64,000 nucleotides of DNA, from positions 14,522,295-14,586,294 of the forward strand of contig CM057002.1 in assembly GCA_029891345.1 (NCBI GenBank), given 5' to 3'. The position numbers were made by a program, and so were the translations under genes. A model generated the notes under the pieces. The model worked only from the letters and a program-made list of their open reading frames with translations. It was not told where the DNA came from and did no database searches. Of this stretch, positions 1-64,000 are shown one piece after another (position 1 is the first letter of the stretch; the number at the start of each line of letters is the position of its first letter). The DNA is from Dryococelus australis (taxonomy: Eukaryota > Arthropoda > Insecta > Phasmatodea > Phasmatidae).

Positions 1-45
1 CAGTAGTAGCAATCTACAGGCTACCATGGAGTCTAAGTCGGATAA
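1..45 (+). CDS. Nup50: Nup50, internal exon (partial at the left edge)
   Basis: This is the end of an internal exon that probably starts outside the window. It reads SSSNLQATMESKSDK without a stop from base 2, and ends with two bases (AA) before a perfect GTAAGT donor at 46-51. Those two bases plus the first base of the exon at 4403 give Lys in frame. The peptide is Ser-rich and unstructured, as expected for the poorly conserved linker between the FG-repeat region and the Ran-binding domain of Nup50. Identity comes from the exons it joins, since this stretch alone is uninformative. A CTACAG at 14-19 could be an acceptor starting the exon at 20, but no pyrimidine tract precedes it. Confidence 0.6.
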
Positions 46-3000
46 GTAAGTTGTTATAATGTAGGAGTACTTGAGGTATGAATTAATTGTAAACACTGTC
101 ATATGTCCCTCAGCTTTTTGGATGACTATAACTACAAACCTACGTAACAATTTTTGAGCAAATATTTCACCACAGTATTTTGTTTCATTTAGCATAATAC
201 ATACCCTACTGTGTTCATATTTTATGCTATAATGAAATGAGTGTACAAATTTATGACATAAGAAATAGTAGCTCAAAAGAACTGCGTTGCTCTAAAAATT
301 GTTTGCTCACATCATTGACAAAACCCTGCAATCTTGCATGGCCCTTTAATTTTTTTTTTATATGTACTGAGGTCCTGTAAACAATAGACTTTAGTTGACC
401 TGTTTTAACATTAATTTGTGTCCTATGAACTATTAGTAACTTCTGCTAAACAAGTATAGCTGACCATGGTTAACTGAATGTTTTTAAACACGTTGTGTTT
501 CTCTTTTTATGCCCCTTTGTATTTCCTTCCACCAGATGTAACATTTGCAGTGGCCTGAACCTAAATACATGGTACTACACAACATAACACCAAAATTTAA
601 GTTAATACACAAAATAAAACTAAATTAGCACATATTTAATTTGATCAGTAAAACTATAAGTATTTCTTCTAACATATTATATTCTGAACATTTATATAAG
701 ATAGTAACCAAAGGGAACACAAATCGTCTAGGAATTTCAACATTTGTACCAGAAAATAGTTGAATACTTAAAATGTGAATACATATATGCCATCGTTATT
801 ATATATTAAATAACGTGCTTACTCTTGATTACAGTAAAACCATTTTAAAAAGTTTTTCTACTTAGCAAGTTTGCATCTAGTCTGTAAACACTAAGCAAAT
901 TGATAATTTCAAGAAGTTTTCCTGTTTAATATGCCTAAATTTTTCAGTACTTTTTGTTCGGAAACTACAGGATTTATTTCTTTAAGTGCTACGTTTTACA
1001 AGTTTTACCTGAATACATGTTTAAATATGCACTTTTGTTTACTTACATGCATTGGACTCTTGATGTATCTTAAACTCGTGTACCAATAGTCCGTATCCAC
1101 AGTTAATTTTCGGTGGTCCCTGCTAAATTTCTATATAAGCAAGGATAAAGCTCTCTGCTTTTATCGTTTATTGGATATTGAATCCATCAAAATATCTTTG
1201 TCTTTGTCAACTGAGCTTTGCCACAACGATCCTTTTTAAGCTGGTTGTTTATGCAAACGTCTAATAAATGGATGTGAAATATATGTCATAGTGGCTGGGC
1301 GGCTATCTATGCTTGGTAATTCCCTAGATGTTAAGGGGTCTTATTAATGTGCGGCTTGAAAACGCAAGTAGAATGCTGCCACCAGACAGTCAATATTAAG
1401 GGGGACTGTCAACGCGGTCTGCACCCAGGTTGTTAAGATGGAAATTGGTAAATAGTCTTCACCTTTACGTAGAGCTTCTTTTTGGATGAGCGAGGACCTG
1501 TAGTGCATGCCGGCCCTTGTAGTTTCAGTGAGTACAACAAAGAAATTTGACACGTGAAGTCCTTCAATTAATGGTGGATTATCACGGTCGGGCTGGTTTT
1601 GTTTTGTATTAGGCTAGACACTCCAGGTTACATTGACTTTTAACTACCTGGGCCTTGTCAGTATAAAGAACGAGCCATGTAGCTTTTTGACTGATTGAAA
1701 TTGGGGACAGTGAGTAAAACTAGGGATGGGATCCTCTGTACTGCGATACCTTGACACCCATGATACTTTATAGTATCGTGTATTGCATGAAAATATTCCA
1801 AAGTATCAAATTTTACCCATTTTCTCATGCCATAATTATGGTACAAGTATACCATATTATGTGATGTGTACGATACTTTCTAAAAGTGTACCATAATTTA
1901 ATCTGCAGTTAACACCCATTTACTCGTGCCATAGTTTTGGTATGAGCGTGTCAACTTTGGGAATATGCACGATACTTTTGTAAGATGTACCATAATTTAA
2001 TCTGCGTCCTTCGGGCATTCCAAGCACGCATAAAATTTGGCCGAGGTCCAACAATTCGTAATATATTAAATGGAACTTTTAAATCCGTACTATAATTATC
2101 TGTGGTGGCAGCGAGCATTTCAAAGCTTCCCGCAAGCATTCCAAAAAGCCTTCGCAAGTCGAGATCGGACAAACTGTTTACATATTAATAAATTTTGAAA
2201 GTACAAGTGTACCATAATATACCCTATTTTATTCGCAGCATAATATTTGCAAGCTGCGAGCACCTTGAGGTGTTTTTAGGCAACCCATGCGTACAACAAA
2301 TATATGCTGCACCAAAATTTTTCAATTAATTAATTTTTATCCAATTAATCATGTTTATGGTATATATTTCAGGTACAATGAAATCATGTAGAGATTTGCC
2401 AGCGAGCGCTGATAGACATGCGCTAGCAAATTTGAGTAGTTATTGTACATATAACATAATACCGTATTTCTGCATATATAGGCCGCACATTTTTACAAAA
2501 AAAAAAAATGACTGCAGAAAATTGGGGTGCGGTTTATATACACGAGATATTGGCCTAAAAAAAAAATTTTGAAATTTTTTCCAAAACTTGTTTAGAAATT
2601 TGTCAACATACAGTACATTGTAATGTTTAACTCTTAAAGGAAGGGAAGGAATTCAATTTGGGAGGGGGGGAGGGGCTTGTGGAGTTATTTGTTCATTCGT
2701 GTTCATAAACTAAACAACCGCCATCCCACATGTGTAAAATGTAAACATGTTGGCACTCGGCCATGTCTTACATGGGAACATAATTTCTCTGCCTTACAAG
2801 ATAAAGATATGTTTGTATTTTCCATGCCAGCCATGGCTCTACAAGTGCACATTGATAAGACGCCATTTTGTGTAACACGTTGCAGTGGTTTTGCTTTCCC
2901 AAGTCACGTTACCATCTGTGGAATAATGATTGTGCGATATATATTCGTAAACATTGCAACAATACTAATTTTCTGTCACAGATGTTTTGTATGGGAGAAG

Positions 3001-4402
3001 TTAAGTCGGAATTTATTATGTTTGTACGGAATCATGATTTCACAATATTTACAGGAAGTCAAACATTCAGTGCAGTCTATACTTGAAATATTTATTCTCC
3101 CTAATTTTTCATCAAAAACTTCTGGTGTGGCCTATACACACCAAGATACGGTATCTAATGCAACTGCATTATTAAATATTCACAAAAAAATACAGTAATT
3201 ATCTGATACACCTGTCATGACCTAGCCCATATATTCCGTAGAGTATTGCCATGGCGGGTGTTTGGTATGGTGTATGGCGGGTATGTTGGTAGCGATATTT
3301 AAGTTCACACTGATGAGGCAAAATCGTATTAATAGTGTGAAAAAGACATTACGCTTCAAATTGAATTAGGAGAATTTTCAGGCTAAGTCGAGATATTTTT
3401 CCATATCGAACAACTCAAGTTTAGTTATCTTACTTTTCTCTTTGTTGCACAAGATTATTTCTACCAATCTATCAACTCTCAACTTTAGTAGCACGTGAGA
3501 AACTAAAAGACCCATCCATTTTTACTATTAATTGAAAAGCGCTATTCCAAAACAAATATTTATTCACAAAAACCATTCAAATAACATTACAAATAATCAT
3601 ATTATATTCCCATTCTCTCCTTTTTATACATTACTTTATTAAAAGCATTATTTTCATCCAACACTTTACATCATTACAAAGACTGATCACTACTGTTACA
3701 TTGATATTTTATGAATTGGCTTCATCTAACATTATATTAACTACGGTAAACATTTCCAATCTTTTAAAGTTTTACATTTTATGCCATTACTTGAATACAA
3801 AAGACTGACATTGCATCTATTTAATTACGCATAACATTCTATTAATAGTCGCACAAAAACTACATTTTGCATATTTGCCTATGCCGTCGTCTGTGCTCTG
3901 ATCTTCACGTTATTTGTACACCAACAATAATGACACAACTTAAGAAGCAAACCGAGCTCTGCCAATTGGTAGACCTTTGGCTGCGCCCGAATCACTTAAT
4001 ACTCCTCCACCAGGAGAATTGACCAGACAGTGTGTTTCGTAGTCCTTGACATTGTACTTTTATCTTCGGAAATTTCCTAAAAAATTCTTGAATTCACTCC
4101 TGAAATGTCTGTAAGAACCCTGTGTAACTATAATGCCTATAAACCAGAAATTGATATTCACAAGAGCTGGAAAAGCATGTTTTTACCATACATATAGTTT
4201 GGTTTCATGTGCCATGTAGGATTCTTCAGTTTCTCACTTATTTATGTACTTGAGAAATAAAATTTAGAAAATTTATTTACAGTTTTTTTAACTGCTTGCA
4301 TTATTCTTCGGCACACAGATTAACAGTTTCTGGTATTAATATATTATTATAGTACTGTGATGACAATTTACATTTGTGAATCTCTTTGTTTCACTTGCAC
4401 AG
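46..4402 (+). other. Nup50: Nup50 intron, 4.36 kb
   Basis: The intron runs from GTAAGT at 46 to a CACTTGCACAG acceptor ending at 4402. It is AT-rich and I see no further exon in it. A pogo/Tigger-like inverted-repeat element occupies 2460-3153. The open stretch of 173 codons at 2677-3198 falls mostly inside that element and matches no protein I recognise. The stretches 46-2450 and 3160-4400 show only AT-rich sequence. Confidence 0.6.
2460..3153. mobile_element. pogo/Tigger-like non-autonomous DNA transposon
   Basis: The left end (2460-2488) begins TACCGTATTTCTGCATATAT. The reverse complement of the right end (3125-3153) begins TACCGTATCTTGGTGTGTAT. The two ends agree at about 21 of 29 positions, including TACCGTAT and ATAGGCC. 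Each end finishes in TA, which fits the TA target duplication of the Tc1/mariner/pogo group. No transposase is recognisable in the 690 bp, so this is read as a MITE-like derivative. The superfamily is inferred from TIR style and TA flanks. Confidence 0.55.
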
Positions 4403-4492
4403 AACTGAAGAAAACTACGACGATGATGATACAGAATCACCCGAGCCTACGCCAACTCCAGTTGTGGAGGAAGGAGCTGTGTATTCTAAAAG
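4403..4492 (+). CDS. Nup50: Nup50, acidic linker exon
   Basis: This 90-bp exon lies between acceptor TTGCACAG (ending 4402) and donor AG/GTAAAC (4493). The first base completes a split Lys codon. It then reads TEENYDDDDTESPEPTPTPV, followed by VEEGAVYSKR, where the last Arg codon is split 2+1 with the next exon. An acidic, Pro-rich stretch followed by YSK(K/R)CK is what precedes the Ran-binding domain in animal Nup50, where human has a closely similar YSKKCK. The join with 11504 restores SKRCKVF, so these exons are adjacent. The phase match on both sides makes the call firm. Confidence 0.88.
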
Positions 4493-4549
4493 GTAAACTA
4501 AGCTGTCCATTTTTTCCATGTCATTATTAATTGCAGTTCCTCAAGTTAC

Positions 4550-4935
4550 ACTTGTGTGCACGTCCTATTATAGAGGATGTTCCACCAAAAATGCAAACTT
4601 TGCCAGCTTGTTCTAGAGATCATTAGGAACAAAAAAAAATAGCTTGAATGCACATAGACTATGCAATCCCGTTTTTCAGTCTCCTGCCCTCTCCCCATTC
4701 GACTTATTCTTCTGAGGCTATCTGAAGAGTAAGGTGTATAGCGGATGGAAACCAGACACGAGACCAGTTTATACAGATAATTACTGATGCCACCACTCAA
4801 ATCCAAAATGAACTTGGCCTTGTCGACATGTAGTGGCAGGACCCCGTGGTTCAGCTTGTTGCAGCTTGCTTCTGGGCAGATGGGGCCCATTTTGAACAGC
4901 TTGTATGTACTCAATGTCGATAAAAATATTCAGTA
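4550..4935 (+). pseudogene. Broken DDE transposase C-terminus (DUF4817-associated type)
   Basis: On the + strand, PFDLFF-stop-GYLKSKVYSGWKP is followed after a frameshift by DATTQIQNELGLVDM-stop and then VAACFWADGAHFEQLV. This is the C-terminal pattern (D-L-x-F-x-W-G-Y-L-K-S-x-V-Y ... C-x-x-A-x-G-x-H-F-E) of a DDE transposase family common in insects and often seen with DUF4817. Two in-frame stops and one frameshift show it is dead. The upstream segment 4575-4650 (GATGTTCCACCAAAAATGCA...) resembles the end of such an element. The catalytic core is not present. Confidence 0.65.
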
Positions 4936-5559
4936 ATTGTATTTCTCGTATTGTGACTCTGAAACTCAGTTGCATTGTCCAAGGGGGAGGTTTGTGTTTG
5001 ATAATTAAGGTTCGTGTTTACGTGTAAAAGGTGGGGAGAGTGGGAATGGGCCATGGGGGATCGATTTTGCCCCTTGAGGAAATGGGCGAGTTAGGGTAGC
5101 CGATCCGCTTCCCTCCCAATTTCCGCTGTGGGGGGGGTCCAAACTTAAGGTTCGTGTTTACTCAAGTAGTCGCAAATTGTCACAATTAATCACAATACTA
5201 TTTTGTACCATTATCTGTTTCACCAATGGTCTTAAGTCTTAAGTTGTTATTCTTAAGTCACAATAAATTTACCATTTACTCAATTGTAACAGAATGTATA
5301 TACGGATAATTTTTGTCTTTTTAGTCTCATATATTTTTTTATCACTTCGTCAGGTTTTATCCCAAGTTGTTGAAGAGGCTTCAGTGTTTAACTGCACATT
5401 TTTAGTCTTTTTAGTCACACTAATTATTTTTATTATTAGGTATAATATTAGCCTATTTATACATTCCCAGACTCGTCCGTCGTAAGGATCGCAAGAGATA
5501 CTGATAATCGATGAGTCTTTGAATGTATAAATAGTATACCTTTATAATAATATAAAAAT

Positions 5560-6262
5560 AGTTGTTGAGATTAAAAAGTGGAAAATAAATTAACTGTAAA
5601 GCATCTTTTAAAAACAAACTTCTATTTGCAAATGCACTAAAAAGAGTAGAATAATTATAGTTGTAGTTACATAATTTGTAGAACTTGTAAGACATGGATG
5701 AACTGCAGTAGTAAACTGTACTACAAATTAATATTTTTGTATCAATTTATATTTATTATATAAAAGCTTGATGCAATATAGAACTTTATCTCAAAAGTGT
5801 AAGCGTATTAACATGTATCTTGCGTAAGGCTCTTAACTATTCACAATATAGAACATATACCTCATTTGCATAGTCGTAGAAGTACATATCTTGCGTAAGG
5901 CTCTTAACTATTTGCAATATAGAATGTATACCTCATTTGCGTAATCGTAGTAAGCATATATCTTGGGTAAGGCACTTAACTAATCACAATATAGAATGTA
6001 TATCTCATTTCCATAATTGTAGTAACCACATGTCTTGTGTAAAGCTCTTCACTATTCGTACCAATCATTTATATACTAAATATAAATTGATACAAGATTA
6101 TTATTTTGTAGCACAGTTTATTACTGCTATTCATCCATGTCTTATAAGTTCTACACATTATTTAACTACAACTATAATTTTTTTTTTCTCTTTTAAGTGC
6201 AGTTGTAAATAAAAGTTTGTTTTTAAAAGGTTTTTGCAATTTATTTATTTTCACAATTCAAT
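5560..6262. mobile_element. Foldback element with tandem-repeat core
   Basis: The arms at about 5560-5765 and 6066-6262 are inverted copies of each other. For example, TATCAATTTATATTTA near 5740 is answered by TAAATATAAATTGATA near 6078. Likewise ACATGGATGAACTGCAGTAG (5691-5710) mirrors a stretch near 6125-6145, and AAAAACAAAC near 5610 mirrors GTTTGTTTTT near 6217. The core between the arms is a direct tandem array listed separately. No coding capacity is seen. The layout is that of foldback or foldback-like MITEs. The outer boundaries are approximate. Confidence 0.6.
5771..6064. repeat. 72-bp tandem repeat, about 4 copies
   Basis: About four diverged copies of a 71-72-bp unit follow each other. 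Each copy contains TATCTTGCGTAAGGCTCTTA, then CAATATAGAA, then CTCATTT and a short TCGTAGTA motif. Copies begin near 5817, 5889, 5958 and 6031, with a degraded partial copy before the first. The array fills the loop of the foldback element. Confidence 0.7.
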
Positions 6263-6520
6263 TTCCCTCCACTTATAAAGAATAGTACCAATAAGAAAGA
6301 TAAGTAATAAACCTGAGGTAAAATTAAAATGACAGCAAACACTGGCAAAATGCCAGTTCAGATTTAAATAATAATCCAACACAAATTCATAACTTAACCA
6401 CAAAAAAAATAATTTTAGATAAAACAAAAATACTACTTACATAGTTAAGATGTTTCCACTGTTCATAATCATCGACCGTAAGAATTTTTCTAGGACACTC
6501 AGTATCCTACAACTCGCCGC

Positions 6521-6557
6521 CTGATGAAGCTGGCATAGCCAGCGAAACGTAATCACG
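6521..6557 (+). ncRNA. Hammerhead-ribozyme-like core (possibly defective)
   Basis: CTGATGA at 6521-6527 is followed by a 6-bp hairpin, GCTGGC-ATA-GCCAGC (6529-6543). Next comes GAAA (6544-6547) and a possible 3-bp stem, CGT/ACG (6548-6550 with 6555-6557). CUGAUGA, stem II and GAAA form the conserved hammerhead core. Penelope-like and other retroelements are known to carry such ribozymes. The base after the putative stem III is C where the family needs U, and I cannot draw a convincing stem I. This may therefore be a decayed copy or only a retroelement motif that looks like one. Confidence 0.3.
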
Positions 6558-9500
6558 CAACCGCGTGTGAAAAATGTGTTGTCCTTCTTTGTGTGTGTGC
6601 TCGTTGACAAGTACGGTACCTATTAGACTGGGAGTACTTTAATTCCTGTCCTTTTATATTGATGCGTGATACTACCTCGGTCAGGGCAATGTGTCACTAG
6701 GTCTCAAAATAGTGACTTCGTTATTGCAGGCCGGGAGCACTTACTGAGGGCTTACTGGTGGCTGTTTTACTTGGGTACTGGTGCATGACCTGTATACAGT
6801 GTGGGCCATGTCTGTTGTCGGCTAAGCACAAAGTCTAGTACTGGTTTGGCTATCGGCCGAGCTGCTGGCTTTAGGACCAGTTGCTTACTTACTGTGCCGC
6901 TTGGTCTGCTGGTCGGAGCTGTGGGTGTACTGGCAATGGTGTGGCTACTAGCGGAACTCTGCTTGCCCCCATGGGCTGCTGTGGCTGGAACAGCTGCTAC
7001 TGATGCTGGCTGTGGCTCTCAGCAGGCTGCATTAGTGTCGGATGAAGATCCATGGGTAGGCCAATCCGATGGGCACTTCTCCCCTCGTCTGAACGTGGAA
7101 CCTTCTGTGCGGGCTGAAACAGAGACGGGAAGGAAGCTGGGGGATGAGGCCCCACCAACTTACAGACAGCCTGAGCTCGTTCCCAGGGTGATTCTTGGCA
7201 AAGTGCCTTACTGGTCCGGGTGCAGCTCCAGGCAGCTTGGTAGGTAGAGGTAGCCTTCCTTTCCTTCAGGTCCTTGCCACCTCTTTTGGTAAAGGGCATA
7301 AGGTTCTAAATCTGGTCTCGTGAGATATTAGCAGACAACGAGCAGTTCCCTAAGTGTGTTCTGCCGTCTAGGCACACTGGTCCTAACTGTTTCCCCAGCC
7401 TGCAACACAAATGGTACGGTGGTTGGAGAGCTAGTATTTTCTCGGACTTTGATGGGTGTGGTCCCAGAGCAGACAGTCCCAACACAGAGCAAGCTAAGTT
7501 CTCCCTCCGGCAACTCACGTGGTGCGGTGGACGGAGTACCAACTGGTCTAGTGGTCTCTACATTCTAGCGGTGTACGATGTATGAGTAGTGGTTGTGGCT
7601 CTACTATTTGGTACACATGGTGCACCGAACGAGTGGCCGTCGATTGGTGTGTGTTTCTTGACGTACGAGACCCTGAAGGGGAGCTTGCAGTCCTACACTA
7701 GGCAGCAAAGTGGTGGTGTTCAAACCCCCGGTCTCCTGCTCCACTCTTACAGGACGCAGTGTCTACTATGGACTCTAGGTATACTCAAGGAAATGAGAGA
7801 ACACTATAGGTTTGGAACGTGTTTATTCCAAGAGGAATAAAATATGGTGGTCTGTACTATCTCGTGACTACCTCGAGCTGAACAGAAGTACTAAACTACG
7901 CTATCCAGGTGAAGGGGACCTGGTTCTAGGCTAAAGAGTGGCAGTTTTGACTAGGTAGCTATTTAACAACTTTCCCTGTCAATTCTGTAACACGTATCTT
8001 GAAGGGACGTAAGGCGGCCCACTTCCTGAAGGGAGCTTGAGGTAGCCGTTGTCGTGGACAAGTAGTTAAGGTTGGCAGATGACTTCTCGAAGGCTCGCAG
8101 GGGTAGGGCTTCTGGAAGATCTGGATGTAAACGGAGACGATGCTGAAGAGCTTCTAGGCGGTGTTTAGTTGGAGAGCTGTAGCGCACGAGGCAGTAGAGC
8201 GAGCTACCAAGACTGGTGTGGCTCTCAGAAGAGCCAAGCATCAACTGGAGTTTTCAGCTGGTATATTCCTCTCAGCTGAAGGCTCACTGGCCTTGGAGTG
8301 GGGGTGCATTGCGCACTTGTCTGTAGGCAGAGCTAAGGACGGCCATTGTTGGCAGGTAGTGCTATCGATTGTTGGCATCTTCTCAAGGGGAGGCTGGGCT
8401 AGACTTGCTTACTTACTGGCTGATGCTGTTGAAATGTGATGAAACGTACAACTCTGTCATGTCTGTAATAATCCCAGTGACCAGGGAAAATCCTGTAGGC
8501 GATCTGGTAGAAATCATACTGTTCCAAACCCCGTTCAGTGCACAGGAGAACAAACCGCATAGATGAAGCGAAGTCATTTTGTCTGATCAGCCAGTAAGCG
8601 TTGCGCTTCAATATAGTGTTTACAAATACTGCACAAATATTTTAGAACATTATTATTTCACTGACCTAAAACAATATTCATCTTTGTTACATCTATGTAT
8701 TTAATTATGTAATACCACCAACATTTTTGGTCGAAATTGCCTGTTTAGAAATAATAAATAAAATGGGTGGGTTATCCATGTTTTTTGCTCTCGAACGAGC
8801 ACTTAGTATCGAATCATACCACAGTGGTAATCTTTTGACCTTGTTACTGATCATTTTATAAATTGTTCCCAATCTAGAGTGAAACTATGTTTATGTTTGG
8901 GGAGTCAACTAATTTATAATGGAAAATAATTTTGACTGTTATCAGCACATGTGTGGAGTAAATGTGAGATACAGTAATGCTCTATCATACATTAAAAATG
9001 GCGAAACTGTTTGTAAGAGTTTTCATAGTAAAAGAAGCCCCACATTTTGGTTTTGTAAACATTTTAAAGAGCAATTGTGTTTGCTTTTCCATGAATAAGG
9101 AAATTATTCCAACATTTGGTTAATAAACGTAATTTCTCCATATTTGACATTATTTTGCGGTTTGCGAAAATTTTTAGGCCCTGTATACACTAATATTGTA
9201 AATGAATTTACTGTTACATGGTAATTAGTAATTACAATGACGAACATTCTGAGGTTGTCCATTATATGATACATATTATAATTTAATTTCCTCGTATGAT
9301 GAAAGATATGTGTTATTGATGCCTCTGAAAATATACCCCTTGTCATGCATCTTGTGTTAAATGGGATGGCTGAGGCTGTGTTCCAGTTGACATATTTTGT
9401 TAGCGAAATGGTTTTGTGATCTGACTTTATCAACAAAATAGATGAAGTATTTTTGTAATTTGCGTTTCATTTACGCTGAAGTTGATCAATTACTAAACAC

Positions 9501-10569
9501 AAAATACCAAGTCACAGCCATATTTCTTTTGCCAGTTTGAAACTTTTATACACATAGAGATAAGGTTATTGGCGTAAACAAATGTGCAGTAATTATTTCA
9601 CAAGGAAGTTGCTGAAATATTCTTGAAATAGGTATTTTCGCATGACACAATTTTTGCTTAAACAATTTCATGTCACAATTGTTTTATTTTGTTGATTTTA
9701 AGTTTCCCTGTACAACTTTCAGGAATAATTACAAAATATTTTATGATTTTGTGGAGTTTAATTTTTTAACCATGATGCAACAAAATAATAATGGCATGAC
9801 ATGTTAGACAGTTGAATATTGTGTTGTTCCGCCATCATCCTTACAAAAGGCTGAATACAATTTTAAAAAAATAAATTAAAAATAATATTAGAAAATGGTC
9901 AGAAAAACTTCCAAAAGGTTGGTTTTTTGTTACTTGTTCCTCCTATTTCCTATTATCATCTAATTCCTCTATTTCCTACTCACACTTGTATTAAACACTT
10001 TAATTGGTAATAGGTGGTAAGGGGTATCACAGGGTAAACTCAGATGGCAGGTAATAAGGAAGATTATATTATAAAAATATAATTTATTATAACAATCTCT
10101 AGCTGGTAACAACACAATACAGATGCTCATACAACAATATTGGAAGATAATTACTTTACATTGAACTAGTTGAGCTAGTCCCTAGCCTTGCCAGAGATAA
10201 TAAGTTAAGGGGGATTGGACGGTGACTCGTTACAAGTTATTACTCCCTACCGCTACGCGATTATTCTCACCCAATGACTTGCAGGTAGGCCCTAGAGCTC
10301 CTCTAGACCTGTGGTTGTCTGTTGCCTTCTGCTTCAGCCTCGGATCTCGCTCAGATACGCACTCCATCATGACCTGGTGCCATCTGGGAGGGGCGTCCTT
10401 ATAGCCGGCTGATGTAGACCATGTTTTACAAACAAATTGGCCGGCCACCAGCTATACTCCATGCGACCTTGGGCGGTGTGTAGCGTGGCTTGGTTGCCGC
10501 TACATTGTGAAGACAATTTAATAATTATTATTATATAAAACTAAAAGCATCTCTTTAGGCAGACCACTT

Positions 10570-11000
10570 TAACCTGAAACTAGAGGCACATTCCTCCATA
10601 TTTGGGTATGGTGTTGTAACAAGCCAGGTGTAGACAGATGTTTTCCCCCAACAGTATGTTGGGCTTTTGAGGGAGGGCACTGTTTTCTGTGTGTGGTGTT
10701 ATTCCAATGTCCCCGTGGCCTGATTGGAGGACGACTGCCTGGACAACACATCACATGCTGAAATTGGCCTATCTGGTCTCCTGATCTCAACCCTATATAC
10801 AGTAAAACCCTGTTAAGATGTTTCAGAAAAATACTGAATATTGTGTGCTTATTAAGCAGAAAACTTCTTAAAACGGTAAACTGGTGTATTTGTAATAGAC
10901 AAAGTGCAAAATCTGTAAAGCTTACTAAGCAGGAAAACCTCTTAACAGAAATCTTTTTAACAGGGTTTTACTGTATATGTAGCATGGTGGGATGCATTTG
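10570..11000 (+). pseudogene. Tc1-like transposase relic, split by a MITE
   Basis: Bases 10762-10797 read NWPIWSPDLNPI, the Tc1-family signature around the second catalytic Asp (SPDLNPIEHVW in active members). Directly after the Ile codon a 177-bp MITE intervenes. Beyond it, 10981-11000 (AGCATGGTGGGATGCATTTG) matches the expected continuation HVWDAL with small indels. The upstream part (10570-10760) is out of frame and degraded. The relic lies inside the last Nup50 intron on the gene's own strand. Confidence 0.6.
10799..10975. mobile_element. Tigger-like MITE, 177 bp
   Basis: The left end reads TACAGTAAAACCCTGTTAAG. The reverse complement of the right end reads TACAGTAAAACCCTGTTAAA. The terminal inverted repeats are nearly perfect for about 25 bp, and TA lies at both ends. 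The internal sequence is non-coding. It sits exactly inside the NPI/EHVW motif of a Tc1 transposase relic, so it landed after that copy arrived. Confidence 0.8.
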
Positions 11001-11503
11001 GTTGTCATATTGTGTAGTGTCCAGTACCCCCAGTAATTATCCAGGTGTGTTTGGTGGTTAGGTTTGAGACATCGTACACCAAAAACTGTTTGTGTGGCCT
11101 GGGTTGTGTTGTATTTTAAATAGTTTTTATGATTTTTTTGTCATTGTGGTGGTGATTGTTGGTCACCACTGTAGAAAAGTATTTTAATCCACCCCTGATA
11201 ATTTAGTCGTTAAAGCAGATTTTGTTGCCAGAGTTAAATGATCTGACTACCGAAAAATATCTTTATTGAGTATAGTGAAAATGTTGTCATACCAATTTAA
11301 AGCAAAATGGTGCCATTTCTTATTTAATTTAAACTGTAAAAGATTCCGTGACTTGTTTGCGATCTTGCTAAAGAAATTTTGTAATCTGTTCACAATCATA
11401 GAGGCTGTGTGGTATTACGTAGTTCCTTTGTGTATAAAAAAAGGAAGCAAATATGTATTTATTATGTTGTTGATTACTGTATGAATGGTTGTGTTGTCTG
11501 CAG

Positions 11504-11813
11504 GTGTAAAGTGTTTGTGAAGAAGTCTGGGTCATACCAGGATCGCGGCGTTGGTACAGCTTTCATAAAGCCAGTGGTGGACAACACGAAGACGCAGTTG
11601 ATAGTGCGTGCAGACACAGTCCTTGGCAATGTCCTCCTCAACACACTGATAAGCTCTGCAGTGCCAATCCAACGCCTAGGGCCGAACAATGTGGCGGTAG
11701 TATGTGTGCCGACCCCTGATGAGAAGCCACCCCCTACAACCGTGCTGCTACGGGTGAAAACTACAGCAGATGCTGAAGAACTGTACGAGAAGCTGTCGTC
11801 GTACAAGAAGTGA
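11504..11813 (+). CDS. Nup50: Nup50, terminal exon with the Ran-binding domain
   Basis: The exon begins after TTGTCTGCAG. Its first G completes the split Arg codon, and 102 codons follow to TGA at 11811-11813. The protein begins CKVFVKKSGSYQDRGVGTAF and includes KTQLIVRADTVLGNVLLN, NNVAVVCVPTP and VLLRVKTTADAEELYEKL. This is the complete RanBP1-like domain that ends animal Nup50. The basic CKxFxKK start, the QLLVRAD-x-x-LGN-x-LLN core and the R-V-K-T-x-x-x-A-x-E-L final helix are all present. Nup50 sits at the nuclear basket, binds importin-alpha and Ran, and speeds release of import cargo. The domain is intact and its length is normal. RanBP2/RanBP1 would also carry this fold, but the YSKKCK linker and C-terminal position favour Nup50. 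Confidence 0.93.
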
Positions 11814-11875
11814 TTGTACATTGCACTTTTCCAATGCCGGCTGGAAGGTACTTTTATTGTGTATATGACCTGTGA

Positions 11876-11881
11876 AATAAA
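11876..11881 (+). terminator. Nup50: Nup50 poly(A) signal
   Basis: AATAAA lies 63 bases after the Nup50 stop codon, in a short 3'UTR. T-rich sequence follows (11886-11912), as expected for a downstream element. Cleavage is expected near 11,895-11,905. Confidence 0.75.
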
Positions 11882-14254
11882 CTCATTTTAATGTAATAAT
11901 TTTTACATTTTTGGATTTCCTCAGAGTTGCAAAATACACCTTACATTTTAATATTTTTGTAATTGTTATTCTGCTTTGCTTCGCTGATGGTTGAAATATA
12001 TTTTTATGCGTGACAAATATATAGATTTTTTTTTCCCTGCGACTACATATCATCACGTGTGCGCCATGTGCTCTACAAGTGATACAATCCTGAACAGCGG
12101 CTACCCACGCCAATATTACGCCTCCTATAACAAGGTGGTTGCCTGGGGACTGTAATGCACCCGAAGGAAGGAAGTATATTTTTAATTGCAACCTGCCTTA
12201 AATAAAGCCTTCTGAAATGTGGGAAATACCAGTAAACCACACTAGTGAAATTGTGCCTGACCTTGTGCAGCCGAAGCAACCCGCACAATAAGAAGACTTG
12301 TTTCCAGCCGCCTCGAGAGATGGCAGCAAAGTTCGGCTCCACCGAGGAGGGAGGAGCCATCCCTGTCGAAGCTACCCGAAGCTCGATGGCACCCGAGATG
12401 ACCCCTAGCTTAGGAGAATGTATGGTCTTGCACCACCGCAAAATGGCAGTTGGATTCCAGCAGCTTGTGTGCTGTATCTTTCTTCTCAGTCTACTCTCTT
12501 CCCTGTCCCGTGAAAGATCAACAGTAGTTCACGAGCTACCAATGCCAGACTTCCTCGGCACACGTTGCAGCTCCAGAAAAGTTGTCGTTCTGCCTTTGAC
12601 ACTTGCCGTCAAACCCACGCCCCATACTCCCCCTTAAGTCCCTTCAGGTACCACCAGCTTTAGTTAGGGTTTAGTTGTTATAACGGTTACCTAGTTTGTT
12701 GCTCTATGCTCTTTTAGCTCGCTCTTCAGACTAGGCTCATCAAGCCGACAGGTACCTTCACCTTTCTTTGCTTGTCTTCGGAGAGTTAATCAGTGCCTTG
12801 GTTACAGGAGGAGAGTACGGGTCACTCACCTACTCTGGAGAGAATAAAACACGTATCCAGTTTAACGGCTTTTGTGAATTGTGCTTAGTCATTCCGTGTA
12901 AGCGTCACACCACAACTGAGAGACAGGGAACCGTGGATTTAATACTGAATTAGCATATCTTAGTGTAGGACTGCAGCGTGTCTCTTAAAAAGGTTTGGAC
13001 ACACGTCAGCCAAACACAACCCATTAGATGGCCACCCATCCTGTGGACCAGACACGTAAAGGTACCTGGTGCGCACGTACGTTAGAGCCATGACCACTAG
13101 CAAGAGACACAATGAATAGGCCACAGTCCCCTTGTCAGCCAACTCACTACCTCCACAGCGTATATACTCGCCGAAGGGAGTGCCACGCCTGGCAAGGAAG
13201 GATCTGTCCTTTCCAAAATACACTTTAGCTAGGATTATCATTGCCTGCCACCCCATTGTGGAAATGAACCGTAGCACCTCATTCCCTGGTAAATGCAGTT
13301 CACCCACAGGAGTGGTAGTAAGCGAAGCGACAGGAAAGCAGTTTCTATCCTAAGTGATAAGCAGGCACTGCTAGCAACCTGTCCCAGCCTTTAGCTATCT
13401 CACACCACAGTTCCCCCTAGTTATCTGTTTGGACCGCTGGGACAACTCTCTGGGGCTGTACACCTGGTCACCGAGATCTTGCACCTAGGTCTACCACTTG
13501 AACTGGGCATCGAGCCAATCGACAACGCAGATCCAGCTTCACCAACCAGCACCAGTGAGCTGGGAGCCCGCCAGTTTCAGCAGAGTACGCCTCTCCACCA
13601 AGCCGTCCAGCAGATGTAACCACCAACCAGCCGGGAGACCCGATATTGGAGCACCCGTCGACCGGCAGTGGGAGGTAAGCCTGCAGCTCCGTCAACACCC
13701 CGCATTCGCAAACCAATCTTAGCGCAGCTTGACCTCGTGCCAAGCCGGCGGCCTACACGCTCGACGCTGTATAAATGCACTGTAAAATCCAAGCACCAAA
13801 TCTTACAGATGCTGCCACATTAGGGTCTGTACCGAATTTTGTACATATGCGCCTGATGTAGTGCATAACTAAAAATAAGCTCTTATTGAGGCACTAAGGT
13901 GTTCCTGTCCCTAGACAGTAACACTTCAATTTGATGTTTATATTGCAAATACACACCACTTTGTCAGTGTTTAATAGTGATTCTCTGTCAAATGGGCTCG
14001 AAGTACAAGAAATGAAAATTAAATGACAAGTGTTTTGTGTGAAATATTCCCTTTGTTTTCAAAATACAAATCCGTTTGTTCATGGAAGTGTTGTAGCATG
14101 ACACTCATAGTGGTGTACAAACCCATTTAGAGTGAGAACAAAATTAATGTTATAATATGAACTTAATTAGGTGCTTGTTAAAACTCTTGTAAAAAAATCT
14201 GTGCTACTACAGGTTATGGAGGTGTTATCCTTTAAATTGCATTTTTAAAAAAAT

Positions 14255-14310
14255 CTGGGGGGGGGGGGGGAGTTTGTGTGTTTTTCTTTGTCCGTCCCCC
14301 CCCCCCCCCC
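14255..14310. repeat. Facing G and C homopolymer runs
   Basis: A run of about 14 G (14257-14270) is followed about 26 bases later by a run of about 16 C (14297-14312) on the same strand. The two can pair into a GC stem, and each run can form a G-quadruplex on one strand. Run length is likely to be unreliable in sequencing. Confidence 0.7.
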
Positions 14311-14399
14311 CACATCAAGGTTTAGTGTTTCAAGCGAATTGATGGAATTTATTTCAATAAAATAGTATCAACATTATGCATAATTTTTGGGGCGTTATA

Positions 14400-14671
14400 G
14401 AGCTTGTCTTGCATATGCCTTTAGGGAAAATCTCACCTCCCACCAAGGTGAACTGGGTTTGATTCCCAGCGGGAACCCCCCACCAGCTCTCACTCAGATT
14501 TTTGCATTTGGGAGTTGTGCCGTGCAATGCCACTGGTCAGTGGGTTTTCTCCGGGATCTCCCATTTTCCCTGCCCTTACCTTCCCACACTGCTACATCCT
14601 CATCTCACTGTACCCTCATCTGCTCTCAAGACCTCGATATTAAGAGCCATCCAAATCTCCTAACTCACTGA
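14400..14671 (+). mobile_element. tRNA-derived SINE copy (diverged)
   Basis: The head carries CACCAAGGTGAACTGGGTTT, then GATTCCCAGCGGGAA, the B-box region of the family. The shared body follows: GGGAGTTGTGCCGTGCAATG, CCACTGGTCAGTGGGTTTTC and CTCATCTGCTCTCAAGACCT. It ends CAAATCTCCTAACTCACTGA. Comparison with 52,899 and 37,730 shows the 5' 30-40 bp have decayed. It lies between the two genes. Confidence 0.75.
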
Positions 14672-15114
14672 CTTCAGTGCGAACACTTATTTAGCACTAA
14701 AGTTGTAGGGAAATATGCATAAAATGGTTGAACCTGGTCTTTTTTTATTGTTGTGTAATACAGTAAAAAAATTTTTCTTTACACACCCTGATGCAATGTT
14801 TTTACAGCATAAATTTTACACTTTTTTGCATTTTGCAACACTTTTTCCTGGTTCATTCGAACTGTCACTGTAGTGACGCATGAAGTCTTTTTCCAACTAC
14901 GAACATGATTTTGCTTCATCAGTGCGAACCTAAATAACGCTACCAACGGGGTCCTATTAACAATGCCCCTTGTAAGAGGGATAATTACAGATGCCGAGAA
15001 ATTGTACTGTTCACCCCAGGGTAAAATAATTCGCTGAAATGAGCTAACCACCAAGCCGCACAGGTTATGTTATGTAATAGCTGGTGCACCGAGGGATTAC
15101 AACACTAGAGAAGC

Positions 15115-15345
15115 GATGACTCGTGCCGCCTCACACTCCTCCACCGCACTGCAAAGTGCCGGAGGTAGCCTCCAGGGCCTCGCTGAAGAGTCAACACTCC
15201 GCCACAGCACTGCAAGGTGCCGGAGGATGCCAACAGCTCCTAGAGACCTCTCCAAGAGTCAACTCCTTCACTGCATTCCTGGTGCCGAAGGAATCACCAG
15301 CAACGCTCGCTCCATCACCTTTGTCTGCTGGTGACCTCTACTGAC
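15115..15345. repeat. GC-rich direct repeats of about 66-70 bp
   Basis: Two clear copies and one weaker copy share CACTGCAAAGTGCCGGAGG or CACTGCAAGGTGCCGGAGG, then a CTC-rich stretch and AGAGTCAAC. They begin near 15,140, 15,206 and 15,268. The repeats stay open for 70 codons in two + frames, but no protein family is evident. Confidence 0.5.
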
Positions 15346-17027
15346 ATCCAGGTATTCTACATCTACTAGAGGCTTGACTACTCCTTCAACACCCTCCAGA
15401 GATCCTCCGGGGCCAACCCTCGACGAAGTCGTTAACCACACGTAAATACTGCCATCCCGTCAGGAACACCATTACTTACACTGCCCTTCTGGACACCAAG
15501 AATAGATAATTACGTTGAGTTGTTTTTATAGTCTCTTTATCTTTCTACCTTGCATAGTTCAGACACAGGTTACTTTCACCTGTCTGCCATAATTTATCTT
15601 CCGTTTAACTTTTGCTTGATAGGAGGTATTACATTACGTACCACAAAGTTTATTCATGCTAGAAATAGATTTCATTTTTATCCAGCTGCTGAATATTAAG
15701 TGTGTTGTTCAAATACTATTAAAATTCCTGATTAATCCAACAGTTAAACCTTCAGAGGACACCTACCCCATTCTTCAAAGCCTCTCTCAGGAGTAATCAG
15801 CCCTACATCCCACCTGGGCCACCAGCGGTGAGAGCCGCAACATTCTGCGCACTCGGTAAATAATCATTTGCATAAGAACTATTTCTTACCAACACATTAA
15901 TTTTATCGCTTTGTTTAGTTAAATTAATAGTAAATGAAATAATGTAGTGTATAGATACAAATACGTCAAAGTTATAGTTTATAAAAAGTAAGGTCTTTTT
16001 ATGTCAACACAAGGTCCAAACATTTGTGCAATACACAACTTTTAGAAAACAACCAAGTACGTTGTACATGTGTGTGTGTGTGTGTGCTTTTTATTATTAT
16101 TAAAAGGTGAAGAAACCGCAACAATTATACCGTATGAAAATTCTGCTAGATGTTATTTAGCGTAGTATATGGGCAAGCAGCATCCTTGTCTTAATTATTA
16201 TACAGCATAAAATTATAATGTTCCCCACTGAAAGTCCTGTAGAGACGAGTTTACACGTCAGTTCAGTGTCTTGCATGTAAAGGTGACCGGACATTCAATG
16301 TGCATACCTATGTCACCTTTAGGGCTCCCATACTTCGAGGCCTCGAACATGCTAAATAGTTCCGGCCAGTAGGACTTGGGGACATTCACTTTCCAATGTC
16401 GGTGCAATATATTGCTTGTAGATATTATTGAAATTCAATGACGATATGTCGCAAATATCGGTTATATTGGTAACATGAATGTTTCCATTAGAAATATAGG
16501 TCATGTTGATATTGCATTTCACAAAAATCGTGAGTCGATGACAGCAATGTTGCTAATCTCGCATACGATAACAATATGCAATACATTGTTCTACATCATT
16601 GGACCATATTGTAGTTGCAATCTCAACATTATTAGTGATTGATATATCGCTATATTACACACCCTTACCTGCTCAACAGTGGCAGCTGGTGAATTGTTGC
16701 TAGTTATGCTGGTATCTATTTCCTGAGCACTGTTCATTGCTCTTGCGTACTCATTGTGCAGGTGGTTGCATTCTTGGTTTTAACAAACATATATGATTTA
16801 TTAATTGGAATAGAGTGGTCAGACGATGAAGTTATAGAGTTGATTCAGTTGTACTGGTAGTAAACTAATCCCTGAGATCCACAGGATAGGAACTATAAAA
16901 ATAAACCAAACCAATGCGACTCTTTTTAAAATTCAGTATGATTGTAAGCGAACCACTTGCTCACATAGTTATTCTTGATACTTGTTACTGGTACTCACAC
17001 CATGCGAAGGAGAAAATATCACATAGC

Positions 17028-17318
17028 TAGGGCCACCTATTTTTTGCAAAAAGATTTAAGCACGTGCTATAAATACTTCAAGTTGGTGCGTGCATACTCA
17101 CACATTTCCTTTGGCTATTGGCCGCGTGTGTGTGGGAGAAGACATTTTACACTCGATTGGGCAAATCAGAATAAAAACTTGACACTGGGTGATTGGCTGA
17201 CAGTCACCTAAGACGCATGAGAGTTGAAATTATCCAACCACTAAAATCGTTCTGAACTAACCTGTTTTGCAGTGCAACTAGTCGTGGAATCTTTTCACGA
17301 AAAATAAAGGTGGCCCTA
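17028..17318. mobile_element. hAT-like MITE, 291 bp
   Basis: The left end begins TAGGGCCACCTATTTTTTGC. The reverse complement of the right end begins TAGGGCCACCTTTATTTTTC. Flanking 8-mers CACATAGC and CACGTAAC match at 6 of 8 positions, which fits an aged 8-bp hAT target duplication. The interior is non-coding. A related right end is seen near 43,988. Confidence 0.65.
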
Positions 17319-17969
17319 CACGTAACCAACCATACCAGTAACATGATACATGTACCATACAATTTTTTTACCTGCTAATTAATATCTACCATTCAACCGA
17401 ACATACCAATCAACCGTATTTATCATTACTTCATCCCAATACCTGTGAACAATAATATTGATTACATCTGGATTTAAAATTAATTTTGAGCTTATGTTCA
17501 TTTACCAACCACATCTGCCAGGTGTCTGTTTTGCATATTCAATTATAATTTTCTTTCTCCTCTGTCTACAGACAGCAGGCAAGAGCCGCTATTGGCACAG
17601 TACTTACCAGGAGGGTAGATGGCAATAGCCCATGCTTATCCAAGTTTTTTAATACCATTTTTTTGAGCCCAGAAACCCTCCCCTAGTCTACATCCCCCTG
17701 CCTGCAGAATATCATTCAGACATTCTTAGCCTTTGAGAAACCTACGTATAACCTTTAATTAAAACAATTAAATGACGTTGCTTACCAACTTGCAGTCACA
17801 GAGTTTGAAACTTTCAAACAAAAAGTACAGTGGCCGGCAGTTATCTGGGTGCGTCTCAGCGGGGAGAAGTGGGGTCGCTGGAGAATGGGAACGCCACTCG
17901 AGACTAGGGAACCCTCGCGCCCATCTGCAGGCCACTAGTCTGCATGAAATTTCTTAAAGGTATACTAAC

Positions 17970-17995
17970 AAAAAAAAAAAAAAAAAAAAAAAAAA
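17970..17995 (+). repeat. Poly(A) tract
   Basis: A run of about 26 A follows a GC-richer stretch (17,830-17,950) and may mark the 3' end of a retroposed sequence. No source gene is recognisable. Confidence 0.5.
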
Positions 17996-18768
17996 CTATT
18001 TTGTGTGTGCATGTATATGTATTATATTTGTGGGGGGAGGGAAGTAATTGTGAGAGTCTGCAAGAAGGTGGCAATGACTCAGCTACTAGGAGAACATGAA
18101 TTACAGCTGTAACGAAGGTACATTGCCTCACGCCGATCATGGGTACATACGTTTTCGAAGACGTTGCCCGCTGACGGCAGACTCCGCGATGATGGGTGCA
18201 TGGCAGTTTGATGAAGGTTGGAACTATACTGAGCGCGCTGCGTTTCCTTCCACCTAGCGGCGGCTGAGGAGACTGAGAGGGGGATCACCTTGTGACGTAG
18301 CACCGCCTTTGAATTTGATTGGACGAAGATCTGCTTCCATTTCGTGGATGTTCTCCACAGTTTTGGGGTGGACGGCAGTTGCGAAAACTTCGCTATAAAT
18401 GCCCTGGCAAACTAAGTGACGGCAGACTCACTGGGGAAGGTCGCACCTTTGGTCTTGCTTGCGACATGTCAATATGGGAATATAGCAAATTGTAAATTGG
18501 GCAAAATTTGTGCCAGTTATCTATTGTTTATATTTTTGTAACAGCACATTTTTATTGCAACCCCTCAATTTTATCATGTTTTTAAAATTTCTAAATAATT
18601 GTAATCTTTAAATATTCTAGTGTAATTTTTGCATAAATATTGTAAAGCTATACGATTTTGAAAATTGTTTGTTTTTTTCTTTGGGAGGCGAGAAGTGTGA
18701 CCACTCCACCACCGCGGCCGCCTGTCGGCAACAGGCTCCGCAGGTTGGCCGCGGTCACAGAGTAAGTA

Positions 18769-19391
18769 AATGCACTGTACAAAATAATGGGAAAATTACC
18801 CGACAAATGTATCGTAATATTCACAAACTCGGTTGGGGAGGGGGGGGGGGGCATAGTTTTCCTTGCAGGTAAGGTAAAATTACCGCACTCTGGAGTAAAA
18901 TTCACGTACACAGTAGTGGGAAATCCCATACATGGATGGGGAAGTTACCTTACGACGCGTGCATCTCTTCAGAGTTTCAACAGCTAAGTGAGAGGGCGGG
19001 CGGAAGAAACAATCATTTAAAACTTTACTGCTTACTGCCATACTGTCGTCGTGGTGTATTGGATAGCGCATCGGCCTATCGTGATACAGAACCATAGTTC
19101 GCACCCATCACTAGCTAGTGTCGAGGATTTTTATGTTAAGGTTTCTGTTACTGTTCATCAGAGGATACAGGTTATTAAAGAATAATTAACAGTACTGATA
19201 CACCGGGAAATTTTTTTTAAGTATAATTTTAGTATACAATATAGTTAATTCTCCCTTGCTTGTATGTGATTTTTCCCTCACTTTTGTCGGATACTTTTCC
19301 CCTGACGATTAGGGAATAGTACTTTACTTGTTATGTAAATTTACCTTACATGTAAGGGAATTTTACCATAAATTGTTTTACACATTACAGA
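18769..19391 (-). mobile_element. Inverted-repeat element with subterminal palindromes and tRNA-like core (copy 1)
   Basis: The left end reads TGCACTGTACAAAATAATGG. The right end ends in TTTTACACATTACAG. The copy is the reverse complement of the element at 51,771-52,630. Subterminal regions are full of GGTAAAATTACC-type, TTACATGTAAGG and GGGAAATCCCATAC blocks. A tRNA-like segment lies inside (19,045-19,107). No open reading frame is shared between copies, so it is non-autonomous. The superfamily is unknown to me; the CACTGTAAAA termini recall CACTG-type (CACTA/Chapaev-like) ends. Confidence 0.6.
19045..19107 (+). other. tRNA-like segment inside the 18.8-kb element
   Basis: GTGGTGTATTGGATAGCGCA at 19,052-19,071 resembles the D-arm/A-box region of arginine tRNAs. 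CATAGTTCGCACCC at 19,093-19,106 resembles a degenerate B box. The anticodon arm does not fold cleanly, so this is a derived sequence and no functional tRNA. The matching segment sits at the same relative place in the element copy at 51.8-52.6 kb. Confidence 0.5.
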
Positions 19392-19621
19392 GGCGAAATT
19401 TGCAATACAGTCTTCTAATTGGCTAGGTGAGGCTCTGGAGATGGGCCTTGTGCACGATTGGCTACCGAGTGCTGCGAAAAGTACGTAACCAATTGGCCGG
19501 GCTGCCGGCTCGCAAGTAGCTTGACCTAGCGCTGATTGGCGAACGGCATTCCAGCATGGCGTGTGCTGCTGGAGTTCTCGAAACAAGTGACTATTTCTCC
19601 TCCGTCTCCACAAGTGTACGT

Positions 19622-20301
19622 CCCATTCACGGTCACTTGCAACTTTTCTTAAGCCCTGCTGAAGTTCTACTGCCAGGATATTCCTCCGCCTGACGCAAAC
19701 CGAAATTAACCGAATCTAGAAAATTACACGAAAGAGACAATGCACCGTATTCATGCGCACTCACTTTATAATATTTTTCACGAGAACTATTCCTTACTAT
19801 ATATGGTCCATTCACGGTTTCTCTATAATTAATATGAATAAAACCAGCGAGAAAATAAGTGTGTTGGTAATACCTACTTAGTAAGAAATAGTTCTTATAA
19901 AAATATTACACTGAGTGCGCACAAATACGGTGCGTTGTCCTGTCGGTGTATTTTCCTTGACGCGACGAATGTGTATTTGCATGAGGCGGAGTGATATCCT
20001 GGAAGTAGAACTTTAGCAGGACTTTAGAAAAGTTGGAAGTAACTGTGAATGGTATATAAGCATCGCCAACACACCTATTTTCTCCACGTTTTTAGTAGAA
20101 TAAATTATAAACGAAATATTTTAATTTATAGATTAAATTAAAGCAAAATTCCAATTTTACCAAAAATGAGGTACTTTGATTATTCACATAACATAAAAGT
20201 TTGCAATTTATGACATATTTAGAGTACAGCCAAATATGTCATGCATGGCGTAATTTTTCAAAGATTCTATTTTAATGTGAAGATACCGTGAACAGCCTAT
20301 A
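19622..20301. mobile_element. TA-MITE family B, self-nested copy
   Basis: Family B is recognised by AAGCCCTGCTGAAGTTCTAC, GATATTCCTCCGCCT and GAGAACTATT...TTACTA. The second half holds CCAACACACCTATTTT and ends GTGAACAGCCTATA. Here the first half (19,622-19,801) and second half (20,057-20,301) are separated by a second, shorter B copy in the opposite orientation (19,802-20,056). The inner copy starts TATGGTCCATTCACGG and ends CTGTGAATGGTATA, with TA on both sides. Confidence 0.7.
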
Positions 20302-21768
20302 ATACTGTGTGTCGCGGTGCAAGAACCCCCTACGTGGCAGATAGCCAGTGGTGCGCAGATGCACGTCTGGTTGCAGCCCACAAGGAGCTTCAATCAAGTC
20401 TGTAACTGGTCGCCACCTCTGTGGAGTTCATGGCCACCTGGTAGAAGTTTTTAAACTACGCCTTTTTTGTCAGAAAACATAAAAAAAAGTTATCTATGCC
20501 CCCATGTCTCGACTTCTGTCATATTAAACGTATTCTTGGTGAAAACGCTCACATATCGTATTTTCAAAGCTTGCCTATGCGGTTTCCTTAAGCGGCATGA
20601 GAACAGTACGAAGATACATGCGTAGTTTTAATCTGATATATTTCATCGCGTGTAATAAAAGCCCAATATTACAGATCTAATTTACACAGTACAGCGCCAA
20701 GATGGAAACAATGCACGTATTTCACGTAGGAGCGATGAGGCACTAGGCGTGCGTGTTAGTGTCGCCCATATTGCTCCCTCGCTTCTTGACCTTGGACACG
20801 CACCTCCAATTGACTCTTAAATAGCTTCCTCGTCGTGTTGTCCCATGTGGTAAGGACAGTGCCTGAAATTCTGGTACACTGCACCGCAAAATTCTGCTAT
20901 TCTCCATCTAATTCTGGTACTCTAATAAAAAGGACAGCTGTCCGTCCCCCTATCAATAGTGTCATAGTTATCGTAATTACGTTACAGTAATTTTAAGTTC
21001 CAAATAAAATGAGCATAATTTTCAAACAACAGTTAAAAATGTTATTTGGGATTTTGGATTTCTATTGGTTAGATTTTATATCTATATATCTTTTTCAGGG
21101 TGTCTACTCATTTTACAAAATGGAAATTGTCATTCTCTGTAAACATATTTAGTCAGAAACTGAAGAACGCATAAACGATTTTCATGTCTTTATGACTATG
21201 TAGATTTAATTAACACTTTGTATGGCTAAAAATACAAGTACAATATGGCATAAAATAAAGTTAAGCAGTTGTGGTACACAAGTATTTTAGTTTAAACACA
21301 ATTTAAAGTACCAATACTTTTGCAATATCAATTAATTTTAACAAAAATTGTGACCACACAAAAATCTGGCATATATGTATGCATATCATATTGAGAATAG
21401 TCTGTTAACTGGTACCAAGAGAGAGAATCTGTTGCAAGTACCAGAATTCCAGTTGGTAGAACTGGAGGCTGTCTTGTGTCCATGGTTACATAGGCCGTGT
21501 TCTGTTCCCTGCACTGATGCGACCAGCTAGATAGCTGCCAGTTTTTGTCCCGTTTCTCCATGCGTTTATTGCTCGGCTGGGGAACTGAACAACTTCCGTA
21601 CTTTATCTTCGGCGCATAATTTTAGTGTTTTGTTTACGTATGGCAATACATTTACATATACGACGATAGTAAACCCGTAGCATTCAAATTATATATTAAT
21701 TAACTTTAATATGAAATAGAATTTTATAGTGACAATAGAACTCAATAATTTGCTGGCTTTCAGTATTT

Positions 21769-21771
<3 letters not shown>

Positions 21772-21820
<49 letters not shown>
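21772..21820. repeat. (CT)n microsatellite
   Basis: About 24 CT dinucleotides with one interruption run straight into a 5'-truncated SINE body at 21,821, where they replace its tRNA head. Confidence 0.85.
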
Positions 21821-21986
21821 AAGTGGGAATCGTGCCGGACGATGCCGTTGGTCAACGGGTTTTTTTCGGGATCTCCCGTTTCTTCCACCCCTTCATTCTG
21901 GTGCCGCTTCATATTCACTTCAAATACCCTCATCGGCTATCAAGACCTCGCTGTTAAAGAGCAGCCCAAATCTCTTCACTCACTAC
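21821..21986 (+). mobile_element. tRNA-derived SINE, 5'-truncated
   Basis: The SINE body begins AAGTGGGAATCGTGCCGGAC and continues through ACCCTCATCGGCTATCAAGA to the tail CAAATCTCTTCACTCACTAC. The tRNA-like head is absent. Confidence 0.75.
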
Positions 21987-23036
21987 TAGAATGGGCTTTA
22001 TTGCATTCTTGGGCTATACTGTTGAGAATTAAGGGCCCTGCTAAAATGGGCTGATGCTTACTGCTGATGCTAACTGCTGATAGCGACTGTAATTTTAATT
22101 ATTGTCGCTCTCTGCATGCCACAATGAATGCCGATCCCCTTGCTGACGAGCATAGTTCCATTAATGTGTTATAGGTGACAGGGTGATCGCTTTATTTGTA
22201 CTTTCGCTCGTTTGTTACCGCGCCCATTTGATTCGTGGGTGACGTTTTTGCCTTCCGAGTAAACCATACACTATATTTATTTAACATATATCTACAGTAT
22301 TTACCACATAAACAAAATAATCTCTTTTCCGCCTTTCTTTACGCATGCGCGCATCGGCATTACATTTAATTGGTTCGTTCATCGTGTCGTATTTATTGAT
22401 AGCGAATCACGCACCCCCTGCCGGTCAGCTGCTGATCAACTGCCGACCCCTGAGTTGAAAGTTGGCGAATTTGGTAAGCGCTGCATTGCTCTACACATCT
22501 GCAATGACGTCGCAGGCCACGTGAACCAATCGGATTACAAAAACGCGTTGCCACTGCAATGAAACGCACGCCATTGTTCCAATATAGCAGAGTCTTAACA
22601 GAACACCCAAATTATTATACCTGCTCAGGACACAACATCTCAAATACATTTAAGATATGTTTATATAAAGTTGTAATATTTCTGCACTATTGCTGAAATG
22701 TAACTACGAATAACTGAAGACTGAAAAGAGGACAAGTAGACGAGGATACGAGAAGATAATAAATAACTCATGACAATGAAAACACTTTTGATTTACTCAT
22801 TTTTCAATAAATTACATTTTATTGTATTTTTTACAGTTTTTAATCCAGTTTTCTTAAGCATAACACCATAAAAATTTTCAGCTTATGAAACATTGTAAAA
22901 TTATTTTAAATCTTAACAAAAAAAATTATTTTATAATATGTGTTTTGAGTTCAATAAATTTTTGACACTCCTGAATGTTAACACATGTCGAAATCTTTTA
23001 ATATTTTTACTTCTGTAATCACTTCTGATGAGCCTA

Positions 23037-23084
23037 TAAATAAATAAATAAATAAATAAATATGTGCGTGTGTGTGTGTGTGTC
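23037..23084. repeat. (AAAT)n followed by (TG)n
   Basis: About six AAAT units (23,037-23,061) are followed by a TG tract (23,063-23,083). Simple repeat only. Confidence 0.8.
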
Positions 23085-25262
23085 AGGTCACGAAAAGAAG
23101 CTATTATTGCAAATGTTTAGAACCCACTCTTTTTTTTTTCTTTCAAAAATTGACTTTCGCTAGTGTTTTCAAAGTAAAATAGAGGAATCTAACATGTAAC
23201 TTTTATTTTCATATCGTGGTTTTATGCCTTTTAGAAATAACTGAATCATCAGCGCACTAATCATCATTTGCTTTTATTTAAAACCATTTTCATTAACATA
23301 CTATTTTTAATTTCGCAGAAATATTTTCATAAAACAAACTGAAAGGGTACACATGTTTTACAGCTATTAACCTTCATGGCCTTTGAAAAGATTAGCTACC
23401 TTGTTTAATGACAGCAACACAATAATGTAATGGCATATTGTAACATTGCAGATTTTCAGGGTTGTGTTTACCGTTAATCATATTATATAATATGATTACA
23501 CAGTACTTGCTTATGTTACCCATTACTTTAATATTATTCCAAACTGCACTTTATTAGTTGAATTAACAGTATAATCAATGGTCATTTTAATAGTTTATTG
23601 ATATAGAGATTATGTGAAAGTAATTTTCATTTGTTTCTTGACAGTATTCAATGTTCATATTTTGTTCGTTATTTTTCATTTATTCTCTAGAGGGTAGTCA
23701 GGATGAAATGTTTTTGTTTAACAAAAGTACTAAATAAAATTATCCTGGTGGTCTATCGTCTCGTCATTGCTGATTGTCGGAGAGATGTGTCATGACCAGA
23801 CGACAGCCAATCGGAGGACAGGAGACAACATAAGTAAGGAAGAAGTAAAATAGAATAAATTTTTCCTTTAGAAATGTTCTCACCTCCAACATGGACGTGT
23901 GTCATATAACATGGAAGTTTCAATAAATTTAAGATTTAATACAATTTATACAATACGTTTTGAAAGATGAATAATTATTATTTGAAGAAGTCATAAAATA
24001 TTAATTTTATTGTGTTCAAGATTATAAAAAGAATATAAATGTATAATATTGTTGAAGAAGAAGAAGCACGAGTAAAATAAAATTTTGAGAAGATTTTAAT
24101 TGTAATATTATGATTTCTATTTGAAGGTAATAATCGACGACTTGGATATTTATTTGAAATGTTAAACACTGCACCCAACGTATTATTGGCAGAGCTATGA
24201 TTTGTCTGAAATGTAACAAATTGTATGGAGACAAATTGCTGTCATCAAATCTGTTTCCAATCTTTCTTCAAGAAAGTATAATTTTTACGTGTTACATAGT
24301 TTCATTGCCTATAACGAGGTTAATGACACACGGCTATAAAATGTCTCTTGACGCTTCTTGAAAAGCTGATATGCTTTGGTGACTACATATGTTGTAGATA
24401 TGTGCCTTGGTTACACCGCTTTCATCAATTGCTGTTATCTATATTGTCTGGTTTCCTACTTTCTACAGAATACAAGAACATGGTAGGAAGAACATGGAAG
24501 GTCGTCCAACTTATTTTTAATGTGTATTTTGAGGTGCGCATGTCAATTGTGATTACAAAAAAAAAAGGCTGATATTTCGTGTCAGATCTAGGCCTAACAA
24601 CTAACATTTTTCAAGTACGTCATTTGAACTTGCCAACATTGCTAACATGTGACTTCAGCTTTAAGACAGTCAAAAGAGAAAGTAATATGTACATATGAAA
24701 AAACGGGAGATTTTACACGTGCTTCCGAGAGTATTTAGTACGTATATCACAGAAAATTGTAGGCATTACCGATACAATAAATTCGAACTTGTTTAAGAGC
24801 CTCACTTAAATTTACAGTCCACGCGTTTACTTGAAAGCACATTTTAAAAATTCGGTCTTGTCCTTCACGAAGTATTTTAAAACATTAGTTAATTACGTCG
24901 TAAACACATTAACTTAATTGGTATGGCGTGTGTTAGATCGCTCTAGAGGACAGATTTATGTATGTACCTTTAGCATGTTCAATGTTTCATGTATAATAAA
25001 TAACGACAAAACATATTTCGGATCTCATTTGTAACATCAGGTTATTAGAAAAAAAACTTGCTAACGTCGTTCTGACCCATGTCATACCAGGATACAAACC
25101 CACCTTACGAGTTAAAAGCTAGGAGGCGTAACTTTATCGCTTTCCGCAGGATTGTTATCTGTACACTTTTTCTCAGTACTTTTCTATTCAGACGTCATCA
25201 GAGGGAGGTTTCGTCATGAACGAAAATCTCAAATGTACGAAGTTGAAGAGAGAGAGCGGGAT

Positions 25263-25268
25263 TTTATT
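25263..25268 (-). terminator. Candidate poly(A) signal of the receptor gene
   Basis: On the minus strand AATAAA lies two bases beyond the TGA at 25,271-25,273. This is unusually close to the stop. It may be the real signal for a very short 3'UTR, or chance in AT-rich sequence if the exon instead ends at the GTAAGT donor at 25,419. Confidence 0.4.
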
Positions 25269-25270
25269 AA

Positions 25271-25711
25271 TCAGACTGTTACCTCGTTCGTAAAGCGTTT
25301 CTTATCGTCGAGGTTTATGAAGAGCGCCGTGTTTTTATTACGTGTCCTTTTCGGCGAGTGCTTCCCCCTGGAGGCGCGGCTGTCCGGAGAGCTGGTTTCT
25401 TGCTGGGAGTTGCACTTACTAGTCCTGCGCGGGCTCGCGACGCCCCCGCTGTGTACTGGCGTGTTCGCCGCGCGGCACTCGCCTGCCCGCACGCCCGGGC
25501 TCTGACCGTTGCCACACACGTCCTTGAGTAGCTTGTCTCCCGCGGACACGGCGATGTCGCCAGAGCTCGCGAGATGATTGACGGCCACCACCGTGGGCTG
25601 AGTGGCGGCCCGCTGCATCGCCGACAACTTCCCCGCCAGGACGTGGTTGCCATCCCTCGCGTTCTTCTCCTTCAGAACCTCCAGCTGCAGACACAGCTGC
25701 CGGAACACCTC
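25271..25711 (-). CDS. GPR158-like: GPR158/179-like class C receptor, coiled-coil tail exon (possibly last)
   Basis: The exon starts in phase 0 after the acceptor GTGTGTGCAG (25,712-25,714). It reads EVFRQLCLQLEVLKEKNARD, then LAGKLSAMQRAATQPTVVAV and NHLASSGDIAVSAGDKLLKD, and stays open for 146 codons to TGA at 25,271. An (E/D)-x-x-(K/R)-Q-L-x-x-Q-L-E-x-x-K-x-K stretch soon after TM7 matches the cytoplasmic coiled coil of GPR158/GPR179, whose tail recruits RGS7-type regulators in vertebrates. Joined to the exon at 30,135 it gives QEDDIQ-EVFRQL without a break. The 3' limit is uncertain. A strong GTAAGT donor at 25,414-25,419 could end the exon at 25,420, although high G+C continues beyond it to about 25,370. 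A minisatellite lies just upstream. Confidence 0.8.
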   Translation of the reverse strand, partial: EVFRQLCLQLEVLKEKNARDGNHVLAGKLSAMQRAATQPTVVAVNHLASSGDIAVSAGDKLLKDVCGNGQSPGVRAGECRAANTPVHSGGVASPRRTSKCNSQQETSSPDSRASRGKHSPKRTRNKNTALFINLDDKKRFTNEVTV

Positions 25712-25749
25712 CTGCACACACTCACACACACACATCACTCTTGATGTGG

Positions 25750-26160
25750 ACGGACAATACAGCTCTTCCTGCAGACAGATAACACAACTCTTGATGCAAA
25801 CAGACAAATACAGCGCTTCCTGCAGACAGACAACACAACTATATCTGCAGACAGATAACACAACTCTTCATGCAAACAGACAAATACAGCTCTTCCTGCA
25901 GACAGACAACACAACTATATCTGCAGACAGATAGCACAACTCTTGATGCAAACAGACAAATACAGCTCTTCCTGCAGACAGACAATACAGTTCTTCATGC
26001 AAACAGACAATACATTTATTCGTGCAAACAGAAAATTCAGATATTCCTGCAAACAGGCAATACAGCTATTCCTGCAGATAGACAATACAACTTTTCTTGC
26101 TGACAGACATAGAGCTATTCCTGCAGGCAGACAATAGAACTCTTCTTGCAGCCAGGCAAT
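25750..26160. repeat. 25-26-bp minisatellite, about 16 units, next to the coiled-coil exon
   Basis: Units follow the pattern CTCTTCCTGCAGACAGACAA plus CACAA, with variants ATATCTGCAGACAGATAAC and CTTGATGCAAACAGACAAAT. In the first half three unit types recur as a block of about 76 bp. On the minus strand (the receptor's strand) eight units read TCTGTCTGCAG/GA or a near variant, a T-rich 3' splice-site-like sequence. The array starts about 40 bp upstream of the true exon acceptor, and the exon's frame stays open back into it as far as 25,861. Confidence 0.85.
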
Positions 26161-27418
26161 ACACCACTAATGCAAAGTGATCCTGAATTCCAATTACAAA
26201 TTTCTTGAGATGATTCGTTCTGGAAAATGAGGTAGATATATATCATAATACGACCTATGGCGACGGACAGGAAAATTTCGTGAATTGATTTGAGGACAAA
26301 GCTTGACTTCAAACACTCGTATATTTGCGTTGTTTTGACTATTGGCGCGTTGATTATTAGACACGCCTTAGACGACTCTGCGCCAATAGAAAATCTGTAC
26401 GATAACTTGCACCGTATTCCGTGTTACCTTGTTAAGTATAAAATTGGCTACTCAGTAAGGTGGCAACCACAAACGAACAGCTAAGACTATAGTGTACAGA
26501 GGACAGAGGAGTTGAGCCTACACATAATTTTACTCAACGAATAATCTAGCAAATTTTGTACTTGGAGTTGATGATATTGATGTATTTCACGGACCACTGT
26601 TGGCAATATGGCATCCGGAGACTTTATTTTTTTAGTTGTGACAAAATTAAATTTAGTGGCCATAGAAGATTAGCAGTGACAATTGTATCATTTGGTGTTA
26701 ACCACAAGAAAAAATGCCGGTTTGGTGAATATCAGCAAAATATTTTGTGGCTGCCACAAAGTATTTATTTTTCTAGCAGGTCGTTTAATTTTTCAAATAC
26801 ATCACAATCTTATTTTATTTCCTGTTCATCTCTTTAAATGGCCTTGGATGCCACTTAAATAAGACTGGCAGAACACATGAATAATTTCATGTTGGTACAG
26901 TACAGTTACGTAATAACTACAAAAAAATTAAATTACGGCCAGAATTACTTCAGCCACTAGGGATAACGAGAAAAATTAGTATAGAATATTTTGGAACTGA
27001 CAAACAAACGGTCCAGAAAAAATTTAAAGTTGTTAAGAAGTAATATTAAGATGAGGTGATAAATACCTAAACGAATGGCAGAATAAGTGAGAAAATGAAG
27101 GCCTGAGTAAATGAAGGGGTAGAATGACTAGTGGAATGAACAAGTAAAGGGCCTGCCACGATGGAGTAGATTCGTCTCTTTGATCTGTCCGAGTAAATCG
27201 TGCTGTCTCCGATACAGCATTTGATTGGTGCACGTGACCTGTGGCATCAGCTGCTGATGGTGAGGACGTGAGGCAAGGTACGACCTACTGGAGATGGCCA
27301 GCCTTTATCTTTTTGAGGTCAGAGAGGACGGACTGCCCCATCCGCACCTGATGTCACCAACGCCGAGACCAATGAGATGCTTTGTTTATAAACAGAAAGG
27401 AGAAAGGGCGCGAAACGG

Positions 27419-27649
27419 TATGAGCCTCAGATGTGTGTATATTGGCTGCTTCACCAGAGTGCAGCCAGCGTTACTCCACACCTGGCAGTACGAGATTCGC
27501 TACTTGTTTCCTTGCAAGCATGCTATTGGCTCAGAGTCGTCCAGGGCGTGTCTAATAAACTGCGATCCAATCGCAAAGTCAACTTCAGTGTACACGTGTT
27601 TGACGTCTACGTTTTCCTGAAATGAAATTGCGGAACGTTCCTATCCCTA
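27419..27649. repeat. Partial hAT-like repeat, duplicate of the 29.2-kb element
   Basis: From GAGCCTCAGATG to CCTATCCCTA this stretch matches 29,170-29,403 closely. Shared blocks include GCTACTTGTTTCCTTGCAAG, GGGCGTGTCTAATAAACTGC and CAACTTCAGTGTACACGTGT. The right terminal repeat is present. The left end is replaced by unrelated sequence. Confidence 0.65.
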
Positions 27650-29110
27650 CCTATTTAGTAGCTAATATATTCGTTTTGTTCGTCTCGATATGAAGAGCTG
27701 GGTCGTTCGCTGAGTGATGCAGTGCGGCTGAGGTAATTTATATATACTATCGATGACAAGCAAAATAATGTGACAAAACACACAGCAAATTGTAACATAG
27801 ACATGCAAACAAAAATGGTGACTTGTTTTCCCAACTACATCCACCAGACAACCTCAATCGTAACAAGCAAGTCTCGTCGTGTTCGGAAATCTGCGTGGAC
27901 TGACCATAGACTAGATATGAGGTAAACCGACCTCACTGGCCGTACAACCAGTCTCCGTGTCCCTGCATTGAACTGCTTTACTGCCGACACGTCTAGCAAA
28001 TACGGTAAGGATTGGATTTGAGGTTAGAATACTGATTAGCAAACAAGTAGGCCTATGTATGTATTTTTTCTCTAACCAATGGCTAATGCAGTTTGATAGA
28101 ATTAAAATTTATGAAAGTATTTTAGTCATATAAAAGTGCTTGTCTTTTGAAAACTGAGATATAAAAAATTGGGTTTGGCTGTGTTGGGGACACGGCCGTT
28201 TGTTTTGTGTGAATACGTTTACGTTGGCAGTCTCGGACACGTTGATATCATTTTTACGTTCCCGGCACCGCTTCACTTGATCATATGGGGTTTTATGAAT
28301 ATCGCTGGATTGCTTTTGAGATGCTCTTTCCAACCGAATACGAATTCTGTATTTCGACTTGACTTTTTGACGAGTATAAGTCGAAACTGTGTTAAGTTTT
28401 CTAAATTTTTTACATGAAACGCATACAGTTTCACCATAGCAACGCCACACAAATGTTTTTGTACACGCAATCGATTGATCTTGACGAGAGCTATCGATTG
28501 AAACTCAAACGAGCGTCGTAGCTTCTCCTAGTCAGAAGTTATACTACGCGGAATTTATGAGACGCGGCGAAACGAACTCAAAATTACGGCGTCCCCGCCT
28601 CTTCCCCTAGCTGCTTCGTAGTCCTCACTCAACGTAACATGTTCTTTGCTCCTTTGGCAATTGAGTGGTGTAATTGAATTTTGAATGTAAACGATAGATT
28701 CGGAGCTGCAATGCCAAACTGTATCTCCCCGATTTTGTTATCATCGGATTTTCTGGATTGCCTCCCATTATGGTTGCAGGTTTAAAGACGCATTAACGTG
28801 AGAAAAACATGTCCATCGCTTTTGACCATGTGACTTTGAAAATTGTGTTGATGTGGGGTAGGTCAACGTTGGTTAAATGCGCAGAAGACGAATTATCGAT
28901 AGGCACGGGTGCTTTTCGCGAAAAGATTTCAGCACCAGCTGTACTCCACAACACTTTTGTTCATACACACGCTCGTGGTTGGATGATTTTAAATGTCTCG
29001 TGCCTCAAGTGTCTGCCCGCGGATCATGGACGTTCAGTATCGGAGTACTTTTATTAAAATTTGCCTAATCAAATAAGAACATGTCTTCTCATAGACACGC
29101 GACCTATAAC

Positions 29111-29403
29111 TAGGGACAGGAAAAATTCACGGGTTCGATGACCTGTAGAATAGACCCACATTCCTGTGTCCACTCGAGCCTCAGATGTTTGTTCATTGGC
29201 TGCTGTCCCATATAGAAGTCAGTGTTACTTCACATCTGGCAGTATGGCACTCGCTACTTGTTTCCTTGCAAGTCTGATATTGGATCAGAGTCGTTCAGGG
29301 CGTGTCTAATAAACTGCGATCCAATTGCAAAGTCAACTTCAGTGTACACGTGTTTGACGTCTATCTTGTCCTGAAATGAACTCGCGAAATGTTCCTATCC
29401 CTA
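29111..29403. mobile_element. hAT-like MITE, 293 bp
   Basis: The left terminus is TAGGGACAGGAAAAATTCAC. The reverse complement of the right terminus is TAGGGATAGGAACATTTCGC. Flanking 8-mers CCTATAAC and CCAATAAC differ at one position, a good 8-bp hAT target duplication. The interior is non-coding. Confidence 0.75.
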
Positions 29404-29547
29404 CCAATAACCAAAGTGATGTGATCTGCCAAGCGAGTATCCGACGCTTGGCTGGAAGAAGCCACGACCACGATGGAATCCGGAACGATGCCTTGAGCAT
29501 CTGCTTGTTTAATAAACCCGCGGCGCGTACTTAAGGCGCGCGGAGCA

Positions 29548-29688
29548 TGGAAGAAGTGCCTGTTGCCAGCCCGCCGCCTGCCGCCGGCGAACCTCTAAGA
29601 CAGCTGCCATATGAAGACGGGCCCCAGGACAGCGTAGTGTTGCCGCCGACTCGAGACTTGTGCACAGCAGCCCTCCGCTACATTCAGG
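29548..29688 (+). CDS. Unrecognised exon-like frame in a GC-rich block (weak)
   Basis: ATG at 29,548 opens 47 codons starting MEEVPVASPPPAAGEPLRQL and ending in TAALRYIQ. They run directly into CAG/GTGACC, a plausible 5' splice site, and beyond it the frame stops after nine codons at TAG. The block 29,440-29,690 is much richer in GC and CpG than its surroundings. A TTTAATAAA and a TACTTAAGG stretch lie upstream. It sits inside a receptor intron on the opposite strand. I recognise no domain and found no second exon. It could be the first exon of a nested gene, or leader sequence of an LTR element, since the AT-rich sequence after 29,700 looks LTR-like. Confidence 0.25.
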
Positions 29689-30134
29689 TGACCACGTTCC
29701 AGTCAGATATTGATTAGATTTGATATCTGTGGCTTTATAAAGTGGTTAATTAAATATATTTATTACTCCCCCGAGATTGTGATAATTTGTACAAGTTGTG
29801 TTATTTGTGTATTGGCTAAAGTGCATAAAGAACTTGGGCACAACTAGGTCTTAGTTCTGACTTCATCCTCTGTATTACGCCCAATAACACTAATTGCTAT
29901 TTATATAATTTGAGCTACTCGAATACCCTTATTTGAGTGCGTGACCCTTTCCCTCTGAAAGGGCCACATCAAAAGGAAGTTTTGGTTGTGGACGCAGGCT
30001 ATTGAAGTCTAGCATGTCCACAATTATTTTCGCGAGAAACACCTGTCCCTAGTCGTCGGTCTACCATGTCTTTGGACTGTGGGACTGGCAGCACGGTCGA
30101 ACATAGCTATGCACCGTTGTGGCCGGGGCCGCAC

Positions 30135-30314
30135 CTGAATGTCGTCCTCTTGGCCGGTGGAGCTCGCCTGCAGGTACTCGGCGGAGGAGTTGACTGAGGA
30201 GGCTACCTGCGAGTTGCCGCACCTGTGCTTGGTCAGGAACTTGGCTGCTTGAGGCTTGGGCGACGTCGCGCGCCTCTCTTCCTGTTTCCCGTGTCCTTTC
30301 AACACCATGTACAC
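30135..30314 (-). CDS. GPR158-like: GPR158/179-like receptor, end of TM7 and proximal tail
   Basis: The 180-bp exon starts after acceptor GTGCCGCAG and ends at CAG/GTGCGG, both in phase 0, giving exactly 60 codons. It begins VYMVLKGHGKQEERRATSPK, continues PQAAKFLTKHRCGNSQVASS and ends EYLQASSTGQEDDIQ. In class C receptors TM7 ends with a (F/L)-x-P-K motif followed by a V-Y-x-x-L-type sequence, so VYMVLKGHGK is read as the membrane exit and start of the cytoplasmic tail. The Ser-rich middle resembles the linker before the coiled coil in GPR158/179. The direct phase-0 join to EVFRQLCLQLEVLKEK at 25,711 supports one gene. Confidence 0.75.
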
Positions 30315-30506
30315 CTGCGGCACCACAACACAACATAGTCCCGCCTTCATCTTGTACTCCACCCACCGCCACTTATAACTTATCTCAAGCCCTGCTCAAG
30401 TTATACTTATTTCTCCACACCGCCTCGTATGAACAAAGCTTAGAAAATTACACTAGAGGGCCAACACTCCGCATTCGTGGCCACTTTGCACAAGAACTAA
30501 TTCTTA

Positions 30507-30931
30507 AAGGCTGTTCACGATAAAGTGAGCACTTTTGAAATCAACCTTACACAAAAGTCACTGCTCTTGTCTGCATACATTTTAACGGGCCCCCTGAGTT
30601 ACATGCGTCCAGTCAAGTTGGTAACGCTGGAGGGGGAAGTAGTTTCATATCTTAACATCGAATAAAAAGTGTTAGGTAATTATTTATGTAAACTTATATT
30701 ATTTCTTTCACTTTATGCTTCTCTAATGCTTTGGAGAATAAAGATGGACAAATTTGAAAAATATTATCTTTTCTAATAATTCTACAGTTTCACTTGACCG
30801 ACGCATGAATGAAGTGATCGGGCTCACGGTAATTTGAATTTTACATAAGGCGGAAGAATACACAACGTGCATACAAGTAGATCTTAAGCAGGGCTTTCAA
30901 AAGTGCTCATTTTACCGTGAACAGTCTATAG
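30507..30931. mobile_element. Family-A MITE, long form, 425 bp
   Basis: The left end is AAGGCTGTTCACGATAAAGT. The right end is CATTTTACCGTGAACAGTCT followed by ATAG. Terminal inverted repeats extend about 30 bp. Internal markers are CGTCCAGTCAAGTTGGTAAC, TCACTTGACCGACGCATGAA and AAGGCGGAAGAATACACAAC, the last two read in reverse in opposite-strand copies. It interrupts a family-B element at its TTACTA site. Confidence 0.8.
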
Positions 30932-31060
30932 TAGGCATTTAGCAACACACCTATTTTTTTCTCTGACTTTATTCATATTAATTACAATTGAAATATTATA
31001 ATTAATAGCTAAATTATCACTAAAAGTACAATTAACCAAAAATAAGAAACTTTTATGCTG

Positions 31061-31482
31061 TAGGCTATTCACAGTAAAATGGGTACTTTTGATAGCCCTG
31101 CTTAAGATATACTTATAGACATGTTATGTATTCTTCCACCTTATGTATAATTAACATTGACGTGAACCTCATCACTTTATTCATGCGTCGGTCAAATATA
31201 ACTGTGAAATTATTAAGAAAATATATACTTTACAAATCTGTTAATTTAGACACTTCGATGCATTAAAAGGACAGAAAGCTAAAGAGATACATTTAAGTTA
31301 TCACACATGGTTAACAAACACTTTTTATTCGGCGTTAAGATATGGAACTACTTTCCATCCATCGTTACGAACTTTGCTGGACGAAGGTCATTCAGAGCGC
31401 CCATTAAAATATATGCATGCAGGGCAGTAATTTTTTTCTAAAGTTCATTTTTAAAGTGCTCACTTTATCGTGAACAGTCTTT
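31061..31482. mobile_element. Family-A MITE, long form, reverse orientation
   Basis: It runs from TAGGCTATTCACAGTAAAAT to GTGCTCACTTTATCGTGAAC plus AGTCT. It is the reverse complement of the 30.5-kb copy, sharing for example TTCATGCGTCGGTCAA and GGAACTACTTTCCATCCATC. It is nested in the same family-B element. Confidence 0.8.
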
Positions 31483-32113
31483 ACCAGAATTATAAATGCT
31501 TGTGATACAAGATGTATTTAGGAATTAACCGAAGACGTCATACATGGGGTGTTTTTTCCGATTGTTCGTTTCAAAAGTGTGAAGAAACCGACAGAATTCT
31601 TTATAGCCTTGGAAGCCTGTCTTGAAAAGTAATACAAGTATACATTAGGTATAAACTTCTTATATTTTATTAGTTGATAATAAAAATAATTTCTGTTCGA
31701 ACAAACTAATGTCTTAATATAAAACATACAAAGAAAAAACTGAAAGAAATAATATTAATGAGTTTTTTTATTACCTAAAAATGTCAGATTAAAAAAAAAA
31801 ACTTAAAGTGTATTTACACTGTAGTAATGTAAAATGGCCTTAGCCTCGCTGAAAGTATAGGTATCACAAGAAACAGAGACATAAATTTCGTTGAAAATGA
31901 TGAATTTTCGGCGTGAAAACTACGTACGAGTTTCTTATAACCGCTGACAATTTGGAACGTATGGAAAGGGTTTCGGTACATTCAGGGCACAATAAGCAAA
32001 GACCTTGGTTTCACATATTCTGCAACATGCCAGACGTGAACGAGTCTAACTCAGGAGGCTATGCTAAGGGTTAGGCCCAACAGTGATATTATTACTTTTA
32101 AGAAATCTTTCAC

Positions 32114-32357
32114 TATATGTTATTCACGGTAAAGTGAACACTTTGGAAACACTTCTTATTTGGAATAATAACCAATAAATATATTCTATTCTAGCCTTAG
32201 ACGTCAACTTTCGAGTGCGATGCAATATGCACACTTTGTTTATTACTTACATAGCAGTATATGCCTATTTCAAGTTGTGGTTAAAGGATAAAATATGGAT
32301 GAAAGGAAAAAGTAACTAGGGCTTCGAAAGTGCTCACTTTACCGCGAACAGCCTATA
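32114..32357. mobile_element. Family-A MITE, short form, 244 bp
   Basis: TATATGTTATTCACGGTAAA at the left and GCTCACTTTACCGCGAACAG plus CCTATA at the right form inverted repeats. The interior includes CCTTAGACGTCAACTTTCGA, shared with the short copy at 35.6 kb. Confidence 0.8.
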
Positions 32358-33099
32358 CAAGAGTATTCACAGTTGCAATAAAACTCTGTCGTGTAACATG
32401 AAGTAATGTCGTGAGATTCAAGTCGCCTATGACGAAGATCTATCGGGACTTAAAACACCAGGTAATAAAGTCTTTTCAAAGCTGAATTCATCTATCGAGT
32501 AGTACATTATAATTGGGCCCAATCGCAGTAATTGACTACAATGTGCAAATCGGTCTATTTTTGAAAGAAATGTCTTGTAAATCGTAAATGTCCCAATTTG
32601 TCTCTAAGTATCCGATTTAATTTCGCCGTTGTTATATTTTAAAAGTTCAACTGCTCTCATTATCCGCTATTTAAATCGCATCTCTAAAACGTCTAGCGCA
32701 TTTTCCTGCATTTAACTTCTGAAATTAACGTGTTCAAGGAAAGGGAAAATATTCTCCTTAAAGTTTAATTGAACGCTTTTATTTAACATCTCACGAACCT
32801 AGGCATTTAATCGACAGTTTCAAAGAAAGCAGTCTTGCATTGGAATTTTTATTATTAATGCTTGTTAGATTGTACTAATCACAAAAATCTGTATTACACA
32901 GATCGATTTTCAAAACATTGCTATTTACCATATCGATCGATGAAAACTGGGTAGTCATAATTTACATTTAGTTTATATTTGAAGTAAATTATTTTGTACG
33001 TGCTGGTGTTAGAAACATTTTTTTTTTTACTTTGCTAGACATGGCTGGTTTAATTTTTTACTGTATGTTTTTTCAGAAACCAAATGGTACGACTATTTG

Positions 33100-33265
33100 A
33101 GGATGAAAAGATGTGTGCGTGGAGTAGCGCAGGAATGCAAGGGTGGGTAAAACGGGAGATCCCCGAGAAAACCCCGCCGACTAGCGGCATCGTCCGACAC
33201 GATTCCCGCGTGCGAAAATACGGGGGTGGCCTTGCCGGGAATCCAACCCGGTTCCTCTTGGTCCT
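33100..33265 (-). mobile_element. tRNA-derived SINE copy, reverse orientation
   Basis: Read on the minus strand it has the B-box region GGGTTGGATTCCCGGCAAGG, then the body AATCGTGTCGGACGATGCCG, TAGTCGGCGGGGTTTTCTCG and GGGATCTCCCGTTTTACCC. The 3' tail is lost. It lies in a receptor intron. Confidence 0.75.
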
Positions 33266-35622
33266 TTGGCAGCTGCGCCAAGATCGACCGCTTCGTGACA
33301 TGCACTTTAGCATGCAGTACAAGTCTACCAGAACGCCTACCTCCAAGGTATTGAACGACCACCCTTATTTCGAGGGCTGTTCAATTATAAACGGCTTAAG
33401 TTAAAGGATGAAAACGAATTGAACTTTTTTTTTTTAATACATTGGCACATGGTGATTAATAATCTATCTTGTAATTTTAGCAAATACCGAAGGCTGTAAC
33501 GTTAAATGCTACGTGAGAGCAGCAACACCTATTTTATTTCTGACTACCGATGTTATTTACAATCACCTTTTCAGGGAGGATGATCCTCGTTTACTGGTAA
33601 TTGCGATAATTTGTTTTCTTCAGTCTGTAATATTTTCCAACTAGTTTTTTAAACTAAACGATTATTATTATTTTCCTATTTTAGAAGGAGAATAATACCC
33701 TTGAGAGCAACAACTCGTAGATATCCTGTCTACCCGATTTTACGTATGGAATTCCACAAGCTCTGTCTCTCCACTACCCTCACGACGAGCGTTTACAGTT
33801 GCTGAACGTAGGAATTCGCAAACCATCGCACGCTCCTCACCTTACTTCCGAAAATCAAGCAGAGCAGCAGTGTTATTGTGAGCTGCGTGTGGCAGAAGAA
33901 AATGATGAACAGCAGATCAGGATTGGCCGGAGACTGAAGAAACAACCTGGAACAATATTACACACACACACACACGCACAGATCATTGTCACGTACATGC
34001 ACGGCAGTTTGTTAAAACCCGCTCGGTCGCACATTAACTTCCGAGTTCAAGTGTTGCAATCACGTAGTTTTTTTTGTACGAACTGTACTTGCGTTCTCTC
34101 GCAACCAGTGAACACGCTAGGTGCTCGACCATTCATGTGAAAGAGGTGCAGAACATTTCACATATCAAATGGGCCACAAGGAAGACTGAAAAGTAATTGG
34201 TAGCGATGCCTTACTGTGTACAGCACAGGCCACGACTTTCATTCATTTGCAACGTGACCGCGATTGTGGACATCGGGGGTCTTCGAACCTTTAACCTGTT
34301 ATCCCGTGTATGCTCGTTCAATAATGACATGTTGCAGAAGAGGTCGCTGCTGTACAGCTACAGAGGGATTACTGGCGCTGGAATCGCCTCTCTCTCTCTG
34401 GGCAGTGCTACTCGTTGATCCTGACACACAAAACTATTTTAGAACTGGTTGCTTATTTCGCCATGGATGTACTGAAACAATTTCCATTTGTTTTCAAAGT
34501 TTGAGTTATAAGAAATTCGTAAGTACTGTCGCGCCATAAATGTTCTACTTTGCAACACCTGAAATGAAAAATTAGTGTGTACGTAAAGGGGTCTACACCC
34601 ACTGGAAATTTTTAATAAGAAACACATCAAAAACCCTTCACAGGAGGCAAAAGGACAGTCACAAAACAAACGAACAAAACAGGGATAAATATTCCGGAGA
34701 AGCAACAACACGAGGACAGCACAACAGGGGTGTACAAGAAGGAATAAAACAAGTTACAACACAGCAAAAGACCCTTCAAACTTAAAAATGGAAGTACGCC
34801 GCTCACAGACGTAATTCCTGAATAGGTTCGAATACCATACGCGGTTAAAAACACTTTTAAAGATAACCTTTGAGAAAATTTTCTGCCCAAAGCTGTAACA
34901 CTTCAGCATTCAGAAGTGAAATAGGGAATCTTCATTAAAAAAAACGTTCTTTATCCATTGGTCTTAAAGATAACTATTTCAAATAAAAAGTAAGTACCTA
35001 TCCTTCGTGAAATTTACTAAGGGACACTGGAACGATAGTACATTTTGCCAATTTTATGTATAATATTTTTTGCTAGAATTTACCATTAAAATTTACAGTT
35101 TACAAAACAATGATGAACTAATACAATTTGAAAAAGTTTTCTTTACGTGGAAACACTGTCTGAGAAAGTTGTACTGAATATTTATTTTTGTTTGAAACAG
35201 TTTTCTTTTAAATCGATGCAATTAAGGTGTTGGACTCCAAAAAATCGATCATTTTATATGTTTAACAAACATTATTCACCTTGTATGTATTGTATGTGGT
35301 GACATTTTCCCCGAATAAAAAATTCTCAACTATTTTTTTTATTTTTATAATTTGATGTCGAATACAAAATTCTTCTGTCTCGTTGCAGCTAGAATAACAA
35401 ATACTAACTATGTTAAAAAAAAAAAAAAAATTACAAAGTAAACTAATCCAATGGGCTACCGCATGACACATATGTAAATCACCAAATAACAAACCATACG
35501 TATGGAAAAAAAAAACGTTGAACACATAAAGTGGGCAATATAGATTGTATCAACCGCTACACGTGAAAGGAAATATGATTGGGGCAATCAGTTAGAAATT
35601 CCATTGTCAGACAGCCAGCCAG

Positions 35623-35858
35623 TATAGGCTATTCACGGTAAAGTGAGCACTTTTGAAGCCCTCTCACTTGAAATAATAGTTAATAAATTCCTTTTTATTT
35701 TATCCTTAGACGTTAACTTCCGAGTACGGTGGAATTTACAGTGTGCTTATTACTTACACGGAAATATTCATTTTAAAAGGCGTTTAAAAGATAAAAATGA
35801 CAAAGGATACAATAACTGGGGCCTCAAATAGTGCTCACTTTACCGTGAACAGTCTATA
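35623..35858. mobile_element. Family-A MITE, short form, 236 bp, intact ends
   Basis: The left end TATAGGCTATTCACGGTAAA continues GTGAGCACTTTTGAAGCCC. The right end is TAGTGCTCACTTTACCGTGA then ACAGTCTATA. The inverted repeats are about 35 bp and nearly perfect, with TA at each side. This is the cleanest copy and defines the family ends. Confidence 0.85.
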
Positions 35859-35874
35859 GTAAACTTTATTCAAG

Positions 35875-36482
35875 CCGTGTCCCAATTAACCGAGAGAGTA
35901 CTCTCTCACACCCTCTTGACGTCATAGAGAGTCCTCTCTGCTATCCCAACTGGGAGGAGAGAGCGCGAAAGTGAGAGTGAACGACGATGTACACTTGCAG
36001 CTCACTCTCGCACCCTTTCTGGCAGCCATGTTGTTTTCAAATCTAACCTCGAATATTCCGACACATATTTTTTGTCTCTACGGCAGTGTTAGAAATATTT
36101 TACTGTCTTAAACTTAATCATTGCGATTGCGAAATGTGTAATACTGACAATATTCCGTATGAGATGGCACGTAATAAATTACGAATGTCATCTTATGTTA
36201 ATTGCGAGCATATAATTAACTTCCCTGCTTTTCACATAACAGTTAAGTTTTTAAAACTTCGAAGAATATATCAAATTCAAATAAGTTGCTATTTCAAATA
36301 ACACTGTAATTTTATTCGGTGAAAGTGAAAGGCGAGCAATATTTTATTTTTCACTATTTATTTCTCGTACCATTCCGGTCAGAGAAATAATGCCGAAGGC
36401 ATGCCTACAGAGGTCACAAGTGTCAAATTGCTACATTGAGCCAAAGTGAGTGTGAGCGCACTTACAAGTTGGGGCAAGGCCT
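35875..36482. mobile_element. Possible Harbinger-like inverted-repeat element (weak)
   Basis: The left stretch GCCGTGTCCCAATTAACCGA and the reverse complement of the right stretch, GCCTTGCCCCAACTTGTAAG, are similar. Both are followed by CTC-rich sequence. The interior has a 71-codon + frame at 36,086-36,301 with Cys/His residues but no domain I can name. Confidence 0.3.
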
Positions 36483-36657
36483 CAGAGAAGTGAGTGTGTC
36501 AAATGGGGCGCGAACCAATAACACGTTGGCAGGAGGGGAAGCAGAGTCCCAACACAAGAACCGTATCTATAAAGGTGTCTCGTTTTTTAGTGCCAGAGCC
36601 ATTGTGTACAGATTGCAGCGTTTTTAAAGTTTGCGACATTAACTGCAATGCTCTTAC

Positions 36658-36796
36658 ATGGAGACGTTAAGGAAGACGGAGAGAAGAAATTCGTTGTAGA
36701 TCGCCATGGAGATGAAGCGGCTCTCGTTGAATTCTGAAGGAGCCTTCCGAACCACGATGCAGAGACGTATACCCCACATCAGGAACATAACTTCAA
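36658..36796 (-). CDS. GPR158-like: GPR158/179-like receptor, TM5 exon
   Basis: The exon lies between acceptor TTGTGTTACAG and donor AT/GTAAGA. It carries TT, 45 codons, then AT (139 bp). It reads EVMFLMWGIRLCIVVRKAPS, then EFNESRFISMAIYNEFLLSV and FLNVS. The pattern E-x-x-F-L-x-W-G-x-x-L-C-x-x-V-R-x-x-P-S-x-F-x-E-x-R-(Y/F)-x-x-x-A-(V/I)-x-N-E matches TM5 and intracellular loop 3 of GPR158/GPR179 very closely. This is the segment that identifies the gene. The first two bases complete a Leu codon begun by C at 56,987. The expected spacing from the ECL2 Cys (CRTDWWDH) to FLMWG is exactly kept. Confidence 0.88.
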
Positions 36797-36895
36797 CTGT
36801 AACACAAGAAAGAATAGTGCTTTCAGTACACTTATGCATAAAGGAGGACATAATTATAATTCCCGTGTGGTGCTTATACCTTTCAAGGCTATACG

Positions 36896-37126
36896 TAGAG
36901 ACCTGAAGAATTCGCGGATTCATTTAGGGACAAGATAGAATTCAAAACATGTGTGTTTATGTAACATTTGCCGTTAGCCCACGCGGTGTTTGACACCTCC
37001 TGGCCCAACGTCGCCTTCCACTGTGACAGCAGACAACCAATGCACAGTTGACATTGGCATATCTGTACATAAGACTGTAGTGTCTAGCCTGCAGATCATG
37101 GAACTCGCGAATTTTTCAGGTCTCTA
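36896..37126. mobile_element. hAT-like MITE, 231 bp
   Basis: The left end is TAGAGACCTGAAGAATTCGC. The reverse complement of the right end is TAGAGACCTGAAAAATTCGC. Flanking 8-mers GCTATACG and ACTATAAG match at 6 of 8, fitting a hAT target duplication. It lies only 100 bp upstream of the TM5 exon acceptor. Confidence 0.75.
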
Positions 37127-37729
37127 ACTATAAGCGTTCAAAACCCGTAGACTACGTATTGAGACGTTAAAAGAGACGGGCGGACAAGAAACTGCAGTCT
37201 ACAAGCGACGTACTCATTTTAAGCACTAGAGGCGGCCTGTCGTGCATTAGCGAAATATACGTCACACAGATATGTGGCTGGTCTGTACTTTGTTTAGTAA
37301 ATTTTGGAAGAAAATTAGAAGCATTGTTGTTGGCGGGTACATAAAAATCTCATCTACTAGATGTACTACTAGTGTATTTCATTTAAAATTCGACGATCTC
37401 CAGAAATATCCGCAGGAATTTACTTCATACCATCGTACGTCTAGGCTAGGTACACGCAAAAAAAAAAAAAAAAAAAAAGTCAAAGTATGCAAGATTTCAA
37501 TACCCTACTGCCATACCAGGAAATTTCTTCTGCTTATTGGCGGCGTGTCTTTGTGAGGAGATATTTTCTTACTTGACTGGCCAATCAGACTTAGGTAACT
37601 CTGAAACTTAAGTCTTTGATTCGTGACACGTAAATCATCCAATCGCGAAAGTGGATCTCGATTAATGTGTTATGAAATGCAACCGGTCATGAAATCTTCT
37701 CCCAAAATCTGGTGTCCCTACGTAAGTCA

Positions 37730-37954
37730 GGGGCCGCGGTGCCTGAGCGGTTAGCCTGCTCGCTTCCCACCACGGCGAACCGAGTTCAATACCCGGCCGG
37801 GTTACTCCCGGATTTTCACATATGGGAATCGTGCTAGGCGATGCCGCTGGTCGGCGGCTTTTCTCGGGGATCTCCTGTATCCCGGCATTGCTCCATACTC
37901 ACCTTAGTCACCCTCATCGGCTCTCAAGACCTCGTTGTTAAGAACCACTCAAAT
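37730..37954 (+). mobile_element. tRNA-derived SINE with (TA)n tail
   Basis: The head GGGGCCGCGGTGCCTGAGCG then GTTAGCCTGCTCGC resembles a tRNA D-arm (A box). CGAGTTCAATACCCGGCC follows as the B box. The body is GGAATCGTGCTAGGCGATGC, CGCTGGTCGGCGGCTTTTCT and CTCATCGGCTCTCAAGACCT, ending in CAAATATAGA and the TA repeat. It is one of seven copies in this window. Confidence 0.85.
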
Positions 37955-37956
37955 AT

Positions 37957-38018
<62 letters not shown>
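37955..38018. repeat. (TA)n microsatellite
   Basis: About 31 TA dinucleotides directly follow the SINE tail and probably grew from it. Confidence 0.9.
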
Positions 38019-38020
<2 letters not shown>

Positions 38021-38946
38021 ACACAACTTATTTTTACTGTTTTATTATACCGTTTTATTGACTTCATTTTTACTGTGCCGATAACTAACCCCCCCCCCCA
38101 CCCCCCTATTTTAACACTGGTCAACGGTCCTGCGCTGCGGGATTCGCGCTAGACCTTAACCAACGAGGTCAAATGGTGCTAACTAAGCAAACTTTTCACA
38201 CGCGGGACATGCCGGCATTGGTAGCGGGTCAGTCGCGTGGAACACATCATCTCCCTTGTTCAAGTGATTTTTCACTTTTTTTTATTTGATTATCTGAAAG
38301 TGCTTTTGAAAAGTGCCTCCTTAATGCAGTTATTAGTTGTCAAATCATTATAGTTTTCAAAATATTACACTCAAAAGCCTGAATTTCCCGAATTCTGCAG
38401 CCTACTAGACTTTGCTCCTAGATAATTTTTTTTGCAATCAAATTGCATTTAGTGCAATCTGTATGGTGTGCAAAACATACTGATTCAGTATGAATGCGAT
38501 TTATAAACAGGTGAGCGAGTATTGGCACTCTGAATTTTGTTAAAAATAGGGATCAGGCTTGTCGTAAATATATTTTTGTGCATTCAAGCGAAACTGTTAA
38601 CATTCATTTAATGAACAGTTTAAACGATAAACTGTAGAGGAAAAGTTCTTTTTGTTCCTTTCGTAGCTTGTAAACACAAGTGCGGTACGCCGCGCTTTGA
38701 CTCTAATTCAACTTTTTGAGCGTGCCTATAACACTCTTGTGTCAGAATTTGAGTTTTATATTTTGAAAACTATAATTATTTGACAACTAACAACTGCATT
38801 ACGGGGGCATTTTTCGAAACCTCTCTCAGATAGCCATGAAAACAAGAGAGAAATACAACCTTAACACGCGCTCGTCGCAACTTGTAACCGGAACAAGCGA
38901 ACCAACGTGTTACCAAGTCAGTCTGTCCAATGTTGTATGGCAAGTG

Positions 38947-39172
38947 TCACTCAGTCGAGATCTTGAGAGCCGATGAGGGCGAAGTGAGGTGAGTATGAAG
39001 CAGCGCCGGAATGCTAGGGTGGAGGAAACTGGAGATCCCCAAGAAAACCCTACCGACCAGCGGCATTGCTCTCCACGATTACCAAACGCGAGAATCCGGG
39101 AGTGATCCGGCCGGGGATTGAACCCGTTTCGCCATGGTGGGAGGCGAGCAGGCTACCGTGGCACCGTGGCAC
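38947..39172 (-). mobile_element. tRNA-derived SINE, reverse orientation
   Basis: On the minus strand the B-box region is GGGTTCAATCCCCGGCCGGA. The body is GAATCGTGGAGAGCAATGCC, GCTGGTCGGTAGGGTTTTCT and CTCATCGGCTCTCAAGATCT. The head is close to GTGCCACGGTAGCCTGCTCG. It forms an inverted pair with the copy 1 kb to the left. Confidence 0.85.
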
Positions 39173-41881
39173 ACTGAAGAAAATATGCATTGAATACCTT
39201 TTGTGTTAACTTCAAGACAATGGTACATTACCTGAGCCTAAATTTAATTATACTTGAAACTTGCTGTGCCAGTTGTGTTGGCACTAATTTCATTTTATTT
39301 CGTTTAATTGTAATTCTATTAATTGTTTATATATGATTCGTATTTCACAAAAGTATTTTTTTTCTATTTGAAACGTGCTCCAGTTATACTTCATTAATTT
39401 GTTTGTTCATTTCGTAGCTGTGAAACGTAGGTTATCAACTGATAAATTTGTACTGCTGCCTTAGTTATTCATATCAGTTTCTATGTTTTGTTTTTAAAAA
39501 TAATCTTCTTGTGTTATTAATTATTTGCGCAGATAATTTTGTAAAAACTTTAATTTCATTTAACAAAATGAAAGCGGTCGGTTGTAATGATTTTATAAGT
39601 GTTTCTGATTTTCGAGTTATATGTCGATTAGTCGCACGAGACTACGCAGTTCTGAGTACACCCTGCAATATATAGCTTTTCGCTCAAGGTTAACTCCTTC
39701 GCAATCTCGACATACAACATGTAGTTCGTTAATATTTTGTGTCTGCAAGAATCCGTCATCATTCTGAAGTAATAGTTTTGTTTATTTTTATTTTATTTTT
39801 TTCTCAATTTTTTGGCGATCCAACTATAGCAGTGACGACTTAATCTCATGGCTTCTTTTCACCCCTTCAGGGATGTAAGAAGCACATCATTTCGTGGCGT
39901 GATATTTCGCACCATGATTCCACTTATTTGCCAACACCACAGTTTCTACAAATAATTCGCGTCTGTGTTCAAGTAATATTCATCTCATTGTTTTTTATGT
40001 ATCTCCTCGAGATTGCTCCGAGCTTTTGCCATCGTTCGAACGACTTTATTTCTGTCGTGAACTTTTGGAAATTCATTTATAAATTCATACTCTGAATTGT
40101 TCTCCTTAAATACATAAAATATATCAGATTTAACCTCTCATTATACTAAAAGCTGATATTGTAATTCCAGCGATCGTGGGTTCCTGACGGTGAATTCCAA
40201 AAGAGAGATGGTCGCCTGAATGTTTCAATACTCACTTTAAATATATATATATATATATATACACATAAAGAAATTAACACACATAAATTTCATTGAAGTA
40301 ATACTCTGTGAGAAACACCAAGTTCTATTTACGGAAATTCTAGTTTTTGTTATTTATGATTGTATGCAGAGATTTACAGAAAAAAATTTATAATAATATA
40401 CAATATAGAAAATGTTTTTTTTTATTATCGCCCACATAACGAATTATTTATTTATTGGAATGTAGTTTAAATACTTTTGAAGTATATAAATATATAGATA
40501 TATAATAAAGTTATTTTCCATTTTTGTCGGGAAATACACCTTAACTATATCATATATAATTTTTAATATATGATGTGTAAGAACAAAGCACATCTCCCTA
40601 TTGGTATTTAAAAACCCTGCTCTACACAGAAATCTAGATCCAACCTTCCTGTTTGTGTATCATCCTTGTGTTGTAACGAGAGTACCTATAGGAGCTCAAG
40701 TTCTCTATAAGAGGGCGCTATAAAACATTACTTTCGTTTTCTTTCTAAAGACTTCTGATTCAGAGACTCGTCAGTTTTAGGCCAAAATTTCATTTCTATC
40801 GGGAGCTGTAAAAAAAAAAATTTAAACCCCGTTTGCGACGCCTAAAGGATTTGCTCGTGGAGAAGAAGTCATGTACGCGTTTCACGTTGGGAAGATTCCT
40901 AATAAACCGACATTTGCAGGAACCATCCTCTTTTCCTTCAGCGGAAGCTGCACGGAAGCATGTCTCACAGGAGACGGGTTTGGAACACGTCGCCGCGAGA
41001 TGCCTATTTCTAACAATTGCCTCTGATTCGCTGGAGTGAGGGTGGATTGGGGGGGGGGGGTGGATTTTGAAATTCCCATCGCGGAAACGCTAAATGGATT
41101 AGCTTTGTTGTCCCGACACGCGTAGCGATGCCGGGGAACGCGCGGCAATCAAGAGACGTATTTTAACGCAATTTGAGGAGAGATAGAGAGGAAGGGTGGG
41201 GGGGGGGGAGTGCCTGGGTAATCACGGCATCGTAGAGGCTAATAGGCAGAGGTAACTATATAACGAGCCGGAAGCGTCAGGTAAAATGCGAACGGCAGCA
41301 GATTCTCAATTTACATTTTTAACGAGCGCGAAGTAACAAACATATTAGAAAATCGTCGCCGCAATTTTATTTTAAAGAAAATTAGTCCAGATGTAAATAA
41401 CAACGTGTATAATATTTGACGTACTACCTCGCGGAACTAATAAAAAAATAATTGGCCGAGTTATTGAAATTATTTGGGAATCGTGTTACCTCCGAGTCGC
41501 TGCAAAGTGAGCACTTTTAAAATAATAATTTTAAAACAAAATTTCCCTACCGTAACTGCGTATAATTAAGCGTAAACACTAGCCGGTTTGTCTGTAGTTA
41601 AGTTGATTGCTAATTACAGAAAGTGGTTCTACGCACTGGCGTCCACAGGGCAAGCACAAGGTAAGTTTATGAGCGAGGGGGATGAAAACAAGTGGGGAGG
41701 GACAAGTCCGCCATATTGGTACGCACCACATGTTTTCGTCCATAAGAAACAAATAAATTGAGTGTTAAACGGCAGAAAAAAAAACTGGTTATGTAGTTCG
41801 TTTAGCTACACACATGGTGTCGTCATTAGCCGCCGTCCAAAACAGAAGAATTGTTCTATAAATGAGCACTTTTTAACCGCC

Positions 41882-42299
41882 CCGCCTACCAAGCCGGCAG
41901 TCGCGAACTTCAAATGGGGAATCAACGTTAAACGAAATTCCTTCTCATTGCACCAATTTTAAAGATAACTATTTAAAATTAAAAGTATTCTACGTGAAAT
42001 TTATCAAGGAATGATGCTACGGTAAAATATTTCGCCTATTATTTTTGGTATCCTTTTTTTATGAAATGTAAATATTGAAATTCACATATAACCAAAAAAA
42101 AAAAAAAGATGGAAATATATATATATATATATTTTTTTTTTCAAAAACAATTTTATGTAGCAATATTCTCTGAGAAAATCGCGTCAACGTATATTTTTTG
42201 TTGGAAATAGTTATGTTCAAAATTGACGCTATGAGAAGGAATTTCTTTTAGCATTGACTTCCCATTTTAAGATCGCGGCTGCCGGCTTGGCAGGCAGGC
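41882..42299. mobile_element. Family-C inverted-repeat MITE, about 418 bp
   Basis: The left arm reads ACCAAGCCGGCAGTCGCGAA then CTTCAAATGGGGAATCAACG. The reverse complement of the right arm reads GCCAAGCCGGCAGCCGCGAT then CTTAAAATGGGAAGTCAATG. The arms stay similar for about 70 bp to GAAATTCCTTCTCAT. An AT-rich loop with a (TA)n tract lies between. Internal sequence resembles 34,960-35,220. Confidence 0.75.
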
Positions 42300-43119
42300 C
42301 CGTTAACTCGTGACCCAGATAGACCTGTTGGATACGAAAATTCACTATAGTGTGATGTGAAGATATAAAAAAAATTCGAAAATTCACCAAATCATTTGAT
42401 TTTTCATAGCTCTTCAACTAAATATTTGTGTAGCACGGGATAGTGTCGCTCTTCACGGGTATAATAAAAAGTCATCTTAAATTCTGTTAATATCACTTCC
42501 GGTGAATTTCGCTTCTTCCCGATTTCAAATAAACGTAATATTTACGTATCCACATTATACGTCCTTACAACAGTGACTATTTAGGTAGAGAATATTCATA
42601 TAAACCTTTATAGTATTAATAGTAAGAAGTTTTGAGCATCCGATAAAAATACATTCTAATTGATGGGCTTATCAGTTAGGAAATACAAAACGATCACTTT
42701 GGTAATTCTTACAAATGCAACATTTGTAAAGCTGGCAAACGATTTAAAATATTTCTATATAATTTATATGAAGCTGACGATTACTTCAACAGGCCTGAGG
42801 TTATTCACAGAAGGACAAGACATTTTAGAACAATTTATGATTTTGTCTAAAATTTCGTATAACCACGGAAACATTTTTGACTATGCGTTAAAGAATTAAA
42901 ACATCTGTTAGAATATTCTCAAGAAAGGTATTTCTATTTTAATAGATGTCAAGATTGTAAGGAATTATTTTAGTTTATGGTAAAGGGATGTAATACACTA
43001 GTGCGATTTTTTTTTGTATTTTTCTCAGCGAATCTCTCCACTCCAATTGTGTTAACGTGAAGTTATTTTATTTTTCGGTAATTTAACTTTTACTGGTTTA
43101 TATATAAATTATAATACGC

Positions 43120-43336
43120 TATTCCATTTATAAGCAATATGAATAATATCAGAAGGAAAATACGCGTGTTGGTGATACCTAGTAAGAAATAGTTCTCACG
43201 CGAAATATTATTAAATTGACTGTGCAGAAATGCGGTGCGTCGTCCCTTTGGAGTAATGTTTGTTTGCACGAGGCGGAGGAACAGCATGCTGGGAGTACGG
43301 AACTTCAGCAGGACTTCAGGAAAGCTGTAAGTAACG
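43120..43336. mobile_element. Family-B MITE fragment, reverse orientation
   Basis: GTGTTGGTGATACCTAGTAA, GAAATAGTTCTCACG, CGAGGCGGAGGAAC and GGAACTTCAGCAGGACTTCA match the reverse complement of family B, closest to the short inner copy at 19.8 kb. The right terminus is not clear. Confidence 0.65.
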
Positions 43337-43996
43337 ACGAGTGCATGATGTCAGTAAAGCTGTCCTCGCTACCGGACTTCAAGGAGGCAGCGTCACGGTT
43401 GGTAGCAGATGGCGCAGGTTCGCAACGGCTGTGATCAAAATGTCGTCCGACCCGAGGCCCGGAACTTACACCCTCTTGGAAAGAAATGAGAAGATGAAAG
43501 TCAGCACTGGTGGCTGATGGCTATTCTATGGCTTGTTCCACGCAGGTTTGAACACGGGTGCACATAGGAGAAGAGAAGAGTTTTCAATGTCTCACTCGAG
43601 CACGCGTTTCGCGCGAGACAGTCTCAACGTAGTCTGTCGTCTCTAGGAACAGAACAACTCCACTGGCTCAATAACATGTCGGCTACACTTCGTAGTTCTC
43701 AGCCTACAAACAACCAATAAGAGGTACTAGTTCCGATCCAAAATACTTCAGTTCAAATCCTCTTTTGTGGTTGGATGATCATAACTGTCATCTCTTTTAG
43801 GTGTTTTCCCCCGCAAACAACGAACGTTATCTGTCGGAGAAACTTGATTATTGTTGGTCCAATCAGGTAAGAAAATGTCTCTTCACAAAGACATGCATCC
43901 CATAACCTAAGGTAAGCTATAGATGTGCAAGTATTGTATAGAAATATAGCCCGCGCTGAAATACTTTCGTGAAAAACAGGCCGCCCTACACCTGCC

Positions 43997-44727
43997 TATA
44001 TACAAAGGCTGTTGCAATATTGCATGTCAATACTTCGGGAGAACATTCCTCGCATCTAGAGGATGAAAAAATGTTATATGAACATATGTCCGCAAACGCT
44101 TCGTTTCTCCACTACAGCCCATAATACATAACGTACAGTGCATGAATTGCGGGCTGGATCATGTTACTGTGGAATGCCATCGCAGCCGTAATTGGCAGCC
44201 CCATACCAGCCCCCGAGGAAGCATGATATGAACTCACTATACTTTTATTTGTGGGGACATTTGAAGGCACGTGTGTATGCTACCCCAGTGGACGATTTTG
44301 GCACCCTCCGTAACCGTATTGTGGAGGGTTTGGAAACAATCAGGAATTTTCCAGGGATTCATCAACACATCCTGGTGTCCATGCAATGGCAGGTCGATGA
44401 ATGCGTTCGTGCTGATGGAGGGCATTTTGAACATTTCCTTTAGTGCCGACCATAAGCTTGTGTAACTATTTCCTGTGCAGTTCCTACTCTTCTAGGTGTA
44501 GTGTCGTAGTGTGAGGTGTCGTGTATCATGCAGACGAACATTGCGATGGCATTCCACAGTAACATGATCCAGCCCGCGGGCCATACACTGTACCTTACGT
44601 ATTACAGGCTGTAGTAAAGAAACGAAGCGTTTGCGGACATATGTTTACATAACATTATTTTCATCCTCCAGATGTGAGGCATGTTCCCCCGAAGTATTGA
44701 CATGCAATATTGCAACATTCTGTATAT
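43997..44727. mobile_element. DDE transposon remnant with about 190-bp inverted repeats
   Basis: The left arm (from ACAAAGGCTGTTGCAATATT through CATGTCAATACTTCGGGAGA to GATCATGTTACTGTGGAATG) is mirrored by the right arm (44,548-44,727), including CAGTAACATGATCCAGCCCG and CCCCGAAGTATTGACATGCA. Between the arms only the C-terminal part of a transposase is left. The arms are unusually long and well matched. Confidence 0.85.
44180..44443 (+). pseudogene. Transposase C-terminal fragment (DUF4817-associated DDE type)
   Basis: The frame reads MNSLYFYLWGHLKARVYATP, VDDFGTLRNRIVEGLETIRN and ends VDECVRADGGHFEHFL-stop. This is the D-x-N-x-L-x-F-x-L-W-G-H-L-K-x-x-V-Y-x-T-P-V ... C-x-x-A-x-G-x-H-F-E-H-x-L ending of a transposase family frequent in insects. 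The conserved Asp/Asn region is partly changed (HDMN) and everything N-terminal, including the first catalytic Asp, is deleted. It ends 105 bp from the start of the right inverted repeat. Confidence 0.8.
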
Positions 44728-45071
44728 AAAAGGAAAAAGTGACTGAATGACTGACATATCAAAGCCCAGTCTCAACCATTGGTCCTAGAAGCATGACATT
44801 TGGAGGAAACATTCATTGTGAAATTTAGATAGCACTAAAGAGGTATTTTTCAAAATTCAGTCCCTAAAGGGGCGAAATGGAGTTTCAAATTTTGTATGAA
44901 GAAAAAATGGCAAAGAACATTGTTTGCAAAGAAGTATTGTAAAAAGCTTAACATACATGGTGACACGGCCTATTGCTGATAAAATCTCCAAACTTATTAA
45001 AAACTTATTAAAATATTGTAATGTAAAACACGAATTCCATCCACACGGACAAAGTCACTGGCAAAGCTAGT
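44722..45071. mobile_element. Arthropod-type non-coding repeat ending GCAAAGCTAGT
   Basis: It starts TATATAAAAGGAAAAAGTGA, continues CATTGGTCCTAGAAGCATGA and CAAAATTCAGTCCCTAAAGG, and ends CACACGGACAAAGTCACTGG followed by CAAAGCTAGT. From memory, near-identical start and end motifs occur in repeats of many insects. It is wedged between the right arm of the 44.0-kb transposon and a family-A MITE without spare bases. Its class is not decided here. Confidence 0.45.
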
Positions 45072-45308
45072 TATAGGCTGTTCACAGTAAAGTGAACGTT
45101 TTGAGTTCGTAGTTACTTTTTTCCTAACAGCCATTTTTTTTCCTTCTGCCACTTTTTAAAATAAACATTACTTTGTAAGTAATAAACACAGTGTATATAT
45201 TTCACCGGACTCGAAAGTTAACGTTTTGAGGCTACAATAAAATATATTGACTAATATTCCAAATGAGAAGGCTTCAAAATGTGATCACTTTACCGTGAAT
45301 AGCGTATA
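45072..45308. mobile_element. Family-A MITE, short form
   Basis: TATAGGCTGTTCACAGTAAA at the left and GATCACTTTACCGTGAATAG plus CGTATA at the right are inverted repeats. The interior shares AATAAACACAGTGTATATAT with the 46.1-kb copy. Confidence 0.8.
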
Positions 45309-46134
45309 TTTATAAAAACATTTCGGGATTAGTATTTCCTTATTTTTACACTTGTGTTACGTTATTTTTCGTCAAAACATCACAAAACATTACTAGTAAA
45401 AATATAGGCACATCTTTTTCCAGGTCACGTTTTTAACTATCTACTTTTAAAATGGCTAAATATTAATACATAATAGATATTTACATTTGTACATTTTTTC
45501 TCAGTATGTTAAATCAAATATATTTTTTAATATGAAAGAATAAAACAATCTATGTTAGGTATGTTCTGCGGAGCATCCCTTATCATATTTCGAACACACG
45601 TGTTGCAGAATCCATATAGGGACCACGTAGTTATGTTAATTGCATAGTATTATTCATCGATTTATTCAATGAAGCTTGCCGATTCTTAGCAATCTTAAAA
45701 GCTAGTGGTACGGACATACATTCTGCACATTCTTTGATTGCACGTTTAAGCGCGCCTCAGCAAGTAACTATCCCGTGGATACGACTTTTTAAGAGAAAAA
45801 ATGAAAACCGATTAGCTAAGCCCGTGTGATTTTGTTTGTATCTTATCAAGAGCATTGAAAGAGGAAAAAAATTATTGTAAACGGTTTTAAAAAATCGCAT
45901 TTTTAGAGCTTGCCTGTGCAGTTTTTTTTTTAATGTGTAGGAGAAAAGTAAAATTGTACAGTTGTAGTTGAATACGCGGGCTTTCATCGCGTGTAATAAA
46001 GAGCTCCTGTTACAGATGCAGTTTACAGAGGAAAGTGTCCAGACGGAAGAACTGCTCGTGGGCGCGTGTGTTATTGTCCACCTTATCGCAAGGCTCTGAA
46101 CTGGCTGTCGTGCAGTGCTCTAGCTCACTGCGTG

Positions 46135-46330
46135 TATAGGCTGTTCACGGTAAAGTGAGCAATTTTTAAGGCCCTTCAAAATTTTTCCGTTCGTCCAATT
46201 TCCATTACCATGCTGCTTTTTAATATAAACATTGCAATGTGATGATAAACACAGTGTATACATTTACCCACCCTCAAAATTTAATGTCTGATGCTGTAAT
46301 AAGATACATTTATTATTGGTTAATGCCTGT
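46135..46330. mobile_element. Family-A MITE, right-truncated
   Basis: The left end TATAGGCTGTTCACGGTAAA is perfect. The body (TGATAAACACAGTGTATACA) matches the 45.1-kb copy. The right terminal repeat is missing. Confidence 0.75.
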
Positions 46331-46974
46331 TCGGAGGACTTTCAGCGGTGGCTTAATTATTTTAACGGTGGGAAGTCTGCAGGAAGATTCAGTGCAGGGC
46401 CCTTGGGTAGTATTGTATGTCTCCGATGCGTGCATTTGGAGCTAAGAGGTTTTGAGGAAGCCATATTGGATTAGTCTGAAATGATGTTTCAAACGCGCGT
46501 GATATTTTGAAAGCACTCTACAGCCCTCCTCTAAAGTGTGCGTGTTCGTTTCGTAGATCATTACATTGGTCACACGTTTAATAGTGTCTTTGTAAAACGT
46601 GTATTTCAAACATCCTGTAGCGCAGTTCCAGCGTCAGGTAGACGGGAACCTTAAGTTCCCTGTAGCAGCGGTCTGCGCCCTCACAGAGGGAAGGGAGGCA
46701 AGCACGAGTCTTCAGAGGCACAGGATGGATCTGGTACATTTATTACCGGTGGCAGAGGCGCGTGATAATTAGGACGTTTGTAACCAGTCGCCTGTCCTCA
46801 TTACCAGTTGGCAGCGGTGACGTGGTGTCGGCGCCAGGGTGGCCACACCACATCACCAAACTTCCCCCGGGCTACACCACTGCAACTTCCCTCGACGCGA
46901 GCTCTCCCTCGTGCACACACGTCTTGTTACTCCTGTTTGTGGCGGTCAGTCGGGGGCGCAGCATTTGTCCTTAA

Positions 46975-47445
46975 ACCATTTGGCCAAACATGTGCTTGAT
47001 TCAAAGGGCATTTACCAAATCAGCAGTCTGGCAGAAAATGCGTTTGGTAAACAGGTGTTTGGCAGAACAGGTGTTCGGCCAAACACGCACTTAGCAGAAA
47101 TTGGATATGGCTGAGCAGGCGTTTGGCCGAACAAGAATCTACCAAAACAGACGTTTGGCGGAAAGGCATTTGGCAAAACAGGCGTTTTGCAGAACATTCA
47201 TTTAGCCGAACACGTAACTAACCGAAAACCCAATTGTCAGAATTGGCTTCTGGACGAACAGACGTTTGGTAGAACAGGTATTTGGCAAAACAAGCGTTCA
47301 GCAGAACAACCGTTTGGTAGAACAGTAACTTCGCGAAACACGCGTTTGGCAAAACAGGTGTTTGTCAGAATAACTACCAGGCAGTACAGGCTTTTGGCTG
47401 AACAGGCGTTTATTAGAAAATTCTGCCAAATGATTTTTCGGCCAA
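46975..47445. repeat. Degenerate 18-20-bp minisatellite (TTTGGCAGAACAGGCG)
   Basis: About 23 units of the type GCGTTTGGCAGAACAGGTGT follow one another with frequent changes (GGCCGAACA, GGTAAACAG, AGCAGAAC). The array leaves open frames on both strands (+ 46,839-47,114, - 47,012-47,197 and + 47,187-47,573) that only reflect the repeat. Confidence 0.75.
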
Positions 47446-49319
47446 ATTATGGATACTCGGGCTGTCTTCATGTAAATATACAGTTAGGATGTTCGCAATA
47501 CTCACGTTGGAGTACTTTTAGTAGGGGAACCCGATTTTCGCAAAAATGTTTCAGAACCAGTTGTATTTCATAAAAGTTTAGCTCATATCTACTCTCGCAG
47601 TTGGATTATTTACGTGTTATGCGTCTTTGCTGTCTGTGTGCGAATCATATATGTAACAGCTACTTAGCACTTAGCCTTCCAGGGTCTTGCTATGCTCACC
47701 CACAGGCACAGGTCTCCTTGGACAGCTGGTGAGTTCCCAGCGCTCAGGGCCCCATGCCCGCTTCCGCCACTAGGCATTTCTCTTCAGCCACCTGCCCCAC
47801 TGGGCATAGCTATTCCTCTGGAGAAATAATCCATCCACCACCGTAGAGATTATTGAAACGACTGCCATCGCGTGTCCTACCTCAGTTGACCTCATGGGCA
47901 TCAGTATGCCCCCCAGAATGCGAGAGTCTGGATGTCCCTTGCAGGCACGACTCGTTACCCCAAACGTTCCACAGACTAAGAGGGAACCTCACACGGGGCC
48001 GAGGTCAGTCCGAGCTACTATTTCATTTTCAACACACTTGTGGGTTCTCTGGATAGGGTCGACTGATGCTTCTAACCCTTACCAGGTTCTCTCCATACTA
48101 TTGGGTTTCTACGCCGTGATATCCTAGTCTTCCGCTGTACCCGATTTCGTAAAAGCTCGTGCAAGGTCTGCCATAGCTGCCGTTATGCCGGCCTGTACGG
48201 CACCCGTAATGGCAATTTTCGCCTCGCGCTGCCAGATTTCATCACAGGTTTGGTAATTGAACCTGTCCTATTTTCCGTGGCAGGTTCCATACCGGCTCTC
48301 GTGCCTGGCCAATCACATTGCAGTTTCAGAGCGCAGGGTACTCCCCGTGGCTACTACTTGAAACGAGTTAATGAAGAAACTGAAAAGGACACCTCCATCT
48401 TGAATTTATATCCGTGAGATTGAAACTCTTTCAAATAGATTTAAAATACAAAGACGAGTAATATTGGCTATGACAACTTTTAATTACTGTTTAAAACCGT
48501 TGTAAATACTTAGAACATTACCTACTACATGAAAAATGAAATTAAAACAATGAACATTATCAAAAGTATATAAACCTCAAACTTAGTGTGTGAACTGGTG
48601 CTACAGTGGTAAACTTGTAGCTCCCGCGAGTACTATATTAATTTTGACCATTAGTTCGAAACTCCGTCGGACCCAAATTTTTTTATCATTAAATTTCACA
48701 TGCGGATAATATCCTGTTACATAAAATTTTCGTCAAAATAAAAAAATAACACTCGTACTATAGCGACTACACGTCATTTTCAAGTAAATGAGTGAAACTA
48801 TACTAGTAAGAAATAATTTATGTATAACGCGAACAGTAATATTGCAATATTGAGATGTGCTAGCTAGTAGTTTTATAGGCCTACGCAAGTTACCAACTGG
48901 CAGCAGTTCATATATACTACAAACCACACACTGCGCACCCACCGAGGATGCCAAATGCTAGTACGCGAACTGCTGTCGTGTAATATGAATCTTCCATGGC
49001 GGCTCATATAGCGGCTGGTATACCGGCTCGTGCACCAGGGCGTGTACAAGGACCAAGTACGGCAGCAGGTACCGTGTCGTATCCGCTTTAGATTGGACCG
49101 GCCCGCTACCAGGCACCACCTCACGAATTGCCCCGGGGTACGTTTTGGCTGTGACGCAGATACCATTTGCAGTAAAGCATGGTGTAGGGAACGCCCGGGA
49201 GTTTACCCATGTCTGCTCATCCCAACCATGTAACTGTCTCAATACTGTTGCACTCGTTTCTGGTTTTATTTCTAGAGTTATTGATTTTACTTTCAAAGAG
49301 AAGTCAAGTAGGCATGTCC

Positions 49320-49557
49320 TATAGGCTGTTCGCAGTAAAATGAGCACTTTCGAAAGCCCTGCTTAATATCTACTTGTATACACCTTGTGTATTCCTCCGC
49401 CTTATGTAAAACTAACATTGTCATGGGTCTCATCACCTCATTCATGCGTCGGAAGTGAAATTGTGAACTTATTAAAAAAAGTAAATATATTTCTTATCTG
49501 CTCATTTTTACACTTCGATGCATTATTGTCACAATAAAATTATATTTCAAATCAAAG
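49320..49557. mobile_element. Family-A MITE, long form, truncated
   Basis: TATAGGCTGTTCGCAGTAAA, AAGCCCTGCTTAATATCTAC and TTCATGCGTCGGAAGTGAAA match the reverse-orientation long form. Similarity ends after ACACTTCGATGCATTA. Confidence 0.75.
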
Positions 49558-49639
49558 TTAATTAATATACGACATAAATGCTATAATAATGCTATGTGGC
49601 AGCGACTAGACTACCAGGCAAGCATGAACTACCCTGTGT

Positions 49640-49859
49640 ATAATTAAATATAATTTTTATTATACAATACAGTTAATATTACCTTACTTGTATGGGATTT
49701 CCCCCCACTTTTGTCAGGTACTTTTCCCGTACGATTAGGGAATAGTACCTTACTTGTCATGTAAATTTACTCCACATTTGACAGGTAATTTACATGTAGA
49801 GGAAATTAGCTTCCCTTACATGTAAGAGAATTTTACCTGAATTTTTTTACAGTGTAACT
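49640..49859. mobile_element. Half copy of the tRNA-core inverted-repeat element
   Basis: This is the reverse complement of 51,771-51,990, down to TTTTTTTACAGTG at the end. It includes GATTAGGGAATAGTACCTTA and TTCCCTTACATGTAAGAGAA. The half with the tRNA-like segment and the other terminus are absent. Confidence 0.7.
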
Positions 49860-50735
49860 AGCACTACTTTTGTTTCTGAAAAGAATCAGGCCACACTAGC
49901 CGGCGTATCATAATTGACTGATTTTCCAACAATAGCGTTTTAGAACAAAACTTATTCATTCTAAATTGGAATCAGCTAGGGACGAGCGCAGAAAAGAACG
50001 TTTCAGTTAATTACGAAGTTATTTTATATTTTATTTATGATAATTGCAATTATCCAGTTTTTAACGTAGAAAATAAAACTCTGTTACACACGCGACACTA
50101 ACACTTACCTAGTGGTGAAAATTTTGGTTGCCAAACTTTCAACATTGATATTCCCAACCTGAGTGGAAGTGATCATAGCTGAGATAGTGCAAGTGTATCA
50201 GTGATAACAGATAGGTAAAGCAAACAGGTACGAGTTGTTACTGTTGATGGCGACTAAACTGGCAACTGTCACTGACAATATCATTACCAGGAGAACAAAA
50301 ATAAGAAGAGCTCGTTGGTTACACGAGCGTAATCTGAAGCTTGTCCTGCCAATGGATGTCGCCCCTACCTGCACTTCAGAGAATTCAATCAATTTTCAGC
50401 CACTGTGACGACTGAATAAAAACTTACAAAATAATTTTGCTTCTTTTTTTAAACATTTAATATCATTACAATGGCCAGCAGTTTCAATGCCAGTACATCA
50501 TATACCGACAGCAAGTAAGTTATGTGGTACTAATTTACTTAAAAAATTACATTAAATTAAAATTGTATACGCCCTGAATTTTAAAATTTCAGTTTAAACG
50601 GTGACCAACTTAAATAAGTGATATCGGACTATAAATGTTATAAAAAAAATAGTTTTTTTATTTTTTGTTAGCAGAGACTCGACTACCAGGAGCGCATAAA
50701 CTACAAATGACCTACAATATGTCAGGAATATGAAG

Positions 50736-51166
50736 TATAGTTGATTCACGGTATCTTCGGCCTTTTCGGAAGCCCTGCTGAAGTTCTACTTCCAGGATAT
50801 TCCTCCGCCTCGTGCTAACTAAGCTTGGCTAAGTATGGAAGATTACACCAGAGGGACAACGCACTAGATTCGTGCGCACTCTGTTGTAACAGTATTTTGT
50901 TTAAGAACTATTTCTCACTAGGCGCTACCAACACACATATTTTATCACTGTTTTTATTCAAATAATTTATAAATGAAGCAATATAACTTATAGGTAAAAT
51001 ATGAATAACATTTCAATTTAACAGAGAAAAAGTTTACTTTAATGCATACAAGTTTAAAACTCTTGTGATACAGGGCGTATTTAGGAAACAACCAAGAATA
51101 TCATACATGGCGAGATTTTTCAAGGGTTTGATTCAAAAAAGCCGAAGAAAGAGTGAATGGACTTTA
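50736..51166. mobile_element. Family-B MITE, complete, 431 bp
   Basis: It starts TATAGTTGATTCACGG and ends GTGAATGGACTTTAG. Between lie AAGCCCTGCTGAAGTTCTAC, GATATTCCTCCGCCTCGTGC, GGGACAACGCACTAGATTCG, ACTATTTCTCACTAGGCGCT and ACCAACACACATATTTTATC. This uninterrupted copy defines the family order. Confidence 0.8.
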
Positions 51167-51770
51167 GTTGCGAACATGTACGAGTTGTTACTGAGAAATA
51201 TATTTTAGTAGTAGTAAGATGTTAGGAACAAAACTACATTTTTCTTAAGGGAGAGTCTGGGAGTAAGAAAAATGCCCGCCGCTAGGTGCACCAGTTGGTA
51301 ACTATTTACGCCAGTTTCGGCGATAGTCTTAAGGAAGAGAGGTACCGCAGGGCCTCAGGTCTCTCGGCCAATGGGAGGCGCGACCGCACACTCGTGTGGC
51401 GGAGGATCAAACCGTATTTCCGGTGGCTAACGTGTCTCCGGGGACCTGAGTGCTAGACAAACTGCTTCTCTTTCCCTCTCGCCCGTAGACCACTCTAGTG
51501 GCTCCAGGATAACCTCTTACCCTATTGAGCATTGGAGGTATTCCTCCGAGAACGAGATTTTAACCTGCAGGCCTTACAAGACTCTGCGATATACGGCCGC
51601 GCACAAGGAAAAACTTCGTTGCAGTATCTGATATTTTAAATATACTGATGCGAATATATATTCTGTTTACAGTTAACTGAGCACTTTTGATAGAACTGCT
51701 CAAAATACTTTTATCTCACTATGTATTCTTCCTCTATATAAGGTTAACGCTGCCATGGACTGTCGCACTG

Positions 51771-52630
51771 TAAAAAAATTGAGGTAAAATTCCCTTACAT
51801 GTAAGGGAAGATAATTTCCTCTACACGTAAGGTAAAATTACCTGTCAAATGTGCAGTAAATTTACATTACAAGTAGGGTACTATTCCCTAATCGTACGGG
51901 AAAAGTACCTGACAAGAGTGGGGGGAAATCCCATACAAGTAAGGTATTATTAACTATATTGTATAATAAAAATTATATTTAAATATACACAGTGTATTAG
52001 TACCGTTCATTTTTCTTTATTACCTACATCCTTTGACGAATAGTAACCGAATTCTTAACTCTAAAATCTGCGACACTTGCCGGAGGGCGGGCGCCCACTA
52101 TGGACCTCTATCGCCATAGGCCGAGGCGGTATATATTACACCACGACGGCAGCACGACATGACAAGTGAATATTAGTGTGTTAATGGGTTGTTTTTTTCT
52201 GTCCGTCCTTGCACTTAGCTGTTAAGGAATTGCTGAAGAGATGCACGCCTCCTAAGGTAATTTTCCCATCCATTTATGGTATTTTCCACCGCTATGTACG
52301 TGAATTCTACCCCAGACTGAGGTAGTTATACTTTACATATTAAGAGCCAAGTTGGACAGCTTGTATGACTAGAGAACAAAAATTAATTTTAAGGTAGAAA
52401 ATATATATTATACAATTTATTATCAAATAGTTACCAATCGACTAGGAGATCCACACGTCGTGTGGCAATTGTCCCATCCATGTATGGAATTTTTCACTAC
52501 CATGTATGCGAATTTTACTCCACAGTACAGTAATTATACCTTACACGTAAGGAAAACTATGTTTCCCCCACAAGTTCGGGAATATTACCTTCCACTTGTC
52601 GAGTAATTTTACCATTATTTTTTACAGTGC
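51771..52630 (+). mobile_element. Inverted-repeat element with subterminal palindromes and tRNA-like core (copy 2)
   Basis: The left end is CACTGTAAAAAAATTGAGGT. The reverse complement of the right end is CACTGTAAAAAATAATGGTA. Both are followed by AAAATT. Subterminal parts repeat GTAAGGTAAAATTACC, CCTAATCGTACGGGAAAAGT and GGGGGAAATCCCATACAAGT. A tRNA-like segment lies at about 52,096-52,160 on the minus strand. The copy is 860 bp, against 620 bp for copy 1, because extra AT-rich sequence lies around 52,330-52,450. Confidence 0.65.
52096..52160 (-). other. tRNA-like segment inside the 51.8-kb element
   Basis: On the minus strand GTCGTGGTGTAATATATACC is followed by GCCTCGGCCTATGGCGATAG, AGGTCCATAGTGGGCGCCC. 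It lines up base for base with 19,048-19,106 in copy 1, sharing GTCGTGGTGTA, TCGGCCTAT, GATA and CCATAGT. Orientation relative to the element is the same in both copies. Confidence 0.5.
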
Positions 52631-52898
52631 ACTGTATTCATGCGTCATTCTAAGGAAACCGTGAACTTTTTTTTTTAGGAAAGTATGTGTGTTCATAATA
52701 AGCCAGCTCGTGCGGTTGTGAGCATAACACAAGCAATACTGACTTTAGTAGCAGCAAAATTAGATGTTACTCTCTCAGAACAACGTCAAAGGGTGGAACA
52801 TTTTTTCTTTCGTAAATCGCTGCCAGCTTAACTGGAACCCGCATGGCAGTAAATACTGTGTGGTATTATGGGCAGTGATTTTATTTTTCCAGAGGTTG

Positions 52899-53166
52899 AG
52901 GGGCAGCTGTGGCTAAGCGGTTAGCCTGCTCGCCTCCCACTAAGGCGAACACCTGGTTCAATCCCCGGCCGGGCCACTTCTTCAGATTTTCGCAAGTGGG
53001 GATTGTGATGGACGATTCCGCTGGTCGGCGAGTTTCCTCGGGGACCTCCAGTATCCCCCCCCCCTTTCCCGTTGCGTTCCGACGCCCCTCCATCCTCACC
53101 ACGTGTCGCCCTCGTCGGCTCTCAAGACCTCGATGTTAAGCGCTGCCCAAATATCTTCACTCATTC
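52899..53166 (+). mobile_element. tRNA-derived SINE, most complete copy
   Basis: The head GGGCAGCTGTGGCTAAGCGG then TTAGCCTGCTCGCC contains TGGCTAAGCGG, a full match to the Pol III A-box consensus. CTGGTTCAATCCCCGGCC gives the B box 40 bp later. The body GATTGTGATGGACGATTCCG, CTGGTCGGCGAGTTTCCTCG and CGTCGGCTCTCAAGACCTCG is shared by all copies. The tail is CCAAATATCTTCACTCATTC. The parent tRNA cannot be named securely. Confidence 0.88.
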
Positions 53167-53437
53167 ATTGTCGGAAACCAATTCGTAAATCATGCTAATG
53201 CAGATGACCGCAAATCCTAAACCTCATTAGTTGTGAGAATGAAACAAATGTGTCGGCTTAAGTAAAACACCACTAAAAACATTCTTAATTGCGAAAACTG
53301 AAATCATAAATAAAAAGATTTTGAAATTGTTAATTTGTGTCGTGCGGTGGCTGGTGTTCGGTTAGTGATAGTATCTACTGTGTGATATGCCATGTACTTG
53401 GTTGTTAGCCTACAAGAAAGGCTTATGAGATAACTTT

Positions 53438-53440
<3 letters not shown>

Positions 53441-53484
<44 letters not shown>
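53441..53484. repeat. (GT)n microsatellite
   Basis: Twenty-two GT dinucleotides immediately precede the divergent tandem array. Confidence 0.9.
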
Positions 53485-53486
<2 letters not shown>

Positions 53487-53499
53487 GCCTTTTTCAACT

Positions 53500-55480
53500 T
53501 TTGAATGCGTGGACCGAATTTCACCAAACTTGATGAATATATGGTACTTAGAAATTACACCTGACTTTCATAGTTTTCTATTAAATTGGGCAGATACTTT
53601 CAAAATGGCGGCCGTTTTAAAATTTGGGGTGATTTGTCACATCTCGGGAACCATTCAGCCGATTTAAAACAAATGTTATATGCTGGCAGAGCATCGTGTA
53701 AGTATCATATTTTGAGTGGGATATTGTTGTTGGTCCGCCATTTTGGAAAATAGCATCAAATGATTAAATAAATATTTTTCATTATATCTCTAAAACTATT
53801 AAACTAATTCTCACCCAATTTGGCAGATACGTAATACAATGATAGATCAAGAAAACGCAAGTGATTGAACTTGATAGGGCACTTACGTTCAAAATTGCGG
53901 CCATACATTTTTTTTGTATATCTGCCATACCATTCAAACAATTTCAACACAATTTTGTATACTGAAAGTATCTGTTAGAAGTATTATGTATACCAAGAAC
54001 TAACCACTTTTATCAGCCATTTCGGATGATAGCGCCATACGAATAAAGTTATTATTCATACCTCGGTAAACAGTTTACCGATCCCTACCAAATGTAACAA
54101 ACAACTAATACTAATGAAGATGACATTAAGTGATATGTTTTAAGCATTCCAGACATTTATTTTCCAAATGACGACTAGATAGCAATTTAGGTTTAGAATG
54201 CTATATGTTCGAAATTATGTAATCAATTTGAACATAACTTTGTATTTTAGCATTAGATATTGGGTCTATCAACTGTATCTACACGAGGCATATTTTATCC
54301 GCCATTTTGTAACATGGCGCTATTCGAATAAATTAAGTTTTTATGTCATAACTCGGGAAACAATTTTCCAATTCCTATCAAATTTGGCAAAAAATAGTAC
54401 TGAAGCAGATGATGTTAGGAGGTATCTTGTAAGCAAGCCAGGCACTTATGGCGGACATTTAGTTATTTTAGCTTTAAACACTTTATCGTCGAAACCATGT
54501 AATCTTTCCAACTTAACTTTGTATGCTAGCGTTAGATATTACAACTATCAACTGTATCTATACGGAGCATCTTTTGTCATCCATTTTGTAAGATAGCGAC
54601 ACGTGAATAGATAAAGATTTTATGTCATATAGCGGGAAACACAAATTTCTACCAAATTTGGCAAATAAACAGTACTCCAGCAGGTGGTGTAAACTGACAT
54701 GTTTTAAGTAGGTCAGGCAATTATTTTCGTAATGGTTGCTATATCAACAGTTTAGCTCCATTAATTTTAGCAACGAAACCAATTCTAACTTAATTTTGTA
54801 TGCTGGCAGTGCCTATTGCAACCATCAAATATGTCTGTGCAGTCTCATTTCTCTGTGATCGGCAATATTACATGTATTTTTTAAGTATGACACGCTTATT
54901 TCAGAATGGCGGCTATAAGTTAATTTTAGTTTTGTGGGCTATATCTACGAAGTTATGTAATCTATTTTAACTTAACTTTGTATAGCGGCATGTGCTACTA
55001 CATTACTACATCACTTTTTTGTTCTCCATTTATGAAGATTGCTATATGAAAATTATGTAGGTTTTGTGCCATATTTAGAGCACCAATCAACCGATTCTTA
55101 CCAAATGTCACACTGGAACGCTACAGAAGTCCATGTAAACATTCATGATTTAAATGGGCCAGGCAACGATGTTCAAAATGGCTGTCTCATAAATAATTTA
55201 GGTAAGTTTGCTGCATCTAATAAACGATTTAACAAAATTCAACCAAATTTTGTAGGTTAGCATTATATATTAGAAATTTTGTATGATAGCATTAAGTATT
55301 AAAATAAAAGTTTTTTTTTAGGTAATATATAGGGACCAAACTACCGATTTCCACCAAATGCTTCATACAATTATCGCTACGGTAGGCCATGTAAACTTAA
55401 ATGTTTTAAGTGGCTCAGTCACTTATTTTCAAAATGACGGCACTCTAAATATTTTAGGTTAGTACACCCTATTATTCGAA
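53500..55480. repeat. Divergent tandem array, about 270-290-bp units, with ATGGC motifs
   Basis: About seven diverged units share a phrase like TCGGGAACCATTCAGCCGAT, then ACCAAATTTGGCA, TTTTGTATGCTGGCA and a (C/T)CGCCATTTTG. AAAATGGCGGC-type blocks recur near 53,604, 53,893, 54,163, 54,448, 54,729, 54,908, 55,175 and 55,432. Open frames within it (for example + 54,198-54,596) are not shared between units, so it is non-coding. Confidence 0.7.
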
Positions 55481-55524
55481 ACATTAAACTGATTAAATCC
55501 GAAGTTGATGCTCTTTATTCGAGC

Positions 55525-55590
55525 CCATAATGCACTGCATTGCACGCTATCTTATTGCACGAGGTTTTCTGGGTTCAAATCCCGGGCAAC
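55525..55590 (+). other. tRNA-like 3' half (weak)
   Basis: CTGGGTTCAAATCCCGGGCA (55,569-55,588) carries a perfect T-arm/B-box motif with a 5-bp stem. The upstream sequence does not form a convincing D arm. It may be a tRNA fragment or SINE head. Confidence 0.3.
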
Positions 55591-55619
55591 GCACGTGTGT
55601 ATTTGTAATTGTCTCACTA

Positions 55620-56990
55620 GTGTAGCAAGGAAGAGTTAGTACTGACATACGGTACGTGGCGAAGCAGAGAGATATAGGAAGTGCAGGTACTGGCATACGG
55701 TACATGGTGAAGCAGAGATAAGTATGGTACTGACGCGTGGTGAAGTGGAGAGATAGAGGAGGGGCAGGTACTGACATACGGTACGTGGTGAAGCAGATAT
55801 AAGTGTGGTACTGACACGTTGTGAAGTGGAGAGATAGAGGAAGGGCAGGTACTGACATACGGTACGTGGTGAAGCACAGATAAGTGTGGTACTGACGCGT
55901 GGTGAAGTGGAGAGATAGAGGAGGGGCAGGTACTGACATACGGTACGTGGTGAAGCAGATATAAGTGTGGTACTGACGCGTGGTGAAGTGGAGAGATAGA
56001 GGAAGGGCAGGTACTGACATACGGTACGTGGTGAAGCACAGATAAGTGTGGTACCGACACGTTGTGAAGTGGAGAGATAGAGGAATGGCAGGTACTGACA
56101 TACGGTACGTGGTGAAGCAGAGAGATGGGAGAATGTCTGGTACTGACGCGTGGTGAAGTGGAGAGATAGAGGAAGGGCAGGTACTGACATACGGTACGTG
56201 GTGAAGCAGAGAGATGGGAGAATGTCTGGTACTGACGCGGTGAAGAGAGATAGAGGAAGGGCAGGTATGGGGCATCGGTACGTGGTGTGAAGCAGAGAAA
56301 AGTGTGGTACTGACGCGTGGTGAAGTGGAGAGATAGAGGAAGGGAAGGTACTGACATACGGTACGTGGTGAAGCAGAGATAAGTATGGTACTGATGCGTG
56401 GTGAAGTGGAGAGATAGAGGAAGGGCAGGTAATGACATACGGTACGTGGTGAAGCAGAGAGATGGGAGAATGTCTGGTACTGACGCGTGGTGAAGTGGAG
56501 AGATAGAGGAAGGGCAGGTACTGACATACGGTACGTGGTGAAGCACAGATAAGTATGGTACTGATGCGTGGTGAAGTGGAGAGATAGAGGAAGGGCAGGT
56601 AATGACATACGGTACGTGGTGAAGCAGAGAGATGGGAGAATGTCTGGTACTGACGCGTGGTGAAGTGGTGAGATAGAGGAAGGGCAGGTACTGACATACG
56701 GTACGTGGTGAAGCAGATATAAGTGTGGTACTGACGCGTGGTGAAGTGGAGAGATAGAGGAAGGGCGGGTACTGACATACGGTACGTGGTGAAGCACAGA
56801 TAAGTGTGGTACTGATGCGTGGTGAAGTGGAGAGATAGAGGAAGGGCAGGTAATGACATACGGTACGTGGTGAAGCAGAGAGATGGGAGAATGTCTGGTA
56901 CTGACGCGTGGTGAAGTGGAGAGATAGAGGAAGGGCAGGTACTGACATACGGTACGTGGTGAAGCACAGATAAGTGTGGTACTGACGAGT
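55620..56990. repeat. 81/89-bp minisatellite abutting the TM4 exon donor, about 17 units
   Basis: Each unit has two related halves, GGTACTGACGCGTGGTGAAG with GGAGAGATAGAGG, and GGTACTGACATACGGTACGT with GGTGAAGCA. Short units end CAGATAAGTGT (81 bp) and long units GAGATGGGAGAATGTCT (89 bp). Units with AATGACATACGG are always long and recur 170 bp (56,431 to 56,601) or 251 bp apart, showing a higher-order repeat. All three minus frames are stop-free (503-559 codons when counted with flanks). The last unit overlaps the receptor's 5' splice site. Confidence 0.92.
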
Positions 56991-57201
56991 GGTGAAGGAG
57001 TGGTCCCACCAGTCGGTGCGGCAGAGGTAGGCCTTGAGGTCGTCGGCGGTGCGGCCAACTATGACGAGGGGCGGTGCCACTAGAGTGCGCACCAGCAGGA
57101 ACATGCTGAACACCGCCACCACCACGCCCAGCCTCTTGAGCAGGTCGCCGTCCGTGATCTTCACCGCCTTTGCCGACCGCACGCGGAAGATCACCGAGAT
57201 C
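56987..57201 (-). CDS. GPR158-like: GPR158/179-like receptor, loop 2-TM4-ECL2 exon
   Basis: The exon starts after acceptor TTGCTGTGCAG with one base of a codon, then 71 codons, then C before GTCAGT (215 bp). It reads ISVIFRVRSAKAVKITDGDL, LKRLGVVVAVFSMFLLVRTL, VAPPLVIVGRTADDLKAYLC and RTDWWDHSFTT. The basic loop ending in IT-x-x-x-LL-K/R, TM4 (VVVAVFSMFLLVRTLV) and then a short loop with C-x-x-D-x-W-D match class C orphan receptors GPR158/GPR179. The loop Cys should pair with a Cys at the top of TM3. In vertebrates GPR158 is a glycine-sensing, RGS-coupled receptor. Any ligand in insects is unknown. The last 13 coding bases belong to the repeat unit of the adjoining minisatellite. Confidence 0.88.
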
Positions 57202-58528
57202 CTGCACAGCAACACAACAGCTACACTGAACATGCGGCACTTCTGATTCAGGATAAAACTTCGGTAGAGGCAGTGTGCGCAAACCAATTGTGCAGGAAAC
57301 AGTCTCGTGTATCAACAGTCAGATGCTTTTGTTACTACAGAACTATTGAAACCATTTAGTTTCTAGTAAGCTTAATACACTTTGTACAAAATTAAGTGCT
57401 TTAATATAATAGTTGACTGCACTATAGTCTATCTCATATAAGGTGGCGAGATTTTTTCAGTTTGTGAGTTGCAACTTGACGTATACAGAACAAACAAACT
57501 GCCGGTTACAAAATCGTGAATCGTGTATCAGTTGATGCACGAACGAATAAAAGTTAATATTATGTTGGCTATTCTGAGTGCACTGGCGACGCACATCAGA
57601 CAAGTACAAAATACGCCATAATATAGAGTTCCTAGATTAATTAATATGTTTGATTTTTCATAGTCACAAAACAGCAGCTGTAAGTGTTACAAACTAATCT
57701 TCGTGCTAAAGTAGTAATGCATAGGGGTTCGAAATGAAATGCATAATAAGACGATTCATAGCCAAATAAAACGCGACTTCAAACCTTAGATCTGTTCAGG
57801 TCGTATTACCACTGCTCATCCATGCTTTCCATATGTACTTGATATTCATTCCATAAGCCTACAGAAATATTACATGGAAATATTGAATTATTTTTTCAAA
57901 TAATTAAAACAAATATATTTCAAATTCGTGTCGTTTCGAGACAGTAATAGGAAAAAAGCCAAGTTAAAAAAAAAAAAACAATATCTAGAGGCGGCGAACC
58001 TACTGCTATCTATTGGTATCTCGCGCGGCTCACACGCTTTACCATGTCGTGTGCGCCATCTGTGTGCTCTTTCTCGAACATAACCAACTATAGAGATCGA
58101 TTAAATAGGTTCCGTATGTAAAATAACCAATATACGAACATATACCAATAGTTTCATTTTTCCGCAAGCTCTGCATAATTTTTAACGTAACATATATTTC
58201 GTGTACTGCGATTTGGATTACTAGTAATTTTTATTGGGACAGTAATTATCTGTCTGTGTCCCAACACGGCATGTTTTTTTTTTTTTTCCGAAACCCATTT
58301 CCTTGTCTTTGTGTAGCCTCCAATTGACGCACCAGCTGATGGCGAAAGGATACATATGCTAAAAGTAAACATTCGTTTAACTGTCAAAATCTCGCCAACT
58401 TATATGAAACGGAGAGTACTACTGACTAAGTTGCAATGAAAACAGAAAACAGGATGTACCTAAAAATACATGCCAAAAAGGTGGATACATATTCAGGACA
58501 ATGAAGAGGAGGCAGAAACGTCAATGAA

Positions 58529-59693
58529 CATAGGTCCAAAAATGCTTCTGTTTATTGCTTGAACCATTACCATGTACAGTAAGACACACTGGTTCTCTGC
58601 TATGTTGAATGCCATATCTGCACGGTACACAACAAAACATACCAGAACCCCTAACACCAAAACAGTGAAAAACGCACAAGCACCGCAAACATAGCAAAAC
58701 GTATTGTTACCAGCTGCAGCTGGAACCGGCTGCCAGCTCCCGTTATGCATGCCCCAGGGTGACCCACCTCGTCCCTCCCCTCGCCCAGAAAGACTCGCTC
58801 GCCACCTCGCTACCGTCCCCTTCTTCTGGGGAAGCCCGGGAATGATTTACAGCGGCGACACTGCCCTCCTCCTCCTCCCCTTGTTGAGGAGCCGACAAAA
58901 ATATAGAAGGCGAAAGAATATTCTGGGAATTAGGACACTCGGCGCAACGCGCGATTTGGAGAAATTTATGGTTGATGGCCTACGACCCTATAAATACTGC
59001 AGCGGCCAGCAGTATTTTGGCGAAGGCCATCTAGCTGAGTGCGGGCGCGAAGTTAGGTACGATACGAATGCGGACGAGGTGTGAATGGACGAGAGGGCAT
59101 GAAACCCGACGAGTGAAGCCTACTGTGCGTGGGGGCGCTTGGAGAACTCTAGGACACTGCACACTGGCGGTACATGGAGGACTAAGCTGAGATGGGACTG
59201 AATGTACATAGTAATACGGGTTTTACTGTAAATATTGTAACTGTCAAATAAGGACACGTAATTTATAAAATAGTGGAATAAGATTTTAAACACTGTATAT
59301 TGGGACTGATTTTTAATTATTTAATTTAATTGATTTCTTTGAGGTTTGTTTGAAGTTATTGTAAATAAAATGAGGAAATTATAAGGAGCTATTTTATTAA
59401 ATCATGACCTCCATCCCTTAACGAACTTGGTTTAGCCCACTGAATTTCGAGAGAGAAATTGTAACAGTATGTAAGCATAGCACAGGAAATAGAAGGCACT
59501 GGTGAGTTGCATGGAGTTACTGTGCAATACCACATAACACAACACATCCGCAGCTGCAGACACCTCTCGTATGCACTTCCACTGCGTACGTCTGGTATGT
59601 TGTATACCGTACACTCAATAGTCGATATGGCATTCCACGTAAGAGGGATCCAGTGCCACTTTAGCAACAAACAGAAGCATTTACGGTCCATAA
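58529..59693. mobile_element. Long-TIR DNA transposon, 1.17 kb, without transposase
   Basis: The left arm (ATAGGTCCAAAAATGCTTCT through GTTTATTGCTTGAACC to GAATGCCATATCTGCACGGT) is mirrored by 59,600-59,693, whose reverse complement reads TATGGACCGTAAATGCTTCT and includes GTGGAATGCCATATCGAC. The GTGGAATGCCAT...CG block is also in the arms of the 44.0-kb transposon, so the two are relatives. The GC-rich interior has open frames on both strands but no recognised domain. Confidence 0.65.
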
Positions 59694-60587
59694 ATTTTAA
59701 CATTTACGCCCTCTGTGCATGCTCTGAATTCGTATATACCATTCACTGTTACTTCACGCTTTTCTGAAGCCCTGCTTAAGTTTTACTTTTGGCTACCGAA
59801 TAGTTATACTTCCGCGACTTGTAGACATAAGCACTGCCATGTGACTACGTTTTAACTGCCAAATACTTTGTTTCCGGTTTTCAGCTAATCAAAGAATTTT
59901 GTCACATTTAAAAAGCCTTTGCCTACTAATGTTCACAATTTAGGCCTATAACCATAGTTAGGTCAGCGTTATGACTTCTAAACAATGTTTAACATTTACG
60001 ATAGTTCTTAAGATTATTTTATATTGTTAACGTATTTGTTATACACGACATAGTACATAACACGTACAGATTAATATTTTGCCGCGACTGTGTTTTGCCC
60101 TGTGACAACTGCGGTGGAAATAACTGTAGTATTTAAACTCTTGTTGTTATGTGTTGGGTTATTTCATTAAAAAGACGGCGTCAATTAGAATAAAAATACA
60201 AACACAGTAAAAATAGAATACCAGTAAACAATAGCAGGAATTTCCAAAATTGTAATAATAATAATAAACGTTCAGATAGTGGTGGACATGCGCACAAATG
60301 AGCTTACCGTAACTTTTATTCCGCTGTGCTTTGGTACTTACTGTTTTCTGTGTTAATTTCATTAATTGCTTAAATTTATGTTGGTGGACATAGTATTTTG
60401 TTGGGGTTGTGGCAAATATTCAAATCATAGAAACGTAAGCACGTTACACAATTCTGTTTCAAACACCTAGAGTAAGGTTACAATGTTGTGATAAATAAAC
60501 AGACGTTACTCTCAAAATATTAATTTCGCCACGAAAACAATTCACGGTTAAAACATATAAACTTCGCACATCCGATATTTGAAATCG

Positions 60588-60589
<2 letters not shown>

Positions 60590-60656
<67 letters not shown>
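60590..60656. repeat. (CA)n microsatellite
   Basis: About 33 CA dinucleotides without interruption. Confidence 0.95.
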
Positions 60657-60658
<2 letters not shown>

Positions 60659-61812
60659 GTCCAACGCTAACGTAATGGCAACACTACTCTTTACACACAC
60701 AGCGGTCACTATGCACGATACAGCATATTTAGACTAGTCTTGCCGTAGAAAAATATATTTATCCCAGCACCGCAATTTGCGTAGGCAGGTTTAAAAAACA
60801 CAACGTGTACAAACTTGATGCGTCGTTCAGAAACAGGCAATGTCATGTCGACATTAGCCACTTTTGAAAACTCGAAATTTTTAACTGTTCCGCCATTACA
60901 TCTAAATATATATTACAATAAGTATTAAAAAAAAAAATTATTTCCACCTTTAAATTGCAAATTAAAAAAAAAAAAAAACATCGTTCACATCTCGCATGTT
61001 GCAAAACAGGTTAAATCATGGCCGTTGTGTAAATCTAGAAGCTAGGCCAATACAGATAGCTCATTTCCGTGGGTGATGCTATTGGTTGCAGCTGACACAC
61101 CAACAATCCATAAAGTGTTGCTTATTGTCCCGTGGATTTACTGAAATATTTCCCAGAGGCTGCAAAGTGTCACTTGTAAGAAATTCGTCACTACATTTCA
61201 CACCAGTTTCTTATTTTGCAACACCTGAAAATAAAATCAATTAGTATGGTAAGGGGGTTAAAGCAGAAGTGTTGCAACTGTGTAATTTTTTTTGGTGCAC
61301 GCTGTACTTGTGTGCACCGCGCTTCTAGTAATTCGCTCGGTGATATTGGCACCAACCGCTCATAAAGGAGAGGCGCAGAAACCACCACGTGACAGGTTGC
61401 ACACAAAGAAGGCGCTTAATACACTGAGAGCTGGTTCCTTGCTGAGTACGCTACCGACAATACGTGACCTCCGTCTGCAACATGACCTTTGTAGTGGATA
61501 CGATCACGTGACTGGTGAGCTTTCCAACCGCTCAGTTACAGTTTCCACAATCGTCGTGGGTATGTTGCACTTGATTGGTATTTATGACCGTTGCTGTACA
61601 CAGCAAGGCAGGCGCCAGTGCTCGGTCTTCCTCGTGGCCAATGTTACTTGTGGAATTTCCTACACCTCTCTGACATGTCGAGCACGCAGCTCGTTGTTCA
61701 TTGGCTGCGAGCGAAATGCTGAAAACAAGTAGGTACAGCGCATATCTGGAAATCAATTGAGTGCAACACATTAACTCGGAAATTAGTGTGTGACGGAAAG
61801 GGTTAAGGAGTA

Positions 61813-62000
61813 GATAGACTATCCACGGTCAATGAATCACTTTTTAAATCGGCTTTAAAAAAATTTCACTGGTACTACTTGCACACATTTGAACTCGCGC
61901 ACTGATCGGCGCGCGCCCAATAAAGTTGGTATTGATGGAGGAGAAGCACCATGTTTTAACGTTGAAATTAAAATTCTGAGTAAAATTTTGTAAGAACTTA
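61813..62000. mobile_element. Degraded left part of a long family-A MITE
   Basis: GACTATCCACGGTCAATGAA is a changed terminus. CGCGCCCAATAAAGTTGGTA then TTGATGGAGGAG matches the internal segment of the copies at 30.5 and 63.7 kb. It breaks off at a family-B element. Confidence 0.5.
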
Positions 62001-62009
62001 AATTGTTTC

Positions 62010-62400
62010 CTGCCAAAGTTTTACTTCCAGATTATTCCTCCGCCTCGTGTAAACTAAGCTTAAATAAGTCTGGGAAATTACATCAAAGGACAACGCACCA
62101 AATTCGTGCGCACTCGGTTGTAATAATATTTTGCACGAGAACTATTTCTTACTAGACGCTGCCAACACACATGTTTTCTCACTGTTTTATAAATATTTAT
62201 TATAAATGAAACATGATAATTTATAAATAAAATATTGGTCAAGTTTCAATTTAACGAAAAATAAGCTGATGTTATGGCAACAGAGGAATAAAACGCTTGT
62301 CATATGTGGCATATTTAGAAAATAACTAAACACTCCATATATGGGGTGATTTTTTAAAGGTTTGATTAAAAAAGTGTAGGGAAACCGCGAATAGACTATA
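62010..62400. mobile_element. Family-B MITE, nearly complete
   Basis: ATTATTCCTCCGCCTCGTGT, GGACAACGCACCAAATTCGT, ACTATTTCTTACTAGACGCT and GCCAACACACATGTTTTCTC follow the family order. It ends GGAAACCGCGAATAGACTAT. The left terminus is eroded. Confidence 0.75.
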
Positions 62401-62679
62401 GATCTTAAGGGGGGGGGGGGGGGCTTTTGAAAGCGCCCAGATTATCGTGAACAACCTATATCCAAGTATGGCTCCCGAAACGCTAATGAGTTTTGTGTCA
62501 CTGAAAACAGATTTTCCATGGAAATAGATAAAATATTTGTTATAATTTCCATCATCGTCTTGCGAGAACTATACGTCACACAAACGAGATTCGCGAATTA
62601 AAAGACATTTTTTCGTATAACTGCTAGGGCGAAATGATGCACTGAAGAAGATTTAATGACTTGTTGAATAACATGGACT

Positions 62680-62866
62680 GTGGGGAGATTTGGAAAGCTC
62701 TTAACATCGAGGTCTTGAGAGCCGATGTGAGCGAAGAGAGAGGTGAGTATGGAGCCGTCGGAATGAAAGGGCGAAATCCCGGCAGGGACCTCACTTGGAC
62801 CCGAACCCGGTGTTCCTAGCTGGGAGGCGAATAGTCTAAACAATACACCACCGTGACCTCCTTCAC
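62680..62866 (-). mobile_element. tRNA-derived SINE, internally deleted, reverse orientation
   Basis: On the minus strand the head carries GGTGTATTGTTTAGACTATT and CGGGTTCGGGTCCAAGTGAG. It then jumps to GGGATTTCGCCCTTTCATTC and ends with CATCGGCTCTCAAGACCTCG and ATGTTAAGAGCTTTCCAAAT. The middle, with the paired GGT/CGG block, is missing. Confidence 0.7.
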
Positions 62867-62970
62867 TGTTATAGGATAATTACATTGCGTGTACTACGGA
62901 AAAAAACACTGAAAAAGTAATCTTTCACTAATATAGGTCGGAATAAATAATTATGCAAAGGAAATAGTAC

Positions 62971-63400
62971 TATAGGCTCTTCATGGTAAAATGAGCACTT
63001 TTGTAAGCCCTGCTTAAGATATACTTGTAAACACGTTGTCTCCCCTTACGCTTCATGTAAAATTAACATTACCGTGAGCCTCATCATTTTATTCATGCGT
63101 CAGTGAAGTGAAAATTTTGAAATTATTAGAAGTTTAAATATTGTACAAATATGCTCATATTTACACTTCGATGCATAAAAAAAAAAACCCAAAGCGAAAT
63201 AAATAATTTAAGTCATAGCAAATAGTTACTTAACATTTTTTTATTCAACGTTAAGCTATGGAACTACTTTCCATCCTTCGTTGCCAACTTTACTGGACGC
63301 ATATCGCTCAGTGCGCCCGTTCAAATATATACAGGTAGGAGCGGTGACGTTTTTCTAACGTTGATTTCAAAAGTGCTCACTTTTCCGTGAACAGCCTCTA
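62971..63400. mobile_element. Family-A MITE, long form, reverse orientation
   Basis: TATAGGCTCTTCATGGTAAA and GTGCTCACTTTTCCGTGAAC plus AGCCTCTA are its ends. AAGCCCTGCTTAAGATATAC, TTCATGCGTCAGTGAAGTGA and GGAACTACTTTCCATCCTTC match the copy at 31.1 kb. Confidence 0.8.
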
Positions 63401-63732
63401 AAGGGAATTGCTTACATTCAGAAAACTTGCATACTGGAAAGAAAGTGTGATAACTTGAAACCCGATAACTTTGTGTTACAATTGTGTGTCCCAAGGTGGA
63501 CTGCATACAAGGAAGTGTTAGTTTGACGTTTGACATTGCAGCTTCACTTATCCGACACTCCCTGCCGGATTCACGACCAATTGTAAACACTAAGGCCTCT
63601 GTTAGCTTCATTCTGTGTGGCTGTATGGAACAGGAGAATGAGTTCTGCCTGTGGTGGCAGCCAATGAACACGTGACTTCTGCTCGAGTGTGTACCTAGAT
63701 GACTGCGGGGGTCCAGCTTTGCGCCGTCTTAC

Positions 63733-64000
63733 AAAGGCTGTTCAAGATAGAGTGGGCACTTTTGAAATCAACCTTAGAAAAATGTCACTGCTCATACCTG
63801 CATATATTTCAACGGCCGCACTGGAGTGGCATGCGCCCAGTAAAGTTGGTAACGATGGGTGGAAAGTAGTTCCATACCTCAACGTCGAATAAAATATGTC
63901 AGATAACCATTTGTGATCATTTAAATTATTTCTTTCGCTTTCTGTTATTTTTAATGCATCGAAGTGTAAAAATGAGCAGATTATGAAAATATCTACTTTT
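63733..64000. mobile_element. Family-A MITE, long form, cut by the window edge
   Basis: AAAGGCTGTTCAAGATAGAG starts the copy. GCGCCCAGTAAAGTTGGTAA and ATGCATCGAAGTGTAAAAAT follow in the forward order of the 30.5-kb copy. The right end lies outside the window. Confidence 0.75.

Follow-up and report, generated by a model that had tools for sequence, protein, structure and literature searches.

A dimeric minisatellite takes in the end of the TM4 exon in two paralogous GPR158/GPR179-like receptor genes of Dryococelus australis

The window analysed here, a 64,000-nt stretch of the Dryococelus australis genome, carries on its minus strand exons of a receptor gene (g1) related to GPR158 and GPR179, which are orphan class C receptors. 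Its TM4 exon (56987..57201, minus strand; 215 nt) encodes ISVIFRVRS...WWDHSFTT plus 1 nt, has the acceptor CTGTGCAG|G at 57201 and matches the human GPR179 structures 8d1b and 8irj (phmmer, E 0.0026-0.0027), the likeness to GPR179 covering TM4 and the loop after it. The TM5 exon (36658..36796, minus strand; acceptor TTACAG|TT, donor CAT|GTAAGA) lies 20.2 kb downstream of the TM4 exon, the distance spanned by the intron between the two, and the TM6-7 exon is found at 33841..33946 (minus strand; donor AAG|GTGAGG). TM5 and TM6-7 were located with a human GPR158 probe, which gave E 8e-9 for the former, E 0.048 for the latter and a weak E of 0.23 for a TM2-3 exon; the TM labels of the g1 exons are taken from the human GPR158 sequence. 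Likeness to GPR158/GPR179 was thereby seen across the seven-transmembrane core, in TM4, TM5 and TM6-7 and weakly in TM2-3. The Pfam family 7tm_3 had no match in the translation of TM4 exon and array, nor in the three minus-strand frames of 46500-55601, a stretch outside which the TM5 and TM6-7 exons fall. The genome holds at least four related receptor genes, two on contig C10, one on C8 and one, weakly, on C16. Four loci within C6:115067302-119265946 match a GPR158 TM1-3 probe weakly and with near-equal scores (E 0.016-0.021), and may possibly represent a family of related receptors. For Drosophila smog, GPR158 is given as the most similar human protein in an excerpt of PMC6778782.

The 5' splice site of the g1 TM4 exon (56986..56987, minus strand) reads CTC|GTCAGTACC, in fuller form TTCACCACTC|GTCAGTACC, and is in phase 1; its G stands at 56986, confirming the position that the original prediction had assigned to the true donor. 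The two bases after the TM5 acceptor TTACAG|TT complete the phase-1 codon to give HSFTT-L-EVMFLMWG, an ungapped join equal in length to human GPR158. By the homology and phase of this join, CTC|GTCAGTACC at 56986 is the predicted correct donor.

Across this junction lies a dimeric minisatellite (55639..56997, minus strand) of 16 A+B dimers and a partial B, whose first 11 nt are exonic. TRF calls it at 55655-56997 with periods of 81, 170 and 251 (at period 81, 16.1 copies with 87% matches); the limits 55639-56997 stem from half-unit parsing and the A/B counts from hand labels, and weak array homology continues beyond 55639 to about 55628. The units stand head to tail in tandem and are, as is usual for minisatellites, roughly 10-100 bp long, each being a dimer of two related half-units, A (33 or 41 bp, opening CTTCACCACGCGTCAGTACC) and B (48 bp, opening CTTCACCACGTACCGTATGTCAGTACC). 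A minisatellite beside the TM4 exon had been predicted, and TRF and parsing both bear it out; the predicted 17 units of 81/89 bp hold as to the array, not as to the count, which is 16 A+B dimers plus the partial B. The distal edge of the array is worn and the exon edge is not: the first two half-units show 1 and 0 differences, the last full B shows 6. Exact repeats inside the array reach 169 nt, which points to recent turnover as judged from the sequence. No further array copy was found elsewhere in the window at E 1 or better.

Just past the distal array edge, the plus strand at 55560-55600 carries a tRNA-like B box, GGGTTCAAATCCCGGG, perhaps belonging to a SINE; ARAGORN finds no tRNA gene there. 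At the distal edge itself (55612-55645, receptor strand), TACTAAC, a pyrimidine-rich stretch and TAG resemble a branch point and acceptor, an arrangement absent at the end of the second array described below. Other repeats in the window include a further minisatellite with 25/76-bp units at 25749-26163 and a 1-kb palindrome with 75% arms at 30498-31492, which by its related copies (49316-49525, 62967-64000 and L009:3602-4031) reads as a dispersed inverted-repeat element.

The last 11 nt of the g1 exon match the unit consensus at 10 of 11 positions (fixed-register chance about 8e-6), and of the 125,220 11-mers in the window outside 55630-57010 none lies within one mismatch of the unit, so that the likeness of the units to the exon end goes beyond chance, as had been proposed. 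HSFTT had been placed inside the repeat as a whole; this applies to the last 11 exon nt, i.e., FTT with one base on each side, unit homology ending abruptly 11 nt into the exon. That the array takes in the exon end is well supported by these matches.

Genome-wide searches of the source assembly (3.4 Gb, 646 contigs) returned 42 unit matches, all of them inside two arrays on contig C10; these searches limit scoring to the top candidates and may pass over frequent words, and 'two arrays' is to be read as their result. A pattern search with at most two mismatches placed 38 of 56 matches in the two arrays and 18 elsewhere, against 21 for a reversed control. The second array (C10:12824868-12827007), 1.75 Mb from that of the window, is larger, with about 25 dimers versus 16; it, too, starts in a TM4 exon, 11 nt before the exon's end, in this case that of the paralogous receptor g2, whose exon tail CTTCACCACGC agrees with the unit at 11 of 11 positions. 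No alternative source of the unit turned up in the 3.4-Gb genome, and units closer to an unrelated sequence elsewhere in it, which the original prediction had named as an outcome counting against it, did not appear. The intron after the TM4 exon measures about 215 kb in g2 (C10:12611562-12826996) versus 20.2 kb in g1. The g2 gene also has a partial second copy of the TM6-7 exon just downstream of the first (C10:12576463-12576528; 91% over 22 residues).

Besides the true donor, the g1 array contains 23 GTCAGT copies (11 as CGC/CGT|GTCAGT, 12 as TAT|GTCAGT); the GT is lost in 3 of 16 A halves, which read GCATCAG, and 3 of 17 B halves have GTCATT. Another donor-like class, ACC|GTATGT, accounts for 15 sites. 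The prediction of some 30 decoy donors thus failed in its number, as the two classes it had named amount to 23 sites and the ACC|GTATGT class of 15 had been overlooked. We scored the sites with a donor matrix of textbook frequencies, whose values are comparative only. On this scale the true g1 donor CTC|GTCAGTACC is weak (-1.80). The true donor is equalled or surpassed by 38 array GTs in g1 (the 23 GTCAGT and 15 ACC|GTATGT sites) and by 39 in g2; a score of 0 or more is attained by no GT in either array (97 in g1, 153 in g2), versus 6.3 such sites per kb in the remaining g1 intron. The g1 array abounds in sites that share the weakness of the real donor, not in good donors. What survives of the decoy idea after scoring is the set of 38 copies equal to or above the true donor, while good donors are missing from it (0/97), and a role of the copies as decoys is unproven.

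For splicing, the array may be without any consequence, its donor-like copies being by-products that are never used. We would give this reading even chances; it concerns function only and is compatible with the explanation of origin and conversion that we favour below. In its favour, array GTs scoring 0 or better are lacking in both genes although the rest of the g1 intron has 6.3 per kb, and local folding predicts the true donor (accessibility 0.034) to be the second most accessible among the 12 GTCAGT sites of the g1 list, which was drawn up without the overlapping TAT|GTCAGT sites; the 11 others range from 0.0044 to 0.043 and the 15 GTATGT sites, all less accessible, from 0.0007 to 0.0072. 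This higher accessibility of the true donor is suggestive at most. On the other hand, the true donor scores no better than the 38 copies in g1 and the 39 in g2, so that strength alone is unable to exclude them, and for 6-16/IFI6 an excerpt of PMC4526556 reports donor use of two repeat units. The most likely state would be that the exon-edge donor is mostly used and that the equally weak copies just downstream see some use at most. Frame is kept by 28 of 96 GTs in the g1 array without the true donor, or 29 of 97 with it. Use of the first in-frame copy of the GTATGT class, ACC|GTATGT (56950..56951, minus strand), would add 12 residues, and use of the in-frame CGC|GTCAGT one unit on (56905..56906, minus strand) would bring in 27 residues with HFTT at their end; the g2 equivalent of the latter reads GCATCAG and has no GT. 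In-frame use of copies could accordingly place 12 residues (both genes) or 27 (g1) just before TM5.

How the repeat came to share its sequence with an exon end may be approached through the array-free paralogs on C8 and C16 (the latter a weaker match), whose donors read ATTG|GTGAAT and ACAG|GTCAGC. In both, the donor lies as far from the WWD motif as in g1 and is likewise in phase 1, and the C16 TM4 exon is 21 nt longer, further upstream. Neither carries an array: TRF on the 3.2-kb loci returned short simple repeats only, and no unit match was found. Since these paralogs keep donor position and phase, the TM4 junction is probably older than the array. The idea that the ancestral intron start might still be recognisable in the array-free paralogs yielded no signal and was dropped, 61 of 500 and 307 of 500 Markov samples matching the unit as well as their exon tails and intron starts do. 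Amplification of the exon-intron junction is the simplest, albeit unproven, origin, given that this junction is the seat of both arrays and that the searches brought up no further source of the unit. Of the corresponding part of the original prediction, the inclusion of the exon end stands, both arrays starting there; spread from the junction outwards is its putative part.

Spread in the opposite direction would mean that an intronic array extended over the junction and replaced the last 11 exon nt together with the original donor, leaving a weak donor behind; the letters at issue between this and junction amplification are the exon-end FTT and CTTCACCAC. Consistent with such overwriting, the two donors next to an array rank lowest among the 10 scored in the family (-1.80 and -1.32, compared with 0.37 and 4.07 for the array-free ones, on the textbook matrix), the exon edge of g1 is among the least diverged parts of an array whose distal edge is worn, and the exon-end FTT is absent from the paralogs, which have LAI and TET. 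However, an independent genomic source of the unit was not found, in two paralogs and in human GPR158 the donor has the same phase and stands equally far from WWD, and the C16 paralog has GTCAG at the equivalent donor. On balance, we consider overwriting rather unlikely, while granting it some weight.

The two receptor genes resemble one another very unevenly. Their TM4 exons are identical at 214 of 215 nt, whereas 30 of 110 positions differ in TM2-3, 17 of 140 in TM5 (139 exonic nt plus the donor G) and 23 of 105 in TM6-7, together 70 of 355 (Fisher p 1.2e-14 for TM4 against the three others); the comparison covers these four exons. At synonymous sites, pS is 0.018 in TM4 versus 0.95 in TM2-3, where synonymous sites are saturated. 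A tract of near-identity (1/215) thus lies within paralogs diverged at silent sites (70/355 differences overall), as is typical of gene conversion. The tract continues into the array: the first, exon-edge dimer of g1 (56917..56997, minus strand; 81 bp) has 1 difference from the first g2 dimer, exon plus first dimer are identical at 284 of 285 positions, and with 11 nt more there is 1 difference in 296. On the other side, flank homology ends about 12 nt before the exon apart from apparent dispersed repeats, in comparisons of the entire window with 20 kb surrounding the g2 exon and of 3-kb loci round the other exons.

Further into the array, dimers do not sort by gene, mean distances being 8.08 within and 8.29 between loci, a difference reached by 453 of 2000 permutations (16 g1 and 25 g2 dimers, with the worn last g2 pair left out). 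Eight distinct half-units are common to both arrays, out of 22 in g1 and 24 in g2. The longest exact array match is 132 nt between the loci versus 169 and 235 nt within them, and because the former is shorter, exchange between the arrays would be less recent than internal duplication. Within the TM5 exon (36658-36796 vs C10:12611423-12611560), 16 of 66 positions differ in the first part versus 1 of 74 in the rest (p 2.8e-5, for a split picked after seeing the data), so that its 3' part reads as a second conversion-like patch. There is no array beside this patch; conversion would need none here, which suggests that gene conversion also occurs without an array, while an array may help to start or to bound it. 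GC-biased conversion was considered as a cause of the high TM4 GC3 (0.90-0.92) and dropped, the array-free paralogs having values of 0.80 and 0.99.

From these patterns we infer that TM4 exon and array form one block of concerted evolution, best explained by interlocus gene conversion. Constraint on synonymous sites, be it at the RNA level or of another kind, could, if strong, mimic conversion in an exon of 215 nt. A related proposal is that the exon-plus-array block was copied between the paralogs as a single piece in one recent event, without repeated conversion. Here, the 284 of 285 identical positions in exon and first dimer would fit, as would the unit types common to both arrays (8 half-units of 22 and 24) next to unrelated flanks. 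Yet the order of units begins to differ 11 nt past the first dimer, the distal array edges differ between g1 and g2, and the closest long collinear array match seen, in loci that contain only part of the g2 array, amounts to 96.6% over 587 bp, well under the identity of the exons. Nor did a protein search of the genome, with five matches of which two are g1 and g2, reveal a second, diverged TM4 exon on C10; as no such remnant is left over, replacement is likelier than insertion. The similar patch in TM5 moreover suggests that conversion recurs. We consider a single copying event unlikely.

That the array is coding, belonging to the exon and translated as a repeat domain, is extremely improbable. 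No stop interrupts any of the three receptor-strand frames in the g1 array, and the receptor frame stays open for 564 aa, but 8830 of 20000 Markov-sampled 81-mers of equal composition (44%) are stop-free in all frames as well. Each 89-bp unit displaces the reading frame, five stop triplets occur over the frames of the g2 array, and the receptor frame of g2 ends 297 codons past the first full codon of the exon. The TM5 exon joins ungapped at the annotated donor, and all Pfam matches are below cut-off. The coding reading was rejected on the strength of the expected open frames and the g2 stops. Among the Pfam matches, one of the translated array to presenilin (E 2.5e-4, short of the family's cut-off) was set aside as a presumed composition artefact.

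Taken together, we favour as the joint best explanation, and think it likely, that duplication of the junction founded the array, that exon and array were converted between the paralogs, and that the exon-edge donor is mostly used. According to this model, the minisatellite would have been founded by a tandem duplication across the TM4 donor site, reaching from 11 nt before the exon end into the beginning of the next intron, and its dimeric unit would from then on carry copies of the splice donor. The array now lies at the equivalent junction of two old paralogous receptor genes 1.75 Mb apart. Interlocus gene conversion would recently have brought the TM4 exons to their 214/215 identity and would also keep the units of both arrays in one shared pool, with limits where homology is lost, at the acceptor side of this exon and distally in the array. 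A bolder joint reading, to which we attach little credence, is that a minisatellite born at a splice site acts as a recombination track that keeps the exon identical and at the same time as a ladder of equally weak donors for both genes. If this were true, the ladder would add 12 residues (both genes), 27 ending in HFTT (g1) or more before TM5, the HFTT end of the 27-residue insert imitating the exon end, and a single repeat family would influence how a pair of receptors evolves and which isoforms it makes. The locus, if read correctly, would be a natural test of how the spliceosome chooses a single donor when dozens of equal sites lie beside it, and of whether a tandem array drives conversion of an adjoining coding exon between distant paralogs. 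The g1/g2 pair offers a ready comparison for this, with two array lengths, introns of about 20 kb and about 215 kb, and nearly the same exon.

Among the literature matches listed, none reports an array at this receptor junction and none a splice-site minisatellite coupled to exon conversion; splice-donor minisatellites as such are already known, and it is the array common to paralogs together with a converted coding exon that was not met among these matches. The closest precedent is the human gene 6-16/IFI6, in which Turri et al. in 1995 reportedly described a minisatellite giving multiple splice donors. Like it, the g1 array begins at the end of an exon, and its units contain donor-like GT sites. 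In 6-16/IFI6, two downstream repeat units are reported as donors, leading to three mRNA species, in an excerpt of PMC4526556. Unlike these, the g1 units fail as good donors (0/97, and 0/153 in g2, reaching 0 on the textbook matrix); the unit here is an 81/89-bp dimer with weak donors, that of 6-16 is 12 bp long and close to the donor consensus, and the block is common to two paralogs. Another intronic repeat is the VNTR of TERT intron 6 (38-bp repeats), which, according to PMC3948165, promotes exon skipping via RNA:RNA pairing, its copy number altering splicing; both it and the g1 array are repeats in an intron, but the TERT ones, whose effect comes from pairing, are more than 1 kb away from the junctions, whereas the g1 repeats include the junction. 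With regard to GPR158/GPR179, g1 matches over TM4 and the following loop (GPR179) and over TM5 and TM6-7 (GPR158 probe). The hallmark of interlocus gene conversion is near-identity of an exon inside old paralogs, with patchy tracts and unrelated flanks. The g1/g2 pair shows all three features and differs from conversion in general in that one end of the tract lies in a tandem array that contains the exon end itself, at loci 1.75 Mb apart.
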